The translations under genes were made by a program, and so were the position numbers. Under the pieces are notes generated by a model. The model was not told the DNA's origin, searched no databases, and saw nothing but the letters and a program-made list of their open reading frames with translations. 64,000 nt of DNA from Oscillospiraceae bacterium (GTDB lineage: Bacteria; Bacillota; Clostridia; Oscillospirales; Oscillospiraceae), in contig AP025582.1 of NCBI GenBank assembly GCA_022846075.1, positions 1,798,001 through 1,862,000 of the forward strand, given 5' to 3'. This document shows positions 1 through 64,000 of the stretch, piece after piece. The first letter of the stretch is position 1, and every line of letters begins with the position of its first letter.

Positions 1-456
1 GTTATAGAGCTTGTCGATCTTCCGCAGGTAAAACAGGAATCGCTTGGCCACCTGGAGCAGGATGTGAAAGATGAAGCTGGTTTTTTTCTGGGTCTCCGCC
101 TGCTTCACGGTCCCATTCTCAAAATCCCGCAGAATGGAGGTCTCCTTGGTGCAGACCGTGACGATATGGTTCTCGGTGACGATGATGCCGAGGGGCAGGG
201 TGGAGTAGAGCACCGGCTCCGTCTCCTCGGCGGAGGGCAGGTCGATGATGACCAAGGTCTGCCCCTCCTCGGTGTCGATCCGGGAGGTCTCCTCCTCGTC
301 CAGTGCCGCCCGCAGAAAAGTCTGGTCGATGCCAAGGGTCTGGGAGACCCGCTCCAGCTCCGCCTCTGTGGGGCAGGTCAGATTGACCCAGCACCCCTCT
401 TGTATCTCCTCCAGAGCGGTCATCTTCCCGCCTACCGTCGTGCGGATGGAGAGCAT
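1..456 (-). CDS. corA: CorA-family divalent cation (Mg2+/Co2+) transporter, N-terminal part
   Basis: CorA proteins are pentameric inner-membrane channels for Mg2+. The reverse strand reads through the window edge without a stop, giving the first 152 residues only. It starts MLSIRTTVGG behind an AGGAGG site. The stretch RAALDEEETSRI followed by LVIIDLP is typical of the cytoplasmic funnel domain of Firmicute CorA proteins, and the last visible part (FLFYLRKIDKLYN) enters the long stalk helix. The C-terminal membrane helices with the GMN motif lie outside the window, so the family call rests on the N-terminal domain. It is divergent from ppx and has its own good promoter. Confidence 0.82.
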   Translation of the reverse strand, partial: MLSIRTTVGGKMTALEEIQEGCWVNLTCPTEAELERVSQTLGIDQTFLRAALDEEETSRIDTEEGQTLVIIDLPSAEETEPVLYSTLPLGIIVTENHIVTVCTKETSILRDFENGTVKQAETQKKTSFIFHILLQVAKRFLFYLRKIDKLYN

Positions 457-535
457 AGCCTCCGCCTCCTTCTCGTCTTTCCGTCCTTGCGGCGTCCATG
501 GACCGCTTTGTGGTTTGACTTATTTTATGGATATT

Positions 536-564
536 ATTATAAGTGACCCACCGCCTGATTGCAA
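536..564 (-). promoter_or_regulatory. corA promoter
   Basis: On the minus strand TTGCAA and TATAAT are separated by exactly 17 bp, about 80 bp before the corA start codon. I saw no obvious magnesium riboswitch in the leader. Confidence 0.7.
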
Positions 565-608
565 GGTGGGGAAAGTGTGGATTTTTCGTAAAGTCTACGC
601 AAAGTTCA

Positions 609-637
609 TTGTTTTTTCCCCCGGAGTGGCATACAAT
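609..637 (+). promoter_or_regulatory. ppx-ppk promoter
   Basis: TTGTTT, 17 bp, TACAAT sits about 38 bp before the ppx start codon. It is a moderate sigma-A match. Confidence 0.55.
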
Positions 638-674
638 AATGGAAATTCTTTTTCTCAACAAGGAGGGCCCTTAT

Positions 675-1601
675 ATGGCCACTTGCGGCATCGCCGACGT
701 TGGTTCCAACACCATGCGTCTTTCTATTTACCAATATGACGAGAACACCTTCAAGCCCCTGCTGAACAAGAAAGAGATGGCCGGCCTGGCGGGCTATGTG
801 AAGGAGGGGGCCCTGTCGGCGGAGGGTATCCAGGTGGCCTGCAAGGTCCTGGCCGGGTTCCGCTCCATCTTGGAAAACCTGGGGATCCACGAGTTTCACG
901 CCTTCGCCACCGCCTCCCTGCGCAATATCTCCAACACGGAAGAAGCCCTGGACGCCATCCGCTCCGCCACGGGGGTATCCGTTGTGGTGGTCACCGGCGC
1001 CGAGGAAGCCGCCCTCTCTTATCAAGGGGCCCTCCACGGGGCCCCTGGCTCCGGGGAGAGCGGTCTGCTGGCCGACATCGGCGGCGGCTCCACGGAGCTG
1101 GTGGTCTATGAAAAGGGCGTCATCCGCTCCGGACGCAGCCTTCCCATGGGCTCTCTCACCCTGTACACCAAATTTGTCTCCGGTCTCTTCCCCACGTTGG
1201 AGGAGTCCAAGGCCATCCGCCAATATGTGCGGGAGGAGCTGGAGCGGGCCGGCACCGGGGATCCCCCCTGTCTCCACATCCAGGGCGTGGGCGGCACCAT
1301 CCGGGCCGTGGGGAAGCTGTGCGCCGACCTGAACGGCCCCCGGCCCGGAATGCCTATCACGGCCCAGGAGGTCCGGGACCTCTACCGCCTGCTGAAAAAG
1401 GGCGACAAGGGCACCCTGCGCCAGATTTTGCGCTCCGCCCCCGACCGGGTACACACCATTCTGCCCGGCCTGATCATCCTCAATTCCGTCATCAAATGTT
1501 ATGGGGCGGAAACCGTATCGGTCTGCCCCCAGGGCGTCCGGGAGGGCTACCTGCTGAAATACGTGATGGGAAAGGAGGCGCCCCATGTCCAGGCCGGATG
1601 A
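675..1601 (+). CDS. ppx: Ppx/GppA family exopolyphosphatase
   Basis: This family removes terminal phosphate from inorganic polyphosphate (or the 5' phosphate of pppGpp) in the cytoplasm. The 308-residue protein has the ASKHA-fold signatures: an N-terminal phosphate loop (IADVGSNTMRLSIY) and the second loop DIGGGSTELVVYEKG near residue 135. It is a short form with only the catalytic Ppx domain, without the C-terminal HD-like region of long GppA proteins. The start at 675 is chosen because AGGAGG lies 8 bases upstream; in-frame upstream codons have no such site. It overlaps ppk by 17 bases, so the polyphosphate-degrading and polyphosphate-making enzymes are translationally coupled. Substrate choice between polyP and pppGpp cannot be read from the sequence. 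Confidence 0.9.
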   Translation: MATCGIADVGSNTMRLSIYQYDENTFKPLLNKKEMAGLAGYVKEGALSAEGIQVACKVLAGFRSILENLGIHEFHAFATASLRNISNTEEALDAIRSATGVSVVVVTGAEEAALSYQGALHGAPGSGESGLLADIGGGSTELVVYEKGVIRSGRSLPMGSLTLYTKFVSGLFPTLEESKAIRQYVREELERAGTGDPPCLHIQGVGGTIRAVGKLCADLNGPRPGMPITAQEVRDLYRLLKKGDKGTLRQILRSAPDRVHTILPGLIILNSVIKCYGAETVSVCPQGVREGYLLKYVMGKEAPHVQAG

Positions 1602-3750
1602 GATCGACACCCGATATACCCAGGACCGGGAGCTCTCCTGGCTGAAATTTGACGAGCGCGTGATGGAGGAGGCCTGGGACGAGGCGGTCCCCCTTTTCGA
1701 GCGGCTGAAGTTTGCCGCCATCTTCACCAGCAACCTGGATGAATTTTTTATGATACGGGTGGGCAGCATCGGGGACATGGCCCTCATCAAAGAGCCCCAC
1801 AGGGACAACAAAAGCGGCCTGACGCCCGCCCAGGAGCTTCAGGCCATCTTCCAGGCCGTCCAGCCCCTCTACCGCCGCCGGGACAAACTCTTCGCCGATC
1901 TGGAGACCCGGCTGCGCAGCTGCAATATCTGCAATCTGGAGTTCAACGAGCTGGACAGCAAAGAGCGGCGCCAGGTGGAGCGTTATTTCAGGGACTTCGT
2001 TGCTCCCGTCCTCTCCCCCCAGGTGGTGGACCCCCACCATCCCTTTCCCCACCTGCCCACCAAGCAGCTCAACATCGCCCTCGCCCTCAAGCGAGAGGGA
2101 CGGGATTATCTGGGGCTGGTTCCCATCCCCAAAAATCTGCCCCCCTTCCTGGTACTGGGAGAACAGGGCCTTCGCTACATTTTGATCGAACAGATCGTCC
2201 TCTCCCGGGCCCATGCGCTGTTTGAGAGCTACACCGTCGGCTCCCGCGCCGTTATCTCGGTCACCCGCAACGGCGACATCTCCCCCGAGGACGAGGACAG
2301 CGAGGCGGAGGAGGATTTCCGCCAGCACATGAAGAAGGTGCTGAAAAAGCGGGCCCGCCTCTCCCCTGTCCGGCTGGAGTACCAGGGGGAGCTGGACCAC
2401 GGCACCCTCTCCTGCCTCCGGGAGCGGCTGGGGTTGGAGGAGGAGCGGGTATTCCGCTCCAAGGCCCCTCTGGCTTTGGACTATGTCTTTGCCCTGGAAT
2501 CCAAGCTCCCCAAAGAGAGCGCCGCGGCCCTCCTCTATCCTCCCTTCTCCCCCTGCTGGCCCGCCGGTCTTGTGAAGGGGCAAAAGATGATCCCCCAGAT
2601 CATCCGGCGGGACGCCCTTCTCTTCTATCCGTACCACTCCATGGAGCCCTTTCTCCGCCTGGTCAAGGAGGCGGCCGTAGATCCCGACGTGGTGTCCATT
2701 AAAATCACCATTTACCGCCTGGCCTCCAAAACCAAGCTGGTGGAATACCTGGCCGCCGCGGCGGAGAACGGCAAGGACGTCACCGTTCTCATGGAGCTCC
2801 GGGCCCGGTTCGACGAGCAGAACAACATCCAGTGGGCCGAGCGGCTGGAGGAGGCCGGATGCACCCTCATTTACGGCTTTGAGGGCTACAAGGTCCACTC
2901 CAAGGTCTGCCTCATCACCCGCCGGGACCGGAACCAGGTGCAGTACATCACCCAGATCGGCACCGGCAATTACAACGAAAAGACCGCCAAGCTGTATACC
3001 GACTTCTGTCTCATGACGGCCAGTCCAGCCATCGGTGCGGACGCCGCCGCCTTTTTCCAGGACTTGTCCATCTCCAATCTGGAGGGGCGGTATGAGACCC
3101 TTCTGGCCGCCCCCCACAGCCTGCGCCCCGCCCTGCTGGAACTTATCGACCGGGAGATCGCCAAGGGCAGGGAGGGCTTCATTTTCCTCAAGATGAACTC
3201 CATCACCGACCGGGTCCTTATCGACAAGCTGGCCCAGGCCAGCCAGGCCGGGGTCCGCGTCCTGATGAACGTCCGGGGCATCTGCTGCCTGCGCCCAGGC
3301 ATTCCAGGCCTTACCGACCATATCAGGGTGTTTTCCATCGTGGGCCGCTTTCTGGAGCATCCCCGCATCTTCGTCTTTGGAAAGGGAGATGACGCCAAAA
3401 TCTATATGGGCTCGGCCGACTTCATGACCCGCAACACCCAGCGCAGGGTGGAGCTGGCCTGCGCCGTTTTGGACCCGGGCATCCGCCGCCAGCTGGCCCA
3501 CTATATCGAGGTGCTGTGCCGGGATAACGTCAAGGCCCGGATCATCGGCCCCGACGGGACCTGGTCGCCTGTCCCCCGCCGGGCCGACCAGCCCGCGGTG
3601 GACGCCCAGGCCGCCTTCATGGAGGAGGCTTTGCGGCAGCAGGCGGAAGCCCAGTTACCCGCGCCCGTGGAGGTACCCGAAAAAGAGGGATTTTGGTCCC
3701 ATTTCCTGCGTCTCCTCAGAGGAACTCAGAAAGAGGAAACCAATGGGTAA
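1585..3750 (+). CDS. ppk1: Polyphosphate kinase 1
   Basis: Ppk1 reversibly transfers the gamma phosphate of ATP to a growing polyphosphate chain. The 721-residue product has the full domain order: N domain (ELSWLKFDERVMEEA, FTSNLDEFFMIRVG), head domain, and two PLD-like C domains. The phosphorylated histidine is expected in KVHSKVCLI (around residue 437), followed by the GTGNYNEKTAKLYTD motif; the second conserved histidine lies in FLEHPRIFVFG. The length is normal for the family. The start ATG has AAAGGAGG upstream. It overlaps the end of ppx, giving a two-gene polyP operon. A terminator-like hairpin lies downstream. Confidence 0.97.
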   Translation: MSRPDEIDTRYTQDRELSWLKFDERVMEEAWDEAVPLFERLKFAAIFTSNLDEFFMIRVGSIGDMALIKEPHRDNKSGLTPAQELQAIFQAVQPLYRRRDKLFADLETRLRSCNICNLEFNELDSKERRQVERYFRDFVAPVLSPQVVDPHHPFPHLPTKQLNIALALKREGRDYLGLVPIPKNLPPFLVLGEQGLRYILIEQIVLSRAHALFESYTVGSRAVISVTRNGDISPEDEDSEAEEDFRQHMKKVLKKRARLSPVRLEYQGELDHGTLSCLRERLGLEEERVFRSKAPLALDYVFALESKLPKESAAALLYPPFSPCWPAGLVKGQKMIPQIIRRDALLFYPYHSMEPFLRLVKEAAVDPDVVSIKITIYRLASKTKLVEYLAAAAENGKDVTVLMELRARFDEQNNIQWAERLEEAGCTLIYGFEGYKVHSKVCLITRRDRNQVQYITQIGTGNYNEKTAKLYTDFCLMTASPAIGADAAAFFQDLSISNLEGRYETLLAAPHSLRPALLELIDREIAKGREGFIFLKMNSITDRVLIDKLAQASQAGVRVLMNVRGICCLRPGIPGLTDHIRVFSIVGRFLEHPRIFVFGKGDDAKIYMGSADFMTRNTQRRVELACAVLDPGIRRQLAHYIEVLCRDNVKARIIGPDGTWSPVPRRADQPAVDAQAAFMEEALRQQAEAQLPAPVEVPEKEGFWSHFLRLLRGTQKEETNG

Positions 3751-3839
3751 ACGTCGCTCCTCCCCTTTCCGGCGTGACCGTCAACCGTGCCCCCTTTACC
3801 CGGTTCTGCCGGGCAGAATTACAGGGGCAGGAATATGAG

Positions 3840-3884
3840 AAAGAAGGCCAGAGCTGGTTCAAATCCCAGCTCCGGCCTTCTTCA
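3840..3884. terminator. Bidirectional hairpin between ppk1 and the XRE gene
   Basis: AAGAAGGCC-GAGCTGG pairs with CCAGCTC-GGCCTTCTT around a 7-base loop. Short T-rich tails occur on both strands, so it can end both convergent genes. Confidence 0.65.
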
Positions 3885-4694
3885 TGTCTTTTCCCGTTTG
3901 GTCCTCCAGGCACAGAAAGCGGCGGTCAACAAGGCGGTCAGCAGCGCCAGCCGGACGTCGTCCCAGGCGGTGAGGAAGAAGGCGTACATCATTGTCTCCT
4001 TCAGCCAAAGGGCGGCGACAACGCTGGAGCAAATCAGCACCGCCCAGCCGCAGAAGAAAAGTGTCTTTTTCCTCCCCGTCAGCTCTAGCCGAAACTTTCG
4101 GAAGGAAAGCACCGTACGGGCCACCAGCAGGATCATCCCCAAAAACTGCGCCCAGGCCATAGCCAGGCGGACATAGTTCCACTGGGGCTCATAAATCAGC
4201 GTAAACCGGATGAGCCGCCAGTTGAGCCCGGCGGCGTAGCGGAAATAGGTATCCGCCAGCAGGTATACCACCCAGCCGCACCACAGCCCCGCCCTCCGGC
4301 GGACGGTCAGGCAGATGAGCCCGCAGATCAGGGCGGGAGACCCACAAATCAGCCCGCCGAGGATGCCTGCCCCCAACAGGGAAAACAGCAAAAACACCAC
4401 AAAACCCATGCACAGCAAAACGATCCCGGCCGTCTTATAGGGCCTGCCCGAAGCTGCCAGCGGAGCTTCCCCGCCCAAGCCTGCTTCCGGCCCGCCTCCC
4501 TCTTGCCGCACCAGTTGATCCAGGCTGACACCGAACATATCACTGAGCCTGACCAGCTTGTCCAGCTCAGGCACGGAGCTGTCGGTCTCCCACTTGGAAA
4601 CGGACTGGCGGGAGACCCCCAGGGCGTTGGCCAATTCCTCCTGAGAGAGCCCTCTCCCCGCCCGCAGGCGGCTGATGGTGGTTCCAAGGCTCAT
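3882..4694 (-). CDS. XRE-family HTH regulator with C-terminal membrane domain
   Basis: The first ~60 residues are a classic XRE/Cro DNA-binding domain (LSQEELANALGVSRQSVSKWET). Residues ~88-262 hold about six hydrophobic segments, including a run rich in I, L, G and C. The product is therefore a membrane-anchored transcription factor of 270 residues, a layout common in Firmicutes. The start is set by GGAGG seven bases upstream of the ATG at 4694; further upstream codons would add a non-conserved leader. It is a single gene convergent with ppk. Target and signal are unknown. Confidence 0.85.
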   Translation of the reverse strand: MSLGTTISRLRAGRGLSQEELANALGVSRQSVSKWETDSSVPELDKLVRLSDMFGVSLDQLVRQEGGGPEAGLGGEAPLAASGRPYKTAGIVLLCMGFVVFLLFSLLGAGILGGLICGSPALICGLICLTVRRRAGLWCGWVVYLLADTYFRYAAGLNWRLIRFTLIYEPQWNYVRLAMAWAQFLGMILLVARTVLSFRKFRLELTGRKKTLFFCGWAVLICSSVVAALWLKETMMYAFFLTAWDDVRLALLTALLTAAFCAWRTKREKT

Positions 4695-4810
4695 AAACAC
4701 GCCTCCTTCCTCTGGTCTAAAGTATAAAGGATATCCCGCAAAAAATCCATCAAGCGTCCTTGGAAAAACCGCAACCAACAGTTGCGCGGCCCCATTTTCT
4801 CGCTTTCCGC

Positions 4811-4839
4811 TTGACAAACGGGGCAAAGGGATTTAAAAT
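4811..4839 (+). promoter_or_regulatory. leuA promoter
   Basis: TTGACA, 17 bp, TAAAAT is a near-consensus sigma-A promoter located just before the T-box leader. Confidence 0.8.
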
Positions 4840-4850
4840 ACATCAAAAGC

Positions 4851-5097
4851 AATGATGGGAAGAAGGCCCTTGGATCTCCTCAGAGAGCCGGCGGAAGGTG
4901 CGAGCCGGTGGACGATTCTTTGGCGGATACTGGCCCCTGAGCTGTTCGGCTGAACCCTGAGTAGGCTGGACCGCCTGACCCCGTTACCGGTCACGGCCTT
5001 GTTGGAGGCCATGAGGGCCGCATGGGTAACCGGCGGCTGAATCAGGGTGGTACAGCGTCATTCACGCCCCTGACCAGTGATGGTCGGGGGCGTTTTT
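4851..5097 (+). promoter_or_regulatory. T-box riboswitch (leucine) controlling leuA
   Basis: The leader shows the hallmarks of a T-box: an AATGATGGGA start, the AGAGAGCCGG / GGTGCGAGCCGG stem I parts, and the antiterminator sequence AGGGTGGTACAGCG at 5044-5057. A strong terminator (CGCCCCTGACCA / TGGTCGGGGGCG plus T-run) lies at 5065-5097. The TGGT bulge fits a tRNA with discriminator A, as in tRNA-Leu. My candidate specifier is CTG at 4957-4959, just before AGTAGG; this position is a judgement. Uncharged tRNA-Leu should stabilise the antiterminator and switch leuA on. Confidence 0.93.
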
Positions 5098-5130
5098 CTT
5101 TTCCCCGACACAGATTAGGAGGAATGTAAG

Positions 5131-6825
5131 ATGAAGCAAGGTTTTGAAAAGTACATCCCCTTTGTCCCCCTCAAGCGGGCCCACCGGTCCTGGCCGGACA
5201 AGGAGCTGAAGCAGGCCCCCATCTGGTGCTCCGTGGACCTGCGGGATGGCAACCAGGCCCTGATCGACCCGATGAACATCGATGAGAAGCTGGAGTATTT
5301 CCACACCCTGGTGGACATCGGCGTGAAGGAGATCGAGGTAGGCTTCCCCTCCGCCTCCGAGGTGGAGTACGAGTTCTGCCGCACTCTGATCGAGGGCGGC
5401 CACATCCCCGACGACGTGACCATCCAAGTCCTGGTCCAGGCCAGGCCCCACCTCATCGAAAAGACCTTTGAGGCCATTGAGGGCGCCAAGCACGTCATTT
5501 TCCACTTCTACAACTCCACCTCCACCCTCCAGCGGAAGGTGGTCTTTCACACCGACGTAGCGGGGGTAAAAAAGATCGCTGTGGACGCCGCTGAGATGAT
5601 CTACACAATGGCTCAGAGCGCCATCGCCGCCGGGATGGACCTGCGCTATGAGTACTCCCCCGAATCCTTCATGGGCACCGAGATGGAGGCCGCCGCAGAG
5701 ATCTGCGCCGCCGTGCTGGACGCCCTCCACGCCGACGCCGGCCACAGGGTCATCCTCAACCTACCCACCACCGTGGAAAACTGTATGCCCAACTACTTCG
5801 CCGACGAGATCGAGACCTTTATCGAGCTGCTCCCCGGCCGGGAACGGGCCATCATCTCCCTCCATCCCCACAATGACCGGGGCGAGGGCGTGGCCACCGC
5901 CGAGCTGAGCCTGCTGGCCGGCGCCGAGCGGGTGGAGGCCACCCTTTTCGGAAACGGCGAGCGCACCGGCAACGTGGACATGGTGACCCTGGCCCTCAAC
6001 CTCTACACCCAGGGGGTGGACCCCGAGCTGGACTTCTCCCACATCAACCGCATCCGGGACGTGTATGAGCGCTGCACCAAAATGAAGATCGGCCCCCGCC
6101 AGCCCTATGTGGGCGAGTTGGTATTCACCGCCTTCTCCGGCTCCCACCAGGACGCCATCAATAAGGGCACCCAGTACATGAGAGAGCAGGGCAGTGAGTA
6201 TTGGGAAATCCCCTACCTTCCCATCGATCCCGCCGACGTGGGCCGGGAATACGAGCCCATCATCCGCATCAACAGCCAGTCGGGCAAGGGCGGCGCCGCC
6301 TTTGTCATGCAGCAGAGCTTCGGCTACGACCTGCCCAAGGCCATGCACCCGGAGTTCGGCCGCATCGTCCAGCGCGAGACCGAGCGGGTGGGTACCGAGC
6401 TGCAGCCCCAGCGCATCTTTGAGCTTTTCCGGGAAAACTACATCGACGCCACCGCCCCCTACCAGCTCCTCCGGCACTCCTTTGAGGAGGCCACCGACGA
6501 GCGGGGCGTCTCCCGGGTCCGCTTCACCGGCACCCTGCGCCACACCGATACCACCTTTGAGGTCTCCGGGACCGGCAACGGCCCCATCGACGCCTTCTTC
6601 AACGCCATCCACGGCCAGAAGATGGACCGCTTCACTTTTGTGGACTATAAGGAGCACGCCGTTTCCAACGGCTCGGACTCCATGGCCGTGGCCTACATCC
6701 AGCTCCGGGACGAGGCCGGCCGGGATGTCTATGGCGTTGGTGTGGATCACAACATCAATCTGGCCCCCCTCCGTGGCATTCTCTCCGCCATCAACCGGGC
6801 CTGGCAGGCCCGTCACCAGGGCTGA
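5131..6825 (+). CDS. leuA: 2-isopropylmalate synthase
   Basis: LeuA condenses acetyl-CoA with 2-ketoisovalerate, the first step of leucine synthesis. The 564-residue protein is of the longer type-2 (LeuA2) class found in actinobacteria and some clostridia. It has the catalytic TIM barrel (CSVDLRDGNQALIDPMN near residue 35, the metal-binding HPHNDRG near residue 248, then GNGERTGNVD) and a C-terminal regulatory domain that normally senses leucine. AGGAGG precedes the ATG. It is a single gene behind a T-box, so leucine starvation is read out through tRNA charging. leuB, leuC and leuD are not in this window. Confidence 0.96.
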   Translation: MKQGFEKYIPFVPLKRAHRSWPDKELKQAPIWCSVDLRDGNQALIDPMNIDEKLEYFHTLVDIGVKEIEVGFPSASEVEYEFCRTLIEGGHIPDDVTIQVLVQARPHLIEKTFEAIEGAKHVIFHFYNSTSTLQRKVVFHTDVAGVKKIAVDAAEMIYTMAQSAIAAGMDLRYEYSPESFMGTEMEAAAEICAAVLDALHADAGHRVILNLPTTVENCMPNYFADEIETFIELLPGRERAIISLHPHNDRGEGVATAELSLLAGAERVEATLFGNGERTGNVDMVTLALNLYTQGVDPELDFSHINRIRDVYERCTKMKIGPRQPYVGELVFTAFSGSHQDAINKGTQYMREQGSEYWEIPYLPIDPADVGREYEPIIRINSQSGKGGAAFVMQQSFGYDLPKAMHPEFGRIVQRETERVGTELQPQRIFELFRENYIDATAPYQLLRHSFEEATDERGVSRVRFTGTLRHTDTTFEVSGTGNGPIDAFFNAIHGQKMDRFTFVDYKEHAVSNGSDSMAVAYIQLRDEAGRDVYGVGVDHNINLAPLRGILSAINRAWQARHQG

Positions 6826-6879
6826 TTTGACGCATTACTTGCAAGTTCAAAAAATCCTCCTGCATTTTTGCAATTTTTC

Positions 6880-6908
6880 TTGCATTTTTGCCTTCCCTGG
6901 GGTATACT
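6880..6908 (+). promoter_or_regulatory. Promoter of the 69-residue gene, with direct repeats
   Basis: TTGCAT, 17 bp, TATACT lies 53 bp before the ATG. The 11-mer TGCATTTTTGC occurs twice (6861-6871 and 6881-6891), exactly 20 bp apart, with the second copy overlapping the -35. Confidence 0.65.
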
Positions 6909-6961
6909 GACCTTAGAAGAAAAAGGTCGGCAGACCGCCCACAGGGAAAGGAGCATCAGCC

Positions 6962-7171
6962 ATGTATGCGGTTCGTTTCGGAGGGATCGAGCTTCCCGTC
7001 AGCAGTCAGTGCGAGGCCTGGCAGGTAGCCGGGTCGGACAGCGGCTTCCCCACCGCTGAGGAGCGGCGGGCCCGCCGGGCAGAGCGGTTGGCGGAGTTGC
7101 GTTTCCGCCGCCAAAAGGGGTACCCCGTCTCCCTGCTGGATCGCTGGCAGGGCTGGTTCCAAAGCTTGTAA
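6962..7171 (+). CDS. Small protein of unknown function (69 aa)
   Basis: I do not recognise a family. The gene looks real: it has a near-consensus promoter, an AAAGGAG site 8-9 bases before the ATG, and a strong terminator right after the stop. The protein is hydrophilic, with a very Arg/Glu-rich central helix (EERRARRAERLAELRFRRQ, residues ~32-50) and a Trp-rich C-terminus (LLDRWQGWFQSL). No membrane segment or signal is seen. The basic helix could bind nucleic acid or a partner protein, but this is only a suggestion. Confidence 0.65.
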   Translation: MYAVRFGGIELPVSSQCEAWQVAGSDSGFPTAEERRARRAERLAELRFRRQKGYPVSLLDRWQGWFQSL

Positions 7172-7182
7172 CAACAAATCGA

Positions 7183-7218
7183 AGCCCCCGCCGTGGAATA
7201 CCACGGCGGGGGCTTTTT
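7183..7218. terminator. Terminator after the small gene and tsaD
   Basis: AGCCCCCGCCGTGG and CCACGGCGGGGGCT form a perfect 14-bp stem with loop AATA and a T-run on the plus strand. It lies between convergent genes. Confidence 0.85.
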
Positions 7219-7227
7219 CGTCTTGGT

Positions 7228-8238
7228 TCAGCCCAGGCCCAAATCCCGGGTGGCGTAAGCGTTCAAATCGCTTCCGGCGGTATGACCCGCAAGATACTCA
7301 TAGTAGCCCTGACTGCCAATCATGGCCCCGTTGTCGCCGCACAGAGACAGGGGCGGCAGAAAGAGTTTGTCTCCCGATTTCCCACAGGCCCGCTCCAGGT
7401 CGGCCCGGATGCGTGAGTTGGCCCCCACGCCGCCGGCCACGGCGATTTTGCCGTAGCCCTTCTGCCGGGCGGCCTCCATGGCCCTGGGCACCAGGATGTC
7501 GCTGACAGCGGCCTGGAAAGAGGCGGCCAGGCCGGGGCCGTCCAACTCCTCCCCCTTTTGCTGGGCGTTGTGGAGCAGATTCAGCACGGCGGTCTTCAGC
7601 CCGGAGAAGGACATATCCAGGGGATGCCCCTCCACGTGAGAGCGGGGCAGGGAATACCGCTTGTCGTCCCCCCCCTGGGCCAGACGGTCCATGGGGCCCC
7701 CGCCGGGGTATCCGATGCCCAGCACCCGGGCGGCCTTGTCGAAGCACTCCCCCGCGGCGTCGTCACGGGTGGCCCCCATGATCTCCATATCGGTGTAGTC
7801 CCGCACATCGGCAATCAGAGTATTGCCGCCGGAGACGCACAGGCAGACAAAAGGTGGCTCCAGGTCTGGGTGGGCGATGTAGTTGGCGGCGATGTGCCCC
7901 CGGATATGGTGGACCGGGATCAGGGGCACATCCAGGGCCAGGGCCACCGACTTGGCGAAATTGACCCCCACCAGCACCGCCCCGATCAGGCCGGGGGCGT
8001 AACTCACCGCCACGGCATCGATGTCCGCCCGGACGAGCCCGGCGTCGGCCAGAGCCTTGTCCGCCAGTCCCACGATGGCCTCCACGTGCTTTCGGGAGGC
8101 GATCTCGGGCACCACACCGCCGTAGAGGGTGTGCATGTCCACCTGGGAGGCGATGGCGTCGGAGAGGACGGTGCGGCCGTCCCGCACTACCGCCGCCGCG
8201 GTCTCGTCACAGGTGGATTCAAAAGCCAGGATATTCAA
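7228..8238 (-). CDS. tsaD: tRNA threonylcarbamoyladenosine (t6A) synthase subunit TsaD
   Basis: TsaD transfers the threonylcarbamoyl group to A37 of ANN-decoding tRNAs, together with TsaB and TsaE. The 336-residue protein has the family start (ILAFESTCDETAAAVV) and the metal-binding HHIRGH motif (H111 and H115). It also has the ATP-site segments CVSGGNT and GGVGANSRIR. Translation begins at a TTG codon that overlaps the stop of the upstream GNAT gene, with GGAGG just upstream. TsaB and TsaE are not in the window. It is the last gene of a polA-rimI-GNAT-tsaD operon. Confidence 0.96.
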   Translation of the reverse strand: MNILAFESTCDETAAAVVRDGRTVLSDAIASQVDMHTLYGGVVPEIASRKHVEAIVGLADKALADAGLVRADIDAVAVSYAPGLIGAVLVGVNFAKSVALALDVPLIPVHHIRGHIAANYIAHPDLEPPFVCLCVSGGNTLIADVRDYTDMEIMGATRDDAAGECFDKAARVLGIGYPGGGPMDRLAQGGDDKRYSLPRSHVEGHPLDMSFSGLKTAVLNLLHNAQQKGEELDGPGLAASFQAAVSDILVPRAMEAARQKGYGKIAVAGGVGANSRIRADLERACGKSGDKLFLPPLSLCGDNGAMIGSQGYYEYLAGHTAGSDLNAYATRDLGLG

Positions 8239-8825
8239 AGGCCCGCCTCCGCTTCTAGTGGTACGAACACCTGTTTTTCATAAATGTGGTCCGGAAAAGC
8301 GCTGTGGTAGAGCTTCCGGTGGGTGACCATCAGCGCCTCGTCGGAAATGTCCGGGCCATAGGCCAGGACGATGTAGGGGACCCCGAATACCTGGGTGCGG
8401 TACCCCATCTCCCGAAGGCCCGCGCGCCGGTAAAAGCCCAGCCTCCGGCGGCGGAGGGCGTCGACTTCCTCGTCTCCCGTGTCGGGGATCTCCACCTCGC
8501 CGAAGACCCCGTGTCCTCCCTGGCAGAACTGGTCCAGCATCCGGCCCAGGAGCTCGCTCCCCGTGCCCTGGTTTCGCCCCTCGGGCAGGACCGCGAAGTA
8601 ATCCAGCATCACGTAGGGGTCCTCCCCCGCCTTCCAGTAGAGGGCGTAGGCCGCCAGCTCCCCCTCCCGGAACAGGCCGTAAGGCTCATACTCTCCCCGG
8701 GCCATCAGCTCCAGCAGGCGGGACAGGGGTTTCAGCTCATCGGGTGGAAAATCCCGCTTCATGTGGCTATGAAACAATCTCTCTAATTCCTCCGGGCTCA
8801 ACAGCCGGAACTGTGTGTCACGCAT
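8235..8825 (-). CDS. GNAT-family N-acetyltransferase
   Basis: The 196-residue product shows the GNAT core: VMLDYFAVLPEGRNQGTGSELLG (residues ~72-95) is the beta4-loop-alpha3 acetyl-CoA site, with QGTG as a variant of the usual Q/RxxGxG/A. LGFYRRAGLREMGYR is the later beta5-alpha4 region. The substrate is unknown. It overlaps rimI by 8 bases and tsaD by 4 bases, so it is translated with them; that placement hints at a housekeeping role, but nothing in the sequence names one. Confidence 0.85.
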   Translation of the reverse strand: MRDTQFRLLSPEELERLFHSHMKRDFPPDELKPLSRLLELMARGEYEPYGLFREGELAAYALYWKAGEDPYVMLDYFAVLPEGRNQGTGSELLGRMLDQFCQGGHGVFGEVEIPDTGDEEVDALRRRRLGFYRRAGLREMGYRTQVFGVPYIVLAYGPDISDEALMVTHRKLYHSAFPDHIYEKQVFVPLEAEAGL

Positions 8826-9279
8826 GGGGCTCCTCCTGAAATTCCAATGTCATGATGAGGGCGTCCTCCTTGGGCGCCTGATAATAGTCTTTTCTCCGGC
8901 CCACCTGGGCAAAACCGTGCTTCATGTAAAGCTGGATGGCGGGCGTGTTGGACTCCCGCACTTCCAGCGTGAGGAAGGCCAACTTGGAACGGCCGAAGCG
9001 GACGAACACATCCAGCAGATCGTCGGCGATTCCCTGGCCCCGGTAATCCTCCCGGACGGCGATGTTGTCCACATAGCCCTCGTCCACCACCACGTGGAGC
9101 CCGGCATAGCCCAGCACCGCCCCGTCGGCCCGCTGGGCCACGATAAAGGAGGCCAGGGGGTTGAACAGCTCCTCCTCCAGGGCCCGCTCCGACCAGGGGG
9201 TAGAGAAGCACTCCCGCTCGATCTGGGCGATCTCGTGAAGGTGGGAGCGGTCCATGGGGACCAATTTATAGTTCTTCAT
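8818..9279 (-). CDS. rimI: Ribosomal protein S18-alanine N-acetyltransferase RimI
   Basis: RimI acetylates the N-terminal alanine of ribosomal protein S18. The 153-residue product has IERECFSTPWSERALEEEL, the usual RimI N-terminal segment, and the acetyl-CoA loop VREDYRGQGIADDLL. LEVRESNTPAIQLYMKHGF is the RimI signature near the C-terminus. The start at 9279 overlaps the polA stop as ATGA. RimI commonly sits beside tsa genes, which fits this operon. Confidence 0.93.
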   Translation of the reverse strand: MKNYKLVPMDRSHLHEIAQIERECFSTPWSERALEEELFNPLASFIVAQRADGAVLGYAGLHVVVDEGYVDNIAVREDYRGQGIADDLLDVFVRFGRSKLAFLTLEVRESNTPAIQLYMKHGFAQVGRRKDYYQAPKEDALIMTLEFQEEPHA

Positions 9280-11951
9280 CCTTTCGCCTCCCCCCAGCTC
9301 TTCCCGGCGGCCGAGTCGGCCCGCATGGGCACGGCGTAATCCACCACGCCCTCCATCTCCCGGGTCAGCAGTTCTTTCACCTGTTCCGTCTCCCCCTCCG
9401 GGCACTCCACGATCAGCTCGTCGTGGACCTGGAGGACCAGCTTCGCCTCCAGGCCCGCCTCCTTCATAGCCTTCCACACCCGGATCATGGCCAGCTTGAT
9501 CACGTCGGCGGCGGTACCCTGGATGGGCATATTGAGGGCCACCCGCTCCCCAAAGGAGCGCAGGTTGAAATTGGAGGATTTCAGCTCGGGCAGCCAACGG
9601 CGGCGGCCCATGAGGGTGGAGACGTAGCCGTTTTCCTTGGCCTGGGCCACCACCCGGTCCATGTACTCCCGCACACCGTGGAAGGTGGCGAAATAGCGCT
9701 CCATATACTCCTTGGCCTCCCCCCGGCTCACGCCGATGTCCTGGGACAGGGAGAAATCGGAGATACCATAGACGATCCCGAAATTCACCGCCTTGGCCCG
9801 GCGGCGCATCTCATGGCTCACCTGCTCCGGCGGGACCCCAAAGACCTGGGCGGCGGTGGCGGTGTGGATGTCCGCCCCGCTGAGGAAGGCCTCCTGCATG
9901 GTCTTGTCATCGGCGATGTGGGCCAGCAGCCGCAGCTCGATCTGGGAGTAGTCGGCGTCCACCAGCATATGGCCAGGGGCCGCTACGAACATATACCGCA
10001 GCTGGGCGCCCAGCTCGGTGCGCACCGGGATGTTCTGGAGATTGGGCTCCGTGGAGGACAGCCGCCCCGTGGCGGTGACCGTGTTCTGGAAAGAGGTGTG
10101 GATGCGCCCGTCCGGGCCGATGACCTTGGACAGCCCGTCCACATAGGTGGACTTCAGCTTGGTGTACTGGCGGTAGCTAAGAATGGCGTCGATGATGGGG
10201 TGGTGGCCCTGGAGCTTTTCCAGCACCTCGGCATTGGTGGAGTATCCCGTTTTGGTCTTCTTCACCGGCGGCAGGCCCAGCTTGTCAAAGAGGATGTGAC
10301 CAAGCTGCTGGGTGGAATTGATGTTGAAGGTCTCCCCCGCCAGGTCGTAGATCGCCGCCTCGTCCCGGCGGATCTGCTCATCCAGCATTTCTCCGTACTT
10401 GGCCAGGGCCTTCCGGTCCACCAGCACGCCGGTATGCTCCATCTCGGCCAGCACCGGGCAGAGCGGAAGCTCCACGTCATAGCAGACCCGGCCCAGCTCC
10501 ATCTCCTCCAACTGCTGGGACAGCACCCCATAGAGCGCCTCCACAAGGGCCGTGTGGCTGACCAGCGCCTCCATAGGCCCGGCGGGATCGGCCAGGGGAC
10601 CGAAGGCGTCCGGGTCCTGGTAGGCCTTCGCCTTTGGGGTCTCCACGTTGAAATAGGACACCGACAGCTTTTCCAGCTCATAACTCCCGTCGGTGGGGGC
10701 CAGCAGGTAGGCGGCCAGCTCCGTGTCGAAGACGAAGCCCTCGGTGGAGAGCCCCTCCGCCAGCAGCGCCCCCATAAGCCCCTTGACCCCGTGGGACACC
10801 TTCCTGATCCCGGCGGAAAACAGGGCCCGGAGAAAGTCGTTATACCCCTCCAGCCGATCCGGGAAAAAGAGGGCGGCTCTCTCCGCCTTCCCACTTCCCC
10901 ACGCCACACAGACGCCGTTCAGGCTGGGCAGGGCTACCAGGGCCACGTGGTCCAGCCCCCGCCAGAGGGTCAGCAGCTCCTCCATCCGGGGGGCGTCGGT
11001 AACGATCTCTCTTTCCAGATGTCCCTCAAAGGCGGAGGGCGCGCCGGATGGCGTCCCGGCGCCGGCCGTCAGCCCCATTTTGTCGATGAGTTTGGAAAAC
11101 TCCAGCTTGAGGAACAGCTCGTAGAGGGCCGGGCCGTCCACCGGCTTCCGGGCGGCGTCCTCCGGCTTGAAGTCGATGGGGGCGTCCCGGTGGATGGTGG
11201 CCAGGTCATAGGACATCCGGGCCATCTCCCGGCCCTCCTCCAGCTTCTTCACCACCCCCGGCTTGGCCGGGGTCTCCGGGGCGGTGACGATCTCCGGCAT
11301 ATGGTCGTAGAGGTGGGCTATGGAGCCGTACATCTGGATGAGCCCCATGGCGGTCTTTTCCCCGATGCCCTTCACGCCGGGGATATTGTCGGAGGAATCC
11401 CCCATAAGGGCTTTCAGGTCCACGATATGGATGGGGTCAAACCCGTATTCGGCCCGGAAGGCCTCCGGCGTCATGTCCCGGGTGGTGGTCTGCCCCATGC
11501 GGGTAGTCACCAGCTTGACGGTGGTCTGTTCGGTGATCAGCTGGAGGGAGTCTTTGTCCCCGGTGACCACCACTGTCTCCCAGCTGGCCTTGCCGTCCAG
11601 CTCGGCGATGGTGCCGATCAGATCGTCGGCCTCCCAGCCGTCCAGCTCGTAGGTGGGGATGTTCATGGCGTGGAGCACGTCCTTCAGGATGGGCAGCTGA
11701 GCCGCCAGCTCGTCCGGCATCCCCTTGCGCTGGGCCTTATAGCCCTCGTAGGCCAAATGGCGGAAGGTGGGCGCCTTCCGGTCAAAGGTGACGCACAGGC
11801 CCTCCGGAGCCTCCTCGTCCAGCAGCTTGAACAGGATATTGAGAAAGCCGTAGACCGCGTTGGTGGGGGTGCCGTCCCGGGTGGTGAGCATCCGGATGCC
11901 GTAAAAGGCCCGGTTGATGATAGAGTTGCCGTCGATGACCATAAGCTTCAT
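9276..11951 (-). CDS. polA: DNA polymerase I (5' nuclease, inactive-looking exonuclease domain, polymerase)
   Basis: Pol I fills gaps and removes RNA primers. The 891-residue protein has three regions. The first is an N-terminal 5' nuclease (VIDGNSIINRAFYG, GWEADDLIGT, VVTGDKDSLQL, LMGDSSDNIPGVKGIG). The second is a middle 3'-5' exonuclease-like domain. The third is the polymerase, with motif A (DADYSQIELRLLAHI), motif B (RRRAKAVNFGIVYGIS) and motif C (LQVHDELIVE). In the middle domain the DxE metal motif appears lost (HVALVALPSLNG in its place), as in many Firmicutes, so proofreading is not expected. The start at 11951 has AGGAGG upstream. It leads the polA-rimI-GNAT-tsaD operon from its own promoter. 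Confidence 0.97.
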   Translation of the reverse strand: MKLMVIDGNSIINRAFYGIRMLTTRDGTPTNAVYGFLNILFKLLDEEAPEGLCVTFDRKAPTFRHLAYEGYKAQRKGMPDELAAQLPILKDVLHAMNIPTYELDGWEADDLIGTIAELDGKASWETVVVTGDKDSLQLITEQTTVKLVTTRMGQTTTRDMTPEAFRAEYGFDPIHIVDLKALMGDSSDNIPGVKGIGEKTAMGLIQMYGSIAHLYDHMPEIVTAPETPAKPGVVKKLEEGREMARMSYDLATIHRDAPIDFKPEDAARKPVDGPALYELFLKLEFSKLIDKMGLTAGAGTPSGAPSAFEGHLEREIVTDAPRMEELLTLWRGLDHVALVALPSLNGVCVAWGSGKAERAALFFPDRLEGYNDFLRALFSAGIRKVSHGVKGLMGALLAEGLSTEGFVFDTELAAYLLAPTDGSYELEKLSVSYFNVETPKAKAYQDPDAFGPLADPAGPMEALVSHTALVEALYGVLSQQLEEMELGRVCYDVELPLCPVLAEMEHTGVLVDRKALAKYGEMLDEQIRRDEAAIYDLAGETFNINSTQQLGHILFDKLGLPPVKKTKTGYSTNAEVLEKLQGHHPIIDAILSYRQYTKLKSTYVDGLSKVIGPDGRIHTSFQNTVTATGRLSSTEPNLQNIPVRTELGAQLRYMFVAAPGHMLVDADYSQIELRLLAHIADDKTMQEAFLSGADIHTATAAQVFGVPPEQVSHEMRRRAKAVNFGIVYGISDFSLSQDIGVSRGEAKEYMERYFATFHGVREYMDRVVAQAKENGYVSTLMGRRRWLPELKSSNFNLRSFGERVALNMPIQGTAADVIKLAMIRVWKAMKEAGLEAKLVLQVHDELIVECPEGETEQVKELLTREMEGVVDYAVPMRADSAAGKSWGEAKG

Positions 11952-12001
11952 AAGGAAGCCTCCTGCCTCCGGGGTTGCCCGGACATAAAATTTCAAATTA
12001 C

Positions 12002-12030
12002 AGTATACCAGCTTTCCCCATTTGGGGCAA
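12002..12030 (-). promoter_or_regulatory. polA operon promoter
   Basis: TTGCCC, 17 bp, TATACT on the minus strand, about 50 bp before the polA start. Confidence 0.75.
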
Positions 12031-12035
12031 GCTAA

Positions 12036-12073
12036 AACAAGAAGGGCGCCCCCTGTCAAAAGGGGCGCCCTTC
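12036..12073 (-). terminator. Terminator of the MATE gene
   Basis: GAAGGGCGCCCC and its partner AGGGGCGCCCTTC form a long stem followed on the minus strand by TTGTTTT. It ends just before the polA promoter. Confidence 0.85.
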
Positions 12074-12080
12074 TCCGTCT

Positions 12081-13439
12081 TTAGATCCCGTCTTTCATCC
12101 GCCCCAAGGGCACATACACCGTCAGCCACATGGTAATGAAGCAGGCAAGCCCACCAATCACATTGGAGATTGGTTCCGCCCAGAATACCCCGTCCACGCC
12201 CCAGCCGATGCCGGGCAGGAGCAGGGTCAGGGGCGCCACGATCATCACTTTGCGGAACATGGAAAAGAACACGGCGCTTTTGGAACGGTTCAGGGCTACC
12301 GATACCGACTGGCCGATGAACTGGAAGGCCATACAGAAAAAGGCGGCAAAGTAGATGCGGAAGGCCGGTATCCCCGCCTCCAGCAGCTCCGATTCACTGT
12401 TGAAGATGTGTATGAACACCTGGGGTGCCGCCATGACCAGGACCCAGACCACAAGGGAATAGCCCAAAGAGGAAATGGCGGTGAAACGAATCCCCTCCCG
12501 GACCCGGCCGTAGAGCCCGGCGCCGTAGTTATAGCCCAGCACGGGCTGACAGCCGTTGGTGAGGCCGGTCAGCGGCATGGTAAAGACCTCCCGCACCGAG
12601 TTGATGACGGTCATCACCCCCACGTATAGGTCTCCCCCCACCCGCTGGAGGGTGGCGTTGCACAAAATCTGCACCAGGGAGTTGGTGAGGGACATGACGA
12701 AGCCGGAGGTGCCCAGGGCCAATATCCGCCGGACCCGCTGCCAGCGAAGGGCCAGCGCGCTTTTTCTCAGGCGCAGGATGGCCTTCGGCCCCGTCAAAAA
12801 CCCCAGGACCCACACCGCGGAGCACCCCTGGGAGATCACCGTGGCCAGGGCGGCCCCCCGGACGCCCATCTGGAAGATAAAAATGAAAATGGGGTCCAAA
12901 ACCAGGTTGACCGCCGCCCCCAAAGCCACCGTCATCATGCCCACCCGGCCAAAGCCCTGAGAGTTGATAAAGGGATTCATCCCCAGCCCCACCATCACAA
13001 AGATCGTGCCCAGCAGGTAGATGGTGAGATAGTTGTCCGCATAGGGAAAGGTGGCGTCGCTGGCCCCGAAGAGGTAAAGGATGGGCCTTTTGAACAGCAG
13101 ACACAGCACCGTCAGGCAGACCCCAAAGAACAAAAGAAGCGTAAAGGAATTTCCCATTACATTTTCCGCCTCGCTGTTTTCCCCCCTGCCCCGGTGGATG
13201 GAGCACAGCGGCGCGCCGCCCATGCCGCAGAGATTGGCGAAGCCGATCAAAATGGAGATAACCGGGAGGCAGAGGCCCAGCCCGGTGATGGACAGCCGCC
13301 CCACCCCCTCCAGATGCCCCAGGTACACCCGGTCCACAATGTTGTACAGGATGTTGATCAGCTGGGCCGCCGTCATGGGCAGGGCCATGGAAAAGATGTT
13401 CCCCGAGACCTTTCCCTGGGAAAAATCATTCTTCTCCAT
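12081..13439 (-). CDS. MATE-family efflux transporter
   Basis: MATE proteins export drugs or metabolites in exchange for Na+ or H+. The 452-residue product has about 12 hydrophobic segments. Typical MATE sequence includes the N-terminal ALPMTAAQLINILYNIVDRVYLG and the mid-protein GMNPFINSQGFGRVGMM. The length is normal. It is a single gene with a good promoter and terminator. The substrate cannot be predicted. It is divergent from the M20 peptidase-like gene. Confidence 0.93.
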   Translation of the reverse strand: MEKNDFSQGKVSGNIFSMALPMTAAQLINILYNIVDRVYLGHLEGVGRLSITGLGLCLPVISILIGFANLCGMGGAPLCSIHRGRGENSEAENVMGNSFTLLLFFGVCLTVLCLLFKRPILYLFGASDATFPYADNYLTIYLLGTIFVMVGLGMNPFINSQGFGRVGMMTVALGAAVNLVLDPIFIFIFQMGVRGAALATVISQGCSAVWVLGFLTGPKAILRLRKSALALRWQRVRRILALGTSGFVMSLTNSLVQILCNATLQRVGGDLYVGVMTVINSVREVFTMPLTGLTNGCQPVLGYNYGAGLYGRVREGIRFTAISSLGYSLVVWVLVMAAPQVFIHIFNSESELLEAGIPAFRIYFAAFFCMAFQFIGQSVSVALNRSKSAVFFSMFRKVMIVAPLTLLLPGIGWGVDGVFWAEPISNVIGGLACFITMWLTVYVPLGRMKDGI

Positions 13440-13451
13440 CCGCCCGCCCCC

Positions 13452-13479
13452 TTGCGTTTTTTACGCCAACGTGTATGAT
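13452..13479 (+). promoter_or_regulatory. Promoter of the M20 amidohydrolase gene
   Basis: TTGCGT, 16 bp, TATGAT on the plus strand. It overlaps the region upstream of the divergent MATE promoter. Confidence 0.5.
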
Positions 13480-13483
13480 AGGT

Positions 13484-13512
13484 ATTATACAAAATTTCTC
13501 TCTCCGGGGCAA
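13484..13512 (-). promoter_or_regulatory. MATE gene promoter
   Basis: TTGCCC, 17 bp, TATAAT on the minus strand, 45 bp before the start codon. Confidence 0.7.
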
Positions 13513-13533
13513 GTCCCTGAAAGGAGCCCAGCC

Positions 13534-14703
13534 ATGTTTCTCACCGAGGCACAAGACTTGTTTCCCGAACTAAAAGCGCTGAAGGACGACCTCCACCGCC
13601 ATCCGGAGGTAAGCTTCCAGGAGCGGCGCACCACCGCCCGGATCAAGGAGCTTCTGGCCCCTCTCGGCCTCGAGCTCATCGACCTGGGCATGGAGACCGG
13701 CGTAACAGCCCTTCTCCGGGGCGGCCGCCCGGGAAAAACAGTGGCCCTCCGGGCCGACATCGACGCCCTGGAACAGCAGGAACCTGCGGGCAAGGCCGTC
13801 GTTTCCCAGATCCCAAACCGGATGCACGCCTGCGGCCACGACTTCCACACCGCCGCCCTTTACGGCGCCGCCCGGCTCCTCTCCGCCCACCGGCCGGAAC
13901 TGGCAGGGGACGTGGTTTTCCTCTTCCAGCCCGCCGAGGAATTTACCCAGGGGGCGGCGGCCATGATCCGCCACGGCCTGTGGGAAAAGCTGCCCTGTAA
14001 ACCAAATTTCCTTTTCGGCCTTCACAACCGCCCGGAAATTTCCCGGGGACAGATCGCCGTCCTCCCCGGTCCCATTATGGCGGGCAAGTCCAACTTTAAA
14101 GTGGTCTTTCATGGCAGGACCGGCCATGGCGGCTCTCCCCATAAATGTGTGGACGTCCTGGTCCCGGCGGCGGCCTTCATCCAGGCGGTCCAGAGCATCG
14201 TCAGCCGCAACGCCGACCCGCTGGAGGGCCTTGTCTGTGCCGTGTGCTCCATCCATGGCGGCTCCCCGGAGAACTTTGCCCCCGACCAGGTGACCATGAC
14301 GGGCAGCATCCGGGCCCTTTCGGAGGAGGTAAAGGCCATGGCCGAGGGCCGGGTCCGCGCTCTGGCCGGACAGATCGCCGCCGCCTACGGCTGTACCGCC
14401 CACGTGGACCTGATCCCCGAGGTGCCGGTGACCTGGAACAGCCCAGAAATGACCGCCCTGGCCCGCCGGGCGGCGGAGGCTGTGGTAGGGACGGAGAACA
14501 TCGTCCAGCCCAAGCCCGCCATGGGCTCCGAGGACTTCGCCGTCTTCGGCCGGGACGTCCCCTCCTTCTTTTACTGGGTGGGCTCCGGCTATCCCGGTCA
14601 GGAGATGCCCTGCTGGCACAGCGATCAATTCACCACCGATGACGAGGCCCTGCCCATCGCCGCCGCCCTTCTGGCCCAATCGGCGATGGTCGGGCTGGCG
14701 TGA
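13534..14703 (+). CDS. M20-family amidohydrolase / aminoacylase
   Basis: This metal-dependent family (hippurate hydrolase, N-acyl amino acid amidohydrolase, IAA-amino acid hydrolase) cleaves N-acyl amino acids. The 389-residue protein has DLHRHPEVSFQE near the N-terminus and RMHACGHDFHTAALYGAA (metal site, residues ~100-117). It also has FQPAEEFTQGAAAMI with the catalytic Glu pair, and GSEDFAVF near the C-terminus. AAAGGAG lies 7 bases before the chosen ATG. No signal peptide is seen, so it is cytoplasmic. A small helical-protein gene follows after a few bases and may be co-transcribed. The physiological substrate is unknown. Confidence 0.93.
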   Translation: MFLTEAQDLFPELKALKDDLHRHPEVSFQERRTTARIKELLAPLGLELIDLGMETGVTALLRGGRPGKTVALRADIDALEQQEPAGKAVVSQIPNRMHACGHDFHTAALYGAARLLSAHRPELAGDVVFLFQPAEEFTQGAAAMIRHGLWEKLPCKPNFLFGLHNRPEISRGQIAVLPGPIMAGKSNFKVVFHGRTGHGGSPHKCVDVLVPAAAFIQAVQSIVSRNADPLEGLVCAVCSIHGGSPENFAPDQVTMTGSIRALSEEVKAMAEGRVRALAGQIAAAYGCTAHVDLIPEVPVTWNSPEMTALARRAAEAVVGTENIVQPKPAMGSEDFAVFGRDVPSFFYWVGSGYPGQEMPCWHSDQFTTDDEALPIAAALLAQSAMVGLA

Positions 14704-14718
14704 AAGGAAATGAGCTCT

Positions 14719-15147
14719 ATGGAAGAATTACTGGAACAGCTCTGCGGTAAGGACACCAAGCTGGCCTACCAGGCCCTTCTGTCCCTGAAGGCGGAGAGCG
14801 GCTCCTCCCCCGCGGTCTATGCCTATTTTGACCGGTTTCTGAAAATGATGGACGACGCCAATTCCTACCTGCGCACCAGAGGCCTCCTTCTGCTGTGCGC
14901 CAACGCCCGGTGGGACCAGGAGAACAAACTGGACGGGGCCATAGACCGTTTTCTGGCCCATATTTCCGATCCAAAGCCCATCACCGCCCGGCAGTTTATT
15001 CAAGCCCTGCCCCAGGTGGCCCTGTATAAACCCGCTCTGGCGCCCAGGATCCGGGCCGCGCTGGAAAACGCCGATCTGAGCGCCTACCCGAACAGCATGG
15101 CGCCCCTCGTCCTCAAGGACATCACCACCGCCTTGCGGCAGATATAA
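14719..15147 (+). CDS. Conserved hypothetical helical (HEAT-like) protein
   Basis: The 142-residue product is all-helical by composition, with short repeats resembling HEAT/armadillo units (LAYQALLSLKAE, YLRTRGLLLLCANARW, ARQFIQALPQVALYKP). Similar small proteins are often annotated as SufBD-like in this bacterial group, without functional proof. The ATG at 14719 is preferred over 14710 because AAAGGA lies 10 bases upstream of the former but abuts the latter. It sits 15 bases after the amidohydrolase and is probably in its operon. Confidence 0.75.
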   Translation: MEELLEQLCGKDTKLAYQALLSLKAESGSSPAVYAYFDRFLKMMDDANSYLRTRGLLLLCANARWDQENKLDGAIDRFLAHISDPKPITARQFIQALPQVALYKPALAPRIRAALENADLSAYPNSMAPLVLKDITTALRQI

Positions 15148-15181
15148 AAACGGCCCCCCTTCCTAAAAGGAAGGGGGGCCG
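15146..15181 (-). terminator. Terminator of the MerR/TipA gene
   Basis: GGCCCCCCTTCC / GGAAGGGGGGCC with a short loop. The T-run is on the minus strand, so it serves the minus-strand regulator gene. Confidence 0.85.
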
Positions 15182-15186
15182 CCGAT

Positions 15187-15954
15187 TTACCCGCCCGTCT
15201 TTGTATAGGCCAGCACCGCGTCCCGCAGAAACGCGGCGCAGCCGGGCGTTTCCCCGTCGTAATAGGCGGTGAACCGCTCGTCGGTCACGTACAGCTCCGC
15301 GATCCCCCTGTGGCGTCGGGGATCATAGCTCTGCCCGCCGAAACACAGCCATTTCCCATGGAGGGCGGCGATACGCTGTCCCTCCGCCCCGGCGGGGTCC
15401 TCCCCCGCCTGGACGGCGGCGGACAGGGCGGACTTGATCTCCTCCCCCAGGGCCTCCCAGGCCTCATGCCCCGCCTGGTCTATGGAGAGAAAGGCCTCAT
15501 TGGCCTCGTCGGCCGGCCGGTCTCCGTACTTGGCCCGCACCTCTTTTCCGTAGCGTGCCTCGTTCTCCTCCACAGCCTTCTTTTGGAAGGCGCGGAATTT
15601 TTCCTCGTCTTTCATACAGATTTCTCCTTTCGCTTCCCGCAGAGTATGTTCGACTGTCAGAATGAGATCTTCCAGACGTTCCCGACGCTCCACCAGGGCC
15701 CTCAGATGGCTCTCCAGAGCCGCCTGCCGGTCGAAACCCGGGTCGTCCAGAATGGCGCCGATGGCCTCCAGCCGCAGACCCAGCTCCCGATAGAACAAGA
15801 TCTGCTGTAGCCGGTCCACCTCCGCCGGGCCGTAGAGCCGGTATCCCGCCCCGGTCGTCCGCCCCGGCTTCAAAAGCCCCAGATGGTCGTACCACCGCAG
15901 GGTCCGGGCAGTGATCCCGGACAGGTCCGCCAGCGCCTTTACGGTATATTCCAT
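15187..15954 (-). CDS. MerR-family regulator with TipAS drug-binding domain
   Basis: Residues 1-70 are a MerR winged helix (TVKALADLSGITARTLRWYDHLGLLKPGR, RLYGPAEVDRLQQILFYRELG). A dimerisation helix (~75-115) is followed by a C-terminal TipAS-type domain (~125-255) with EENEARYGKEVRAKYG and DERFTAYYDGETPGCAAFL. TipAL proteins bind thiopeptide-like or other hydrophobic drugs and switch on their own gene. Its promoter has the 19-bp spacer expected for this family, so autoregulation is likely. A new start at the internal Met before KDEEKFRAFQKK could give a TipAS-like short form, but no clear ribosome site was checked in detail. Confidence 0.92.
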   Translation of the reverse strand: MEYTVKALADLSGITARTLRWYDHLGLLKPGRTTGAGYRLYGPAEVDRLQQILFYRELGLRLEAIGAILDDPGFDRQAALESHLRALVERRERLEDLILTVEHTLREAKGEICMKDEEKFRAFQKKAVEENEARYGKEVRAKYGDRPADEANEAFLSIDQAGHEAWEALGEEIKSALSAAVQAGEDPAGAEGQRIAALHGKWLCFGGQSYDPRRHRGIAELYVTDERFTAYYDGETPGCAAFLRDAVLAYTKTGG

Positions 15955-15978
15955 TGGTCATCCCTCCTGACAGGATCC

Positions 15979-16009
15979 AGCATACTCCTTGCCGTTACGA
16001 AAAGGTCAA
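15979..16009 (-). promoter_or_regulatory. MerR-type promoter/operator (19-bp spacer)
   Basis: TTGACC and TATGCT are separated by 19 bp, the long spacing that MerR-family activators untwist. The spacer holds a CCTT...AAGG dyad. It lies 25 bp before the regulator start codon. Confidence 0.75.
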
Positions 16010-16150
16010 GGGAAAAATCAAATCATCGAGCGCTGTTTTTTGATGCTCTGATTTTGCCCGAAACAGGACGGAAAGACCTCGCCAGGTTTTTTTCTTCCCC
16101 GTCTGTATGTTACACGAGAAACACTGACAGCCTATGTCAAGTTTCTCAAA

Positions 16151-16184
16151 TAAAAAAGAGACAGACGAATGTCTGTCTCTTTTC
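16151..16184 (-). terminator. Terminator after rplT
   Basis: AGAGACAGAC / GTCTGTCTCT stem with loop, followed on the minus strand by a T-run. It lies just past the rplT stop. Confidence 0.8.
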
Positions 16185-16195
16185 TCGCTCTGAAA

Positions 16196-16552
16196 TCAGG
16201 CCAGCTGAGCCTTGGCAAGCTGGGTGAGCTGGGTAAAGGCGGCCTTGTCGTTGACGGCCATCTCAGCCAGCATCTTGCGGTTGATGGTGATGCCGGCCTT
16301 CTTCAGGCCGTTGACAAAGGTGGAGTAGTTCATCCCGTTCATCTTGCAGGCGGCGGAGATACGGGTGATCCACAGGGAGCGGAAGTCACGCTTCTTCAGG
16401 CGGCGGCCGATGTAAGCGTACTTCAGGGACTTCATGACCTGCTCATTGGCCATCTTGAAGTGCTTGGACTTGGCGCCCCAGTAACCCTTCGCCAGCTTCA
16501 GGACCTTATTTCTTCTCTTGCGCGTCATCATCGCGCCTTTAACTCTAGCCAT
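16196..16552 (-). CDS. rplT: 50S ribosomal protein L20
   Basis: The 118-residue, Lys/Arg-rich protein has the family start [20 protein letters not shown] and the motif [16 protein letters not shown]. It binds 23S rRNA early in assembly and, in Firmicutes, represses its own operon through a leader upstream of infC. It is the last gene of infC-rpmI-rplT. Confidence 0.98.
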
Positions 16553-16589
16553 GGTATTTGAAACCTCCTATATTCGAGTAAAAATCAAA

Positions 16590-16793
16590 TTATTTGTAAG
16601 GGATCATACGCTTGATGGTGGCCGCATTGGTATCATCAGCGTAGGCGCCCTTGCGGAGGCCTCTTTTGCGCTTGGTGTCCTTGCCGTGGCCGTTGAGCAG
16701 GTGGGACTTATAGGCGTGGGCCCGCTTGACCTTGCCGGTCTTGGTCAGGTTGAATCTCTTTTTCGCCCCGGTATGGGTCTTGAGTTTAGGCAT
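16590..16793 (-). CDS. rpmI: 50S ribosomal protein L35
   Basis: The 67-residue basic protein PKLKTHTGAKKRFNLTKTGK matches the L35 family and has the usual length. It lies between infC and rplT in the standard order and has an AGGAG-like site upstream. Confidence 0.97.
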   Translation of the reverse strand: MPKLKTHTGAKKRFNLTKTGKVKRAHAYKSHLLNGHGKDTKRKRGLRKGAYADDTNAATIKRMIPYK

Positions 16794-16826
16794 GGTGTAT
16801 TCTCCTTTATCGTAAAATGAACTTGC

Positions 16827-17357
16827 TTACTTTTTAGGCTCCTTGGCGATCTTAGAGGAGAGGAAAATGGACATATGACGGCCGTCCAGCTTGGGCTCCT
16901 TGTCCATGGCGGCCACTTCGGCGCACTCCTCGGCGAACTTCAGCAGCAGCTCCCGGCCGATCTCGGTGTGGGCCATTTCACGGCCGCGGAAGCGCACGGT
17001 GACCTTCACCCGGTCCCCTTCGCCCAAAAACTTCTGGGCGTTGCGCAGCTTGACGTTGAAATCGTTCACGTCGATGCTGGGAGACATGCGCACTTCCTTG
17101 ATCTCCACCACATGCTGATTCTTCTTGGCCTCTTTCTCCCGCTTGGTCTGCTCGAACTTGAACTTGCCGTAATCCATGAGCTTGCACACGGGGGGGACGG
17201 CGTTGGGAGAGATCTTCACCAGGTCCAGGCTGGCCTCCTCGGCCTTCTCCAGGGCCTCCCGGGCGGACATGATGCCAAGCTGCTCGCCGTCGGCGGCGAC
17301 CAGACGCACTTCCTTGTCCCGGATCTCTTCATTGATCTGATGACCTTTGTTGCTGAT
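16827..17357 (-). CDS. infC: Translation initiation factor IF-3 (AUC start)
   Basis: IF-3 binds the 30S subunit and checks the start codon. The 176-residue product begins SNKGHQINEEIRDKEVRLV, then the linker and C domain (PPVCKLMDYGKFKFEQ, VTVRFRGREMAH). No ATG, GTG or TTG lies at the right place. GGAGGT is followed after 7-8 bases by ATC (17357-17355), exactly where homologues begin. infC genes are known to use rare codons such as AUU so that IF-3 discriminates against its own mRNA; here AUC seems to play that role. It is the first gene of infC-rpmI-rplT. Confidence 0.92.
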   Translation of the reverse strand: MSNKGHQINEEIRDKEVRLVAADGEQLGIMSAREALEKAEEASLDLVKISPNAVPPVCKLMDYGKFKFEQTKREKEAKKNQHVVEIKEVRMSPSIDVNDFNVKLRNAQKFLGEGDRVKVTVRFRGREMAHTEIGRELLLKFAEECAEVAAMDKEPKLDGRHMSIFLSSKIAKEPKK

Positions 17358-17531
17358 ACGAAAGCACCTCCATTCAACACACACACGTTTTTCACATACA
17401 AAAAACACGGAGCCGAAACGGCTCCGTGCAACAAGACAAAACACCGCCGGATATTCCGGCGAGCGATACCATGTTGACCCCTTCGGCTCTGGCCGGGAGG
17501 TGAGGACGAAACCGTTCCTTCTTTATTGTGC
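17358..17531 (-). promoter_or_regulatory. infC operon leader, probable L20-type autoregulatory element
   Basis: The ~175-base leader contains a CGCCGGAATATCCGGCG hairpin and, next to infC, a strong terminator (CACGGAGCC / GGCTCCGTG plus TTTTTT at 17398-17428). In Firmicutes the L20 leader lets free L20 promote premature termination at such a site. The presence of an attenuator is direct; the L20 assignment follows from position and gene order. Confidence 0.75.
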
Positions 17532-17537
17532 CTTGAT

Positions 17538-17566
17538 AGTATACCAGTCCACGCCTGCTCTGTCAA
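17538..17566 (-). promoter_or_regulatory. infC-rpmI-rplT promoter
   Basis: TTGACA, 17 bp, TATACT on the minus strand: a near-perfect sigma-A promoter. Confidence 0.88.
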
Positions 17567-17584
17567 GTGTTTTTTAACGACGCT

Positions 17585-17616
17585 GAAAAAGCCTTCCCAA
17601 AGCGGAAGGCTTTTTC
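17585..17616. terminator. Terminator of the amidohydrolase gene
   Basis: GAAAAAGCCTTCC / GGAAGGCTTTTTC is a symmetric A/T-flanked stem that can act on both strands. It lies just after the minus-strand deaminase-like gene. Confidence 0.8.
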
Positions 17617-17619
17617 AAA

Positions 17620-18972
17620 TCACCGGCGCAGATACCGGCGGCAGACCTCGTTGGCCCTGGCGGCCGTCTCACTCTCGTCCAGCGTCACCAGTTCCCCGTT
17701 TTGCACCACGGGGACGCCGTTGATGATGGTGTAGTCCACCGCCCCCTTGAAGCCCACGGTGCCCAGCATGGATTTGGGATCAAACTGGGCCCCCGCCAGC
17801 TCCGGGCGGGTCAGGCGGATGAGGAACAGGTCGGCGGCCATGCCGGGGGCCAGGAATCCAATGTCGGTCCGGCCCAGGAGTTTGGCGGAGCCACGGGTGG
17901 CCAGCTTCAAAATGTCATACCCCGTGGGGGCCAGAGCGCTGGAGTGGAGCCGGTGCAGAAGATAGCACACCCGCAGCTCCTCCAGAAGGTTGGAGCCGTC
18001 GTTGGAGGCGGCGCCGTCTACCGCCAGGCCCACGTTTACCCCCAGCCGAAGCATCTCGGGCACCCGGCAGACGCCGGAGGCCAGCTTCATGTTGGAGATG
18101 GGACAGTGGGCCACGCCGGTGCCGGTCTCCGCCAGCACCTTCAGCTCGTCATCGTTGAACCAGATGCCGTGGGCGTACCACACGTCGGGCCCGGTCCAGC
18201 CCACGGAGCGCATATACTCCAGGGGCCGCATCCCGAACTTCTGGAGGGTGTAGTCCTCCTCGTCCCTGGTCTCGGCCACGTGGGTATGGAGCCGGACCCC
18301 GAGGGACCGGGCCAGCTTGGCGCTCTCCCGCAGCAGGTCGGTGGACACCGAAAAGGGCGAGCAGGGCGCCAGGGCCACCTGACGCATGGAAAAGCGGCTG
18401 TCGTCGTGCCACACCCGCACCAGACGCTCGGAGTCGGCCAGGATGTCGTCGATGGTCTGCACCACGCTGTCCGGGGGCAGGCCCCCGTCCTTCTTGGACA
18501 GGTCCATGGAGCCCCGGGAGGCCACGAACCGCATCCCCACCTGCTGGGCGGCCCGGAACTGGGCGGCGATCAGGTCCCCGCCGTTCTTTGGAAAGACATA
18601 ATGGTGGTCGAAACAGGTTGTGGTGCCCGTCTTGGCCAGCTCCGCCAGCCCCACCAGGGAGGCGCAGGACTCCACCTCCTCATCCAATCCCTTCCACACC
18701 TCGTAGAGGGTCACCAGCCAGGGAAAGAGCTCCATCCGCTGGACCTCGGGGAGATTCCGGGAAAAGAGCTGATAGAGGTGATGGTGGGTGTTGATAAGGC
18801 CGGGATAGACCACCATATCCCCGGCGTCGATAACCTGCTCGGCCTGCCGGGCCTGGGGGCCGATGTACTCGATGGCGTTGTCCCGGATAAAGAGGTTGCA
18901 CCGTTCGTAGAGGGTGTCCTTGTCGTCACAGGAGACGATATACCGGGCGTTTTTGATGAGTAGCGTGGACAT
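17620..18972 (-). CDS. Amidohydrolase, 8-oxoguanine deaminase-like
   Basis: The 450-residue protein is a Zn-dependent subtype-III amidohydrolase. It has the HxH metal pair in GLINTHHHLYQ (residues ~62-72), the third ligand in HTHVAETRDEED, HGIWF, and the catalytic Asp in LAVDGAASNDGSN. The pattern is closest to the AtzB/TrzN-related group that includes 8-oxoguanine deaminase (8-oxoguanine to urate plus ammonia). Related members act on other purines or triazines, so the substrate is inferred. The ATG at 18972 is chosen: GGAGG lies 7 bases away, whereas the earlier ATG at 18978 touches the ribosome site. A decayed coding fragment lies just upstream. Confidence 0.85.
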   Translation of the reverse strand: MSTLLIKNARYIVSCDDKDTLYERCNLFIRDNAIEYIGPQARQAEQVIDAGDMVVYPGLINTHHHLYQLFSRNLPEVQRMELFPWLVTLYEVWKGLDEEVESCASLVGLAELAKTGTTTCFDHHYVFPKNGGDLIAAQFRAAQQVGMRFVASRGSMDLSKKDGGLPPDSVVQTIDDILADSERLVRVWHDDSRFSMRQVALAPCSPFSVSTDLLRESAKLARSLGVRLHTHVAETRDEEDYTLQKFGMRPLEYMRSVGWTGPDVWYAHGIWFNDDELKVLAETGTGVAHCPISNMKLASGVCRVPEMLRLGVNVGLAVDGAASNDGSNLLEELRVCYLLHRLHSSALAPTGYDILKLATRGSAKLLGRTDIGFLAPGMAADLFLIRLTRPELAGAQFDPKSMLGTVGFKGAVDYTIINGVPVVQNGELVTLDESETAARANEVCRRYLRR

Positions 18973-18994
18973 GTGCATACCTCCCTCATATGGA

Positions 18995-19120
18995 TCAATC
19001 GGGCTGATAGCTCAACTGATTCAGGTCGTTTACTTGGAACGTGATATCCCCTTCGGCGGCTTGGAATCCCGCGGTGTCCAGATAAATGTCGATCCGCTCC
19101 CCGGGGCCGATCCCCTTTTG
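18995..19120 (-). pseudogene. 3' remnant of an unidentified coding sequence
   Basis: Immediately upstream of the amidohydrolase the minus strand keeps an open frame with coding-like codon use, ending GDITFQVNDLNQLSYQPD. No plausible start, ribosome site or 5' part exists; upstream sequence becomes AT-rich and non-coding in character. It looks like the tail of a lost gene that once preceded the amidohydrolase. I do not recognise the family. Confidence 0.35.
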
Positions 19121-19213
19121 CGCTTCCCTCGTATTTTTTAGTTTATCACACCAGAATGGGGAACACAATGGGCGGGCCATATTTGTCCTTCGGACTGTAA
19201 CGGATTTCCCATT

Positions 19214-19253
19214 ATAAAAAACAAGGGAGCCGGCTGTTTTAGCCGGCTCCCTT
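19214..19253 (-). terminator. Terminator of csoR-copA
   Basis: CAAGGGAGCCGGCT / AGCCGGCTCCCTTG with loop AAAAC and a T-run on the minus strand. Confidence 0.88.
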
Positions 19254-19271
19254 GCCTCTTTCCCGCCGTTC

Positions 19272-19472
19272 TTACTGGATGCTGGTGACCGTGTACCCGG
19301 CGTTGGCCACGGCCTGCTTCAGGGCTTCGTCGGTGGCGTCGCCGGTGACGGTGGCGGTCTTGGTCTCCAGGTCCACCACGGCGGTGACCCCGTCCAGCTT
19401 GGTGAGGGCCTCGGTGACGTGGGCCACGCAGTGCTGGCACATCATACCCTCGATGACAATTTTCTTTTCCAT
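19272..19472 (-). other. CopZ-like C-terminal domain with possible internal translation start
   Basis: Within copA, in the same frame, an ATG is preceded by AAGGAG (11-base gap). Starting there would give a free 66-residue protein, MEKKIVIEGMMCQHC..., the size and form of the copper chaperone CopZ. The codons between the ATPase core and this ATG (EEKIKKEGAKNT) look like a former intergenic spacer. Either the fusion alone or both products may be made. Confidence 0.55.
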
Positions 19473-21800
19473 AGTATTTTTCGCTCCTTCTTTCTTTATT
19501 TTCTCCTCCGGCACCGCCGTTTTAGGGGCGGTATGCCTGGGTTTGAACAGCTTCAGCCGCAGGGCGTTGGACACCACGCACACCGAGCTCAGAGACATGG
19601 CGGCGGCGGCGATCATGGGGGAGAGCTGAATGTGGAAAATGGGATAAAAAGCTCCGGCGGCCAGGGGGATGCAGATAGCGTTGTAGAAAAAGGCCCAGAA
19701 AAGGTTTTCCTTGATGTTCTTGATGGTGGCCTTAGAGAGCTCCACCGCCGTCACGGCGTCCATCAGGTCGCTCTTCATCAGCACCACGTCGGCGGACTCA
19801 ATAGCCACGTCGGTGCCCGCCCCAATGGCCAGGCCCACGTCGGACCGGGCCAGGGCGGGGGCGTCGTTGATGCCGTCCCCCACCATCGCTACTTTTTTGC
19901 CCTTCGCCTGGAGGTCGGCGATGACCTTTTCCTTATCCTGGGGCAGCACTTCGGCCACAACGTCTGTCAAGGCCAACTCCTTGGCAATGGCCTGGGCGGT
20001 GCGGCGGTTGTCTCCGGTGAGCATCACCACCTCCAGCCCCAAGTCCCGCAGGGCGGCAATGGCGGCGGCGCTGGTGGGCTTCACCGTGTCGGCCACGGCC
20101 ACGATCCCGATAAGCCTGCCATCCTGGGCAAAGTAGAGAGGGGTCTTTCCCGCCCCGGCCAGGGCTTCGGGGGTCTCCCCCGCCGCCGCCAGGTCGATCC
20201 GGTTCTCCTCCATCATGGCCCTGTTGCCCGCCAGGAAGCGGGCCCCCTGAATGGTGGCGGTGACCCCCCGGCCGTGGACGGCCTGGAACTCCCGGGCGGG
20301 GACCAGGGGGATGTTCCGCTGTTCCGCCTCGGCCACCACAGCTTGGGCCAGGGGGTGCTCCGAGGGCTTTTCCAGGGAGGCCGCCACGCAGAGGAGCTCC
20401 TCCTCGGTGGTCTCCCCCAGGGGCGTCAGGTCTGTCACCACGGGCTTTCCCTGGGTGACGGTGCCCGTCTTATCCAAGACCACGGTCTGGATGGAGCGAA
20501 GCCCCTCCAGGGCCTCGGCGGATTTAAACAGGATGCCGTTTTCCGCCCCCTTCCCTGTACCCACCATGATGGCCACAGGCGTGGCCAGGCCCAGGGCACA
20601 AGGACAGGAGATGACCAGCACCGCCACTCCGGCGGTGAGGGCCCGGGTAAAGTCGCCGGTGGCGAAGAACCAGACAGCGGCGGTGACAAGGGCGATGCAG
20701 ATGACCACCGGGACGAATACCCCGGCCACCTTGTCGGCCAGCTTGGCGATGGGGGCCTTGGAGGAGGCGGCCTCGTCCACCAGGGCGATCATCTGGGCCA
20801 GGGTGGTGTCGTCCCCCACTCGGGTGGCCTTGAAGGTGAAGGCGCCGGATTTGTTGATTGCGGCGGCCGCCACCTTGTCCCCCGGCCCCTTGTCCACGGG
20901 GATGGACTCGCCGGTGAGGGCGGACTCGTCAATGGAGGAGGAGCCCTCCACGATCTCGCCGTCCACGGGGATGGCCTGCCCGGGCCGGACCACGATCAGG
21001 TCCCCCACCGCCACTTCCTCCACGGGGATGACGGCCTCCTGCCCGCCCCGGAGGACGGTGGCCGTCTTGGGCGCCAGGTCCATCAGCCGGGAGATGGCCT
21101 CCCCCGTCTTGCCCTTGGAGCGGGTCTCCAGGTACTTGCCCAGGGTGATGAGGGCCAGGATCATGCCGGCGGACTCAAAATAGAGGTCCATGGACCACCG
21201 TTCCACCCGGGCCAGGTCCCCGTGTCCCAGCCCCCAGCCGATCTCAAAGATGGCGGCCACGCCGTAGATGACGGCGGCGGCGGAGCCCAAGGCGATGAGG
21301 GAATCCATGTTGGGGGAGCGGTGGGCCAGGGTCTTGAAGCCCACTTTGTAGTATTTGTCGTTAACGTACATGATAGGCAGGAGCAGCAGGAATTGGGTCA
21401 GGGCAAAAATAAGGGCGTTTTGCGTCCCATGAAAAACATGGGGGATGGGCCAGCCCATCATGTGGCCCATGGAGAGGTAAAAGAGGGGGATCAGAAAAAC
21501 GAAGGAGACGATGAGACGGCGCTTCATCCCCTTGAGCTCCTCCTCCATGGAGGGCACGCCCGCGGCGGCCGCCTCCTTCTTCCCCGCTTTACCGGGGATC
21601 TGGGCGCCGTAGCCGGAGTCCACCACGGCGGCGATGATGCTGTCAGGGCTCTGGGCGGCGGGGTCGTAATCCACCTGCATGGTCCCGCCCAGCAGGTTCA
21701 CGTTCACTCCGGACACGCCCTCCAGTTTGGACACCGCCTTCTCCACGTGGGCGGAGCAGGCCGAGCAGGTCATTCCTGTGACTGTAAATTTTTCTCTCAT
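19272..21800 (-). CDS. copA: Cu(+)-exporting P1B-type ATPase with an extra C-terminal CopZ-like domain
   Basis: CopA pumps Cu+ out of the cytoplasm. The 842-residue protein has an N-terminal heavy-metal-associated domain (GMTCSACSAHVEKAV), the CPC ion site (ISCPCALGLATP), the phosphorylation site DKTGTVTQG and SEHPLAQ. The Cu+-type markers FYNAICIP and MSLSS are also present. Unusually, it continues past the last membrane helix into a second HMA domain (EGMMCQHCVAHV). The ATG at 21800 is chosen because GAGGA lies 8 bases upstream; an earlier TTG has no support. It follows csoR by 30 bases in one operon. Confidence 0.95.
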   Translation of the reverse strand: MREKFTVTGMTCSACSAHVEKAVSKLEGVSGVNVNLLGGTMQVDYDPAAQSPDSIIAAVVDSGYGAQIPGKAGKKEAAAAGVPSMEEELKGMKRRLIVSFVFLIPLFYLSMGHMMGWPIPHVFHGTQNALIFALTQFLLLLPIMYVNDKYYKVGFKTLAHRSPNMDSLIALGSAAAVIYGVAAIFEIGWGLGHGDLARVERWSMDLYFESAGMILALITLGKYLETRSKGKTGEAISRLMDLAPKTATVLRGGQEAVIPVEEVAVGDLIVVRPGQAIPVDGEIVEGSSSIDESALTGESIPVDKGPGDKVAAAAINKSGAFTFKATRVGDDTTLAQMIALVDEAASSKAPIAKLADKVAGVFVPVVICIALVTAAVWFFATGDFTRALTAGVAVLVISCPCALGLATPVAIMVGTGKGAENGILFKSAEALEGLRSIQTVVLDKTGTVTQGKPVVTDLTPLGETTEEELLCVAASLEKPSEHPLAQAVVAEAEQRNIPLVPAREFQAVHGRGVTATIQGARFLAGNRAMMEENRIDLAAAGETPEALAGAGKTPLYFAQDGRLIGIVAVADTVKPTSAAAIAALRDLGLEVVMLTGDNRRTAQAIAKELALTDVVAEVLPQDKEKVIADLQAKGKKVAMVGDGINDAPALARSDVGLAIGAGTDVAIESADVVLMKSDLMDAVTAVELSKATIKNIKENLFWAFFYNAICIPLAAGAFYPIFHIQLSPMIAAAAMSLSSVCVVSNALRLKLFKPRHTAPKTAVPEEKIKKEGAKNTMEKKIVIEGMMCQHCVAHVTEALTKLDGVTAVVDLETKTATVTGDATDEALKQAVANAGYTVTSIQ

Positions 21801-21830
21801 GGCGTTTCCTCGCAATCTAAGGTCGGTGCG

Positions 21831-22094
21831 TTACTTCAATATCTTGTCCAAAGTGGCGATCAATTCTTCCACTTTTTCGCCCCGGTCCTCCGCCGTGGCC
21901 GCCTGCTGGACACAGCCCCGGAGATGGGCGGTCAAAATCTCCCGGTTCACACGGTTCAAGAGGGCCTCGGTGGCCATCACCTGCTGGGAGATATCGATGC
22001 AGTAGCGGTCCTCCTCCACCATCTTGAGGATGCCGTCCAACTGGCCGCGGGCTGTTTTCAACAGCCGCAGGGTCTTGTTCTTGTCTGCCATCAT
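21831..22094 (-). CDS. csoR: Copper-sensing repressor CsoR
   Basis: CsoR is an all-helical repressor that leaves DNA when it binds Cu+. The 87-residue product shows the expected C-H-C ligand set (C32 in DRYCIDIS, H57 and C61 in LTAHLRGCV). The start is set by AGGAGG 8 bases before ATG-ATG at 22094; an ATG nine codons upstream would have no ribosome site. It is the first gene of csoR-copA and lies behind a G/C-tract operator. Confidence 0.93.
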   Translation of the reverse strand: MMADKNKTLRLLKTARGQLDGILKMVEEDRYCIDISQQVMATEALLNRVNREILTAHLRGCVQQAATAEDRGEKVEELIATLDKILK

Positions 22095-22129
22095 GGGGCA
22101 AACCTCCTTTTTGTATTTCATCCATAGAC

Positions 22130-22179
22130 ACCCCCCAGGGGGGTAGTATTATCATAGCGCATTGATAGGGTTTTGTCAA
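22130..22179 (-). promoter_or_regulatory. csoR-copA promoter and CsoR operator
   Basis: The promoter is TTGACA, 17 bp, TATGAT. Just downstream of the -10 lies ACCCCCC-A-GGGGGGT (22130-22144), a perfect inverted repeat of the G/C-tract type bound by CsoR proteins. Repression at this place would block RNA polymerase escape. Confidence 0.87.
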
Positions 22180-22189
22180 GGATAACTCC

Positions 22190-22229
22190 GAAAAAAAACA
22201 GACGGACAGCCAAAGCTGTCCGTCTGTCA
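22190..22229 (-). terminator. Terminator of the BMP-type ABC operon
   Basis: ACAGACGGACAGC / GCTGTCCGTCTGT with a T-run of eight on the minus strand. Confidence 0.88.
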
Positions 22230-22241
22230 GATAGATCCAAA

Positions 22242-23210
22242 TCACCGCTCGCCCTTGTCGTAGGGGATGCCCTCGGCCCGGGGCGCCTGGGAGTTGCGGG
22301 CGGTAAAGGCCAGGACCACCAGGGTGGCGATGTAGGGCACCATCTTGTAGATGTCGCTGGGGATATTCAGGGCCACCAGCGCGGGGACCACGGAATAGGT
22401 GGCGGCGATGGTCTTCATGAAGCCGAAGAAGAGGGAGGCGAAGAGGATGCGCCCCGGCTTCCACTGGCCGAAGATCAGCACCGCCAGGGCCAGGAAGCCG
22501 TAGCCGGAGACGGTGGCGTTGAAGTTGGTGGAGGTGGGGATGACGAACACCAGCCCGCCCACGCCCGCCAGTGCGCCCGAGATCAGGGTGCCGGCGTAGC
22601 GCATCTTGTAGACGTTGATACCCACGGAGTCGGCAGCCTGCGGATGCTCGCCACAGGCCCTCAGACGCAGCCCGAAACGGGTCTTGTAGAGGACGATGGC
22701 GGACACGGCCAGGATGCCGAACCCGATATAGGTGGTGAGATAGCTGTTGCGGAAGAACATCTGCCCAATGACCGGGATGTCTCCCAGCAGGGGGACCTTT
22801 TCAATGACAAAGTGGTTGGCGAAGGGCACCTGCTGCACCCCCAGCACCAGCCGGGCCACAAAGATGGAGATGGCGGGGGCGAACACGTTGATGGCGGTAC
22901 CCGAGATGGTCTGGTCGGCCTTCATATTGATGGAGGCGTAGGCGTGGACCAAACTGACCACCATGCCCATGACGGCGGAGACCAGCAGGGCCAGCAGCAG
23001 CATCCCCTGCTCGGAAGTGGCGTCTGGGTTCTGGAACAGATGGAGGAACATGATGCCGGTAAAGGCGCCGATGATCATGGTGCCGTCCAGAGCGATGTTG
23101 ACGATGCCGGACCGCTCGGCGAAGAGACCGCCCAGGGCCACGATGAGGAGGGGCACGGAGAAGCTCATCATCTGCTGGACCATAAAAATCAGAAGGTCAA
23201 GTCCGCTCAC
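22242..23210 (-). CDS. BMP-type ABC transporter permease (nucleoside uptake, NupQ-like)
   Basis: The 322-residue integral membrane protein belongs to the branched-chain/ribose-type permease superfamily. It has the GLFAERSGIVNIALDGTMIIGAF motif characteristic of the second permease of BMP/nucleoside importers. About 8-9 hydrophobic segments are visible. It starts with GTG overlapping the stop of the other permease, behind GGAGGTG. It is the last gene of ATPase-permease-permease. Confidence 0.9.
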   Translation of the reverse strand: MSGLDLLIFMVQQMMSFSVPLLIVALGGLFAERSGIVNIALDGTMIIGAFTGIMFLHLFQNPDATSEQGMLLLALLVSAVMGMVVSLVHAYASINMKADQTISGTAINVFAPAISIFVARLVLGVQQVPFANHFVIEKVPLLGDIPVIGQMFFRNSYLTTYIGFGILAVSAIVLYKTRFGLRLRACGEHPQAADSVGINVYKMRYAGTLISGALAGVGGLVFVIPTSTNFNATVSGYGFLALAVLIFGQWKPGRILFASLFFGFMKTIAATYSVVPALVALNIPSDIYKMVPYIATLVVLAFTARNSQAPRAEGIPYDKGER

Positions 23211-24385
23211 TGTCCCTCACCTCCTTTTCCATCTTCCGCTTGCCGCATCTGATCCTGGAGTTCTTGATGGTCCGTCTCAACTTTCTCCTGAGCAGCCGCC
23301 TTGGGCGCAAGCTTGATCTTTCCAATCAGCTGGCTGAAGAAGAGGGCAAAGGCGGCGAAGTAGATGATGACGGCGGACATGATATCCACGATCTGGGTGG
23401 GGAAGCCGTAAGACTGCATGGACAGTCCGCCCTGGGTCAGGTAGGCCATAAAGGTCCCGGTGAAGATGATGGCGATGGGGTTGGACATACCCAGCAGGGC
23501 CACAGGGATGCCGTTGAAGCCCTCTGCGGCCAGCACATCCAGCACAGGGATGCCGGAACCGGCGCCGGAGAGATAGTAGAGGGCCCCGCCGATGCCGGAC
23601 AGCCCCCCGGCGAAGACCATGGCCAGCAGGATATTTTTCTTGTCGTTGATGCCGGCGTACTTGGCGGCGTCCCGGTTATAGCCGCAGGCCTTCAGCTCGA
23701 AGCCCAGCCTGGTCTTTTCCAGGATGACCCAGACCACCACGCCCAGAATGGCGGCGATCACGAAGCCGGCGTTGGCGCTGGAAGGCGCGCCGCCAGCCAC
23801 GAAAAGCTTGTCGAAGCCCAGTTTGGGCAGCACGGCGGAGGCGGCTGGCTGGAGGGACATGTTCTTGGCCCGGTCAAAGATGAACTTGCGCACCAGGAGG
23901 TTCGCCATGGACATGCCGATATAGTTCATCATGATGCAGGCGATGACCTCGTTGATATTGCAGTAAGCCTTCAACAGGCCGGGGACGCTGCCCCACAGCG
24001 CCCCCACCAGCGCGGCGGCCAGGATGGCAACCAGGCAGTGGATCCCGGCGGGCAAGCCGGTAAACTTCACGCCGACGTAGACGGCGGCGAAGGCCCCCAT
24101 GACGTACTGGCCGGAGGCCCCGATATTAAAGAGGCCGGTCTTCTTGGCAAAGCCCACAGACAGGCCGGTCATGATGATGGGCGTGGCGTAATAGAGCACC
24201 TGGCCCATGTTCTTCCGGTTCTGAAGACCGCCGGTGGCGATGGCCCAAAAGCCGGGGAAGGCGTTGGCCGGGTTGGAGATGAGCAGGATGATCAGGCCCA
24301 CCACCATGCCGATGAGAATGGCCATGATCGAGGCCAAGGCATTTCGAAAGCCCTGTCGCTCCAGGAGGTTTCCGCCGTTTTTCAT
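23207..24385 (-). CDS. BMP-type ABC transporter permease (NupP-like)
   Basis: The 392-residue permease carries GLSVGFAKKTGLFNIGASGQYVMGAFAA split across two segments, the family's permease-1 signature. It also has NEVIACIMMNYIG, the usual coupling region. An acidic, Gln-rich tail (about 30 residues after LAPKAAAQ) extends past the last helix. AGGAGG lies about 11 bases before the chosen ATG. It forms the heterodimeric channel with the downstream permease. Confidence 0.9.
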   Translation of the reverse strand: MKNGGNLLERQGFRNALASIMAILIGMVVGLIILLISNPANAFPGFWAIATGGLQNRKNMGQVLYYATPIIMTGLSVGFAKKTGLFNIGASGQYVMGAFAAVYVGVKFTGLPAGIHCLVAILAAALVGALWGSVPGLLKAYCNINEVIACIMMNYIGMSMANLLVRKFIFDRAKNMSLQPAASAVLPKLGFDKLFVAGGAPSSANAGFVIAAILGVVVWVILEKTRLGFELKACGYNRDAAKYAGINDKKNILLAMVFAGGLSGIGGALYYLSGAGSGIPVLDVLAAEGFNGIPVALLGMSNPIAIIFTGTFMAYLTQGGLSMQSYGFPTQIVDIMSAVIIYFAAFALFFSQLIGKIKLAPKAAAQEKVETDHQELQDQMRQAEDGKGGEGQ

Positions 24386-24446
24386 GCCCCGTCGCCCTCC
24401 TTTCCGCCGTAGGTCTGCACCATGTTGGGAAAACGGATCCTCATGT

Positions 24447-25976
24447 TCAGCCCACCGCCTTTCGCTTGGAGCCGGCCATGTAAAGGCCAAGCTCCTGAAC
24501 CGTCACGCCAGCCGGGTCCAGCTCGGCCACGATCTCTCCCTCGTAGATGACCAAAATCCGGTCGGCCAGATTCATCACCTCATCTAGCTCCAGGGACACC
24601 AACAGGATGCCCTTGCCGTTGTCCCGCTCCGCCACCAGCTGATGGTGGATGTACTCGATGGCACCCACGTCCAGGCCACGGGTAGGCTGGACGGCGATGA
24701 GGAGGTCGGGATCCCGGTCGATCTCCCGGGCCACGATGGCCTTCTGCTGGTTGCCGCCGGACATGGAACGGGCCGTGGTCCTGCCCCCCTGGCCGGAGCG
24801 GATGTCGTACTTTTCAATGAGCTTGTCGCCGTACTGGAAGATCTTGTCGTACTTCAAAAAGCCCCCGGAACAGAACTCCGGCTCAAAATAGCTCTGGAGC
24901 ACCAGGTTATAGGCCAGGGGGTAATCCAGTACCAGGCCGTGCTTGTGCCGGTCCTCTGGGATATAGCCCAGGCCGTGGGTGTTCTTATGGCGGATGGAGG
25001 AATGGGTCACGTCCTCCCCCTTCAGCCGCACTGTGCCGGAGTCCGGCTTCATCAGGCCGGTGATGGCCTGCACCAGCTCGGTCTGGCCGTTTCCGTCGAT
25101 CCCGGCCACGCAGACGATCTCGCCCCGGCGCACCTTCAGGGAAACGCCGTTGACCACCTTTTTCCCGTGGTCCTTATTGATGACGGTGAGGCCCTCGGTC
25201 TCAAAGACCACGTCGGTGGGATGGGCGGGGCCTTTCTCCACCTTCAGTTCCACCTTGCGGCCCACCATCATCTCGCTCATCTCCTCTTTGGAGACGCCGG
25301 AGACGTCGATGGTGCCGATGTATTTGCCCTTTCGGAGGACGGTGCAGCGGTCGGCCACCTCTTTGATCTCATTGAGCTTGTGGGTGATGAAGAGGATGGA
25401 CTTGCCCTCGGCGGCCAGACCCTTCATGATCTTCATCAGCTCTTCGATCTCCTGGGGGGTCAATACGGCGGTAGGCTCGTCAAAGATCAGGATCTCATTG
25501 TCCCGGTAGAGCATCTTCAGGATTTCCACCCGCTGCTGCATCCCCACGGTGATGTTTTCGATGAGGGCGTCCGGGTCCACCCGCAGGCCGTACTGCTCGG
25601 AGAGGGTCACCACTTTCTTCCGGGCCTCGTCCATCTTCAAAAAGCCATGGCTGGTGGTCTCCATCCCCAAGACGATGTTTTGGAGCACAGTAAAATTGTG
25701 GACCAGCTTAAAGTGCTGATGCACCATGCCGATCCCAAGGTCGTTGGCGTCGTTGGGGTCCTTGATCTGGACGACCTCCCCATTCTTTTTGATGACGCCC
25801 TTCTCCGGCTGATACAGCCCGAACAGGACGCTCATCAGGGTGGACTTCCCCGCTCCGTTCTCACCGAGCAGGGCGTGGATCTCACCTTTTTTGAGCTGCA
25901 GGGTGATGTCATCGTTGGCAATGATCCCGGGAAATTCCTTCGTGATATTGCACATCTCGATGATGTACTCACTCAT
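24447..25976 (-). CDS. BMP-type ABC transporter ATP-binding protein (NupO-like, two NBDs)
   Basis: The 509-residue protein has two fused nucleotide-binding domains. NBD1 has Walker [10 protein letters not shown], a variant signature [11 protein letters not shown] and Walker B LIFDEPT. NBD2 has a changed Walker A (GIDGNGQTE) but a good signature [13 protein letters not shown], and lacks a canonical DE after the Walker B strand ([10 protein letters not shown]). This asymmetry is standard for sugar/nucleoside importers. It heads the operon from a strong promoter. No BMP-family binding lipoprotein gene accompanies it. Confidence 0.93.
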
Positions 25977-26032
25977 CCAGCGCCACTCCCTTCTTCTCAG
26001 ACTCCCGTTCTCACGGGCGATGATTCGGTTCC

Positions 26033-26061
26033 ATTATATCGCTCCATTCGGCATTTTGCAA
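26033..26061 (-). promoter_or_regulatory. Promoter of the BMP-type ABC operon
   Basis: TTGCAA, 17 bp, TATAAT on the minus strand. I see no purine riboswitch in the ~50-base leader. Confidence 0.78.
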
Positions 26062-26147
26062 GGAAAACGCTCGAAAAAAATCAGTTATCCTAAAAGAAAT
26101 TATGCAACTTCACCAAGTGTTGAGATATCTATACTTGTTAACTGTTT

Positions 26148-26942
26148 TTACTTGCCAAGCTGTCCATTTTTCTGCCAGGCCGCCAGCACGGCGTCGATGG
26201 CGGCGGCCCGGAGGCCGTGGCGCTCCAGCTCCGCCACGCCGGCAATGGTAGAGCCGCCGGGGGAGCACACGTCGTCCTTGAGTTTTCCGGGATGGGCCCC
26301 GCTCTCCAGCACCATGGAGGCCGCCCCCAGGGTCATCTGGGCGGCATAGACCAGCGCCTTGCTCCGGGGCAGGCCCGCGGCCACGCCGCCGTCGGCCAGC
26401 GCCTCGATATAAGGATAGATAAACGCCGGGCCGCAGCCCGCCACGGCGCTGAACGCATCTATCAGCCCTTCCTCGATGCGCTCCACCCGGCCAGTCTGGG
26501 CCAAAATGTCCTCCACATCTGTAAAGTGTTTTTCCTTTGCGGTTTTCCCACCCGCCAAAGCGGTCATCCCCGTCCCGATGGCACAGGGGGTATTGGGCAT
26601 GATCCGCAGGACAGGCACCCGCTCTCCCGTCCAGCTCTCCAGGTCGGCCAAAAGGACGCCGGCCGCCACCGAGACCACTACCCGGTCCGTCAGGGCACCG
26701 GACAGTTCTTCCAGCACCCCGTGGATCAGCTTGGGTTTGACGCAGAGGAAAACATACTCCCCCGCCGCCGCGGCCTCTTGATTTGTCCAGACTGCCTGAC
26801 AACCAGTTTCCCTTGCCAGTTCTTCCGCCTTTTCAAAGGTCCGGTTGGCCACCACCACCTGGTCGGGCCCCAACGCCCGGCAGGTCGCCTTGATCAGGGC
26901 CGAGCCCATATTCCCCGTTCCGATAAATGCCGCCTTTTTCAA
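26148..26942 (-). CDS. proC: Pyrroline-5-carboxylate reductase
   Basis: ProC makes proline from pyrroline-5-carboxylate with NAD(P)H. The 264-residue protein begins with the dinucleotide fold (AAFIGTGNMGSALIKA). It has VLRIMPNTPCAIGTGMTAL in the middle and the C-terminal signature DVCSPGGSTIAGVAELERHG. It is a stand-alone gene, as is common. The promoter is TAGACG, 17 bp, TATAAT. Confidence 0.95.
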   Translation of the reverse strand: MKKAAFIGTGNMGSALIKATCRALGPDQVVVANRTFEKAEELARETGCQAVWTNQEAAAAGEYVFLCVKPKLIHGVLEELSGALTDRVVVSVAAGVLLADLESWTGERVPVLRIMPNTPCAIGTGMTALAGGKTAKEKHFTDVEDILAQTGRVERIEEGLIDAFSAVAGCGPAFIYPYIEALADGGVAAGLPRSKALVYAAQMTLGAASMVLESGAHPGKLKDDVCSPGGSTIAGVAELERHGLRAAAIDAVLAAWQKNGQLGK

Positions 26943-26973
26943 GCCGCTCCCCCCTAAGAATATTGATTTTTTT

Positions 26974-27002
26974 ATTATATCATTTCCGACCCGGCTCGTC
27001 TA
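26974..27002 (-). promoter_or_regulatory. proC promoter
   Basis: TAGACG, 17 bp, TATAAT on the minus strand, about 32 bp before the start codon. Confidence 0.65.
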
Positions 27003-27055
27003 CTGTCACTGGGGCGGTTCCGGCGGCATAGAGATGGAAAAAGGAGGTCTGCACA

Positions 27056-27514
27056 GTGGAGCCGTTTCCCCTCTCTCTGCCCCACCCCGCCGCCGCAGCC
27101 GTGCTGCGGGGCGACGGGGCCAATCCCGACCTGGCCGGCGAAGTCCTGTTCTACCCTTACAACGCCGGGACCTTGGTGGTGGTCCGGGCGGTGGGTCTCC
27201 CCTCCCCCGGATTCCTGGGGTTTCATATCCACGCCATGGGCGACTGCACCACCGGGGGCGACGTCCCCTTCCAGCGGGCAGGCAGCCACTATGATACCCA
27301 CGGGTTCCCCCACCCCTGGCACAGCGGCGACCTGCCCCCGCTGCTGGGCTCCCAGACCGGGACCGCCCTGCTGGCGGTCTACACCGACCGGTTCCGCCCC
27401 GAGGAGGTCATCGGACGGTCTGTGATGGTACACGAAAAGGCCGACGACTTCCGCTCCCAGCCCGCCGGAGACAGCGGGGACCGCATCGCCTGCGGGGTCA
27501 TCCGCCCCCTGTGA
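27056..27514 (+). CDS. sodC: Cu/Zn superoxide dismutase family protein, no signal peptide
   Basis: The 152-residue protein keeps the full metal set. Copper histidines are in GFHIHAMGDC and VMVHEKADD, the bridging and zinc histidines in GSHYDTHGFPHPWH, and the zinc Asp in HSGDLP. The two conserved disulfide cysteines are present (MGDCTT and IACGVI). Translation starts at GTG behind AAGGAGG. Bacterial SodC proteins are usually secreted or periplasmic, but this N-terminus (EPFPLSLPHPAAAAVLRG) is not a signal peptide, so the product should be cytoplasmic. Dismutation of superoxide is inferred from the intact ligands. Confidence 0.9.
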   Translation: MEPFPLSLPHPAAAAVLRGDGANPDLAGEVLFYPYNAGTLVVVRAVGLPSPGFLGFHIHAMGDCTTGGDVPFQRAGSHYDTHGFPHPWHSGDLPPLLGSQTGTALLAVYTDRFRPEEVIGRSVMVHEKADDFRSQPAGDSGDRIACGVIRPL

Positions 27515-27515
27515 C

Positions 27516-27553
27516 AAAAAGAAGAGCCTGACGGCGATCCGTCCGGCTCTTCT
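27516..27553 (-). terminator. Terminator between sodC and the bactofilin gene
   Basis: GAAGAGCC-GAC / GTC-GGCTCTTC stem with the T-run on the minus strand. It also sits at the end of sodC. Confidence 0.75.
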
Positions 27554-27565
27554 CATGCAGTCCTA

Positions 27566-28270
27566 TCAAATTTCCAGGCCGTCCCCGAAAAGGCTGTTGG
27601 TCTCCGGGTCCTCCGCGATCCGCATAGCGCCCTGGATCTGGGCCCCCTGGCAGATGGAGATCATCCCGGCGGAGACATTGCCCGCCAAAACGGCCTTGGG
27701 CAGGAAGGAGGCGGAACGGGCGATCTGGAGATTGCCCTTCACCTTGCCGCCCGACTCCAGGTCAGTGGCCAGGATATCCCCCACCACCAGAGCGCCTTCG
27801 TCCAGACAGACCGACGCGGTGGCGGTGATGTTGCCCTGAATGGCGCAGCCAGCCAGCGTCACGGCCCCGCCCTTCACATCGCCCAGCACCTTGCCCGTGA
27901 TCCGCACGTTGCCGGTGGCCTCCAGGTTGCCCTTCAGCTTACCCAGGACCTCTACGTCGCCCTCGGCCCGCAGATCCCCGAAAAGAGAGGTCCCGGCCGA
28001 GATCACAGTGGCGCCGGGGCGGATGAAGGGAGCGGCCTCGGGCATATCGTCCTCCCCGGCCCCTCTCATGGGATCTGACAGGAAAGGCTGGCCTACGCCG
28101 CCAATTTCGGATGCCGCGGAGGGCTGGAAAAACTGCTTATCCATCGTATCAGCCACTTCCTGACGCGCCTCCTCCAAATCGACCTCATCCTGCTTTTCCT
28201 CAGAGCCGACGCCTACCAGACCCAAAAGCTCCTTCATCGCCTGTCTCATATTCTCCTTGTTGCCAGCCAT
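27566..28270 (-). CDS. Bactofilin-like polymer-forming protein
   Basis: Bactofilins are cytoskeletal proteins that polymerise through a right-handed beta-helix. Residues ~85-220 of this 234-residue product hold the typical repeating pattern (VISAGTSLFGDLRAEGDVEV, LKGNLEATGNVRITGKVLGD, IQGNITATASVCLDEGALVVGD). The first ~80 residues are an acidic disordered leader. The start at 28270 has AAGGTG upstream. It follows a membrane-anchored NodB-like protein by 51 bases. Bactofilins often work with cell-wall enzymes, which fits this pairing. Confidence 0.85.
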   Translation of the reverse strand: MAGNKENMRQAMKELLGLVGVGSEEKQDEVDLEEARQEVADTMDKQFFQPSAASEIGGVGQPFLSDPMRGAGEDDMPEAAPFIRPGATVISAGTSLFGDLRAEGDVEVLGKLKGNLEATGNVRITGKVLGDVKGGAVTLAGCAIQGNITATASVCLDEGALVVGDILATDLESGGKVKGNLQIARSASFLPKAVLAGNVSAGMISICQGAQIQGAMRIAEDPETNSLFGDGLEI

Positions 28271-28321
28271 ATGCCGCACCTTCCCATTCGACAAAACTGC
28301 GCCCGCAGTCAACACACCAGA

Positions 28322-29215
28322 TCAGGGCGCGCTTTTATAACTAAAGATCACCGGCATCACCGCCGCCGTCAACGGCTGGAAACCGTATCCCTTTTCCTGC
28401 AGTTCGCTCAAAATACGGGGCAGGGCGTCCACCACGGCCCCTTTGCCCGCCGAGTCATGGAGCATGACGATCCCCCGGCTCTTGCCGTCCATCTCCCGCA
28501 GGACCGCCTCTTCCACCTTTTGTGCCGTCACACCGCCCACCCTGGTATCCTCGCCGGTGACGTCCCAGTCAAAAAAGACGAAGTTCCGGCGGAGCATCTC
28601 CGCAATCAACTCCTGATAGATACCGCTGTTGTAGGCGTTGACGCTGCCCGCGGGAAACCGGAAGATCTCCGCCTTCACTCCGGTGGTCTCATAGACCAGC
28701 TGATAAATCCGGTCAAAGTCCTCCAGATAGGCCTCCACCGAACTGTAAATCGTCTGAAAGGACTCGCTGTAGCTTCTCAGTCCAATGGTGTGCCCCCGGG
28801 CCACGATCTCCCGCATCAGGTCCAGGGAGGCGTCGTCAGTGCGTCCCACCACAAAAAAAGTGGCCTTTACGCCATACTGATCCAAAATATCCAAAATGCG
28901 CTGGGTATTGGCCGTGGGGCTTCCGTCAAAAGTGAGGTAGACCGTGTCCTCCGCCCGCACCCGCCGGTCGGGAAGCTGGGCTGTGCCATAGAGGTCCGGA
29001 TAGAGGGTCTGATAAAGGATCGGCTCAACGGTCGGCCCCGTTTCTTCCAAACCGGATCCCCGGGGAACGGGCTCCTCCCGGACCGCTTCCAACTGCTTCT
29101 CCAGCCTGCCGCATTTCATGCCCAGGCAAACAGCCACAGCGGTGGGGGCCAGGATCAGAAGAGAGAGGAACACCAGAATCAGACGCCGGTAAAAGCGCAC
29201 ACTGAAGGTCTTCAT
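28322..29215 (-). CDS. NodB-domain polysaccharide deacetylase-like protein, catalytic residues degenerate
   Basis: The 297-residue protein has an N-terminal anchor helix (RRLILVFLSLLILAPTAVAV) and an extracellular NodB fold (YLTFDGSPTANTQRILDIL, ATFFVVG, FRFPAG, DWDVTGED, GIVMLHDS). In active enzymes motif 1 is TFDDGP and motif 2 is HxxxH. Here the metal-binding Asp is Gly (TFDGSP), and the second motif reads GHTIGLRSYSES with both metal histidines changed. It is therefore probably not a standard metal-dependent peptidoglycan deacetylase. GGAGG lies 9 bases before the chosen ATG. Confidence 0.85.
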   Translation of the reverse strand: MKTFSVRFYRRLILVFLSLLILAPTAVAVCLGMKCGRLEKQLEAVREEPVPRGSGLEETGPTVEPILYQTLYPDLYGTAQLPDRRVRAEDTVYLTFDGSPTANTQRILDILDQYGVKATFFVVGRTDDASLDLMREIVARGHTIGLRSYSESFQTIYSSVEAYLEDFDRIYQLVYETTGVKAEIFRFPAGSVNAYNSGIYQELIAEMLRRNFVFFDWDVTGEDTRVGGVTAQKVEEAVLREMDGKSRGIVMLHDSAGKGAVVDALPRILSELQEKGYGFQPLTAAVMPVIFSYKSAP

Positions 29216-29283
29216 CCCGCTCCACCTCCCGCCGTAAACCGGCCGGAGACGCTGGCCCAAGGCTTACGTATATTAACATAATG

Positions 29284-29312
29284 ATTATAAAGCAGACAGC
29301 ATGAAAAGGCAA
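29284..29312 (-). promoter_or_regulatory. Promoter of the NodB-like/bactofilin unit
   Basis: TTGCCT, 17 bp, TATAAT on the minus strand, about 70 bp before the first gene. Confidence 0.72.
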
Positions 29313-29344
29313 GGAAAATTTGGCTTATTGACGTTTTTGGGCGA

Positions 29345-29379
29345 AAAAAGGACGCTGCACTCTTCGCAGCGTCCTTTTC
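29345..29379 (-). terminator. Terminator of the SLH protein gene
   Basis: AAAAGGACGCTGC / GCAGCGTCCTTTT stem; the minus strand continues into TTTTTT. Confidence 0.85.
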
Positions 29380-29398
29380 CTGTTCCATTCCCTTTTTA

Positions 29399-31438
29399 TC
29401 AGCCTACGACCACCAGCCGGACCTTTGCCGAAGCTCCCAATGTACCGCTGTAATAGACCGTCATGGTATCGCTGTATCCTTTGGCCTGGGCCAGGCTGAT
29501 CCACTGGCCGCTGTCGCCGTTGTAGACCTGGACATTTCCGGCAATGGGGACCTGGACGCCGTCGATCACCGCGTAATCCTCTCCGTCGAAGGCGGAACGC
29601 GCCACCTTCTCCACTTTGGTCAGCTCGGCAAAGCCCGCGATCTTCTCCCCCGCGGTGACCGCCAGTCCCCCCGCCGCCCCGGAACGGACGCTCTGGGTAC
29701 TGGCGCAGTAAGCCGTCGTGCCCCCGGAGTTCTCCACGGCCAGGGTGCGGTACTCGTAATAGTCCTCCGAGCCCTCTTTGCCGCTGGCAACGGTGGACAG
29801 GCGGTAAAATCCGTAGGTATAGGCATCCCCCGTGACGTTTTTCAAGAGGATGAGGTCCACTTCCCCCTTGTCGTTGGTCCCCGCGTAGGTGATGCTGGAG
29901 GCCGCCACGCGATCGGCGAGGATATCCTCCAGCTCAATTTCCACGGCGGGGGCGGAGCCCACCTGGTCGTAGATCTTCACATGGTCCGAAAGGGGCAGGC
30001 TGCCCAGGGTCCCCGCCGCCACGTTCAGCTGGCCGGAGACCCCGCCGGAGAGGGCGGTGACGGAGCATTTGCCTATCCCAGAAGCGTTCACCCGCACCAG
30101 ACAGCCCTCCAGGTCGGCGGCGGAGGAGGCGTTGCTGATGGCGGCGGAAAGGGACAGCCCGCTGACGTGGGTCAGGGTCCCTTTGGAGGCGCTCTCCAGC
30201 ACCGCCGCCACCGTGGTCTTTTTCTCCCCGGCGGCCCAGGCCCGGACCACCTGGCCGGAGCCGTTCAGGGAAATGGTGATCTTATCCCCCACACTGAGGG
30301 AGGACAGGCCCACGGCATCCTCCGCCACATCAAAGGTGTGCCCCAGAAGGGTGACGGTGTCGGGGGCGGAGGCGTTGGGGCTGACGTCCTCATAATAGCC
30401 GGTGAGGAGGGTGCCGTCGTAAATCTGGGCGTCGGAGGCCGTGACCAGGGTGATGCCGCCGCCCTCCGCGTAATAAAGGGTGAGCTCCCGGCCCTCCAGG
30501 TCGTACCAGACCGCGCCGTAGGTGGTCTTTTCGTCATCCGCCACCACCACCGTGGAAGAAGAGATAGAGTAGGAGGCGCCGCCGGGATCCGTGACCCCCG
30601 AGGCGGTGACGTCCTCCGCCGTCACCGTCTTATAAACGCTGTCATCAGGGAGAAAGCCCTTTACCTTGCCCGTCTTGTCCAGCAAAAGGGTCCCCCGGCG
30701 GTGGACCAGGCTGTCCGGGAGCGGATCGGCCTGACCGTACCAGCTCAGGTTCCCTCCGGCGTAGACATAGGCGGTGTGGAGGGTGCCGTCGGCGGCCTCG
30801 TCGTCGTTATCCAGCAGGATGGCGTTTTCCACATAGGAGCTGCCCAGACCCAGGCCGAAGGTCCTGCCCTGGGTGTCGGGCTGCTGGAGCAGGTTGTAGA
30901 GGAGCAGGGCGGCCTGTCCCCGGGTCAGGGCGTCCCCGCCCCCGGCCGAGACCCCTTCCAGCAGCCCCAGCTTGGCGGCCTTGGAGAGGTAATCCTCCGG
31001 CCAGAAGGGGCCGATGTCGCTGTCGGAATAGCCCAGCAGCCGCAGACAGACGGTGATGGCCTGGGAGAGGGTCACCGCCTCATCGGGGCCGAAGGTGCCG
31101 TCTCCCTTCCCCGCCACCAGACCCTCTTCATAGGCCAGATTGATATAGGGCGCGGCCCAGGAGGAAGCGGCCACATCAGAGAAAAGGGAGCGGTAGGCGC
31201 TGCCAGCGGCCTGATCACCATGGTCCTCGGACAGAACAGCCAGCTTGCAGAACTGGGCCCGGGTGAGGCCGTCCTCCGGGTGGTAGAGCCCGTCGGAGTA
31301 GCCGGAGACCACCCCCAGCCCCGAGAGGACGGCCACCGCTTCGTCCACGTCCCCGGTGGTGGCCGCCAAGGCGGGGGCGGTCAGCAGCGACAGGGACAGC
31401 GCCCCGGAGAGGGCCAGAGAAACAACTCGTCTATTCAT
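29399..31438 (-). CDS. S-layer homology (SLH) domain surface protein
   Basis: The 679-residue protein has a clear signal peptide (RRVVSLALSGALSLSLLTAPALAA). Three SLH repeats cover about residues 30-195 (GVVSGYSDGLYHPEDGLTRA, FSDVAASSWAAPYINLAYEEGL, LSKAAKLGLLEG...LTRGQAALLL). These bind pyruvylated secondary wall polymer and hold the protein on the cell surface. The remaining ~480 residues are Thr/Ser/Gly-rich beta-strand sequence without a recognised domain. The ATG at 31438 has AAAGGA 9 bases upstream; an upstream TTG is less likely. Confidence 0.9.
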   Translation of the reverse strand: MNRRVVSLALSGALSLSLLTAPALAATTGDVDEAVAVLSGLGVVSGYSDGLYHPEDGLTRAQFCKLAVLSEDHGDQAAGSAYRSLFSDVAASSWAAPYINLAYEEGLVAGKGDGTFGPDEAVTLSQAITVCLRLLGYSDSDIGPFWPEDYLSKAAKLGLLEGVSAGGGDALTRGQAALLLYNLLQQPDTQGRTFGLGLGSSYVENAILLDNDDEAADGTLHTAYVYAGGNLSWYGQADPLPDSLVHRRGTLLLDKTGKVKGFLPDDSVYKTVTAEDVTASGVTDPGGASYSISSSTVVVADDEKTTYGAVWYDLEGRELTLYYAEGGGITLVTASDAQIYDGTLLTGYYEDVSPNASAPDTVTLLGHTFDVAEDAVGLSSLSVGDKITISLNGSGQVVRAWAAGEKKTTVAAVLESASKGTLTHVSGLSLSAAISNASSAADLEGCLVRVNASGIGKCSVTALSGGVSGQLNVAAGTLGSLPLSDHVKIYDQVGSAPAVEIELEDILADRVAASSITYAGTNDKGEVDLILLKNVTGDAYTYGFYRLSTVASGKEGSEDYYEYRTLAVENSGGTTAYCASTQSVRSGAAGGLAVTAGEKIAGFAELTKVEKVARSAFDGEDYAVIDGVQVPIAGNVQVYNGDSGQWISLAQAKGYSDTMTVYYSGTLGASAKVRLVVVG

Positions 31439-31465
31439 GGGTAACAATCCTTTCCGTTGGAACTT

Positions 31466-31527
31466 AGGGGGTGGGGCCCCCTCTCAGTCAGGCTTCGCCT
31501 GGCAGCTCCCCCAAAGGGGGAGCCTTT
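31466..31527. repeat. Clostridiales-type intergenic hairpin repeat
   Basis: Three adjacent short hairpins lie in a row: AGGGGG/CCCCCT, CAGGC-TTC-GCCTG and GCTCCCCC-AAA-GGGGGAGC, joined by CTCTCAGT. This composition (CTCTCAGTCAGGC... GGCAGCTCCCC) matches, from memory, a dispersed non-coding repeat seen many times in Oscillospiraceae genomes. Only one copy is in this window. Confidence 0.6.
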
Positions 31528-31583
31528 TACCGCCAGACGTACACATACACGGTACTGTTCCGAACCCGTGCTCCCGGCCCAGG

Positions 31584-32768
31584 TCAGTCGGCCCGGAGGG
31601 CGTCCACGGGCTGGAGGTTGGAGGCCTTCACGGCGGGATAGATGCCGAATACCACGCCGATGACCAGAGAGAAGGCGAAGGAGCCCAGGGCGATGCCCAT
31701 GCCGGGGAGGACCACCAGGCCGTACATGGCCTTTCCCAGGATCAGCGACAGGAGGAAGCCCAGCCCGATGCCGATCAGGCCCCCCAGAGAGCTAAGGATG
31801 CCCGCCTCCAGGAGAAACTGGCCGATGATCTCCCGCCGGGGGGCACCGATGGATTTCTTGATGCCGATCTCCCGGGTGCGCTCGGTGACGGTGACCAGCA
31901 TGATGTTCATGATGCCGATACCGCCCACCAGAAGGGCGATAGAGGCGATGCCCCCCAGCACCACGGACAGGGAGGTCATCTCGTCGTTGGATTCCGTCAT
32001 GGCGGAGTTTCCGTTTTCCAGGGTATACTTGCCCACTGAGGAATCCAGGTTTTCCTCTAAAAAAGAGGTGAGGGAATTCATGACCGGGGTCATCTCGTTG
32101 GAAGAGGACACCTTGACCACGATGTTGTTGGTGTAGGCGCTGTTCAAAATGGTTCGGTTCAGAGAGTACGGGATAACCACCGCGTCATCCATGGAGCCCT
32201 CTGTCCCCCCGTCCTTTTGATAGTAGGTCCCCACCACCAGAAAGGGGTATCCGCCGATTGTGATGGTCTTGCCCACCGGGTCGGCGTACTGGAAAAGGCT
32301 GTCGGCCACGTAGGAGCCCAGGACACAAACCAGGTTCCGGTTCTCCACGTCCTGGGGCAGGATGTCCCGGCCGCTGTCCAGCGTGTAGTTGCTGCATACG
32401 GAAAATTGATCGGAGCCCAAATAGGTGATTGTCTCATCGTCCAGGGTGGTGCCGCCGTACTGAAGGGGCAGGACAGTGGACAGGTCGGGGGTCACGCCAA
32501 GGACCCGGTCGGACAAATCGTTGTTGCCGTAATCATAGAGCAGCCCCATCACGTCCGGTGCCCGGGTGGCGTCATACCAGGTGAATTTGACGGTGACCTT
32601 ATTGACCCCCATTTTTTCATAATAGGCGGTCATGTCGCTGTTGTAGCCGGTGACCATGGCCACCAGTACCAGCACGGCGGTGACGCCGATGATGATGCCC
32701 AGCATGGTGAGGAAGGAGCGGCCCTTTTTCTCCCGAATGGAGTCCAGGGCCATTCGGAGGGAATTCAT
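31584..32768 (-). CDS. MacB-like ABC transporter permease
   Basis: The 394-residue protein has the MacB/FtsX layout. One N-terminal membrane helix (FLTMLGIIIGVTAVLVLVA) is followed by a large extracellular domain (~residues 45-265). Three C-terminal helices follow, beginning at GIASIALLVGGIGIMNIML and including the conserved TERTREIGIKKSIGAPRREI loop. The chosen ATG overlaps the ATPase stop by 4 bases. With the ATPase and the membrane-fusion-like protein it forms a tripartite-style exporter; Gram-positive versions export peptides or drugs. Confidence 0.93.
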   Translation of the reverse strand: MNSLRMALDSIREKKGRSFLTMLGIIIGVTAVLVLVAMVTGYNSDMTAYYEKMGVNKVTVKFTWYDATRAPDVMGLLYDYGNNDLSDRVLGVTPDLSTVLPLQYGGTTLDDETITYLGSDQFSVCSNYTLDSGRDILPQDVENRNLVCVLGSYVADSLFQYADPVGKTITIGGYPFLVVGTYYQKDGGTEGSMDDAVVIPYSLNRTILNSAYTNNIVVKVSSSNEMTPVMNSLTSFLEENLDSSVGKYTLENGNSAMTESNDEMTSLSVVLGGIASIALLVGGIGIMNIMLVTVTERTREIGIKKSIGAPRREIIGQFLLEAGILSSLGGLIGIGLGFLLSLILGKAMYGLVVLPGMGIALGSFAFSLVIGVVFGIYPAVKASNLQPVDALRAD

Positions 32769-33502
32769 AAGGCCCGCTCCCCCACCGCCGCCCCCTCCAG
32801 CCCCGGCACCAGGACGCCGTCCCACAGGCTGTCGTGGACGATCTTCCCGTCCATGACACGGATGGTCCGGTCAGCCTTGGCGGCGATGCCGTTGTCATGG
32901 GTGATGAGGATGACTGTGGTGCCCTGGGCGTTGATCCGGCGCATGAGGCCAAGCACCTGGGCGCCGGTCTTGGAGTCCAGGGCGCCGGTGGGCTCGTCGG
33001 CCATGAGGATGGGGGACCGGGTGGCCATGGCCCGGGCAATGGCCACACGCTGCTGCTGGCCGCCGGAGAGCTGGGAGGGCCTCGACTCCGCCTTGGAGGC
33101 GATCTCCACCTCCTCCAGAGCCTCCAGAGCCCGCCTGCGGCGCTCCTCCAGAGGGATTTTCTGGTAGGTCATGGGCAGGGCCACGTTTTCCCAGACCTTC
33201 AGGGAGGGGATCAGATTATAGCCCTGGAAGATAAAGCTGATGCGCCTCGAGCGCAGGTCGGAGAGCTCCCGCTCCGTCTTTTCCCGCACCGGCTGGCCGT
33301 CCAGAAGGTACTCTCCCCGGGTAGGCACGTCCAGGCAGCCCAGGATGTTCATCATGGTGGATTTGCCGGAGCCGGAGGTGCCGATGATGGCCACGAATTC
33401 CCCCCGCGCGATCTCCAGGGAGACTCCGTCCAGAGCGTTGACCTGGTTTTCCAGGCCTTCATTGTATATTTTGTAAACGTCCTTGATCTCGATGAGGCTC
33501 AT
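32765..33502 (-). CDS. MacB-like ABC transporter ATP-binding protein
   Basis: The 245-residue NBD has Walker A GTSGSGKST, signature LSGGQQQRVAIARA, Walker B ILMADEPTGALD and the H-loop ILITHD. It belongs to the LolD/MacB subfamily. It lies between the fusion protein and the permease, with a 4-base overlap to the permease. Confidence 0.95.
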   Translation of the reverse strand: MSLIEIKDVYKIYNEGLENQVNALDGVSLEIARGEFVAIIGTSGSGKSTMMNILGCLDVPTRGEYLLDGQPVREKTERELSDLRSRRISFIFQGYNLIPSLKVWENVALPMTYQKIPLEERRRRALEALEEVEIASKAESRPSQLSGGQQQRVAIARAMATRSPILMADEPTGALDSKTGAQVLGLMRRINAQGTTVILITHDNGIAAKADRTIRVMDGKIVHDSLWDGVLVPGLEGAAVGERAL

Positions 33503-33517
33503 ACTGTTTCCCTCCTT

Positions 33518-35320
33518 TTAACCCATGGGACCGCCGCCGGGGAAGCCGCCGCCCCCGCCGGGCATTCCGCCGCCTCCAAAGTTTCCGCCGGGCATCTGGA
33601 AGTCCTGACTCTGGCTGTCCTCACCGTTGGTGCTGGTCGAATCCCCGTTGCTGGGGACCGACTGGCGGTAGCGGGTAAAGACCTCCACCCCCTCTTCCAC
33701 GCCGGAGAGGATGCGGGCGTATTGGCTGTTGGTGGAGCCCATCTCCACCGGCACGGCGTAGAACCCGCTCGGCACCACACCCTCATCCAGGTCCACGGCG
33801 TTCTCCGGCCTGGTCTCCGACTTCACAAAGAGGCAGGTGCCCTCCGTGGTGGTCTTGAGGGCCTCCAGCGGGGCCAGGACCCCCTCCTCGGCGTCTCCAA
33901 TGTCGATATAGTAAGACACGTTGACCCCGGCGGAGAGAGCCCCATCCGAGGGGATGGTGACCACGATGGGGAAATAGGCCACGCCGCTGGAGTTGGTGGC
34001 CTCATAGCTGATCTCTGTCACCGTGCCGGTGTAGGTCTCGCCGGAGCCGCTGGAGCCGCTTTTCACAATGCGCACCTCCATGCCCATCTCGATGTTGTCG
34101 ATGTCCAGCTCGTCGATGTTGGCCGAGATTTCCATGTTGTCCAAGTTGTAGACCGCCACCGCCGTCATGCCGGAGCGGGGCGTCTCCCCCACCCGGACGT
34201 TTACCATGATGACCTTGCCCTCCACCTCGGAGGTGACGTGATAGTCGGAGCGCTTTTCCTCCGTGTCGGCAATGCGCTCCTGGTAGGACCCAATCCGCTC
34301 CTGGGCCTGGGTGATCTTTTTCTCGGCGGAAGTCACCTGCTCCCGGTAGTCACTGTCGTCGATGACGGCCAGGACCTCCCCCGCGGACACCTTCTGGTAG
34401 TCCACCACCCGCACATCGGTCAGCTCCCCCGACGCCTGAGCAGAGATGGTCTTGCTGCTTTGATACTCCAACGCTCCCTCCACGGCGGGATAAAGCTTCT
34501 CGCCGGAGTCGGCGGTGACCCAGGCCGCGCCGGTCATTCCCTCGGTGAGGGCCCCGGGATTGTCCAGGGTGATGGTCACGGCAAAGCACCGGGTCCCCTC
34601 GGCAGTGAGCCGCTCCACCTTTTCAACCTTGGTGACGGTGCCCTCAAAGGTACTCATAAGGCTGGAGATGGACACTCCGGCCGGCATACCCACGTAGATT
34701 TGGTCCTCATAGGCGTAGCTGAAATACTCCGTCAGGGTCATCCTGCTGTCATCCACCAGAAGGGCCAGCTTGGTCCCCTTCTGCACCTCGTCCCCCGCCT
34801 CGGCGTCCAGCTGGGTGACCCGTCCGGCAAAGGGGGCGGTGATAGTGAGCTTGGACATGGTCTCCCGCAGGTCGGAGAGCTGCTGGTTGTAGGTATCGAT
34901 CTGGTCGTTCAAATCGTCGATCTGGGATTGGTATTCGTCGATGGTGTCGTCCAGCTCACTGTCATCCTGGGTATAGAGGAGGTCCCCCACCGCCACCGTG
35001 TCGCCGGCGGAGACGTAGACCGCGGTGATCTTGGCCTCAGAGGAGGCGGCGGTCACCGTGTAGCTGTCCGCCGGGACGGTGGTGCCGGTGCCCTCGATGG
35101 TGGTGGACAGAGAGCCGTAAGTGGTGGTCCCGGTCAGGGCCACCCGCTCCTCCTCACCGAAAAACAGTGCCTTTACCCCGAAGCCCGCCCCGCACAGGAG
35201 CCCCGCCGCAACGGCCAGGGCCGCGATCCGCCTGGGCCCCGGCTTCCGCCTCTTCTTTGGAGCCGCGGCGGTGTCCGCCCCCTCCGCGGTCACTGTCTTT
35301 TTTGGAAACAAGCTCATCAT
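33518..35320 (-). CDS. HlyD/MacA-like periplasmic-adaptor protein with duplicated core and Gly-rich tail
   Basis: The 600-residue protein has a basic N-terminus and a single membrane anchor (RRIAALAVAAGLLCGAGFGV). It then shows two successive lipoyl-like/coiled-coil modules: IDEYQSQIDDLNDQIDTYNQ with TITAPFAGRVTQL, and later SAEKKITQAQERIGSYQERI with SEVEGKVIMVNV. It ends in a Pro/Gly-rich tail (GGNFGGGGMPGGGGGFPGG). The double core makes it longer than usual MacA (~370-400 aa). GGAGG lies 7 bases before the ATG at 35320. Its promoter shares an operator with the nearby two-component system. Confidence 0.9.
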   Translation of the reverse strand: MMSLFPKKTVTAEGADTAAAPKKRRKPGPRRIAALAVAAGLLCGAGFGVKALFFGEEERVALTGTTTYGSLSTTIEGTGTTVPADSYTVTAASSEAKITAVYVSAGDTVAVGDLLYTQDDSELDDTIDEYQSQIDDLNDQIDTYNQQLSDLRETMSKLTITAPFAGRVTQLDAEAGDEVQKGTKLALLVDDSRMTLTEYFSYAYEDQIYVGMPAGVSISSLMSTFEGTVTKVEKVERLTAEGTRCFAVTITLDNPGALTEGMTGAAWVTADSGEKLYPAVEGALEYQSSKTISAQASGELTDVRVVDYQKVSAGEVLAVIDDSDYREQVTSAEKKITQAQERIGSYQERIADTEEKRSDYHVTSEVEGKVIMVNVRVGETPRSGMTAVAVYNLDNMEISANIDELDIDNIEMGMEVRIVKSGSSGSGETYTGTVTEISYEATNSSGVAYFPIVVTIPSDGALSAGVNVSYYIDIGDAEEGVLAPLEALKTTTEGTCLFVKSETRPENAVDLDEGVVPSGFYAVPVEMGSTNSQYARILSGVEEGVEVFTRYRQSVPSNGDSTSTNGEDSQSQDFQMPGGNFGGGGMPGGGGGFPGGGPMG

Positions 35321-35352
35321 TTCTTGCCCTCCCACGTTTGGTTTTCGGCCCA

Positions 35353-35387
35353 AGTATAGCGGGGGAACCTGAAATTACTCTGAAAGG
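35353..35387 (-). promoter_or_regulatory. Exporter promoter with response-regulator direct repeat
   Basis: The minus strand reads CCTTTCAGAGTAATTTCAG, ten bases, then TATACT. TTTCAG is repeated with an 11-bp period, as for OmpR-type regulators. There is no recognisable -35; the repeat takes its place. Confidence 0.75.
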
Positions 35388-35484
35388 TTCTGGAAAAAGG
35401 TGTGAACGGTCTGTAAATCCCGCGGCGCTTCTGCTATACTGAAATCGAATGTGACAGCAGAAAGCGATGGAGGGGGCGGCCGGA

Positions 35485-36192
35485 ATGGCAATGTGGGATC
35501 CTTGGCGGGGCTGCCACAGGTACAGCGAGGGGTGCCGGTTCTGCTACATCCACAAGGGGGACGCCAAACGCGGCGTCGACACGGAGCAGATCGTCAAAAC
35601 CAAGCGGTTCGCCGCCCCGGTGGAGACCGGCAAGGACGGGAACTGGCGGATGAAGCCCGGCCAGCTGGTCTACCTCTGCTTCTCCTCGGATTTTCTGCTG
35701 GAGGAGGCGGACCCGTGGCGGGCCGAGTGCTGGGATATGATCCGCCGCCGTCCCGACCTCCGCTTTCTCTTCCTCACAAAGCGTATCACCCGGTTTCCCC
35801 AGTGTGTACCCGAGGACTGGGGGCAGGGATACGACAACGTCATCGTAGGCTGCACCGTGGAAAACCAGGCCCGTGCTGAGGAATGCCTCCCCCTCTTCTC
35901 CCGGCTTCCCATCCAGCACAGGAATATCATCTGCCAGCCCCTCCTCGGCCCCCTTGACATCGAGGCCTACCTGGACGGCGTGGAATTGGTGGTGGTGGGC
36001 GGCGAGTCGGACCGGTCCGCCCGGCCCCTGGATTACGCCTGGGTGCTCTCCCTCCGGGACCAGTGTATCCGGCGGGGCGTGCATTTTCAGTTCCGCCAGT
36101 GCGGGACCCATTTTATCAAAGACGGCAAACAGTATACCCTCTCCACCAAAGACCTGTGCAGTCAGGCCAGGAAGGCCAATATCGACTGGTGA
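35485..36192 (+). CDS. DUF5131 family protein
   Basis: The ~235-residue protein starts MAMWDPWRGCHRYSEGCRFCY. This Cys-rich opening (C-x7-C-x2-C) defines DUF5131, once called phage Gp37/Gp68. Later parts include LFLTKR, GCTVENQARAEECLPLF and VVVGGESDRSARPLDYAWV. The fold resembles radical-SAM-type barrels, but the function is unproven. An ATG at 35467 is in frame; 35485 is preferred because the purine-rich GGAGG lies between them. It sits between the divergent exporter operon and the two-component system. Confidence 0.82.
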   Translation: MAMWDPWRGCHRYSEGCRFCYIHKGDAKRGVDTEQIVKTKRFAAPVETGKDGNWRMKPGQLVYLCFSSDFLLEEADPWRAECWDMIRRRPDLRFLFLTKRITRFPQCVPEDWGQGYDNVIVGCTVENQARAEECLPLFSRLPIQHRNIICQPLLGPLDIEAYLDGVELVVVGGESDRSARPLDYAWVLSLRDQCIRRGVHFQFRQCGTHFIKDGKQYTLSTKDLCSQARKANIDW

Positions 36193-36206
36193 AGAAAAAA
36201 GGGAAA

Positions 36207-36241
36207 CCTTTCAGACAAATTTCAGCTTCCTTCTGTATAAT
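36207..36241 (+). promoter_or_regulatory. Two-component system promoter with response-regulator direct repeat
   Basis: CCTTTCAGACAAATTTCAG, ten bases, then TATAAT. The element matches the exporter promoter at 17 of 19 positions with identical distance to the -10, implying autoregulation and a shared regulon. Confidence 0.78.
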
Positions 36242-36275
36242 AGCCGGGAAATGAACGGAAAGGCGGGAGAGCGCA

Positions 36276-36953
36276 ATGCGGATCCTGATCGTGGAAGATG
36301 AAACGCACCTGGCCGAAGCCCTGGGACAGATCATGACGGAGCAGCACTACCAGACGGACATGGTGTACGACGGGGCGGACGGCCTGGATTACGGTTTGAG
36401 CGCCCAATATGACGCCATCATCCTGGACGTGATGCTCCCCAAGCTGGATGGCTTCGAGGTGGCCCGGCGGCTCCGGGCGGCCCATGTGTCCACCCCCATT
36501 CTCATGCTCACCGCCCGGGACGAGGTGCCCGACAAGATCAGCGGCCTGGACTGCGGCGCCGACGACTATATGACCAAGCCCTTCGACTCCGGGGAGCTGT
36601 TGGCCCGGGTGCGGGCCCTGACCCGGCGGCAGGGAGAGGTCATCGGAAACACCCTGACGGTGGGGGATCTCACCCTCCGGCTGGACGTGCGGTGCCTCAT
36701 CTGCGCAGACAGTTCCGTGCGCCTTGGCTTCAAGGAATTTGAGGTTTTGAAACTCCTCATGTCCAACTTCCACGTCGTGGTGCCCAAAGAGGACATTATC
36801 TCCAAGGTCTGGGGCCTGGAGTCCGAGGCGGAGGACAACAACGTGGAGGTATACATCTCCTTCCTGCGCAAAAAGCTGAATTTCCTCGGCTCCAATGTCA
36901 CCATCGGCACCGTGCGCAAGGTGGGTTACTTTTTGGAGGTTCCTTTGTCATGA
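36276..36953 (+). CDS. OmpR/PhoB-family response regulator
   Basis: The 225-residue protein has a receiver domain (acidic pocket VEDE, phosphoacceptor D51 in AIILDVMLP, K101 in TKPF). A winged-helix DNA-binding domain follows (FEVLKLLMSNFHVVVPKEDI, VEVYISFLRKKL, TVRKVGYFLE). It overlaps the kinase gene by 4 bases. It most likely binds the TTTCAG direct repeats seen at its own promoter and at the MacAB-like operon. Confidence 0.95.
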   Translation: MRILIVEDETHLAEALGQIMTEQHYQTDMVYDGADGLDYGLSAQYDAIILDVMLPKLDGFEVARRLRAAHVSTPILMLTARDEVPDKISGLDCGADDYMTKPFDSGELLARVRALTRRQGEVIGNTLTVGDLTLRLDVRCLICADSSVRLGFKEFEVLKLLMSNFHVVVPKEDIISKVWGLESEAEDNNVEVYISFLRKKLNFLGSNVTIGTVRKVGYFLEVPLS

Positions 36954-38243
36954 TCCAAAAGCTGCGCAGGAAATTTATCGCCACCAATATGCTGCTGGTG
37001 AGCCTGGTCCTCCTCATCGTGTTCGCCGTGTTGGTGGGCACCAACTGCCGCCAGCTCGCCGCCCAGAGCGAGGGGGCCATGCGCATGGCCCTCAAGTGGA
37101 GCGAGCTGGACGCCCCGCCCCGGCTGGAGATCGGCCCCAGGGATCCCGGGCAGGAAGAGCCCGCGGCCCCATTCTTCCCCGACCGCAGGGATGACGGGGG
37201 CCGGCGGGAATTCACCATGATCCCGGTATTCTCAGTGGAATTGAACGGTGACGGTTCCATCCGCTCGGTGAATCAGGGCAACAACGTCTCGGTGGAGGAC
37301 TCGGTGCTGGATAGCGCCGTGGCTGAGGTCCTGTCCCGGGGACAGGCCACGGGGACCTTGTCCAGCCTGGACCTGCGGTATCTGATGGAGACCGACGCCG
37401 CCGGGACCACCCGGATCGCCTTTGCCGACCGGAGCTGGGAGAGCGGCTCCATCCGCCAGCTTCTCCTCACTTGTCTGATCGTGGGCCTGCTGGGAATGGC
37501 GGGGTTCTTCCTCATCTCCCTCTTTCTCGCCAACCTCTCCCTGGGTCCTGTGGAAAAGGCCTGGCAGCAGCAGCGGCAGTTTGTGGCCGACGCCTCCCAT
37601 GAGCTGAAGACCCCTATCACCGTCATCCTGGCCAACACAGGCATCGTCCTGTCCCACCGGTCGGACTCGGTGGAGAGCCAGGCCAAATGGATCACCTATA
37701 TCCAGGATGAGGCCGGACGGATGAAATCTCTGGTGGACGACCTTCTCTTTTTGGCCAAAAGCGACGCCGCCAAGCTTCCCCGCCATCCCACCCAGGTCCG
37801 GCTGTCCGAGCTGGTCACCGGCTCCCTCCTCCCCTTTGAGTCGGTGGCCTTTGAGCGGGGTGTATCCCTCGCCGACCAGGTGACCCCCGGACTCTGCCTC
37901 CTGGGAGACGAAAACCAGCTGCGGCGGTTGGTGGTCATCCTGCTGGACAATGCAGTGAAGTACTCCGGGGAAGGGGGTTCGGTCACCGTCAGACTGGACA
38001 AGGTCCAGGACCGTCTACGCCTCACCGTCCACAACACCGGCCCCGCCATCGCCCCAGAACATCTGGACCATCTTTTCGAGCGTTTTTATCGCTCCGACGC
38101 CGCCCGTGACCGGGCCCAGGGGGGGGTATGGCCTTGGCCTCGCCATCGCCAAGAGCATCGTGGAGGCCCACAACGGTAAAATCTCCGTCTCCAGCACCCC
38201 GGAAGCCGGGACATCTTTTACTGTGCTTCTTCAGAAGAAATGA
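36950..38243 (+). pseudogene. Sensor histidine kinase, frameshifted in an 8-G tract
   Basis: The protein has two membrane helices (~residues 12-32 and ~165-190), an extracellular sensor region between them, the H-box FVADASHELKTPIT, and the N-box [14 protein letters not shown]. Within the ATP-lid, after [17 protein letters not shown], a run of eight G (38119-38126) shifts the frame, and translation ends at 38179. With seven G it would continue [18 protein letters not shown] and finish at 38243, giving a normal ~430-residue kinase. As written it lacks the G2 box. A true mutation, phase variation or a sequencing error are all possible. Confidence 0.88.
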
Positions 38244-38246
38244 GGC

Positions 38247-38275
38247 TTGACAAACCTTTTCCAGCCCGCTATAAT
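38247..38275 (+). promoter_or_regulatory. tRNA-Leu promoter
   Basis: TTGACA, 17 bp, TATAAT: a full consensus promoter, starting four bases after the repaired kinase stop. Confidence 0.9.
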
Positions 38276-38308
38276 ATCAAAGTGCCCTTGAGCAGGGCAA
38301 GTGAATAT

Positions 38309-38394
38309 GCGGATGTGCTGGAATTGGTAGACTGGCTAGCTTGAGGTGCTAGTGTCCCATGGACGTGCGGGTTCGAGTCCCGCCATCCGCACCA
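38309..38394 (+). tRNA. tRNA-Leu (anticodon GAG)
   Basis: The 86-base gene has acceptor stem GCGGATG/CATCCGC, an anticodon stem CTAGC/GCTAG around loop TTGAGGT (anticodon GAG), and a long class-II variable arm. The T arm is GGTTCGAGTCC and CCA is encoded. It reads CUC/CUU codons. Confidence 0.96.
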
Positions 38395-38431
38395 AGAGTG
38401 AGCCCTTATAGGGTTCACTCTTTTTATTTTA
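38395..38431 (+). terminator. tRNA-Leu terminator
   Basis: AGAGTGAGCCC / GGGTTCACTCT stem followed by TTTTTATTTT. Confidence 0.85.
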
Positions 38432-38470
38432 AGGTATATCGTTAAAAAGACATGAAAGCAGGCGGTTTAT

Positions 38471-38725
38471 ATGAGGAGCGCTAAGGCAACGGATAATTTC
38501 CCATATAAAATGAGCACACTATGCTATTTCGAAGTAGATAAAGCCGGCAAGGTTACACAAATACCGCATAAGAACAAATCCGATCTTCCAGGAGTTGCTG
38601 CGGCTTATGCCCGGGCCGTGAGTCAAGCAACCTCGCTGTATGCCGTTTGGCCGGGGAAGTGGTCCAGCGATCTATTTTTGATTGACGGTCTCGAACAATT
38701 TGCGAAAGCGTTTGACCTTAAGTAA
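38471..38725 (+). CDS. Small hypothetical protein (84 aa), lower GC than neighbours
   Basis: I do not recognise the family. The frame is open and codon use looks coding, but GC is clearly lower than in flanking genes, and the ribosome site (AGGCGG about 7 bases before the ATG) is weak. The protein is soluble, with YFEVDKAGKVTQIPH and SLYAVWPGKWSSDLFLIDGLEQF. Its place directly after a tRNA-Leu gene suggests acquired DNA, but no att repeat or integrase is visible. A second ATG (MSTLCYFEV, 13 codons in) could be the true start. Confidence 0.55.
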   Translation: MRSAKATDNFPYKMSTLCYFEVDKAGKVTQIPHKNKSDLPGVAAAYARAVSQATSLYAVWPGKWSSDLFLIDGLEQFAKAFDLK

Positions 38726-39031
38726 GTCCTTGAAATTAAGAAGGGGCGATACCGATAGGCCATGCGAAGCCTAACCCCGCTGAACACCTCCGGCTGGCCT
38801 TTTTCATTTAGAAATAAGGCCGATCATGTTTACACCTTCCAATGGGGGAGGACGAAAGGCATATCCTTTCGTCCTCCCCCGTTTTGTCTTTATTTAAAAT
38901 AAACAAAACATCTGCTCCGTCCTGTACACCAAGCGCCCGGCTCTTCAATATACTGTTATCAGACTGTGTCTTGGAAAGGAACTCCCCCTCTCCTCCCCCG
39001 CCCACAATTTGTCTGATAAAGGAGCTGCGCC
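38726..39031. other. Gene-free stretch between the small hypothetical gene and the glycosyltransferase
   Basis: It holds a possible weak hairpin (AGGCCA...TGGCCT then TTTTT, 38757-38808), the strong terminator described separately, and then an AT-richer leader without a clear promoter. I see no coding sequence. Confidence 0.5.
38844..38886 (+). terminator. Strong terminator
   Basis: GGGGGAGGACGAAAGG / CCTTTCGTCCTCCCCC is a perfect 16-bp stem with a 5-base loop, followed by GTTTT. Confidence 0.85.
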
Positions 39032-40105
39032 GTGAGTACCATCAGCCTGTGTATGATCGTAAAAGATGAAGAGGATGTGATCGGACGCTGCCTGGAGAGT
39101 GTGGCCGGGCTTATGGACGAGATCGTCATCGTGGACACCGGTTCTTCCGACTGCACTAAGGAGATCGCGGCAAAGTATACTGACCGAATCTACGACTTCG
39201 CCTGGATCGACGACTTTGCCGCCGCCCGCAACTTTTCCTTCGACCAGGCCAGCTGCGACTACTGTATGTGGCTGGACGCCGACGACGTTTTGAAGGCCAC
39301 CGACCGGGAGGCCTTCGCCCAGCTGAAAGCCTCCCTCTCCCCCGCCGTCGACGTGGTGATGATGCGCTACAACACCGGCTTTGACAACAAGGGCAACGTC
39401 ACATTTTCCTATTATCGGGAGCGCATCATCAAGAATCACGCCGGGATGCGGTGGAAGGGCGCCGTACACGAGGTCATCGAGGCACAGGGGCAGATCGCAT
39501 ATTCCGAGTGCGCCGTGACCCACTGGAAGCTCCACCCCTCCGACCCCGACCGGAACCTGCGTATTTTTCAAAAGCTTCTAGACAACGGAACCGCCCTGGA
39601 CCCGCGCCAGCAGTTTTATTACGGGCGGGAGCTCTATTATCACAAGCGATATGAGGACGCCATCACCGTGTTTCAACGCTTTTTGGACGAGGGGCAGGGC
39701 TGGCTGGAAAATCAAATCGACGCCTGCCGCCACTGCGCCTATTGCTGGTATGGTCTAGACCAGGATGAGAACGCCCTTCAAGCGCTGCTGCGCAGCTTTC
39801 TTTACGACCTCCCGCGGGCGGAGGTCTGCTGCGAGATCGGCCAGCACTTTCTGGACCGGAAGCGCTGGCCCCAGGCCGCCTACTGGTATGAGCGGGCCCT
39901 GGCCTGTGACCGGGCCGACCTCCGTGGGGGCTTTGTGTCCCCGGACGCTTACGGCTACATCCCCTGCCTCCAGCTGTGCGTCTGTTACAGCCGGCTGGGC
40001 CAGCGGGACAAGGCCGAGGCCTACAACGAGCGGGCCGCCCAATACAAGCCAAACGACGCCGCGGTCCTCTTCAACCGTGCCTATTTTGCCGCCCTGGCCA
40101 AATAG
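39032..40105 (+). CDS. Family 2 glycosyltransferase with TPR-like C-terminus
   Basis: Residues 1-~110 are a GT-A fold: SLCMIVKDEEDVIGRCLESV, VDTGSSDCTKEIAA and the metal-binding WLDADD. The later part (~165-355) consists of tetratricopeptide-like helices (RIFQKLLDNG, YYGRELYYHKRYEDAITVFQRFL, AAYWYERAL, KAEAYNERAAQY). This architecture is common in Firmicutes and is annotated as a GT2/TPR glycosyltransferase; acceptor and sugar are unknown. It starts with GTG behind AAGGAG. Confidence 0.9.
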   Translation: MSTISLCMIVKDEEDVIGRCLESVAGLMDEIVIVDTGSSDCTKEIAAKYTDRIYDFAWIDDFAAARNFSFDQASCDYCMWLDADDVLKATDREAFAQLKASLSPAVDVVMMRYNTGFDNKGNVTFSYYRERIIKNHAGMRWKGAVHEVIEAQGQIAYSECAVTHWKLHPSDPDRNLRIFQKLLDNGTALDPRQQFYYGRELYYHKRYEDAITVFQRFLDEGQGWLENQIDACRHCAYCWYGLDQDENALQALLRSFLYDLPRAEVCCEIGQHFLDRKRWPQAAYWYERALACDRADLRGGFVSPDAYGYIPCLQLCVCYSRLGQRDKAEAYNERAAQYKPNDAAVLFNRAYFAALAK

Positions 40106-40115
40106 AAATACGAAG

Positions 40116-40147
40116 CAAAAAGCGGCCGTGAAAGCACGGCCGCTTTT
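40116..40147. terminator. Terminator between convergent genes
   Basis: AAAAGCGGCCGTG / CACGGCCGCTTTT with loop AAAG, usable on both strands. Confidence 0.85.
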
Positions 40148-40632
40148 CAGCGCTCCTCCAAAGGTGATCCTTCCATGGTCCCGCCACAGGTAAGGACCAT
40201 GACATCTTCCCCGTTGATATCCTTCTCTCCGTTCCTCTGGAACCCGGCCCGCTGATAGAGGCGGATGGCCGCCTGATTATCCGGGTAGCAGCTCAGGTAG
40301 ATCTCGTCACAGCCATATGTCTCTCTGAGCCGCCCGCACAGGGCTGACAGGGCCTTTCTGCCGTAGCCCCGGCCCTGGTACCGCTCATCGATCAAGAAAC
40401 GGTCCAGCCACACCCGGCCCCGCTCCCCCTCATGGGGGAATTTTCCGTACATGGCGAAACCAACGACCACGTCCGCATCTAAAATGGCCACCGGACGCCA
40501 CAGCCACAGCCGCCGGGCTTCCCTCAGGCATTCCCTGGGAGATTCCACAAAGCCCTTTTGGCTTTCCGCCAAAGACAATTCAAGGACCTGCTTCCGGTTC
40601 CGGGCCGACACCGGTTTAATGGACAATTCCAT
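40147..40632 (-). CDS. GNAT acetyltransferase, BltD-like (spermine/spermidine)
   Basis: The 161-residue protein matches the Bacillus BltD pattern from memory: GFVESPRECLREA, VGFAMYGKFP, RVWLDRFLIDERYQGRGYGRKAL (acetyl-CoA loop), AAIRLYQRAGF and NGEDVMVL. BltD acetylates polyamines. The substrate is inferred; no blt-type exporter is next to it. It is convergent with the glycosyltransferase gene. Confidence 0.88.
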   Translation of the reverse strand: MELSIKPVSARNRKQVLELSLAESQKGFVESPRECLREARRLWLWRPVAILDADVVVGFAMYGKFPHEGERGRVWLDRFLIDERYQGRGYGRKALSALCGRLRETYGCDEIYLSCYPDNQAAIRLYQRAGFQRNGEKDINGEDVMVLTCGGTMEGSPLEER

Positions 40633-40765
40633 GTTATCCTATCCTTTCTGCTTCGAAGGATACCGAAACCGCCGGCTGTAATCAAGGGGAAATTTGTAAA
40701 CATTCCGTGGGTTTTTCCTTTTTTCACTGTATAATCAGGTAGAGAAGCCCAAGGGAGGTGAGTCA

Positions 40766-41296
40766 GTGGAGGATCTCGTCATCCAACTCCTGCGCGAGCG
40801 CAACGAAGAGGGCCTCCGGCTCCTTCAGGAGCAATACGGCAATCTAGTACGGTATGTGGTCCGGGGCATCCTGCGGGATGAGCGGGACACGGAGGAGTGC
40901 GCCAGCGATATCTATCTTCAGGTCTGGGCGCATTTTGACCAGTTTAACTCTGAGAAAGGCAAGCTCTCCACCTGGCTCACCGCTGTTTCCCGAAACACAG
41001 CCCTCAACCGGCTAAAACGGAAGCGGGCCGACACTGAGACGCTGGACGAACGCGACGGCTCCGCCCCCTCTTCGGAGGAGGTCCTGCTCCGCCGGGAGCG
41101 GACCCGGCGGCTGCGGGAGGTGGTCGCCCGGCTGGAGCGCGGCGACCGGCTGCTCTTTTACCGAAAGTACTACTATCTCCAATCCACCGCCCAGATCGCC
41201 GCCGAGCTGGGCATGACCGAACGCGCCGTGGAAGGCAGGCTCTACCGCCTGCGCCGGAAGCTCCGGGACCAGTTAGGAGGTGAAGGGTATGAATGA
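40766..41296 (+). CDS. ECF-type RNA polymerase sigma factor
   Basis: The 176-residue protein has sigma region 2 (YGNLVRYVVRGILRDERDTEECASDIYLQVW, split) and region 4 (STAQIAAELGMTERAVEGRLYRLRRKLRDQL). It starts with GTG behind GGGAGGTGA. It overlaps the next gene, a membrane protein, which is likely its regulator or part of the same envelope response. Confidence 0.92.
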   Translation: MEDLVIQLLRERNEEGLRLLQEQYGNLVRYVVRGILRDERDTEECASDIYLQVWAHFDQFNSEKGKLSTWLTAVSRNTALNRLKRKRADTETLDERDGSAPSSEEVLLRRERTRRLREVVARLERGDRLLFYRKYYYLQSTAQIAAELGMTERAVEGRLYRLRRKLRDQLGGEGYE

Positions 41297-42782
41297 GCGG
41301 GACGATCTGAGATTTGACGCGCTGCTGACCGAGGACTTATCCGCCCTCCCCCCCGGCGACAACGATCTGGCCAACCCCTGGGAGGGCCCCATCCAGCGGA
41401 TCGCCCTGGGTCTGGCCCTCACCACGCTGCATCTGAACTTCCTGTGGCTGGAATATATCCTCCCCACCGTGGGCACGCTCCTGCTGTTCCTGGGCTTTCG
41501 CTCCCTGCGGCGGGAAAACAGATGGTTCACCGCCGCCTGGTTCCTCTCCGGGCTGAAAATGGCGGGACAGGCCCTCTCCCTCCTGGAGGCCGCCACTCCC
41601 TGGCAGGCCCCGGCGACAGAGACCGGAGCTCCCTGGGTCATCGTGCTCACCGTCTGTCTGCAAAGCGGCTTCTTCCTCCTGTTCCGGCAGGCGTTGAGGA
41701 AGGTCTTTCAAAAGGCGGGCGTGGCCCAGGAAAAGGACCCCTTGCTGGGCATGGCGGTCTGGACGGTATTGGTCGCCTTCCTGGCGGTCTCTCCCCTGTC
41801 CCAGAGCTGGCTGGCCTTCCTCCCCACCGTCGCGTTCTATATCTATCTCTGCCGCTCCCTCTATGATCTCCCCGACAGTTTGGGGGACGCCGGATACGCC
41901 CTTGTCGACGCGCCGGTCTGGGTGAGTGACAGGACGGTCCGCCTGTGGTATCTCCTGGGCTGTCTCCTGCTGACGCTGGCGTGCAATCTCGCCTCCGCCC
42001 ACCTGCCTCTGGACAGCAGACCCTATATTTCCCCCGCTGTCTCGGAGACCCGGCAACGCCTGGAGTCTCTTGGCTTTCCCGCCGGGCTGCTGGCCGATCT
42101 GCCCGACAGCGAGGTGGAGCAGATGGCCGGGGCGGTTTTTGTAGACACGAGCCAGGAGCTTTTGATGTTCGATCCCCACAGTGAGCCCCGATACAACACC
42201 TATGACCTGATCTACGAGTATCGCGACGAACCGGGAAACAGCAACCTGAACGTGACCTCCGCAGTGGTGCAGCTGCCGGATAACCGGTTCCACGCCTGTG
42301 TCTTTTTCGAGTGGGAAAACCACGCCTACGGCGACGACCACAGCCCCTTCTGGACCGACGGCTTTTCCCTGTCCATCGACGACGCCCAGACCTCCGGCTA
42401 TGCCGGGGCTCTCCTCTATGAAAAGGACGGCCTGACCTGGGCGGCGCCCATCCCGGAACTGGAACAGAGCACCCGCACCGGCCAGGGCTTCTTTGGCTCA
42501 TATACCCTGGAACATTTCTCGGGCAAAGTGAACTATCCCGCCGGGGCCGACCGGCGGCGGGGCTGGCTTACGGTAAGCTTTTCCCTTCCCGAGGATCAAT
42601 GGCTGTCCTGTCTGAGCCTGAACTATCAACGGGTTACCGGCCCTCTGCGTTTTCCCTACCAGGACCCGGTCGACCAGATTTTTGCCGGATTTTTGGGGAA
42701 TGACAATAAGAAGCAATATTACACCACCTTTGAGACCCTTTCCCGCCACGAAACCTGCGCCAATGACGGAGACGGAACATAA
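41289..42782 (+). CDS. Membrane protein encoded with the ECF sigma factor (putative anti-sigma or sensor)
   Basis: The ~497-residue product has a short acidic N-terminus, then about six to seven hydrophobic segments (to residue ~235). A long extracytoplasmic C-terminal domain follows without a recognised family (RYNTYDLIYEYRDEPG, RFHACVFFEWENHAYG). The ATG at 41289 is preferred; the ATG nine bases earlier lies inside the AGGAGGTGAA ribosome site. Overlap with the sigma gene points to a regulator-sensor pair, but no zinc-finger anti-sigma motif is seen. Confidence 0.75.
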   Translation: MNERDDLRFDALLTEDLSALPPGDNDLANPWEGPIQRIALGLALTTLHLNFLWLEYILPTVGTLLLFLGFRSLRRENRWFTAAWFLSGLKMAGQALSLLEAATPWQAPATETGAPWVIVLTVCLQSGFFLLFRQALRKVFQKAGVAQEKDPLLGMAVWTVLVAFLAVSPLSQSWLAFLPTVAFYIYLCRSLYDLPDSLGDAGYALVDAPVWVSDRTVRLWYLLGCLLLTLACNLASAHLPLDSRPYISPAVSETRQRLESLGFPAGLLADLPDSEVEQMAGAVFVDTSQELLMFDPHSEPRYNTYDLIYEYRDEPGNSNLNVTSAVVQLPDNRFHACVFFEWENHAYGDDHSPFWTDGFSLSIDDAQTSGYAGALLYEKDGLTWAAPIPELEQSTRTGQGFFGSYTLEHFSGKVNYPAGADRRRGWLTVSFSLPEDQWLSCLSLNYQRVTGPLRFPYQDPVDQIFAGFLGNDNKKQYYTTFETLSRHETCANDGDGT

Positions 42783-42805
42783 ACAGCAGCTCCCACAAAA
42801 GCAGA

Positions 42806-42853
42806 TAAAAACGCCCTTGCCGCGGCTTCGCTTCCGCGGCAAGGGCGTTTTAT
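42806..42853. terminator. Long bidirectional terminator
   Basis: AAAACGCCCTTGCCGCGG / CCGCGGCAAGGGCGTTTT: an 18-bp stem with loop CTTCGCTT between convergent genes. Confidence 0.9.
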
Positions 42854-42888
42854 CATCTGGGTGTTGAGCTAATTCCCTTTATTGCTTC

Positions 42889-43788
42889 TCAGCAGCAGGG
42901 CCTTTTCTCGACATGGAGATTATGGCCGCTGAAGCTGCCCTCGATCATGGAAAATTCGGCCTTTGCCGCCGCCAGGATCTTGTCGAAGTCGATACCGGTG
43001 TCATAGCCCATCTCATTGAACATCAGGACGAGATCCTCCGTAGCGGTGTTGCCCGAGGCGCCCGGAGCAAAGGGACAGCCCCCCAGCCCGCCCAGAGTGG
43101 ACTGCACTCCGTCGGCCCCGGCCTCCACCGCCGCCAGCGTGTTCACAAGGCCCATGCCTCGGGTGTCGTGGATATGTACCTCAAACCGGGCGGCAGGATA
43201 TTCGGATCGACAGGCCAGGAGAAACCGGCGCACCTGTCCCGGGTCGGCCAGGCCCACCGTGTCGCACAGGTTGAAGGTCCGCACGCCGCAGTCCCACCCC
43301 CGTTTCAAGAAAGCCAGCAGAGGCTCCACACCGCGGTATTTCCCCTCAAAGGGACAGCCAAAGGCGGTGGCCACGTCCAGGCAGACCTCCAGCTCCGGAA
43401 ACTGATCCTTGATCTTCTGAAGCTCGGCAAAAGACTCGTCGTGGGTACGGTTGATGTTGGCCTTGTTATGGCTGACGCTCAGGGAGATAACGTTGGTCAC
43501 CTTGTGAAGCCCCACCTCCACCGCCGACTGGGCCCCCCGAAAGTTTGGCACCAGGGCAAAGAGGTCCAGGCCGGGGTATCTCTCCAGACAGGTCCCGGCC
43601 ACCTGGGCGGCGTCCCGCATCTGAGGGATAGCTTTGGGGCTGACGAAGGAGGTGACCTGCATATGCCGCACGCCGGAAGCCGCCAGAGCGTCGATAACAG
43701 CCAGCTTTTGTTCCACCGGCATATACTCCTTCAGATTTTGAAATCCGTCTCTGGGGCCCACTTCCACAATATCAAATTTCTGTTCCAT
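42889..43788 (-). CDS. Hydroxymethylglutaryl-CoA lyase family protein
   Basis: The 299-residue TIM-barrel enzyme starts FDIVEVGPRDGFQN with the metal/catalytic Arg-Asp pair. It has the metal-binding HIHDTRGMGL and the active-site loop GGLGGCPFAPGASGNTATED, whose Cys is catalytic in HMG-CoA lyase. HMG-CoA lyase splits HMG-CoA into acetoacetate and acetyl-CoA. Related enzymes use other 3-hydroxy-3-carboxylic CoA esters, so the exact substrate is open. AAGGAG precedes the chosen ATG. It ends in CC. Confidence 0.9.
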   Translation of the reverse strand: MEQKFDIVEVGPRDGFQNLKEYMPVEQKLAVIDALAASGVRHMQVTSFVSPKAIPQMRDAAQVAGTCLERYPGLDLFALVPNFRGAQSAVEVGLHKVTNVISLSVSHNKANINRTHDESFAELQKIKDQFPELEVCLDVATAFGCPFEGKYRGVEPLLAFLKRGWDCGVRTFNLCDTVGLADPGQVRRFLLACRSEYPAARFEVHIHDTRGMGLVNTLAAVEAGADGVQSTLGGLGGCPFAPGASGNTATEDLVLMFNEMGYDTGIDFDKILAAAKAEFSMIEGSFSGHNLHVEKRPCC

Positions 43789-44135
43789 GTTCGATTTCTC
43801 TCCTTTTCGGCACGGTTCACGAAGGCCCGGCATCCCCATACCGGCCCCACCATGTTAGCTCTACCTTTTCTTTTAGCATTCCACGTGCCAAACCAGAGAC
43901 AAATGTGACTGCTTTCTTTTTCCTCGCCGCATCGCCCCTCATTTCAACTGTCTGTTCCAACAATTTTTCTCAAAACCCTTTCCTTGCTCCTCTCTCAGAG
44001 AAAACACACCTCCATGACAGCCCTTATTGTTGTTTCACTTTTTTCTATTTTTGCTGTTTTGAAACAAAAACGGCTCAAAGTGGAGCAGGCTGAATTGAGG
44101 GAATTGACCTCAGGCGCTTTCTTATGCCCCCCTGA
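43789..44135. other. AT-rich intergenic region upstream of the HMG-CoA-lyase-like gene
   Basis: About 350 bp without a supported gene. Short open frames occur, including one with a hydrophobic segment (TALIVVSLFSIFAVL), but none has a ribosome site. It must hold the promoter of the lyase-like gene on the minus strand; I could not pick a convincing one. Confidence 0.5.
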
Positions 44136-44190
44136 AAAGGACAAAAGACCGGGCGCTCAAAAGAGCGCCCGGTCTTTTGTCCTTTTTTTA
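44136..44190. terminator. Very long terminator hairpin
   Basis: AAAAGGACAAAAGACCGGGC... pairs with its complement over about 24 bp with loop AAAA. A T-run follows on each side. It ends the 2-hydroxyacid dehydrogenase gene on the minus strand. Confidence 0.88.
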
Positions 44191-45150
44191 GTTTACCACA
44201 TTGACCGCGTCCCCGCGCAGAAATCGGGCCAGGTTGTCCACCGCCGTGTCCATCAACCGCTGGCGGCTCTCCCTGGACGCCCAGCTGATGTGTGGTGTAA
44301 TAAGGCAGTTCGGGGCCGTGAGCAGCGGGTTGTCGGGGCGGATGGGCTCTGAGGACACCACATCCAGCCCTGCCGCGGAGAGCTTTCCCTCCGCCAGCGC
44401 CCGGGCCAGGTCCGCCTCCACCACCAGGCCGCCCCGGCTGTTATTGATCAAAATAGCCCCTTCCTTCATCTTCGCGATATTCTCCGCCCGGATCAGTCCG
44501 GTCGTCTCCGCGGAGAGCGGGCAGTGGAGGACCACCACATCGGACCGGGCCAGCAGGCTGTCCAGGCTCACATATTGGGCCAGCGCCCGCCCCGTCCCGC
44601 TGGGACGGGTGTCACAGGCCAGCACCTCCATGCCGAAAGCCCGGGCCAGCTGTCCCGTGGCCTGGCCGATCCGGCCAAAGCCCACGATCCCCATGGTTTT
44701 CCCCGCCAGCTCCATCAGAGGATAGTCCCAAAAACACCAGTCCGCTCCCCCGCTCCAGCGGCCGGCGTGGACGGCGGCGTTGTGATGGCCCACATGATGG
44801 CAGATCTCCAGCAGCAGTGCCATGGCGAACTGGCTCACCGCCCGGGTACCGTAGGAGGGCACGTTGCACACCGGGATACCCCGCTCCCGGGCTGCGGCGC
44901 AGTCCACCACGTCGTATCCAGTGGAGAGCATCCCGATAAAACGCAGCCGGGGACAGCCCTCGATCACCGTCCTGCACAGCGGGGTCTTATTGGTATATAC
45001 CGCGTCCGCGTCCCCGATCCGGCGCAGAATCTCTTCCACATCCCCCACCGGGGTCCGGTCGTACACCGCCACCGCTCCAAGCCGCTCCAGTCCCTCCCAG
45101 CTCAAGTCGCCGGGATTTTCCGTGTATCCGTCCAGCACTACGATTTTCAC
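44188..45150 (-). CDS. D-2-hydroxyacid dehydrogenase (glycerate/hydroxypyruvate reductase-like)
   Basis: The 320-residue protein has the NAD-binding motif GKTMGIVGFGRIGQATGQLA (residues ~150-168), the catalytic Arg in INNSRGGLVVEADL, the Glu in DVVSSEP and the His in LITPHISWAS. These define the NAD-dependent D-2-hydroxyacid dehydrogenase family. Sequence style is nearest the glycerate/hydroxypyruvate group; the substrate is not certain. It starts with GTG behind GGAGGAG. Confidence 0.93.
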   Translation of the reverse strand: MKIVVLDGYTENPGDLSWEGLERLGAVAVYDRTPVGDVEEILRRIGDADAVYTNKTPLCRTVIEGCPRLRFIGMLSTGYDVVDCAAARERGIPVCNVPSYGTRAVSQFAMALLLEICHHVGHHNAAVHAGRWSGGADWCFWDYPLMELAGKTMGIVGFGRIGQATGQLARAFGMEVLACDTRPSGTGRALAQYVSLDSLLARSDVVVLHCPLSAETTGLIRAENIAKMKEGAILINNSRGGLVVEADLARALAEGKLSAAGLDVVSSEPIRPDNPLLTAPNCLITPHISWASRESRQRLMDTAVDNLARFLRGDAVNVVN

Positions 45151-45270
45151 GGCGTTCTCCTCCTCCGTTTTTGTTTCGGTAAATCACAAAAGGCAAGATT
45201 TAAAACAACGCTCCCCCTTTGGACCGGCAGCAAAGGGTTTCTCCTCCTAACCATGCATTTACCATACCAA

Positions 45271-45316
45271 TTTTAAAAAAAAGACCCGAAGTACAGAAAT
45301 TGTACTTCGGATCTTT
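45271..45316 (-). terminator. Terminator of rpsB-tsf
   Basis: CCGAAGTACA / TGTACTTCGG stem with flanking pairs and an eight-T run on the minus strand. Confidence 0.87.
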
Positions 45317-45330
45317 CCAATCGGTTAAAT

Positions 45331-46245
45331 TTACTTCTGGAGCTTGGCGATCTCCTCGGCGAAGTTCTCCTGCTTCTTCTCGATGCCCTCGCCCTTCTCG
45401 AAGCGGACGGCGTCGACAAACTTCACGCTGCCGCCGGCTTCCTTGGCGGCGGCGGCGATATAGGCCTCCATGTTCATGGAGCCGTCCTTGACGAAGTCCT
45501 GCTGCAGCAGGCAGTTCTCCTCATAGAACTTGCGCATCTTGCCCACCACGATACCCTCGCGGACCTTCTCGGGCTTGGCGGCCATCTTGGGGTCGTTCTC
45601 CATCTGGACCAGCATGATCTTCTTCTCCTCGTCCAGAGTGGCCTGATCCACCTGAGACTTATCCCAGAAGCGGGGGTTCAGGGCGGCGATCTGCATGGCC
45701 ACGTCCTTGCCGATGGCCTCTACCTTCTCGGCGGGCAGGTCGGTCTCCAGGTTCACCAGCACGCCGATCTTGCCGCCGGCGTGGACATAGGCCACGCTGA
45801 CGTTCTTGTCAAAGCGGGCAAAGCGGCGGACCTTGATGTTCTCGCCGATGACCAGGACCATCTCCTGCTGCTCCTCCTGCACAGTGCGGCCATTGCCGTA
45901 GGGGGCGGCCAGCAGGGCGTCCAGGTCGGCGGGATTCTCCTTCGCCACCACGGCGGCCACGCCGTGGACAAAACCCACGAATTTCTCGTTCTTGCCCACG
46001 AAGTCGGTCTCGGCGTTCACCTCGACCACCACGCCTACGCCGTCGATGACAGCGGCGTACGCGGCGCCCTCGGCGGCGATGCGGTCGCCCTTCTTGATAG
46101 AAGCGGCCAGGCCCTTCTCACGCAGGTACTCGACGGCCTTATCCATGTCGCCGTCGCTGGCCACCAGGGCCTTCTTGCACTCCATCATGCCCACGCCGGT
46201 CTTCTCGCGCAGGGTCTGTACGTCTTTCGCGGTAATTGCAGCCAT
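45331..46245 (-). CDS. tsf: Translation elongation factor Ts
   Basis: EF-Ts recharges EF-Tu with GTP. The 304-residue protein begins AAITAKDVQTLREKTGVGMMECKKAL (signature 1, here cited in parts) and has VVVEVNAETDFVGKNEKF (signature 2) and the C-terminal module VRRFARFDKN. The start at 46245 has GGAGG 9 bases upstream. It follows rpsB in the standard order, separated by a terminator-like hairpin. Confidence 0.97.
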   Translation of the reverse strand: MAAITAKDVQTLREKTGVGMMECKKALVASDGDMDKAVEYLREKGLAASIKKGDRIAAEGAAYAAVIDGVGVVVEVNAETDFVGKNEKFVGFVHGVAAVVAKENPADLDALLAAPYGNGRTVQEEQQEMVLVIGENIKVRRFARFDKNVSVAYVHAGGKIGVLVNLETDLPAEKVEAIGKDVAMQIAALNPRFWDKSQVDQATLDEEKKIMLVQMENDPKMAAKPEKVREGIVVGKMRKFYEENCLLQQDFVKDGSMNMEAYIAAAAKEAGGSVKFVDAVRFEKGEGIEKKQENFAEEIAKLQK

Positions 46246-46274
46246 TGTATATACCTCCAAAAAAATATTAAATA

Positions 46275-46310
46275 AAAGGAGCGCCCGCCCGCGCACGGGC
46301 GGGCGCTCCG
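46275..46310 (-). terminator. rpsB-tsf intergenic hairpin (attenuator-like)
   Basis: GGAGCGCCCGCCCG / CGGGCGGGCGCTCC, 14 bp perfect stem; the minus strand continues TTTTATTTAA. It can partly stop transcription so that less tsf than rpsB mRNA is made. Confidence 0.75.
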
Positions 46311-46332
46311 CGTTTTCTCTGTTGTTGCGGGA

Positions 46333-47058
46333 TCAGGCCTCGGCGGGAGCCTCAGCGGCGGGGACGGGGGCGTCCTGGCCCTGGCGGCCCTCCTGAATGG
46401 CGTTAGCCATCACGCCGGAGATGAGCTTGATGGCGCGGATGGCGTCATCGTTGCCGGGGATCACGTAGTCGATCTCATCGGGGTCGCAGTTGGTGTCCAC
46501 GATGGCCACGATGGGGATGTGGAGCTTGCGGGCCTCGTTGATGGCGTTGCGCTCCTTGCGGGGATCCACCACGAACATGGCGGAGGGGAGCTTGCGCATC
46601 TCGGTCACGCCGCCCAGGTACTTCTCCAGCTTGGCGATCTCGCCCATGTGGTGCATGACTTCCTTCTTGGGGAGCATGTCGAAGGTGCCGTCCTCCTGCA
46701 TCTTCTTGAGCTGGTTGAGACGGTCCACACGGCCCCGCATGGTCTTGAAGTTGGTGAGCATGCCGCCCAGCCAGCGGGCGTTGACGAAGTACATGCCGCA
46801 GCGGTTGGCCTCTTCCTTGATGGCCTCCTGGGCCTGCTTCTTGGTGCCCACGAACAGAAGCGTGCCGCCCTCGGCGGACACGTCACGGACGAAGTTGTAG
46901 GCCTCCTCCAGCTTCTTCACCGTCTTCTGCAGGTCGATGATATAGATGCCGTTGCGCTCGGTGTAAATGTAGGTGGCCATCTTGGGGTTCCACCGGCGGG
47001 TCTGGTGACCGAAGTGGACGCCCGCCTCGAGAAGCTGCTTCATAGATACGACTGCCAT
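46333..47058 (-). CDS. rpsB: 30S ribosomal protein S2
   Basis: The 241-residue protein begins [26 protein letters not shown]. It contains [17 protein letters not shown] and the signature [28 protein letters not shown]. It ends in an Ala/Pro-rich tail. AAAGGAGG precedes the ATG. It is the first gene of rpsB-tsf. Confidence 0.98.
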
Positions 47059-47175
47059 AATTTGTTTTCCTCCTTTAATTGTTGTGCCTCCACCCTGGTC
47101 ATCTGGCCGGGTCTATCCCTTGCGGGACACAAGACCGCCATCCCTGGGGTGTGTGTTCTGGTCACATGCTCTGGT

Positions 47176-47204
47176 ATTTTACCATAGCTTTTCCTGTAAC
47201 GCAA
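47176..47204 (-). promoter_or_regulatory. rpsB-tsf promoter
   Basis: TTGCGT, 17 bp, TAAAAT on the minus strand, leaving a ~110-base leader before rpsB that may host feedback control by S2. Confidence 0.65.
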
Positions 47205-47320
47205 GGTTTTTTTCTCTTCTGGGAACTTTATTTTGGAAATACCGGCGCCCGCGTCACGTTTCGACCCGTTCCGGTGTATGATAAGTGAACGCGTTCCAAA
47301 ACAGCAAAGGAGGGGACATC

Positions 47321-47818
47321 ATGGCGGAACAAGCGGATGAGGCTCTAGCCCGGCGCTTGGTGGAGACCTATTCAGACCAGCTTCTGCGGCTGGGGTATTC
47401 CCTGCTGAACTCAGTTCCGGACGCCCAGGACGTCTGCCAGGAGGTGCTCCTCAAGCGTCTGAACTATGCCGGAACGTTTGAGAGCCAGGCCCATGAGCGG
47501 GCCTGGCTGGTGCGGGTAACCATCAACGCCTGCAAAAACCTGCGCCGAAGCCTCTGGCGCAGGCGGACGGCGGCGCTGGACGACGTACCGGAACAGCCCG
47601 CTTTTCAGCCGGAGGAGGGAGGGGTCCTGGAGGAGGTCCAGCGCCTCCCCCTTCCGGACAGGCAGGTGTTGGTACTCTACTACTATATGGGTTACGACAC
47701 CAACGAGATCGGCCAACTGCTGGGGCTTCGCCCCGACGCGGTAAGGGCCCGGATGAAACGGGCCCGGCAGAAATTAAAGGCAGGATTGGAGGAATTGGGC
47801 TATGGCACGTTATCCTGA
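47321..47818 (+). CDS. ECF-type RNA polymerase sigma factor
   Basis: The 165-residue protein has region 2 (SYSLLNSVPDAQDVCQEVLLKRL form) and region 4 (LPLPDRQVLVLYYYMGYDTNEIGQLLGLRPDAVRARMKRAR, cited in parts), typical of SigW/SigV-like ECF factors. The ATG at 47321 has AAAGGAGG upstream. It overlaps the DUF4179 gene by 17 bases, a standard sigma/anti-sigma arrangement. Confidence 0.92.
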   Translation: MAEQADEALARRLVETYSDQLLRLGYSLLNSVPDAQDVCQEVLLKRLNYAGTFESQAHERAWLVRVTINACKNLRRSLWRRRTAALDDVPEQPAFQPEEGGVLEEVQRLPLPDRQVLVLYYYMGYDTNEIGQLLGLRPDAVRARMKRARQKLKAGLEELGYGTLS

Positions 47819-49040
47819 TGAATTGGAACGGCTGCGCTTCTCCGAGGCGCAGAAGGAAACCCTGGTCCGCCGGCTGACCACCGAACAGGAACCCTCCGCC
47901 CGGAGCGGGCCCCGCCTCTCCCCCCGGGCCCTGGTGGCGCTGGTGGCGGCGGTCTCCCTGCTCATCGGCGCGGCGGGGGCGGTGTCCTTGGCCGGGCTGT
48001 CTCCGGAGTTTCGCAGGCTCTTCGGCATCACCGACGAGGCCCAGGCACAAAATCTGGGGGCTTTGTCCGTGGAAAAGACCTTTCCCGATAAAAACGGCAC
48101 CGGCGCCGCGATCACCGTGCGGGAGGTGGTGGCCGACCAGGATCGGCTCTATATCCTCATGGACTTCGCCGCCCCGGCGGGAACCGTCCTGCCCGAGCCA
48201 GAGCGGGGCGAGGGCTTGAGCGCCTACGGCTATTGGCTGGGCGGCGAACGGGATGAGGACATCGGCGTCGACCTCGCCCTGGACATCTCCCTCTACGCCG
48301 ACGAGGGCTGCACCCGGCGCGCCGTCCCCGACAGCGGATGGGGGTACCACGTGGAGGCCCTCACGGACCCGGACCCGACGGACAACGTGATCCCCCTGCT
48401 GGCTGTGATGACCACGGACCGGGGCCTGCCGGAACAGGCCCGCTACTGCCGGCTCGACCGCATTTCCAGCCTATACGCCACCCAGGGGGGGACGCTGAAG
48501 ACGGTGCTGGAGGGCATGGACATCCAGGTGGTCACCCCCATCCCAACGGACACCCAGACCTACTCCTTCGGCGGACGGGCCCCGGTCAAGCTGGGCGGCG
48601 CAACCATGGCGGTGGTGGAGGATTTGACCATCTCCCCCATCTCCCTCTCTATGGACCTCGTCATCCCGGACTGGGACGCCTACGACGCGGCCTTCGAGGC
48701 CCAGGGGCCCTGGTTGGTGTACGTGCTTCTGCGGGACGGCACCAGGGTCAGCGCCCGGTACGAGGAACGCTACGGCAAGCTGGACTGGTTCTACACCGAG
48801 CCGGGAGAGGTGAATGAGGCAGGCGGGCGGTTCTTCCGCGCCGACCATGTGGGCTTCCAGCTGGAGCGGCCCATCGACGTGGCGGAGATCGAGGACATCG
48901 TCTTTGTGGGGGATAACGACCCCGTGGAGGACCGGCCAAACGAGGTGGGCAGAATCGTCCACTTTATGTTCTATCCCGGATACTTCTACAACAAGACCTA
49001 CTGGAACGAGGTCAACGAGAACTGGAAACAGACCACGTAA
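47802..49040 (+). CDS. DUF4179-type membrane protein, probable anti-sigma factor
   Basis: The 412-residue protein has a short cytoplasmic N-terminus, one membrane helix (RALVALVAAVSLLIGAAGAVSLAGL, residues ~42-66), and an extracytoplasmic DUF4179-like domain (FRRLFGITDEAQAQNLGALS, ITVREVVADQDRLYILMDF). Such proteins are encoded with ECF sigma factors and hold them inactive until an envelope signal arrives. The role is inferred from this pairing. Confidence 0.85.
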   Translation: MARYPDELERLRFSEAQKETLVRRLTTEQEPSARSGPRLSPRALVALVAAVSLLIGAAGAVSLAGLSPEFRRLFGITDEAQAQNLGALSVEKTFPDKNGTGAAITVREVVADQDRLYILMDFAAPAGTVLPEPERGEGLSAYGYWLGGERDEDIGVDLALDISLYADEGCTRRAVPDSGWGYHVEALTDPDPTDNVIPLLAVMTTDRGLPEQARYCRLDRISSLYATQGGTLKTVLEGMDIQVVTPIPTDTQTYSFGGRAPVKLGGATMAVVEDLTISPISLSMDLVIPDWDAYDAAFEAQGPWLVYVLLRDGTRVSARYEERYGKLDWFYTEPGEVNEAGGRFFRADHVGFQLERPIDVAEIEDIVFVGDNDPVEDRPNEVGRIVHFMFYPGYFYNKTYWNEVNENWKQTT

Positions 49041-49046
49041 GTCAAA

Positions 49047-49084
49047 AACAGGCCGCCGGCATCCGCCGGCGGCCTGTCCTTTTG
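49047..49084 (+). terminator. Terminator between the DUF4179 gene and hprK
   Basis: ACAGGCCGCCGGC / GCCGGCGGCCTGT with loop ATCC, then CCTTTT on the plus strand. Confidence 0.82.
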
Positions 49085-49091
49085 ACCCGTT

Positions 49092-50060
49092 TCAGCTCTC
49101 CTCGTCGTCCTGCTGGGCCTGGGCGGCCATGGCCTCGTCGAAGTGCTTGTTGATCTGCTCGGTAAACGCCTGGGCGGCGTTGTAGCCCATCTTCTTGTGG
49201 CGGTTGTTCATGGCCGCCACCTCCACGATGACCGCCAGGTTCCGCCCCGGCTTCACCGGGATGGTGATGGCCGGGATCTGCACGTCCAGGATGGTGGTGT
49301 TCAGCTCCTCCAGACCCAGGCGGTCGTACATCGCCCCGTCCCGCCACTGCTCCAGGTTCACCACCAGGTCGATATTGGCCTCGTCTTTGACTGCGGACAC
49401 ACCAAAAAGCCGCCGCACGTCCACAACGCCGATGCCCCGCAGCTCCATGTAGTGGCGGATCAGCTCGGGGGCGCTACCCACCAGTTGGTGGGAAGCCACC
49501 CGCTTGATCTCCACGGCGTCGTCGGCGATGAGCCGGTGGCCACGCTTGATGAGCTCGATGGCAGTCTCGCTCTTGCCCACCCCAGACTCGCCCAGGATGA
49601 GGACACCCTCGCCGTAGATCTCCACCAACACCCCGTGGCGGGTGATGCGGGGGGAAAGGTAGGTCCGCAGGCCGGAGATGAGGGCCCCCATGAAGGCGGA
49701 GGTGGTATCCTGGCTGCACAGGAGCGTGCGGTCATACTTCTCCGCCATCTCCATGCACTCGGGGAAGGGCTCCATGCCCCGGGTGAGGATGAGGGCGGGG
49801 ATGTCCTGGGCCAGGAGCTGCTCAAAGCTCTTGCGCCGATCCTCCGCCGTCATGCCCTCCAGGAACGTGGATTCCACCTTGCCGAGCACCTGGAGCCGCA
49901 TGGGGTCAAAGTAATCGAAAAAGCCGATGAGCTGAAGCCCGGGCCGGTTCACGTCCTCGGTGCGGATGAGGCATTTCTCGTACCCCTTCCCCTTGCGCAG
50001 GACGTCCAGGCTGTACTCCTCCACCAGCTTGGACAATTTCACGCTGTATAGGCTCTCCAT
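49092..50060 (-). CDS. hprK: HPr kinase/phosphorylase
   Basis: HprK phosphorylates HPr on Ser46 to set carbon catabolite control. The 322-residue bifunctional enzyme has Walker A GESGVGKSE (157-165), the preceding RHGVLVEIYG with H142, and the HPrK signature YMELRGIGVVDVRRLFG. AGGAGG precedes the ATG. It stands alone, without the usual lgt partner nearby. Confidence 0.97.
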   Translation of the reverse strand: MESLYSVKLSKLVEEYSLDVLRKGKGYEKCLIRTEDVNRPGLQLIGFFDYFDPMRLQVLGKVESTFLEGMTAEDRRKSFEQLLAQDIPALILTRGMEPFPECMEMAEKYDRTLLCSQDTTSAFMGALISGLRTYLSPRITRHGVLVEIYGEGVLILGESGVGKSETAIELIKRGHRLIADDAVEIKRVASHQLVGSAPELIRHYMELRGIGVVDVRRLFGVSAVKDEANIDLVVNLEQWRDGAMYDRLGLEELNTTILDVQIPAITIPVKPGRNLAVIVEVAAMNNRHKKMGYNAAQAFTEQINKHFDEAMAAQAQQDDEES

Positions 50061-50091
50061 AGCGTTCCCTCCTGTGTGGTCTCTTGTGTTT

Positions 50092-50120
50092 AGTATACCA
50101 CCGGATCAAAACGAAGTAAA
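50092..50120 (-). promoter_or_regulatory. hprK promoter
   Basis: TTTACT, 17 bp, TATACT on the minus strand, directly after the iscU terminator. Confidence 0.65.
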
Positions 50121-50153
50121 GAACGGCTTCCCCAAGGGGAAGCCGTTCTTCTT
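50117..50153 (-). terminator. iscS-iscU terminator
   Basis: AAGAACGGCTTCCCC / GGGGAAGCCGTTCTT, with a short T-run on the minus strand. Confidence 0.8.
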
Positions 50154-50163
50154 CACCGGCCTG

Positions 50164-50604
50164 TCACCCGCAGCAGCAGGCGCCGTGACCGTGTTCGTCC
50201 TCACAGGGCAGCTTGCACGCCTCGGGCACGGGAAGCCCCTGGCGCTGGTAATAGTCGGCCAGGGCGGCCTTGATGGCCTCCTCCGCCAGCACCGAACAGT
50301 GCATCTTATAGCCGGGCAGCCCGTCCAGAGCCTCGGCCACGGCGGCGTTGGTGAGCTGGAGGGCCTCCTCCACCCGCTTGCCCATGATGAGCTCGGTGGC
50401 CATGGAGGAGGTGGCGATGGCGGAGCCGCAGCCGAAGGTCTTGAACTTCACATCGGTGATAACGCCGTCGTCGATCTTCAGATACATCTTCATAATGTCC
50501 CCGCACTTGGGGTTGCCCACCTGGCCCACCCCGTCGGCGTTCTCGATCTCACCCACGTTCCTGGGATGCTCAAAGTGGTCCATCACTTTTTCCGAATACA
50601 GCAT
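50164..50604 (-). CDS. iscU: Fe-S cluster scaffold protein IscU/NifU-like
   Basis: The 146-residue scaffold has the three cluster cysteines: C34 with D36 in NPKCGDIM, C59 in FGCGSAIATSSM, and C103 in MHCSVLAEEA. The C-terminal tail CEDEHGHGACCCG is extra and metal-ligand rich. It follows iscS by 21 bases, so sulfur made by IscS is loaded here. Confidence 0.95.
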   Translation of the reverse strand: MLYSEKVMDHFEHPRNVGEIENADGVGQVGNPKCGDIMKMYLKIDDGVITDVKFKTFGCGSAIATSSMATELIMGKRVEEALQLTNAAVAEALDGLPGYKMHCSVLAEEAIKAALADYYQRQGLPVPEACKLPCEDEHGHGACCCG

Positions 50605-50625
50605 ATCTTCATGCGCTCCTTTCTC

Positions 50626-51813
50626 TTACGCGTACCACACAGGCCGCTGAAGCTTGGCGTCCCACACCGGGGACATGTCCCGCAGGTAGGCGACCACCTG
50701 GGGCACTTCCTTCAAAATATCATCCACATCCTCCTCCGTGGTCTCCCGCCCCAGCGAGAGCCGCAGAGAGCCGTGGGCCACCTCGTGGGGCAGGCCGATG
50801 GCCAGCAGCACGTGGGAGGGGTCCAGGGAGGCCGAGGAGCAGGCCGAGCCGGAAGAGGCCCGGATGCCCCGGCTGTCCAGGTGGAGAAGCAGGGCCTCTC
50901 CCTCCGCCCCCTCAAAGACCAGAGAGGCGGTGCCGGGCAGACGGTTTTCCCGATCCCCGGTGACCTTGGCATAAGGAAGCTGGGACAACCCGTCCAGCAG
51001 ACGGTCCCGGAGGGCGGACAGGCGGCGGGATTCCGCCTCCATCTCCGCCACCGATTCCGTGAGGGCGGCGGCCATACCCACGGCGGACGCCACGTTCTCC
51101 GTGCTGGAGCGCAGGCCCCGCTCCTGTCCGCCGCCATGGATGAGGGGCGGCAGCCGCAGGCCCTTGCGCATGTAGAGCCCGCCGATCCCCCTGGGGCCGT
51201 GGAATTTATGGCCGGAGAAGGAGAGCAGATCACAGTTCCACGCCTGCACATCCACCGGGATATGCCCCACCGCCTGGACGGCGTCGGTGTGGAACAGGAT
51301 ACCCTTTTCCCGGGCAATGGCGCCGATGGCCGGAATGGGTTCCACGGTGCCGATCTCATTGTTGGCGGCCATCACCGAGATCAGGATCGTATCGGGGCGG
51401 ATGGCGGCGCGCACCGCCTCGGGGTCCACCCTTCCCAGTTCGTCCACCGGCAGATAGGTGACCTCATAGCCCTGCTTTTCAAGGTACTGGGCGGTGTAAA
51501 GAACGGCATGGTGCTCGATGGCCGTGGTAATGATGTGCTTTCCCTTCTTGCTCCGCAGCTCCGCCGCCCCCTTCAGGGCCCAGTTGTCAGCCTCGGAGCC
51601 GCCGGAAGTAAAATAGATCTCCTCCGGCCTGGCGTTCAGGCAGCGGGCAATATCGGCCCGGGCCGCCTCCAGATCGGTCTTGGCCTCCTGTCCGAAGGCG
51701 TAGAGGCTGGACGGATTCCCGAACCGCTCTCCAAAATACGGTTCCATCGCCTGTCGGGCCGCCTTAGACAGGGGCGTGGTGGCGGCGTAGTCGGCGTAAA
51801 TGGTTTTCGGCAT
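50626..51813 (-). CDS. iscS: Cysteine desulfurase IscS/NifS
   Basis: The 395-residue PLP enzyme starts TIYADYAATTPLS. It has the PLP lysine in FSGHKFHGPRG and the sulfur-carrying cysteine in SSGSACSSASLDPSHVL. It takes sulfur from cysteine for Fe-S assembly. It leads iscS-iscU from a consensus promoter. No IscR-type regulator is adjacent in the window. Confidence 0.96.
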   Translation of the reverse strand: MPKTIYADYAATTPLSKAARQAMEPYFGERFGNPSSLYAFGQEAKTDLEAARADIARCLNARPEEIYFTSGGSEADNWALKGAAELRSKKGKHIITTAIEHHAVLYTAQYLEKQGYEVTYLPVDELGRVDPEAVRAAIRPDTILISVMAANNEIGTVEPIPAIGAIAREKGILFHTDAVQAVGHIPVDVQAWNCDLLSFSGHKFHGPRGIGGLYMRKGLRLPPLIHGGGQERGLRSSTENVASAVGMAAALTESVAEMEAESRRLSALRDRLLDGLSQLPYAKVTGDRENRLPGTASLVFEGAEGEALLLHLDSRGIRASSGSACSSASLDPSHVLLAIGLPHEVAHGSLRLSLGRETTEEDVDDILKEVPQVVAYLRDMSPVWDAKLQRPVWYA

Positions 51814-51870
51814 ATATCATAACTCCTTTCGGTCTTTTTTATTATCCTTAATTCCTATATGTTTACTATG

Positions 51871-51899
51871 ATTATAGCCACGGGAAACCGATTTGTCAA
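51871..51899 (-). promoter_or_regulatory. iscS-iscU promoter
   Basis: TTGACA, 17 bp, TATAAT on the minus strand. Its -35 touches the T-run of the preceding terminator. Confidence 0.85.
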
Positions 51900-51900
51900 G

Positions 51901-51942
51901 AAAAAAAACGGGCAGAAGATGGAAACCCATCTCCTGCCCGTT
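51901..51942 (-). terminator. Terminator of the coat-protein-like genes
   Basis: AAACGGGCAG-GATGG / CCATC-CTGCCCGTTT, with a T-run on the minus strand that reaches the iscS -35. Confidence 0.8.
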
Positions 51943-51947
51943 TGGAT

Positions 51948-52199
51948 TCAAGGCTTTTCGGCGTTAAACTTGTTATAGGCCTCGCTGATCTTGCTGGCGG
52001 GCGCGGGCTCCACCTTGTACCAGCCCTTGGACTGGGCCGCCTGAAACAGGTCGGTCTGGGTCTGATGGCTCTGGTTCAGGATCTTGAGGAACTCGTCCCT
52101 CAGCTGAACGTTGACACATTCGGAAGCAAAGGTGTCGTAGTTGGTGCTCATTTTCTTCTCCGTGAGGATAAGGTCTGTGATCCGCTCCTGATCGTTCAT
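51948..52199 (-). CDS. CotF-family spore coat-like protein (83 aa)
   Basis: The protein is all-helical and ferritin-like in pattern: ERITDLILTEKKMSTNYDTFASECVN, then LRDEFLKILNQSHQTQTDLFQAAQSKGWY. This is characteristic of the CotF/coat F domain, found in spore-forming Firmicutes. It follows a similar smaller gene by 15 bases. The coat role is inferred from the family. Confidence 0.82.
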   Translation of the reverse strand: MNDQERITDLILTEKKMSTNYDTFASECVNVQLRDEFLKILNQSHQTQTDLFQAAQSKGWYKVEPAPASKISEAYNKFNAEKP

Positions 52200-52214
52200 G
52201 GATATTTCCCCCTT

Positions 52215-52400
52215 TTACTGCAGATAGTTCAGCAGGCAGTTGAAATTCTGACGGTGCTGGTCGGCGTACTGCTGGAAGCTGGTTTTGAGCTGGGCATCCT
52301 CCGCCTCCTGGACGGCGGCCTGGTACTTGCAGCAGAGCACCTTTTCGAAATTCAACTGGTCGCTGAGCGCAGACAGTTCTTTCGCACTGAGATTGGCCAT
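52215..52400 (-). CDS. Small CotF-like helical protein (61 aa)
   Basis: The 61-residue protein (LSAKELSALSDQLNFEKVL, then ADQHRQNFNCLLNYLQ) looks like half of a coat F / four-helix unit and probably partners the 83-residue protein. The ATG at 52400 has AAGGAGGG upstream; longer frames run into the next gene's 3' end without a start signal. Confidence 0.75.
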   Translation of the reverse strand: MANLSAKELSALSDQLNFEKVLCCKYQAAVQEAEDAQLKTSFQQYADQHRQNFNCLLNYLQ

Positions 52401-52420
52401 GTGGTTTCCCTCCTTTTGTT

Positions 52421-52990
52421 TCAGGCTTCGCCCATAGCTTCTCCCACGGCGCCGGAAATATGCGGAAATTCCGGCCAGCCTTTTCGGGAAAAACGAAAGA
52501 GGATATACCACGCACCGTTCAAGCGCTCCGGCCAGCTCAGGCAGAAAAGAGGGCACAGGGGAAAGGGCGCTTTTGTGTCAAACGGAACGGCAAGGAAAAA
52601 ACCTTGCTCGTCTTTGCGTGTCAAGACTCGTTTCAGATGACTGGCGGATTGAGCCAGAAGACTGTCCCCCAAAAGCCGGGCCGGACAGTCCACCCACTGC
52701 CAGCCCTCTGGAGGACGGCTGTCCGGAAAGGGATAGGCCATGACAATTTCAGCCCCCACGGGAGGCCAGGCACCCTGTCGCTCGATCTGGGCCACCGGCA
52801 CGGACCGGCGGAGGCGCAACGCGCCCCCTTCCGGGATGAGGGTCCCCAGCAGGAAACGGCCTTTTTTCCCTTGGAGCCATGCCTTATAAAGGCCCCTTCC
52901 GTCTGGGCCCCGGATGGCCTGACAGATGGCCCGCTCTCCCTCCTGCCGCACCGTTACCGCACCGTTCGGGCCGTCGAAGCTCCACTCCAT
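52421..52990 (-). CDS. Hypothetical protein, beta-rich (189 aa)
   Basis: I do not recognise a domain. The N-terminal part (GAVTVRQEGERAICQAIRGPDGRGLYKAWLQG, cited in parts GAVTVRQEGERAI and GRGLYKAWL) looks like a small beta-barrel. The C-terminal part is Trp/Pro-rich (CLSWPERLNGAWYILFRFSRKGWP). No signal or membrane helix is seen. It lies 20 bases before the coat-like genes and may share their transcript, so a sporulation link is possible. Confidence 0.7.
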   Translation of the reverse strand: MEWSFDGPNGAVTVRQEGERAICQAIRGPDGRGLYKAWLQGKKGRFLLGTLIPEGGALRLRRSVPVAQIERQGAWPPVGAEIVMAYPFPDSRPPEGWQWVDCPARLLGDSLLAQSASHLKRVLTRKDEQGFFLAVPFDTKAPFPLCPLFCLSWPERLNGAWYILFRFSRKGWPEFPHISGAVGEAMGEA

Positions 52991-53069
52991 GGCATATCAC
53001 CCCTCGAAAAGTATATTCGGCCCCGGGGATAGGCATGTCTTTTCAAGAGGTCGAAAGTGCCCGGCTTTT

Positions 53070-53570
53070 TTAGGAGCAGGTCCCTCCCAGCAGCTTTCGC
53101 AGAGAGCTGGAGCGTTTTTCCGCCAGATACGCTTCTTCCGTATAGCACTTCAGGGCCCCGGCGTAACAGGCCCGCACACAGGCGGGCTCCAACCCCCAGC
53201 GCACCCGTTCGACGCAGCCGTCGCACTTGTGCATTTTATGATCCCCAAAACCAAAGGCCGGGGCGCCATAGGGGCAGGCCATGGAGCAGGAGTGGCAGCC
53301 AATACAGTTGGTAGTATCATACAGTGTGAGACCGGTGTCCGGGTCCTTTTTCAGGCATCCGCTCGGGCAGGCCATAACACAGGGGGCATCCTCACAGTGC
53401 ATACACGCAAGGGAGGCATAGCTCACGCCCTCCCCCGACTCTACACGGAATACGCTGCGGAAGGGCATCTCCGTCCGCTCTACGGCAATATCGTTCTGGT
53501 CGATGCACGCGATGGCGCAGGCGCCGCAGGCGGAGCATTTTTCAGGGTCCACATCAAAGATCCATCTCAT
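53070..53570 (-). CDS. Four-cluster 4Fe-4S ferredoxin-type subunit of the Mo oxidoreductase
   Basis: The 166-residue protein has four cysteine groups: CSACGACAIAC, CMHCEDAPCVMACPSGC, CIGCHSCSMACP, and CDGCVERV...CVRAC. This is the DmsB/NrfC-like pattern for four [4Fe-4S] clusters. It starts three bases after the Mo subunit stop and carries electrons between the FAD subunit and the Mo site. No Tat signal is seen, so the complex is cytoplasmic. Confidence 0.93.
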   Translation of the reverse strand: MRWIFDVDPEKCSACGACAIACIDQNDIAVERTEMPFRSVFRVESGEGVSYASLACMHCEDAPCVMACPSGCLKKDPDTGLTLYDTTNCIGCHSCSMACPYGAPAFGFGDHKMHKCDGCVERVRWGLEPACVRACYAGALKCYTEEAYLAEKRSSSLRKLLGGTCS

Positions 53571-53573
53571 CTC

Positions 53574-55721
53574 TTACGTCCCTCCCTCTACCTTCCGGAT
53601 ATTGACCCGGGTCGATTTGAACGCCGGAAACCCAGTATAGGGGTCTACCGTCGAAATGGGGACCAACTCATTGACATCGGCCTCGCTGTACCCGTGGCAG
53701 GTCTGGACACTGCCCGGAGCCACCGTCCGGGTCGGCAGGGCCAGCAGCCGGATGGCGCCATAATCATTGTATAGCTCGATCTCATCGTCCTTTTTGATCC
53801 CCAGTCGCCGGGCGTCTTCCCAGTTAATCTCCGCCACTGGGCGGGGCCGCATGGCCCGCAGGCTGGGGACCTTGTGCAGACGAGAATGAAGCGTATTTGG
53901 AAGCCGGGAGCCGCTGTCCATAATAAAGGGATACTGTTCCGCGTCCATCCCAGCCCCGGCGGGAGACCATGTGGGGATAGAGGCGTAGCCAAGGTCCGGG
54001 GACAGTTCCTCGATCTGAACCGAACTGATTTCAAACTTCCCGCTGGGTGTGGCAAATCCCGCCTCGGAAAACTGTCGGGGGACATAGGTCTCAAGATTTT
54101 GGGCCGGGAGAGGCCGACGGGTCTTTCGCAGCTCCTCCACGGTGACACCGGTCCCCTCTATGATGTAGTCCAGGCAGGCGTCGTACCCCTTCTGCATTAG
54201 GGTATCCTTCGTTTTCAGCAGACGGGAAAGGTCCACCAGGACGTCCAGGTCTGAGCGGGATTGGCCCAGTTTTGGGATGGCCTGTTCCGATAAATAGATG
54301 TATCCAGCCCGGGCCGTAAAGTTTTCCCGCTCGAAGGAAGAGCAGACCGGCAGGACGATGTCGGCGTACCGGCAGGTATCCGTCATGAACAGCTCTGTGT
54401 TGACAAAAAAGTCTGGCTTGTCTTTCAAATCCGCCGCCAGCCGGTCCGATTCAGGGAACATACGGTGGTTCATACCCATACCAAAAATCATCTTGATGGG
54501 GTAGGCATGCTTCCCCTCCAGCCACTCCGCCAGCTTGATGGCCTGGCACTCATGATAGTTCCGGTTCCCCCAGAGCGGGAAATCATCCACCCCCATTTTG
54601 GGCCTGCCTTCCGGCACATAGCCCCAGGTGAACTCCGCCTCCCGGGTGGAAAAGCCGGACATAGTGTGGTTCCAGGAGTAATGGTCCGGCACCGTGCCGC
54701 CCAGTCGGTCATAGTTTCCGGTAATGCCCTGAAGCGCAATCATGGCCCGGTAATTCTGGAACCCATTGCTGTGATGGGTGATAGGCGAGGCGCTCTCTGT
54801 CATGGCGACGGGTCCATTGGTGCCGTAAATCTCCGCTGCCTTGTACAAGTCGTCCCCCTTCACGCCTGTGATCCTGAACACCCGGTCCACGTCGAACTGC
54901 CTTACATACTCCGCATATTGGTCAAACCCGTAGACATACCGGTCTATATACTCGTGGTCGATCCAATTGTTATCGATGAGAAGTTTCCCCAGGCCCAGCG
55001 CCAGGGCACCGTCCGTGCCCGGGTTCAGCATAAGATGTACGTCGGCCAGATGCGTGACAGTTGGGGTCACGCGGGGATCGATCACAACGATCCTCATCCC
55101 AGCTTCCTTGCGCTCCTGCAAGGTTTTCACCAAAGGTGGATTGGAAAAATAGGGGTTGAGGGACCAGCCCATCAATATGTTGGCGTTGGCGATATCCGCC
55201 CGGCCAAGGCAGCCGGTGGTCGCGTACCAGGCCAAATGGGTGGCCGTCTGACAACAGCAGCAGTCCGAGGCAAAGTTGGGCGAGCCGAAATAGTAGGCAA
55301 ACCGGTGGAGAAAGGGCCGGTACCATTTATCATACCCCGCCATGAACAGCACGCTTTCCGGCCCGTACCGCTCCCTGACCTGTTCCAGATTGCGGACGAT
55401 CTCGGCATAGGCCTCGTCCCAGGAGATGGGCTCAAATTTCCCCTCTCCCCGGGGACCCACCCGGCGAAGCGGGGTCATCACCCGGTCTTTGCGGTAGATG
55501 TATTCCTTATTGGCTGCCCCCTTGGCGCAGATGTGTCCGCCGCTCATGGGGTTTTCTCGGTCCCCTTCCACCTTCAGGAGAACTCCGTCCTTCACATAGG
55601 CATCCAGCCCGCAGTGCCAGCTGGGACAGCAGATATCACACACCGTCTTTTTGATCTCGATCCCGGTCTCCGGGCAAGGGATCTTCGCCTTCAGCAGGCG
55701 CTCTGCACGCTCAGCATCCAT
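53574..55721 (-). CDS. Molybdopterin-dependent oxidoreductase, catalytic subunit (DMSO reductase superfamily)
   Basis: The 715-residue protein has an N-terminal 4Fe-4S site (C28, C31/C32, C37, C65; CDICCPSWHCG ... GGHICAKG). K67 follows the last Cys, as in the electron-relay position. The bis-MGD domains come next, with a C-terminal MGD-binding domain (TPSGKFEI, WEDARRLGIKKDDEIELYND). Where the Mo ligand lies in the family, the sequence is GSPNFASDCCCCQTA, four cysteines in a row (C154-C157), so a Cys ligand is likely. No Tat signal. It overlaps the FAD subunit by 11 bases. The substrate is unknown; relatives include reductases, dehydroxylases and acetylene hydratase. Confidence 0.93.
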   Translation of the reverse strand: MDAERAERLLKAKIPCPETGIEIKKTVCDICCPSWHCGLDAYVKDGVLLKVEGDRENPMSGGHICAKGAANKEYIYRKDRVMTPLRRVGPRGEGKFEPISWDEAYAEIVRNLEQVRERYGPESVLFMAGYDKWYRPFLHRFAYYFGSPNFASDCCCCQTATHLAWYATTGCLGRADIANANILMGWSLNPYFSNPPLVKTLQERKEAGMRIVVIDPRVTPTVTHLADVHLMLNPGTDGALALGLGKLLIDNNWIDHEYIDRYVYGFDQYAEYVRQFDVDRVFRITGVKGDDLYKAAEIYGTNGPVAMTESASPITHHSNGFQNYRAMIALQGITGNYDRLGGTVPDHYSWNHTMSGFSTREAEFTWGYVPEGRPKMGVDDFPLWGNRNYHECQAIKLAEWLEGKHAYPIKMIFGMGMNHRMFPESDRLAADLKDKPDFFVNTELFMTDTCRYADIVLPVCSSFERENFTARAGYIYLSEQAIPKLGQSRSDLDVLVDLSRLLKTKDTLMQKGYDACLDYIIEGTGVTVEELRKTRRPLPAQNLETYVPRQFSEAGFATPSGKFEISSVQIEELSPDLGYASIPTWSPAGAGMDAEQYPFIMDSGSRLPNTLHSRLHKVPSLRAMRPRPVAEINWEDARRLGIKKDDEIELYNDYGAIRLLALPTRTVAPGSVQTCHGYSEADVNELVPISTVDPYTGFPAFKSTRVNIRKVEGGT

Positions 55722-56982
55722 TCCTTTTTCCTCCTATCCGCTCGATCCACGTCTCTGGAAAGCCTTGCTGCTCTAGAAGCCCGGCTTCCCAATCATTCAG
55801 CCCCAGCTCCGGGGACTCCAGCCGCTTTTTAAAAATACTTTTGAGCACGCCGCAGGTCCGATAGGCGTCCAGCAGATTGATGCACTGGATCTCTCCTTGG
55901 GAACAGACCGCCTCCGCCCAAAGGCCCTGAACGGGATTCTCATAAAAGATCCGCTCTCCGGGAAGCTGGCAGTCACCAAAGCTGATAAAATCCATGTCCA
56001 TGAAATGGGTGATGTTATGCAGGATCTCCCCCCTGCGCTCCGCCCTGTCTCCGGCCATGTTCAGCCCGGCGCAGGTCCCCTGCCTTCCCGCGTTCTCCCA
56101 AAGCCCAATGATTCGATTTTCCCCGGATTGAAGGTCCACACCCTCACAACAGTCGCCGGCCGCGTAGATCCCAGGGGCCGACGTGCGCATATATTGGTCC
56201 ACTACGATCCCACGGCCGGCCTTGACCTCTCCTGGGTCCACCAGAGACGTGGCGGCACGGGTACCGATACAGATAGCCGCAAGATCGGAGACCAGCTCCC
56301 CGCCGCTGGTGAGGGACACACGCAGATGCTCCCCATCCCGGACAACATCGTTCAGCCCCTCCCCAAACCGCAGCACGATGCCCATTTTCTCCAACCGCTC
56401 CTGGATCCGGCGCGCCGTTTCGGGCAAGGCGGCCAGGGGAAATATATGGGGAGCCATATCGATCAGCGTGCACTTTACGTTCCGGGCGGCCAACAGCTCC
56501 ACCAGCTTGATGCCCGCCATGGAGGCCCCTGCCACCAGCGCGCTGGACGGCGGGTGCTCCTCCAATCTGGCCCGCAGACGGTCCGCGTCTTCCACCGTCC
56601 GCATCAGAAACACACCTTCGTCCTTTGCTACCGTCACCGGCGGGCAAAAGGCCTCAGCGCCGGTGGCAAGGAGAATGGCGTCAAAGCGCAGGCGCTCCCC
56701 GGTCTCCAGGACTACCTCCCTCTTTCCTGCCGCCACCTGGCGCACCCGGCACTCCGTATGAAGCGTCAGTCGGAGTGAAGCGGCGATCTCCCGCAATGAG
56801 CCATAGGGAAACATTCCTTCCCTGGGCAGTTTTCCGGCCGCGTAATACGTCGTCAGCATAGGATTGTAAGGTGGGTGGGCGGTATCGCTGAACACGTGTA
56901 TGGCGCTGGCGGCATCCCGGCTTCGGATAGCTCTGGCCGCATGGTATCCCGCCTGTCCGAACCCAACGATGGCAAATTTCAT
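55711..56982 (-). CDS. FAD/NAD(P)-dependent oxidoreductase subunit of the Mo enzyme
   Basis: The 423-residue protein is a pyridine nucleotide-disulfide-type flavoprotein. It has an N-terminal FAD fold (FAIVGFGQAGYHAARAI), ILLATGAEAF, a second dinucleotide fold (ALVAGASMAGIKLVELL), and GIYAAGDCCEGVD near the second FAD contact. It resembles the NADH-rubredoxin/nitrite reductase flavin subunit. It is the first gene of a FAD-Mo-FeS operon, so NAD(P)H is the likely electron partner. Confidence 0.92.
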   Translation of the reverse strand: MKFAIVGFGQAGYHAARAIRSRDAASAIHVFSDTAHPPYNPMLTTYYAAGKLPREGMFPYGSLREIAASLRLTLHTECRVRQVAAGKREVVLETGERLRFDAILLATGAEAFCPPVTVAKDEGVFLMRTVEDADRLRARLEEHPPSSALVAGASMAGIKLVELLAARNVKCTLIDMAPHIFPLAALPETARRIQERLEKMGIVLRFGEGLNDVVRDGEHLRVSLTSGGELVSDLAAICIGTRAATSLVDPGEVKAGRGIVVDQYMRTSAPGIYAAGDCCEGVDLQSGENRIIGLWENAGRQGTCAGLNMAGDRAERRGEILHNITHFMDMDFISFGDCQLPGERIFYENPVQGLWAEAVCSQGEIQCINLLDAYRTCGVLKSIFKKRLESPELGLNDWEAGLLEQQGFPETWIERIGGKRNGC

Positions 56983-57049
56983 CCTGCTTGCTTCCCCCTT
57001 TCTGTTTCAGGAGCCCACAGTTATGTGCTGGGACTCCTCTTCATCAGAA

Positions 57050-57107
57050 AGTTTATAATATTTAATTTATTTGGTCAATATAAATTAAATATATTTTAAT
57101 TTATTTG
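57050..57107 (-). promoter_or_regulatory. Promoter/operator of the Mo oxidoreductase operon
   Basis: TTGACC, 17 bp, TAAACT lies about 70 bp before the FAD gene. The spacer holds TTTAATTTA (57061-57069), facing TAAATTAAA (57081-57089) as a perfect 9-bp inverted repeat. A second copy TTTAATTTATTTG lies at 57095-57107. An upstream alternative promoter (TTGACA-17-TATCTA) is also possible. Confidence 0.65.
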
Positions 57108-57182
57108 TCTGATATAGATAAATATTGTTGTCTTTTTTGTCAATTCAGACAAACATTCTTTGTTCTCTTTTGATGTACAGGC

Positions 57183-57222
57183 AAAAAAACAGGCCAGCCC
57201 TTCGGTGGGCTGGCCTGTTTTT
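57183..57222. terminator. Terminator of the XRE-cupin gene
   Basis: AAACAGGCCAGCCC / GGGCTGGCCTGTTTTT with tetraloop TTCG-like; A and T runs on both sides. Confidence 0.9.
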
Positions 57223-57230
57223 ATATTGAA

Positions 57231-57809
57231 TTAACTGTTCTCCCGCCCCTCTGTTCCGGGGATCACCACCCAAAGAACTTCTGTCTCCCCCGTGGAGGAG
57301 TTTGCAACCACATGTTTCCGCTCTGCCTCAAAGGTGATTGCGTCACCGGGATTCAAAATATAGGTGCGGCCATCCAGATCGACCCGCAGTTTACCGGATA
57401 AGACGAAGCCAAATTCATACCCCCTCTGGGTATGTGGATTCAGCTCCGGAACCCTTTCTGTGGTGGCCCCCGGCTTGAGCTTGTTTACCGATACGCAAAG
57501 CGCTTTCAAATTTTCCCGGGTCAAGAAATACTGGGTCCACTTCTTACTGGAAATCCCAACAGGGATACGCTCATTGGCCCGAATCACGACGCCACTCTCA
57601 CGTTCCCGCCCCGTGTGGTTGAGGAAAAACTCAGACACGTCGGTATCCAGTGCGGCCGCAATAGAAAGCAGAGTATTGATCGAGGGATTGGCTTTATCGT
57701 GTTCAATCTGGCTGATCAGGCTTGAGGTCACGCCGGACATCAGAGCTAGATCTTTCATCGTTAAATTTCGGGCTTTGCGCAGTTCGCCGATCGTGCTGCC
57801 CAAACTCAT
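57231..57809 (-). CDS. XRE-family regulator with C-terminal cupin sensor
   Basis: Residues 1-60 are an XRE HTH (LRKARNLTMKDLALMSGVTSSLISQIE in parts). Residues ~115-190 are a small cupin (HTQRGYEFGFVLSGKLRVDLDGRTYILNPGDAITFEAERKHVV in parts) that should bind a small molecule. This PuuR-like layout usually controls catabolic genes beside it. It lies between the Mo operon and the TRAP operon and probably senses their substrate. The ATG at 57809 is chosen by homology of the start (SLGSTIGELRKAR); the ribosome site is modest. Confidence 0.92.
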   Translation of the reverse strand: MSLGSTIGELRKARNLTMKDLALMSGVTSSLISQIEHDKANPSINTLLSIAAALDTDVSEFFLNHTGRERESGVVIRANERIPVGISSKKWTQYFLTRENLKALCVSVNKLKPGATTERVPELNPHTQRGYEFGFVLSGKLRVDLDGRTYILNPGDAITFEAERKHVVANSSTGETEVLWVVIPGTEGRENS

Positions 57810-57880
57810 ACTTTCACTTCCGCTTCTTATGTTCTGGCCCGGCACATATAAAAAGCGTTTTATGTTACGGACTTATTGGT

Positions 57881-57909
57881 ATTATAACACAGTTTCATTT
57901 ATGACGCAA
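57881..57909 (-). promoter_or_regulatory. XRE-cupin gene promoter
   Basis: TTGCGT, 17 bp, TATAAT on the minus strand. No TTTAATTTA repeat lies in it, so it may escape autoregulation. Confidence 0.7.
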
Positions 57910-58055
57910 TTATAGATTGGAATGTTTTTCCTTCCAAGCATTGCATTTTATCTATATTTTACATAAAAATATCCTCATTTTTTGTCGAATATAATTATTT
58001 TCCAGGGAAGCCGCCTTTTCTGGTTCTGAACATTTTTCTTTTCTTTTTTTCTTCG

Positions 58056-58137
58056 TTAAATTAAATAAAATTTAATCATCTTACCACACTTTGGTTAATA
58101 TCTATTGACAGAATACGCTTTTAAGATTAAATTTAAT
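58056..58137 (+). promoter_or_regulatory. TRAP operon promoter with two operator-like inverted repeats
   Basis: TTGACA (58105-58110), 17 bp, TAAATT (58128-58133). The perfect palindrome ATTAAATTTAAT (58126-58137) lies across the -10. A second inverted repeat TTAAATT...AATTTAA lies at 58056-58075, upstream of the -35. The motif class matches the Mo operon promoter. Confidence 0.72.
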
Positions 58138-58228
58138 TTATGATTTGTGTGAGTGTCGCATAAATCAAGACTGCTTTCCGTGCAGTCGCAGGAAGACCGG
58201 GAAAAAAACAAATGAGGAGGAAACGCAA

Positions 58229-59308
58229 ATGAAAAAAAGAGGAACGACCCTTATCCTGGCACTGGTCTTGCTCGTTTCCATCACCGCTTGCGGCGGTGAT
58301 GGCGGCCAGCCAAGTCCCTCCCCTGCGTCCGGCAGTACTAGCGAGGCCCCAGCGCGTACCGAGGTCCTCACCCTGAAACTGGGAGGGCTTGGCAGTGGCC
58401 GCGAAGATGACTGTCAATCTTATCCCATCAATAAGTTTATTGAGGTGGTAGAAGCAGAGACCGACGGAATGATCCAGATCGAATACTATCCCAACGGCCA
58501 GCTGGGCGGCGAGCCGGAGATGATGGACCAGGTCCTCTCTGACACTCTGGACTTCGGCGTGCTCTCCGCCAACGTGCTGGGCACTGTGTGGCCCGAGCTG
58601 TACGCCTACAATCTCCCCTTCGCCTTCGATGATCTGGAGACTCTGTGGGACGTCTGCGGCATGGAAAAGACCGACTTCTATTTTGCCATCCGCGACGCCG
58701 TGAACGACTCCGGTCTGGCCCACTTTATCACCACCTTCTCCGCCGAGTTCCGGGGTTGCCAGAACACCACCCGGCCCATCCGCAGCCCTGAGGACTTTAA
58801 GGGCTTGACCTTCCGGGTTATGGCAGGTGAGATCTTCACCGACATTTTCCGCTCTCTGGGTGCCTCCACCGCCACTGTCACCTTTGCCGAGCTCTATACC
58901 GGCCTTCAGCAGGGCATTGTGGACGGCGAGGACGTGGGGCTTTCCATGTATTACGACAACAAGTTCTATGAGGTAGAGAAATACGCCACTCAGTTCAACA
59001 TCACCGCCACCATCAACTCCCTGATCGTGTCCAACGCCGCCTGGGACAAGCTGACCGAAGCGGAGCGGGAAATCATCAACAAAGCCGCTGCCGAGGCTGA
59101 ACTGGCCAGCTATGACCACGTGTCCCAGAACGTGGACCACTACGTAGATCTGGCCAGGGAACAGGGCGTGGATGTGATCACCCACGACCAGCTCACCGCC
59201 GAGGAGGTCCAGGCCTGCAAAGACGCGGTCGCCCCCATGTGGGAGAAGTACAAAGACGTGGTGGGAGACGAGGTCTACACCGCCCTGACCACGGCTCTTG
59301 GCCGGTAA
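58229..59308 (+). CDS. dctP: TRAP transporter solute-binding lipoprotein DctP
   Basis: The 359-residue protein has a lipoprotein signal ending VSITAC (C21) and then a Ser/Pro-rich linker. The DctP fold follows, with EYYPNGQLGGEPEMMDQVLSDTLDFGVLS (cited in parts), GLTFRVMAGEIFTDIFRSLGA (part), and QQGIVDGED. DctP proteins bind carboxylates and carry an Arg (here in FRVM) that clamps the acid group. AGGAGG precedes the ATG. It is the first gene of the TRAP operon. Confidence 0.95.
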   Translation: MKKRGTTLILALVLLVSITACGGDGGQPSPSPASGSTSEAPARTEVLTLKLGGLGSGREDDCQSYPINKFIEVVEAETDGMIQIEYYPNGQLGGEPEMMDQVLSDTLDFGVLSANVLGTVWPELYAYNLPFAFDDLETLWDVCGMEKTDFYFAIRDAVNDSGLAHFITTFSAEFRGCQNTTRPIRSPEDFKGLTFRVMAGEIFTDIFRSLGASTATVTFAELYTGLQQGIVDGEDVGLSMYYDNKFYEVEKYATQFNITATINSLIVSNAAWDKLTEAEREIINKAAAEAELASYDHVSQNVDHYVDLAREQGVDVITHDQLTAEEVQACKDAVAPMWEKYKDVVGDEVYTALTTALGR

Positions 59309-59323
59309 CAGACACCCTCTTTC

Positions 59324-59363
59324 GCCGGGCCGCCGCTTCGTTCCATTCCAGCGGCGGCCCGGC
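59324..59363 (+). other. Intercistronic stem-loop after dctP
   Basis: GCCGGGCCGCCGCT / AGCGGCGGCCCGGC is a perfect 14-bp stem with no T-run. It probably protects the abundant dctP transcript from 3' decay or weakens read-through. Confidence 0.65.
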
Positions 59364-59413
59364 ACTTCCGGGAACAAGCCATTCCACATTGTTTAAGAAA
59401 GGATGCGTGTACC

Positions 59414-60811
59414 ATGGAGAAAAGTTATTCCCGCCGCCTGTCTGAGTTCCTGGCCGGAATGAAGTATGAGGATATTCCCCAAGAGGCCGTCGATCAGGCC
59501 AAGCGGCTCACCCTGCATGTGATCGGCGCCTCCATTGCCGCGGCTCCCATCGAACAGACCGCCAAAGTCATCGGCATGACGGAAAAAAAGGGCGGCATCG
59601 CCGAGGCCACGGTTTGGGGCAGCAAGGGCGGAAAGGTTCCCGCCAAAGAAGCCGCCTTCGCCAACGGCACCATGGCCGACATCATGGACTGGGAGGACTG
59701 CGCCTGGACCGGCCACCCCTCCGCCGGCCACATTCCGGCGGCTATGGCGGTGGGCGAAAAGCTGGGGCTGTCCGGCAAGGATTACCTGCTCTCCGTCATC
59801 GCCGCCCACGAGGGGTATCACCGCATCGCGATGTACGCTCAGCCCAGCCGGGAATACATTACCAGCGGGCAGGGCTGGGGGCTGGTGAGCTGGCAGGTGT
59901 TTGCCGCCGCCATCGCCGCCGCCAAGGCCATGGGCCAGGATGCCGACCAGATGGAGCAGACTTTGGGCGCCGCATTCTACAACGCCATCGTCTCCTGCAA
60001 CAAGCACAGCGAGGGCACCGCCAAATCTGACATCTACCACTACGCCCACGGCTGGTGCGCCCGCAACGGCGTTGTCTCGGCCGATATGACGCAGCTGGGC
60101 TTCGACAACTGCTACGGCGCGCTGGACGGCCCCAACGGCTACTGGCACAAGGTATCTGATCAGGTCGACTGGGAGTGGCTGGTCAAGGACTACGGCACCA
60201 AATGGTATATCTGTGAGACTTACCTGAAACACTGGCCTGCCAATATGTGGGTCCAAACACCCCTGGAGGCACTTAACCTTTTGATGAAGGAGCATCCCTT
60301 CACCGCCGACCAGGTGGAAAAGATCCATGTCTCCCCTCTGGTCCCCTTCATCTGCGGCGACTACTCCAAGACCACCCGCGGCACCCTGGACGCCCAGTTC
60401 AGCATCCCCTACTGCCTGACCGCCTATATCCTGGATCCCCATATGGGCGCCCAGTGGTTCTCCAAAGAGATGCGCAATAATCCCCAGCTTATCGAATTTG
60501 CCCAGAAATTTGAATACTCCGGAGGCCCCAGAGTTCCCAACGACAATTTTGATGAGTTCAAGACCGGATCCTTCCCCGAGATCACGGTGGAGGTCACGTT
60601 GAAGGACGGCACTGTTCTCTCCAAAACGATGCGTTACCCCAAGGGCCACCCCCGCAACAACTTTACCATGGACGAGCAATTCGACCATTTCCGCCTGTGC
60701 TGTTCCCCCTACCTGCCCGCCGAGCGAATCGAGAAGATCATCGCCTTGGTGGACCAACTGGAGACCCTGGACAATATCGGCAAGCTTGCCGAGCTGTGTG
60801 TCCTGGCCTGA
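59414..60811 (+). CDS. MmgE/PrpD family protein (first copy)
   Basis: The 465-residue protein belongs to the MmgE/PrpD family, which includes 2-methylcitrate dehydratase, cis-aconitate decarboxylase and iminodisuccinate epimerase. It has FANGTMADIMDWEDCAWTGHPSAG (cited for the conserved N..D..HPS motif), KSDIYHYAHGW with a conserved Lys, and LDAQFSIPYCLTAYI. The usual His of the NGxxxHxLD motif appears to be Asp. It is closely similar to the next gene, implying duplication. The reaction is unknown. Confidence 0.9.
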   Translation: MEKSYSRRLSEFLAGMKYEDIPQEAVDQAKRLTLHVIGASIAAAPIEQTAKVIGMTEKKGGIAEATVWGSKGGKVPAKEAAFANGTMADIMDWEDCAWTGHPSAGHIPAAMAVGEKLGLSGKDYLLSVIAAHEGYHRIAMYAQPSREYITSGQGWGLVSWQVFAAAIAAAKAMGQDADQMEQTLGAAFYNAIVSCNKHSEGTAKSDIYHYAHGWCARNGVVSADMTQLGFDNCYGALDGPNGYWHKVSDQVDWEWLVKDYGTKWYICETYLKHWPANMWVQTPLEALNLLMKEHPFTADQVEKIHVSPLVPFICGDYSKTTRGTLDAQFSIPYCLTAYILDPHMGAQWFSKEMRNNPQLIEFAQKFEYSGGPRVPNDNFDEFKTGSFPEITVEVTLKDGTVLSKTMRYPKGHPRNNFTMDEQFDHFRLCCSPYLPAERIEKIIALVDQLETLDNIGKLAELCVLA

Positions 60812-60846
60812 ACCCCGGCCATTCGTGATTGGAAGGAGTGTCAAAT

Positions 60847-62250
60847 ATGGAAAAAACCTATTCTCAGATCATGTCTGAGTATGTGGCCGGCCTGAAGTTT
60901 GAGGATATCCCCCAGGATGTCATCGACCAGGCCAAGCGGGTCACCCTGCACGCCATCGGCGCCAGCGTCGGCGGCTATCCCCTTCCCCTGACAGGCAAAG
61001 TCATCGGCTACACCCAGAGAAACGGCGGCACCGGCGAGGCCACCATCTGGTGCAGCGACGGGCGCAAGGTCCCCGTGGAGGAAGCCGCCTTCGCCAACGG
61101 CACTATGGCCGACCACATGGACTGGGAGGACTGCACCTGGACTGGCCACCCCTCTGCCACCGGCGTTCCCGCCGCCATGGCTGTGGCGGAAAAACACAAG
61201 AAGAGCGGTCGGGAATATCTCCTGGCCCTGGTTGCCGGATATGAGAGCTCCCAGCGCATCGCCATGGCCGCCCAGCCCACCCGGGACTATGTCACCAGCG
61301 GCCGGGACTGGGCCCTGGTGAGCTGGCAGATCTTTGCCGCCTCCATGGCCGCCGCCAAATTGATGGGATTCGACGCCAAGCGGATCGAGCAGGTGCTGGG
61401 TGCCTCCCTCTATCAGGCCCAAATCGCCGCCAACAAACACAGCACAGGCAGCGGCAAGTCTGATATCTACCACTATGCCCACGGCTTTGCCGCCCGCAAC
61501 GGGGTCGTGGCGGCCCAGGTCACCGAATTGGGCTACGATAATTGCTACCATGCGCTGGACGGGGACGACGGCTACTGGCACATGGTCTCCGACCGCCTGG
61601 ACGAGAGCTGGTACACCAAGGACCTGGGCAAGCTCTGGATGATCCGGGACGCCAACTATCTCAAGCACTGGCCCGCTAACATGTGGGTCCAGATCCCCCT
61701 GGAGGGCATGAGTGAGCTGGTCAAGGAGCAGCCCTTCCAAATGGAAGAGGTGGACAAGATCCGCGTCACCCCCGACCTGGACTTCATCATGGGCGTCTAC
61801 TCCAAGACCACTCGAACCATCCTGGACGCCCAATTCAGCATTCCATACTGCCTGACCGCTTTCCTGATGAACCCCAAGATGGGCGCCCATTGGTTCACCA
61901 AGGAGATGCTCAACAACCAGGAGCTCATTGATTTCACAGACAAATTTGAGGCCTTCGGGGAGAAAATCGTCTTCTACGACAACTTTGAAATCTTCAAGAG
62001 CGGCTCCTTCCCGGAGTTCAAGCTGGAGGTCTATCTGAAGGACGGCAGGGTCCTCCACAAGAGCAAGCAGTTCCCCAAGGGGCACCCCAAAAACAACTTC
62101 ACCCTGGCGGAGGAGTATGACCATTTCCGCCTGTGCTGCTCCCCCTATCTGCCGCAAGAGCAGATCGAACGCTTCATCGCCATCGTAGACAAGCTGGAGG
62201 AGGCGCAGGATCTGGACGAGCTGATCGGCCTGACCACCATTCGGGGGTGA
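60847..62250 (+). CDS. MmgE/PrpD family protein (second copy)
   Basis: The 467-residue protein keeps the same motifs as the first copy (NGTMADHMDWED, TGHPSA, KSDIYHYAHGF, LDAQFSIPYCLTAFL), with differences scattered through the length. Two copies with conserved catalytic regions suggest a heteromer, or two steps on related substrates. AAGGAG precedes the chosen ATG. It lies 35 bases after the first copy and 4 bases before dctQ. Confidence 0.9.
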   Translation: MEKTYSQIMSEYVAGLKFEDIPQDVIDQAKRVTLHAIGASVGGYPLPLTGKVIGYTQRNGGTGEATIWCSDGRKVPVEEAAFANGTMADHMDWEDCTWTGHPSATGVPAAMAVAEKHKKSGREYLLALVAGYESSQRIAMAAQPTRDYVTSGRDWALVSWQIFAASMAAAKLMGFDAKRIEQVLGASLYQAQIAANKHSTGSGKSDIYHYAHGFAARNGVVAAQVTELGYDNCYHALDGDDGYWHMVSDRLDESWYTKDLGKLWMIRDANYLKHWPANMWVQIPLEGMSELVKEQPFQMEEVDKIRVTPDLDFIMGVYSKTTRTILDAQFSIPYCLTAFLMNPKMGAHWFTKEMLNNQELIDFTDKFEAFGEKIVFYDNFEIFKSGSFPEFKLEVYLKDGRVLHKSKQFPKGHPKNNFTLAEEYDHFRLCCSPYLPQEQIERFIAIVDKLEEAQDLDELIGLTTIRG

Positions 62251-62254
62251 CGCC

Positions 62255-62791
62255 ATGAAAACGCTGAAAAAGGTCTGGGATGCCTTCGTCAAAGGCTACA
62301 CCTGGGTAGAACTGAACTTCATCGCCGCCTTCACCATGATCATCGGCATCCTCATCATCTACGAAGTCATCATCCGGGCTTTGGGATTTCAGGGGATCAA
62401 GTGGATGGAGGAGATGGGCCGTTTCATGCTGGTGGTCACCACCACCATCGGATGCAGCTACGCCGCCCGGGAAAACGGCCACATGGTCATGGATACCTTT
62501 TACCAGCTACTCAGGCCCCGGGCCGCCTACTGTCTCAAATCGGTGGCCTACTTCATCAGCGGGCTCCTGTACAGCTACATGGGCTACTACGCCATCCAGT
62601 GGTGCATTCGCCTGTTCAAGATGAAGAAAAAGATGGAGAGCGTCAACTTCCCTACTTACGTGATGTGGATCTTCGTCTGTATCGGGCTGTGCACCATGGG
62701 CCTTCGCTATTTCATTGAGACTGGAAAATGCGCCGGCAGAGCCGTCAAGGGCGCGCAGGAGTTCACGGAAGTGAACACCAAAGAGAATTGA
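62255..62791 (+). CDS. dctQ: TRAP transporter small permease DctQ
   Basis: The 178-residue protein has four hydrophobic helices (ELNFIAAFTMIIGILIIYEV, GRFMLVVTTTIGCSYAA, AYFISGLLYSYMGYYAI, MWIFVCIGLCTMGLRYF). EEMGRFMLV is a typical DctQ segment. It links DctP to DctM. Confidence 0.93.
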   Translation: MKTLKKVWDAFVKGYTWVELNFIAAFTMIIGILIIYEVIIRALGFQGIKWMEEMGRFMLVVTTTIGCSYAARENGHMVMDTFYQLLRPRAAYCLKSVAYFISGLLYSYMGYYAIQWCIRLFKMKKKMESVNFPTYVMWIFVCIGLCTMGLRYFIETGKCAGRAVKGAQEFTEVNTKEN

Positions 62792-62804
62792 GGAGGGAAA
62801 ACGT

Positions 62805-64000
62805 ATGGCAGTCGTAATGATCGTGTTTTTCGTTCTCCTCATCATCGGCGTCCCCGTGGCTCACGTGGTGCTGGGCGCCGCCGCCATCGGCATCATCGCC
62901 GGCGGCAACAACGGAATCCTGCTGGCCCAGCAGACTGTGCTGGGCATGAACAGCTATGTCCTGCTGGCCGTACCCTTTTTCATTATCTCCGGCGACCTGG
63001 CTGCCAAGGGGGAGACCTCCCGCCGCCTGGTCAACGCCATCAATGCCTTCCTGGGAAGCATCCGGGGCGGGCTGGGCATCGCCACCATTTTTGCCTGCGC
63101 CCTCTTCGGAGCCATCACCGGCTCCTCCATCGCCTGCGTGGTGGCCATCGGCGCGCTGATGCTTCCCCAGCTGCTGGAGGCCGGCTATCCCAAGCCGCTG
63201 GTCCTGGGCATTATCACCACCGCGGGCACGCTGGGGGTCATGATCCCGCCCTCTATCCCCATGCTCCAGATCTCGGTGGCTATGGGCACCTCCGTGGCCG
63301 CGGGCTTCACCTCCGGCTTTGTCCCCGGGATCCTTACCGCTATCTTGATGAGCGTTTGGGTCTACCTCTACGCCAAAAAGCACAACGTCCCCAAGCAGCC
63401 GCCCATGCCCTGGCGGCAGAAGCTCCATGTCCTCAAGGAGAGCTTCTGGGCCCTCATGTTCCCCGTGGTCATCCTGGGCACCATCTACGGCGGCCTGGCC
63501 ACCCCCACCGAGGCGGCGGTCATCTCGGTGCTCTACGTCCTGTTTGTGGAGATCTGCATCTACCGCACCACAAGCATCAAGCAGCTGTGGAACACCATCA
63601 AGGGCTCCACCGTCAGCGCCGCCACCCTGACCCTGACCATCGCCACAGCCCAGGTCTTTGTGTGGTTCATGACCACGGAAAATATCCCGGCCATCCTCTA
63701 CAACACCCTGACCTCGGCCATCTCCGGCAAGTACGCCCTGCTCTTCCTGCTGTGCCTGCTGTTCCTCATCGTGGGCTGCTTCACCAACGTGGCCACCGTG
63801 GTCATCATCATCGGCCCCATCCTGGCGCCGGTGCTGGAGTTTTTCACCATCGACACCCTGCAGTTCGGCGTCCTGGCCATCCTGTTGTCCCAAATCGGCT
63901 TTGTCTCTCCCCCCTTCGGCCTGTGCCTGTTCGTGGCAATGAAGGTGGCGAAGGCCTCTATGCCGGAGGTAGTAAAGGGCTCCATCCCCTTCCTGGTCTG
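62805..64000 (+). CDS. dctM: TRAP transporter large permease DctM (runs off the window)
   Basis: The frame is open from an ATG behind AGGAGG to the window end, giving about 398 residues of an expected ~425-430. It begins VVMIVFFVLLIIGVPVAHVV and has ITGSSIACVVAIGALM and GVMIPPSIPMLQISVA, the DctM scaffold and substrate regions. With DctP and DctQ it forms a Na+-driven importer of organic acids. The C-terminal ~30 residues are missing here. Confidence 0.94.
   Translation, partial: MAVVMIVFFVLLIIGVPVAHVVLGAAAIGIIAGGNNGILLAQQTVLGMNSYVLLAVPFFIISGDLAAKGETSRRLVNAINAFLGSIRGGLGIATIFACALFGAITGSSIACVVAIGALMLPQLLEAGYPKPLVLGIITTAGTLGVMIPPSIPMLQISVAMGTSVAAGFTSGFVPGILTAILMSVWVYLYAKKHNVPKQPPMPWRQKLHVLKESFWALMFPVVILGTIYGGLATPTEAAVISVLYVLFVEICIYRTTSIKQLWNTIKGSTVSAATLTLTIATAQVFVWFMTTENIPAILYNTLTSAISGKYALLFLLCLLFLIVGCFTNVATVVIIIGPILAPVLEFFTIDTLQFGVLAILLSQIGFVSPPFGLCLFVAMKVAKASMPEVVKGSIPFLV

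Follow-up and report, generated by a model that had tools for sequence, protein, structure and literature searches.

Gene layout of the locus

The window analysed here, a 64,000-nt stretch of the genome of an Oscillospiraceae bacterium, ends in a locus whose gene set, order and strands are those given in the preliminary description: a molybdenum (Mo) trio on the minus strand, an XRE-cupin regulator, and dctP-prpD-prpD-dctQ-dctM on the plus strand, with every named gene found.

53070-53570, minus strand: FeS subunit, DmsB/HydN-like 4Fe-4S ferredoxin (Pfam Fer4_11, Fer4)
53574-55721, minus strand: Mo subunit, bis-MGD catalytic subunit of the DMSO-reductase superfamily, with Cys157 as the probable metal ligand
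55711-56982, minus strand: FAD/NAD(P) subunit (Pfam Pyr_redox_2)
57231-57845, minus strand: XRE-cupin regulator (Pfam HTH_3, Cupin_2)
58229-59308, plus strand: DctP, TRAP substrate-binding lipoprotein (Pfam DctP; NF037995 passed with 170.8 bits, cut-off 50)
59414-60811, plus strand: PrpD1, MmgE/PrpD family (Pfam MmgE_PrpD_N and MmgE_PrpD_C)
60847-62250, plus strand: PrpD2, MmgE/PrpD family (both Pfam domains; the ORF as listed begins at 60829)
62255-62791, plus strand: DctQ, small TRAP permease (Pfam DctQ)
62805 or 62817 to beyond the window edge (64000), plus strand: DctM, large TRAP permease (Pfam DctM; TIGR00786 passed with 347.7 bits, cut-off 268.45)

The FAD and Mo genes overlap by 11 bp, and the trio appears to be cytoplasmic, as neither a signal peptide nor a twin-arginine motif was seen when its N-termini were read by eye. 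DctP, DctQ and DctM together identify a TRAP transporter, and 4oan and 4n8g have an Arg at the aligned position of the Arg in the DctP motif FRVMAG; the operon shares these three families with other TRAP systems, but differs from them in having two PrpD genes between dctP and dctQ. Beyond the window, an MFS gene lies 3′ of dctM (DctM and the MFS protein were read from L004:10817-12076 and 12220-13341), and its relatives hold the same position in loci L079, L080 and L081, in which relatives of the XRE-cupin protein (50-51%) precede dctP. Genes of the fetched loci were called with a codon-scored caller.

Operator-like motif and probable shared control

The inverted repeats that had been reported at both promoters are real: the pattern WTAAATTAAATWW has four matches in the window, as opposed to a mean of 0.00 in 100 shuffles. 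These are also its only copies in the whole 3.23-Mb genome, two per promoter, a count to be read with the fact that the pattern was derived from these very sites. A reversed-pattern control (1 + 1 matches) is not independent, because its ten-base core is the same as that of the pattern.

57050-57078, minus strand: candidate trio promoter, TTGACC-17-TAAACT (9/12 matches), overlapped by an operator-like copy
57058-57070, minus strand: operator-like copy, exact, trio side
57080-57092, plus strand: operator-like copy, exact, trio side
57094-57103, minus strand: operator-like copy TAAATTAAAA, trio side
57185-57222, unstranded: perfect 16-bp inverted repeat, terminator-like, between regulator and trio
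58056-58068, plus strand: operator-like copy, upstream of the dctP promoter
58105-58141 (with operator copy), plus strand: dctP promoter, TTGACA at 58105, second hexamer ending at 58133
58129-58141, plus strand: operator-like copy covering the -10 region of the dctP promoter

The trio promoter is weak on its own, since its region gave four sites as compared with 2.4 in shuffles. The dctP promoters of L079 and L080 have the same TTGACA-N15-ATTAAATT layout, with ATTAAATT equally far from the -35 box. Because the 16-bp inverted repeat separates the regulator from the trio, three transcripts are probable; the repeat is absent from the terminator-like sites listed by a separate promoter/terminator scan. 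The HTH_3 and Cupin_2 domains place the regulator in the XRE-cupin class, and comparison with relatives makes 57809 its probable start. It scores below the NF007408 cut-off for PuuR, the cupin regulator of putrescine use (77.6 vs 211). As judged from the sequence, a single control over the trio and the dctP operon is well supported.

The molybdenum trio

In the Mo subunit, Molybdop_Fe4S4, Molybdopterin and Molydop_binding are all above cut-off and the fold agrees, which identifies it as a member of the DMSO-reductase superfamily. Its closest fold is that of acetylene hydratase, with ArrA, FdhF, PsrA and NapA also near. The two proteins are alike in fold, in an N-terminal Cys motif, and in the Cys at the metal-ligand position: Cys157, invariant in 22 rows, aligns with the Cys of 2e7z that we take to be the metal ligand. 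The likeness does not extend to Asp13, presumably the catalytic residue of acetylene hydratase, which is replaced by Cys32 here and by Thr, Ser or Ala in relatives. Nor is the RGQNN stretch of formate dehydrogenases (FDHs) kept, and the gene is grouped with two others, for an FeS and an FAD/NAD(P) subunit, partners that acetylene hydratase is not known to have. These differences, together with an NAD(P)-linking subunit that points to net redox chemistry, make it improbable that the Mo enzyme is a hydratase of this kind acting on an unsaturated PrpD product, with the FAD and FeS subunits merely keeping the metal reduced.

A formate dehydrogenase, or formate-linked CO2 reductase, for general cell use would fit the best NCBIfam model (TIGR01591, Fdh-alpha) and the presence of FDHs among the closest folds. 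The TIGR01591 score, however, is 292 against a cut-off of 666.25, the RGQNN stretch is replaced, the residue following the ligand Cys varies among aligned relatives, and this genome has four divergent Mo paralogs, each near transporter genes of its own; we consider this reading very improbable.

The FeS subunit gives 123.5 bits with TIGR02951, under its cut-off of 214.1, and the FAD subunit has PadH as its best NCBIfam model (181.3 vs a cut-off of 475) and 8c0z_E, whose name marks it as a potential aldehyde oxidoreductase subunit, as its best PDB sequence match. In AorABC and in phenylglyoxylate dehydrogenase (PadH/PadI), an FAD/NAD(P) subunit is likewise joined to a multi-cluster FeS subunit, but the catalytic subunit differs, being AOR-type in the former, while the latter is a thiamine enzyme, as opposed to the bis-MGD subunit found here. 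At E ≤ 0.001 the catalytic subunit shows no AFOR domain, which places it outside the AorABC type. Gut catechol dehydroxylases of Eggerthella and Gordonibacter are, according to PMC11574389, also bis-MGD enzymes from gut anaerobes that reduce organic compounds. They are Coriobacteriia enzymes, whereas the present trio is NAD(P)-linked and accompanied by PrpD genes.

In the Mo tree, the window protein forms a long branch without a supported small group, and among the matches listed from 400 family and 391 class genomes (some of the former also belonging to the earlier family sample), no trio ortholog exceeded 50% identity. Selenocysteine was considered for Mo relatives with in-frame stops and rejected: of six such loci, the motif searched for was located in L008 and L009, and in both of these the stop falls either at the C-terminal end or ahead of the gene.

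The PrpD pair

PrpD1 and PrpD2, 61% identical, both carry the N- and C-terminal Pfam domains of the MmgE/PrpD family above cut-offs. PMC12290011 gives H85, D88, H99, H150, K198 and K266 (2HP0 numbers) as conserved residues of this family, most homologs of which it describes as uncharacterised. In our alignments, D88, H99 and K266 of iminodisuccinate epimerase are kept, while H85 is replaced by Asp (in 33/33 aligned subfamily rows) and H150 by Gly/Ala in the window pair, and the alignment of K198 is doubtful. A succinate-type substrate is insecure for this reason, two of the six residues listed in PMC12290011 being changed and a third in doubt. The fold nearest to the PrpD2 model is iminodisuccinate epimerase (Z 45.9, vs 44 for cis-aconitate decarboxylase), PrpD folds being separated by merely 1-2 Z; the epimerase is 22% identical, and here there is instead a tandem pair within a TRAP operon.

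A role of the pair in propionate/methylcitrate or itaconate metabolism, as 2-methylcitrate dehydratase, cis-aconitate decarboxylase or methylsuccinate isomerase, would agree with the common fold and with a subfamily profile search that puts cis-aconitate decarboxylase first among PDB matches (171.5 vs 152.3 bits). Against it, PrpD1 falls far short of the 2-methylcitrate dehydratase cut-offs (TIGR02330, 40.3 vs 458; PRK09425, 47.3 vs 575), PrpD2 matches neither model at E ≤ 0.001, and the two replaced His residues belong to the set that PMC12290011 gives for known members. We regard such a role as quite improbable.

Association of Mo and PrpD genes across genomes

The best 80 of 113 PrpD relatives lie at 75 distinct loci. 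Mo genes were counted there if they reached at least 550 aa and 38% identity (weaker Mo-like genes, as in L095, were excluded), with subunits counted anywhere in the locus and short contigs such as L119 making presence counts lower bounds. The complete trio is present at at least 33 of the 75 loci, and an opine-dehydrogenase-like gene accompanies Mo at 32 of the 34 Mo-bearing ones. The PrpD subfamily is often accompanied elsewhere by opine-dehydrogenase-, ornithine-cyclodeaminase- or, in a few cases, aspartate-dehydrogenase-like genes; the first two types are found at a second trio-PrpD locus of this very genome (L006). Both of its PrpD sites are less than 7 kb from a Mo relative, while 129 of 200,000 random placements of two sites fell within 10 kb. 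In the family sample, a Mo relative occurs in 9/10 genomes with the PrpD subfamily vs 31/240 without it (Fisher 2.7e-7), a test that is biased, as Mo had led to some of the PrpDs from which alignment A1 was built, and as both genome samples overlap the 75 loci (L042-L049 of the family sample are L138, L133, L149, L139, L123, L141, L126 and L153, respectively). Similar combinations of Mo trio and PrpD are found repeatedly in other bacteria, of which many are gut inhabitants.

A single, simple inheritance does not explain the link, because in a quick PrpD tree of the 75 loci 13 gains or losses are required to account for the label “Mo” (at least 11 by starred branches), and the Mo proteins adjoining PrpD are scattered over different parts of the Mo tree; the changes may include losses as well as gains. 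In the PrpD clade of the window itself, none of the 16 other loci (best 80 of 113 relatives, several on short contigs) has a Mo gene in the stretch examined, and none of eight genomes of this clade searched whole, the complete Breznakiella genome included, has one at E ≤ 1e-80. As the clade is otherwise Mo-less, the TRAP/PrpD half can exist without Mo, and the trio has the appearance of an extra step.

The preliminary description had proposed a single pathway, and had named as evidence against it relatives that routinely carry the trio without the TRAP/PrpD half. Such relatives exist in part: among the family Mo loci (40 of 47 places outside this genome were fetched, and L068, L071 and L076 were excluded for lack of a Mo call of at least 400 aa), 28/37 have no PrpD in the stretch examined, a count of 14 among the 23 loci that also carry an FAD-type gene, and in L176, from the same genus, a trio without PrpD adjoins TRAP genes. 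Eight further Mo loci, L173-L180, divide evenly, with PrpD in four (L177-L180, the first three being the same contigs as L104, L151 and L127) and none in four. The single pathway draws support from the motif unique to the two promoters and from the recurring pairing, and is weakened by the Mo-less clade and by the Mo loci without PrpD. The latter two observations favor shared control with separate chemistry, in which the same signal would govern both halves and the trio would only dispose of or supply electrons via an unrelated compound. Trios of several lineages that adjoin PrpD/OpineDH/Amdase-like genes, and the second trio-PrpD locus in this genome, speak against this alternative, which we judge unlikely while giving it some weight.

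Certain neighbors bear on the chemistry. A flavoprotein cluster of the fumarate-reductase type (read on L121) lies within six genes of PrpD at nine loci, all Mo-less (best 80 of 113 relatives), and a reductive step is therefore favored. In L083, two PrpD genes of the window's clade form a run with CysK (above cut-off), with genes resembling PatB and cystathionine lyase, and with an ABC permease most similar to the cystine permease. The trio substrate may also be of another kind, since Mo loci are found with PatB-like, MR/MLE and beta-eliminating-lyase genes.

Proposed pathway

We suggest, at somewhat less than even odds (about 0.45), that the locus encodes a pathway under repressor control, its substrate a succinate-like acid with an N- or S-linked substituent, in which the PrpD pair acts at C2 and the trio in NAD(P)H-linked redox. 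It would be a catabolic locus, induced by its substrate and assembled from two modules. As sequence and position suggest, the XRE-cupin protein would bind AT-rich half-sites that overlie or adjoin the core promoters, and would repress the trio and the dctP operon until the substrate or an intermediate occupies its cupin domain. The TRAP system would take up an organic acid, a step for which its family argues strongly. The PrpD pair, with its iminodisuccinate-epimerase-like fold, may then take the C2 proton from a succinate-like acid bearing an N- or S-linked group, and either epimerise the acid or eliminate that group; between them, the tandem PrpDs may deal with two stereoisomers. The FAD-FeS-Mo trio, for which NAD(P)-linked redox is strongly indicated by family, would catalyze a two-electron conversion of some compound in this pathway, more likely as a reductase (electron sink) than as a dehydrogenase. 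Elsewhere, the products of the accompanying opine-dehydrogenase-, ornithine-cyclodeaminase- and aspartate-dehydrogenase-like genes could act on C-N bonds or imines by cleavage or reduction.

A broader and more doubtful proposal, which we offer tentatively, is that Clostridia commonly encode a family of anaerobic pathways, so far undescribed, for the degradation of N-/S-substituted succinates (opine-, iminodisuccinate- or 2-succinocysteine-like). It would rely on a new PrpD subfamily, with C2 as its site of action, and on Mo enzymes of a new class, Cys-ligated, soluble and NAD(P)H-linked, catalyzing a bond-cleaving or deoxygenating reduction; the window would be a separate assembly, sharing its regulator with Mo-less relatives. 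Literature searches agree with the earlier statement that no described system has this gene set, their matches concerning other systems, and a search on 2-succinocysteine, judged by title, returned no such pathway.

What had looked like an isolated oddity thus becomes a recurring, testable gene set across many species, in which a Mo enzyme class for which we found no characterised member accompanies opine-type genes and a PrpD subfamily that is itself uncharacterised. The common motif offers a direct handle, in that the inducer of both halves would be the substrate or close to it. A substrate found here would also inform the MmgE/PrpD family at large, mostly uncharacterised according to PMC12290011.

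Gene layout and probable shared control

The source genome is a single contig of 3.23 Mb, of which the window covers positions 1798001-1862000. The gene set claimed in the preliminary description was borne out:

53070-56982, minus strand: trio of FeS (53070-53570), bis-MGD (Mo; 53574-55721) and FAD (55711-56982) subunit genes
57185-57222: perfect 16-bp inverted repeat between regulator and trio
57231-57845, minus strand: XRE-cupin regulator gene
58229 to beyond the window edge, plus strand: dctP-prpD-prpD-dctQ-dctM operon, with dctM crossing the edge and an MFS gene downstream

The WTAAATTAAATWW pattern has four matches genome-wide, half of them in the promoter region of the trio and half at or near the dctP promoter; the trio region also contains a fifth, slightly different operator-like copy. 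Since the pattern was derived from these same sites, and the reversed control pattern has an identical core, its weight lies in its restriction, across 3.23 Mb, to these two promoters; on this sequence evidence, the proposed co-regulation of the two halves appears well supported. One copy overlaps the dctP -10 region and another overlaps a weak candidate trio promoter, which is consistent with a repressor, and we infer that the copies are putative repressor sites. In the dctP promoters of two related loci, L079 (uncultured Flavonifractor) and L080 (uncultured Eubacteriales bacterium), a ATTAAATT element lies 15 bases past TTGACA, the same spacing as in the window.

Relatives of the TRAP/PrpD half

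These two loci, together with L081 from Breznakiella homolactica, are the nearest relatives of the TRAP/PrpD half. All three share XRE-cupin, dctP, dctQ, dctM, the MFS gene (44, 45 and 36% identical to that of the source genome, respectively) and prpD, which is present twice in L079 and L080 and once in L081. L079 and L080 have an opine-dehydrogenase-like gene. The trio is absent from all three loci. In the 22-row PrpD clade containing the window pair, a Mo gene was counted in 0 of 16 other loci (quick tree; several short contigs), and eight genomes of this clade searched whole at E<=1e-80 (Breznakiella complete, the others drafts or MAGs) yielded no Mo relative; the same search in the other PrpD clade found one in 5/6 genomes.

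Two Butyrivibrio MAG loci, L083 and L085, carry two PrpD genes that share a gene run with ABC permeases, of the cystine type in L083, and with CysK-like and PatB-like genes, possibly a sulfur-compound operon.

Recurrence of the association

When the genome collection was pattern-scanned using the PrpD-subfamily alignment, 113 relatives came up; keeping the best 80 gave 75 distinct loci, scored by gene calls and comparison to reference proteins. The Mo subunit is present at 34 of these and the complete trio at 33; an opine-dehydrogenase-like gene occurs at 55 (including 32 of the 34 with Mo), an Amdase-like gene at 41, an ornithine-cyclodeaminase-like gene at 27, and at least two PrpD genes at 31. 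At L042 (6476-8186) and L046 (17622-18200), moeA, mobB and a mobA-like gene adjoin trio-PrpD operons. At L107, L110, L120, L121, L122, L124, L128, L132 and L152, where no Mo gene was counted, a flavoprotein lies near PrpD; complete copies have ~562 aa, and the one on L121 is of the fumarate-reductase type. Several such loci contain a 65-88 aa ferredoxin.

Seen from the Mo side, a relative at E<=1e-100 was found in 40/250 genomes of the host's family, the source genome included. Forty of 47 non-own places were fetched, and 37 had a Mo gene of at least 400 aa; FeS genes accompany it in 35, FAD-type genes in 23, PatB-like genes in 7 and MR/MLE-like genes in 5. Mo, TRAP and two PrpD genes occur together at 5 of the 75 PrpD loci (L114, L126, L130, L141, L153); PrpD is present at 9 of the 37 family Mo loci. 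A Mo relative occurs in 9/10 family-sample genomes with the PrpD subfamily versus 31/240 without, a contrast inflated because some of the loci behind the PrpD model had themselves been found through Mo. Among the matches listed from 400 family and 391 class genomes, none exceeded 50% identity to the window Mo.

Other surroundings also occur: Mo and FeS genes adjoin MR/MLE (enolase-superfamily) genes and, judged by eye, transporter-like genes in L065, L066, L067 and L074, the last three lacking the FAD subunit. In L173 (5423-13716; 50% match to the window Mo) a UbiD-family gene lies close to the trio, as does a beta-eliminating lyase, and in L176 (8424-15270), from a same-genus genome, a trio adjoins TRAP genes without PrpD. 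A small FeS gene adjoins a gene of the aldehyde ferredoxin oxidoreductase family in L071 (15385-17553).

The source genome has four trios, the window's and three others:

L006 (genome 470001-490000), 3113-15104, all genes on one strand: second trio-PrpD locus
L037, 8903-16392: trio with transporters and a PatB-family C-S lyase gene nearby, the latter scoring above its cut-off
L038, 8396-15156: trio near a PatB-like gene (by likeness of gene start) and transporters

Beside the L006 trio are ornithine-cyclodeaminase-, Amdase-, PrpD- and octopine-dehydrogenase-family genes, an amino-acid permease and a sigma-54 activator; the L037 and L038 transporters are NhaC-type or amino-acid.

Origin and function

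On the PrpD tree (quick tree), the distribution of the label "Mo" takes 13 gains or losses to explain, no fewer than 11 when counted by starred branches, and PrpD-adjoining Mo proteins are scattered over different parts of the Mo tree, so that trio and PrpD do not form a single block passed on by simple inheritance. The window is most simply read as a separate joining of the trio to a PrpD clade that is without it elsewhere; losses may also account for the pattern.

No paper on this gene set was found in the open-licence literature, by title or abstract start, in agreement with the earlier statement that no such system is known to be described. Excerpts of PMC11574389 and PMC12771579 deal with gut enzymes from Coriobacteriia that belong to the DMSO-reductase family and with an Enterocloster enzyme of the xanthine-oxidase family, rather than with the window trio.

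The Mo-less relatives of the TRAP/PrpD half show that the trio is not obligatory and count against the single pathway originally proposed, but recurrence and the shared motif argue for linked function, and such a pathway remains plausible.
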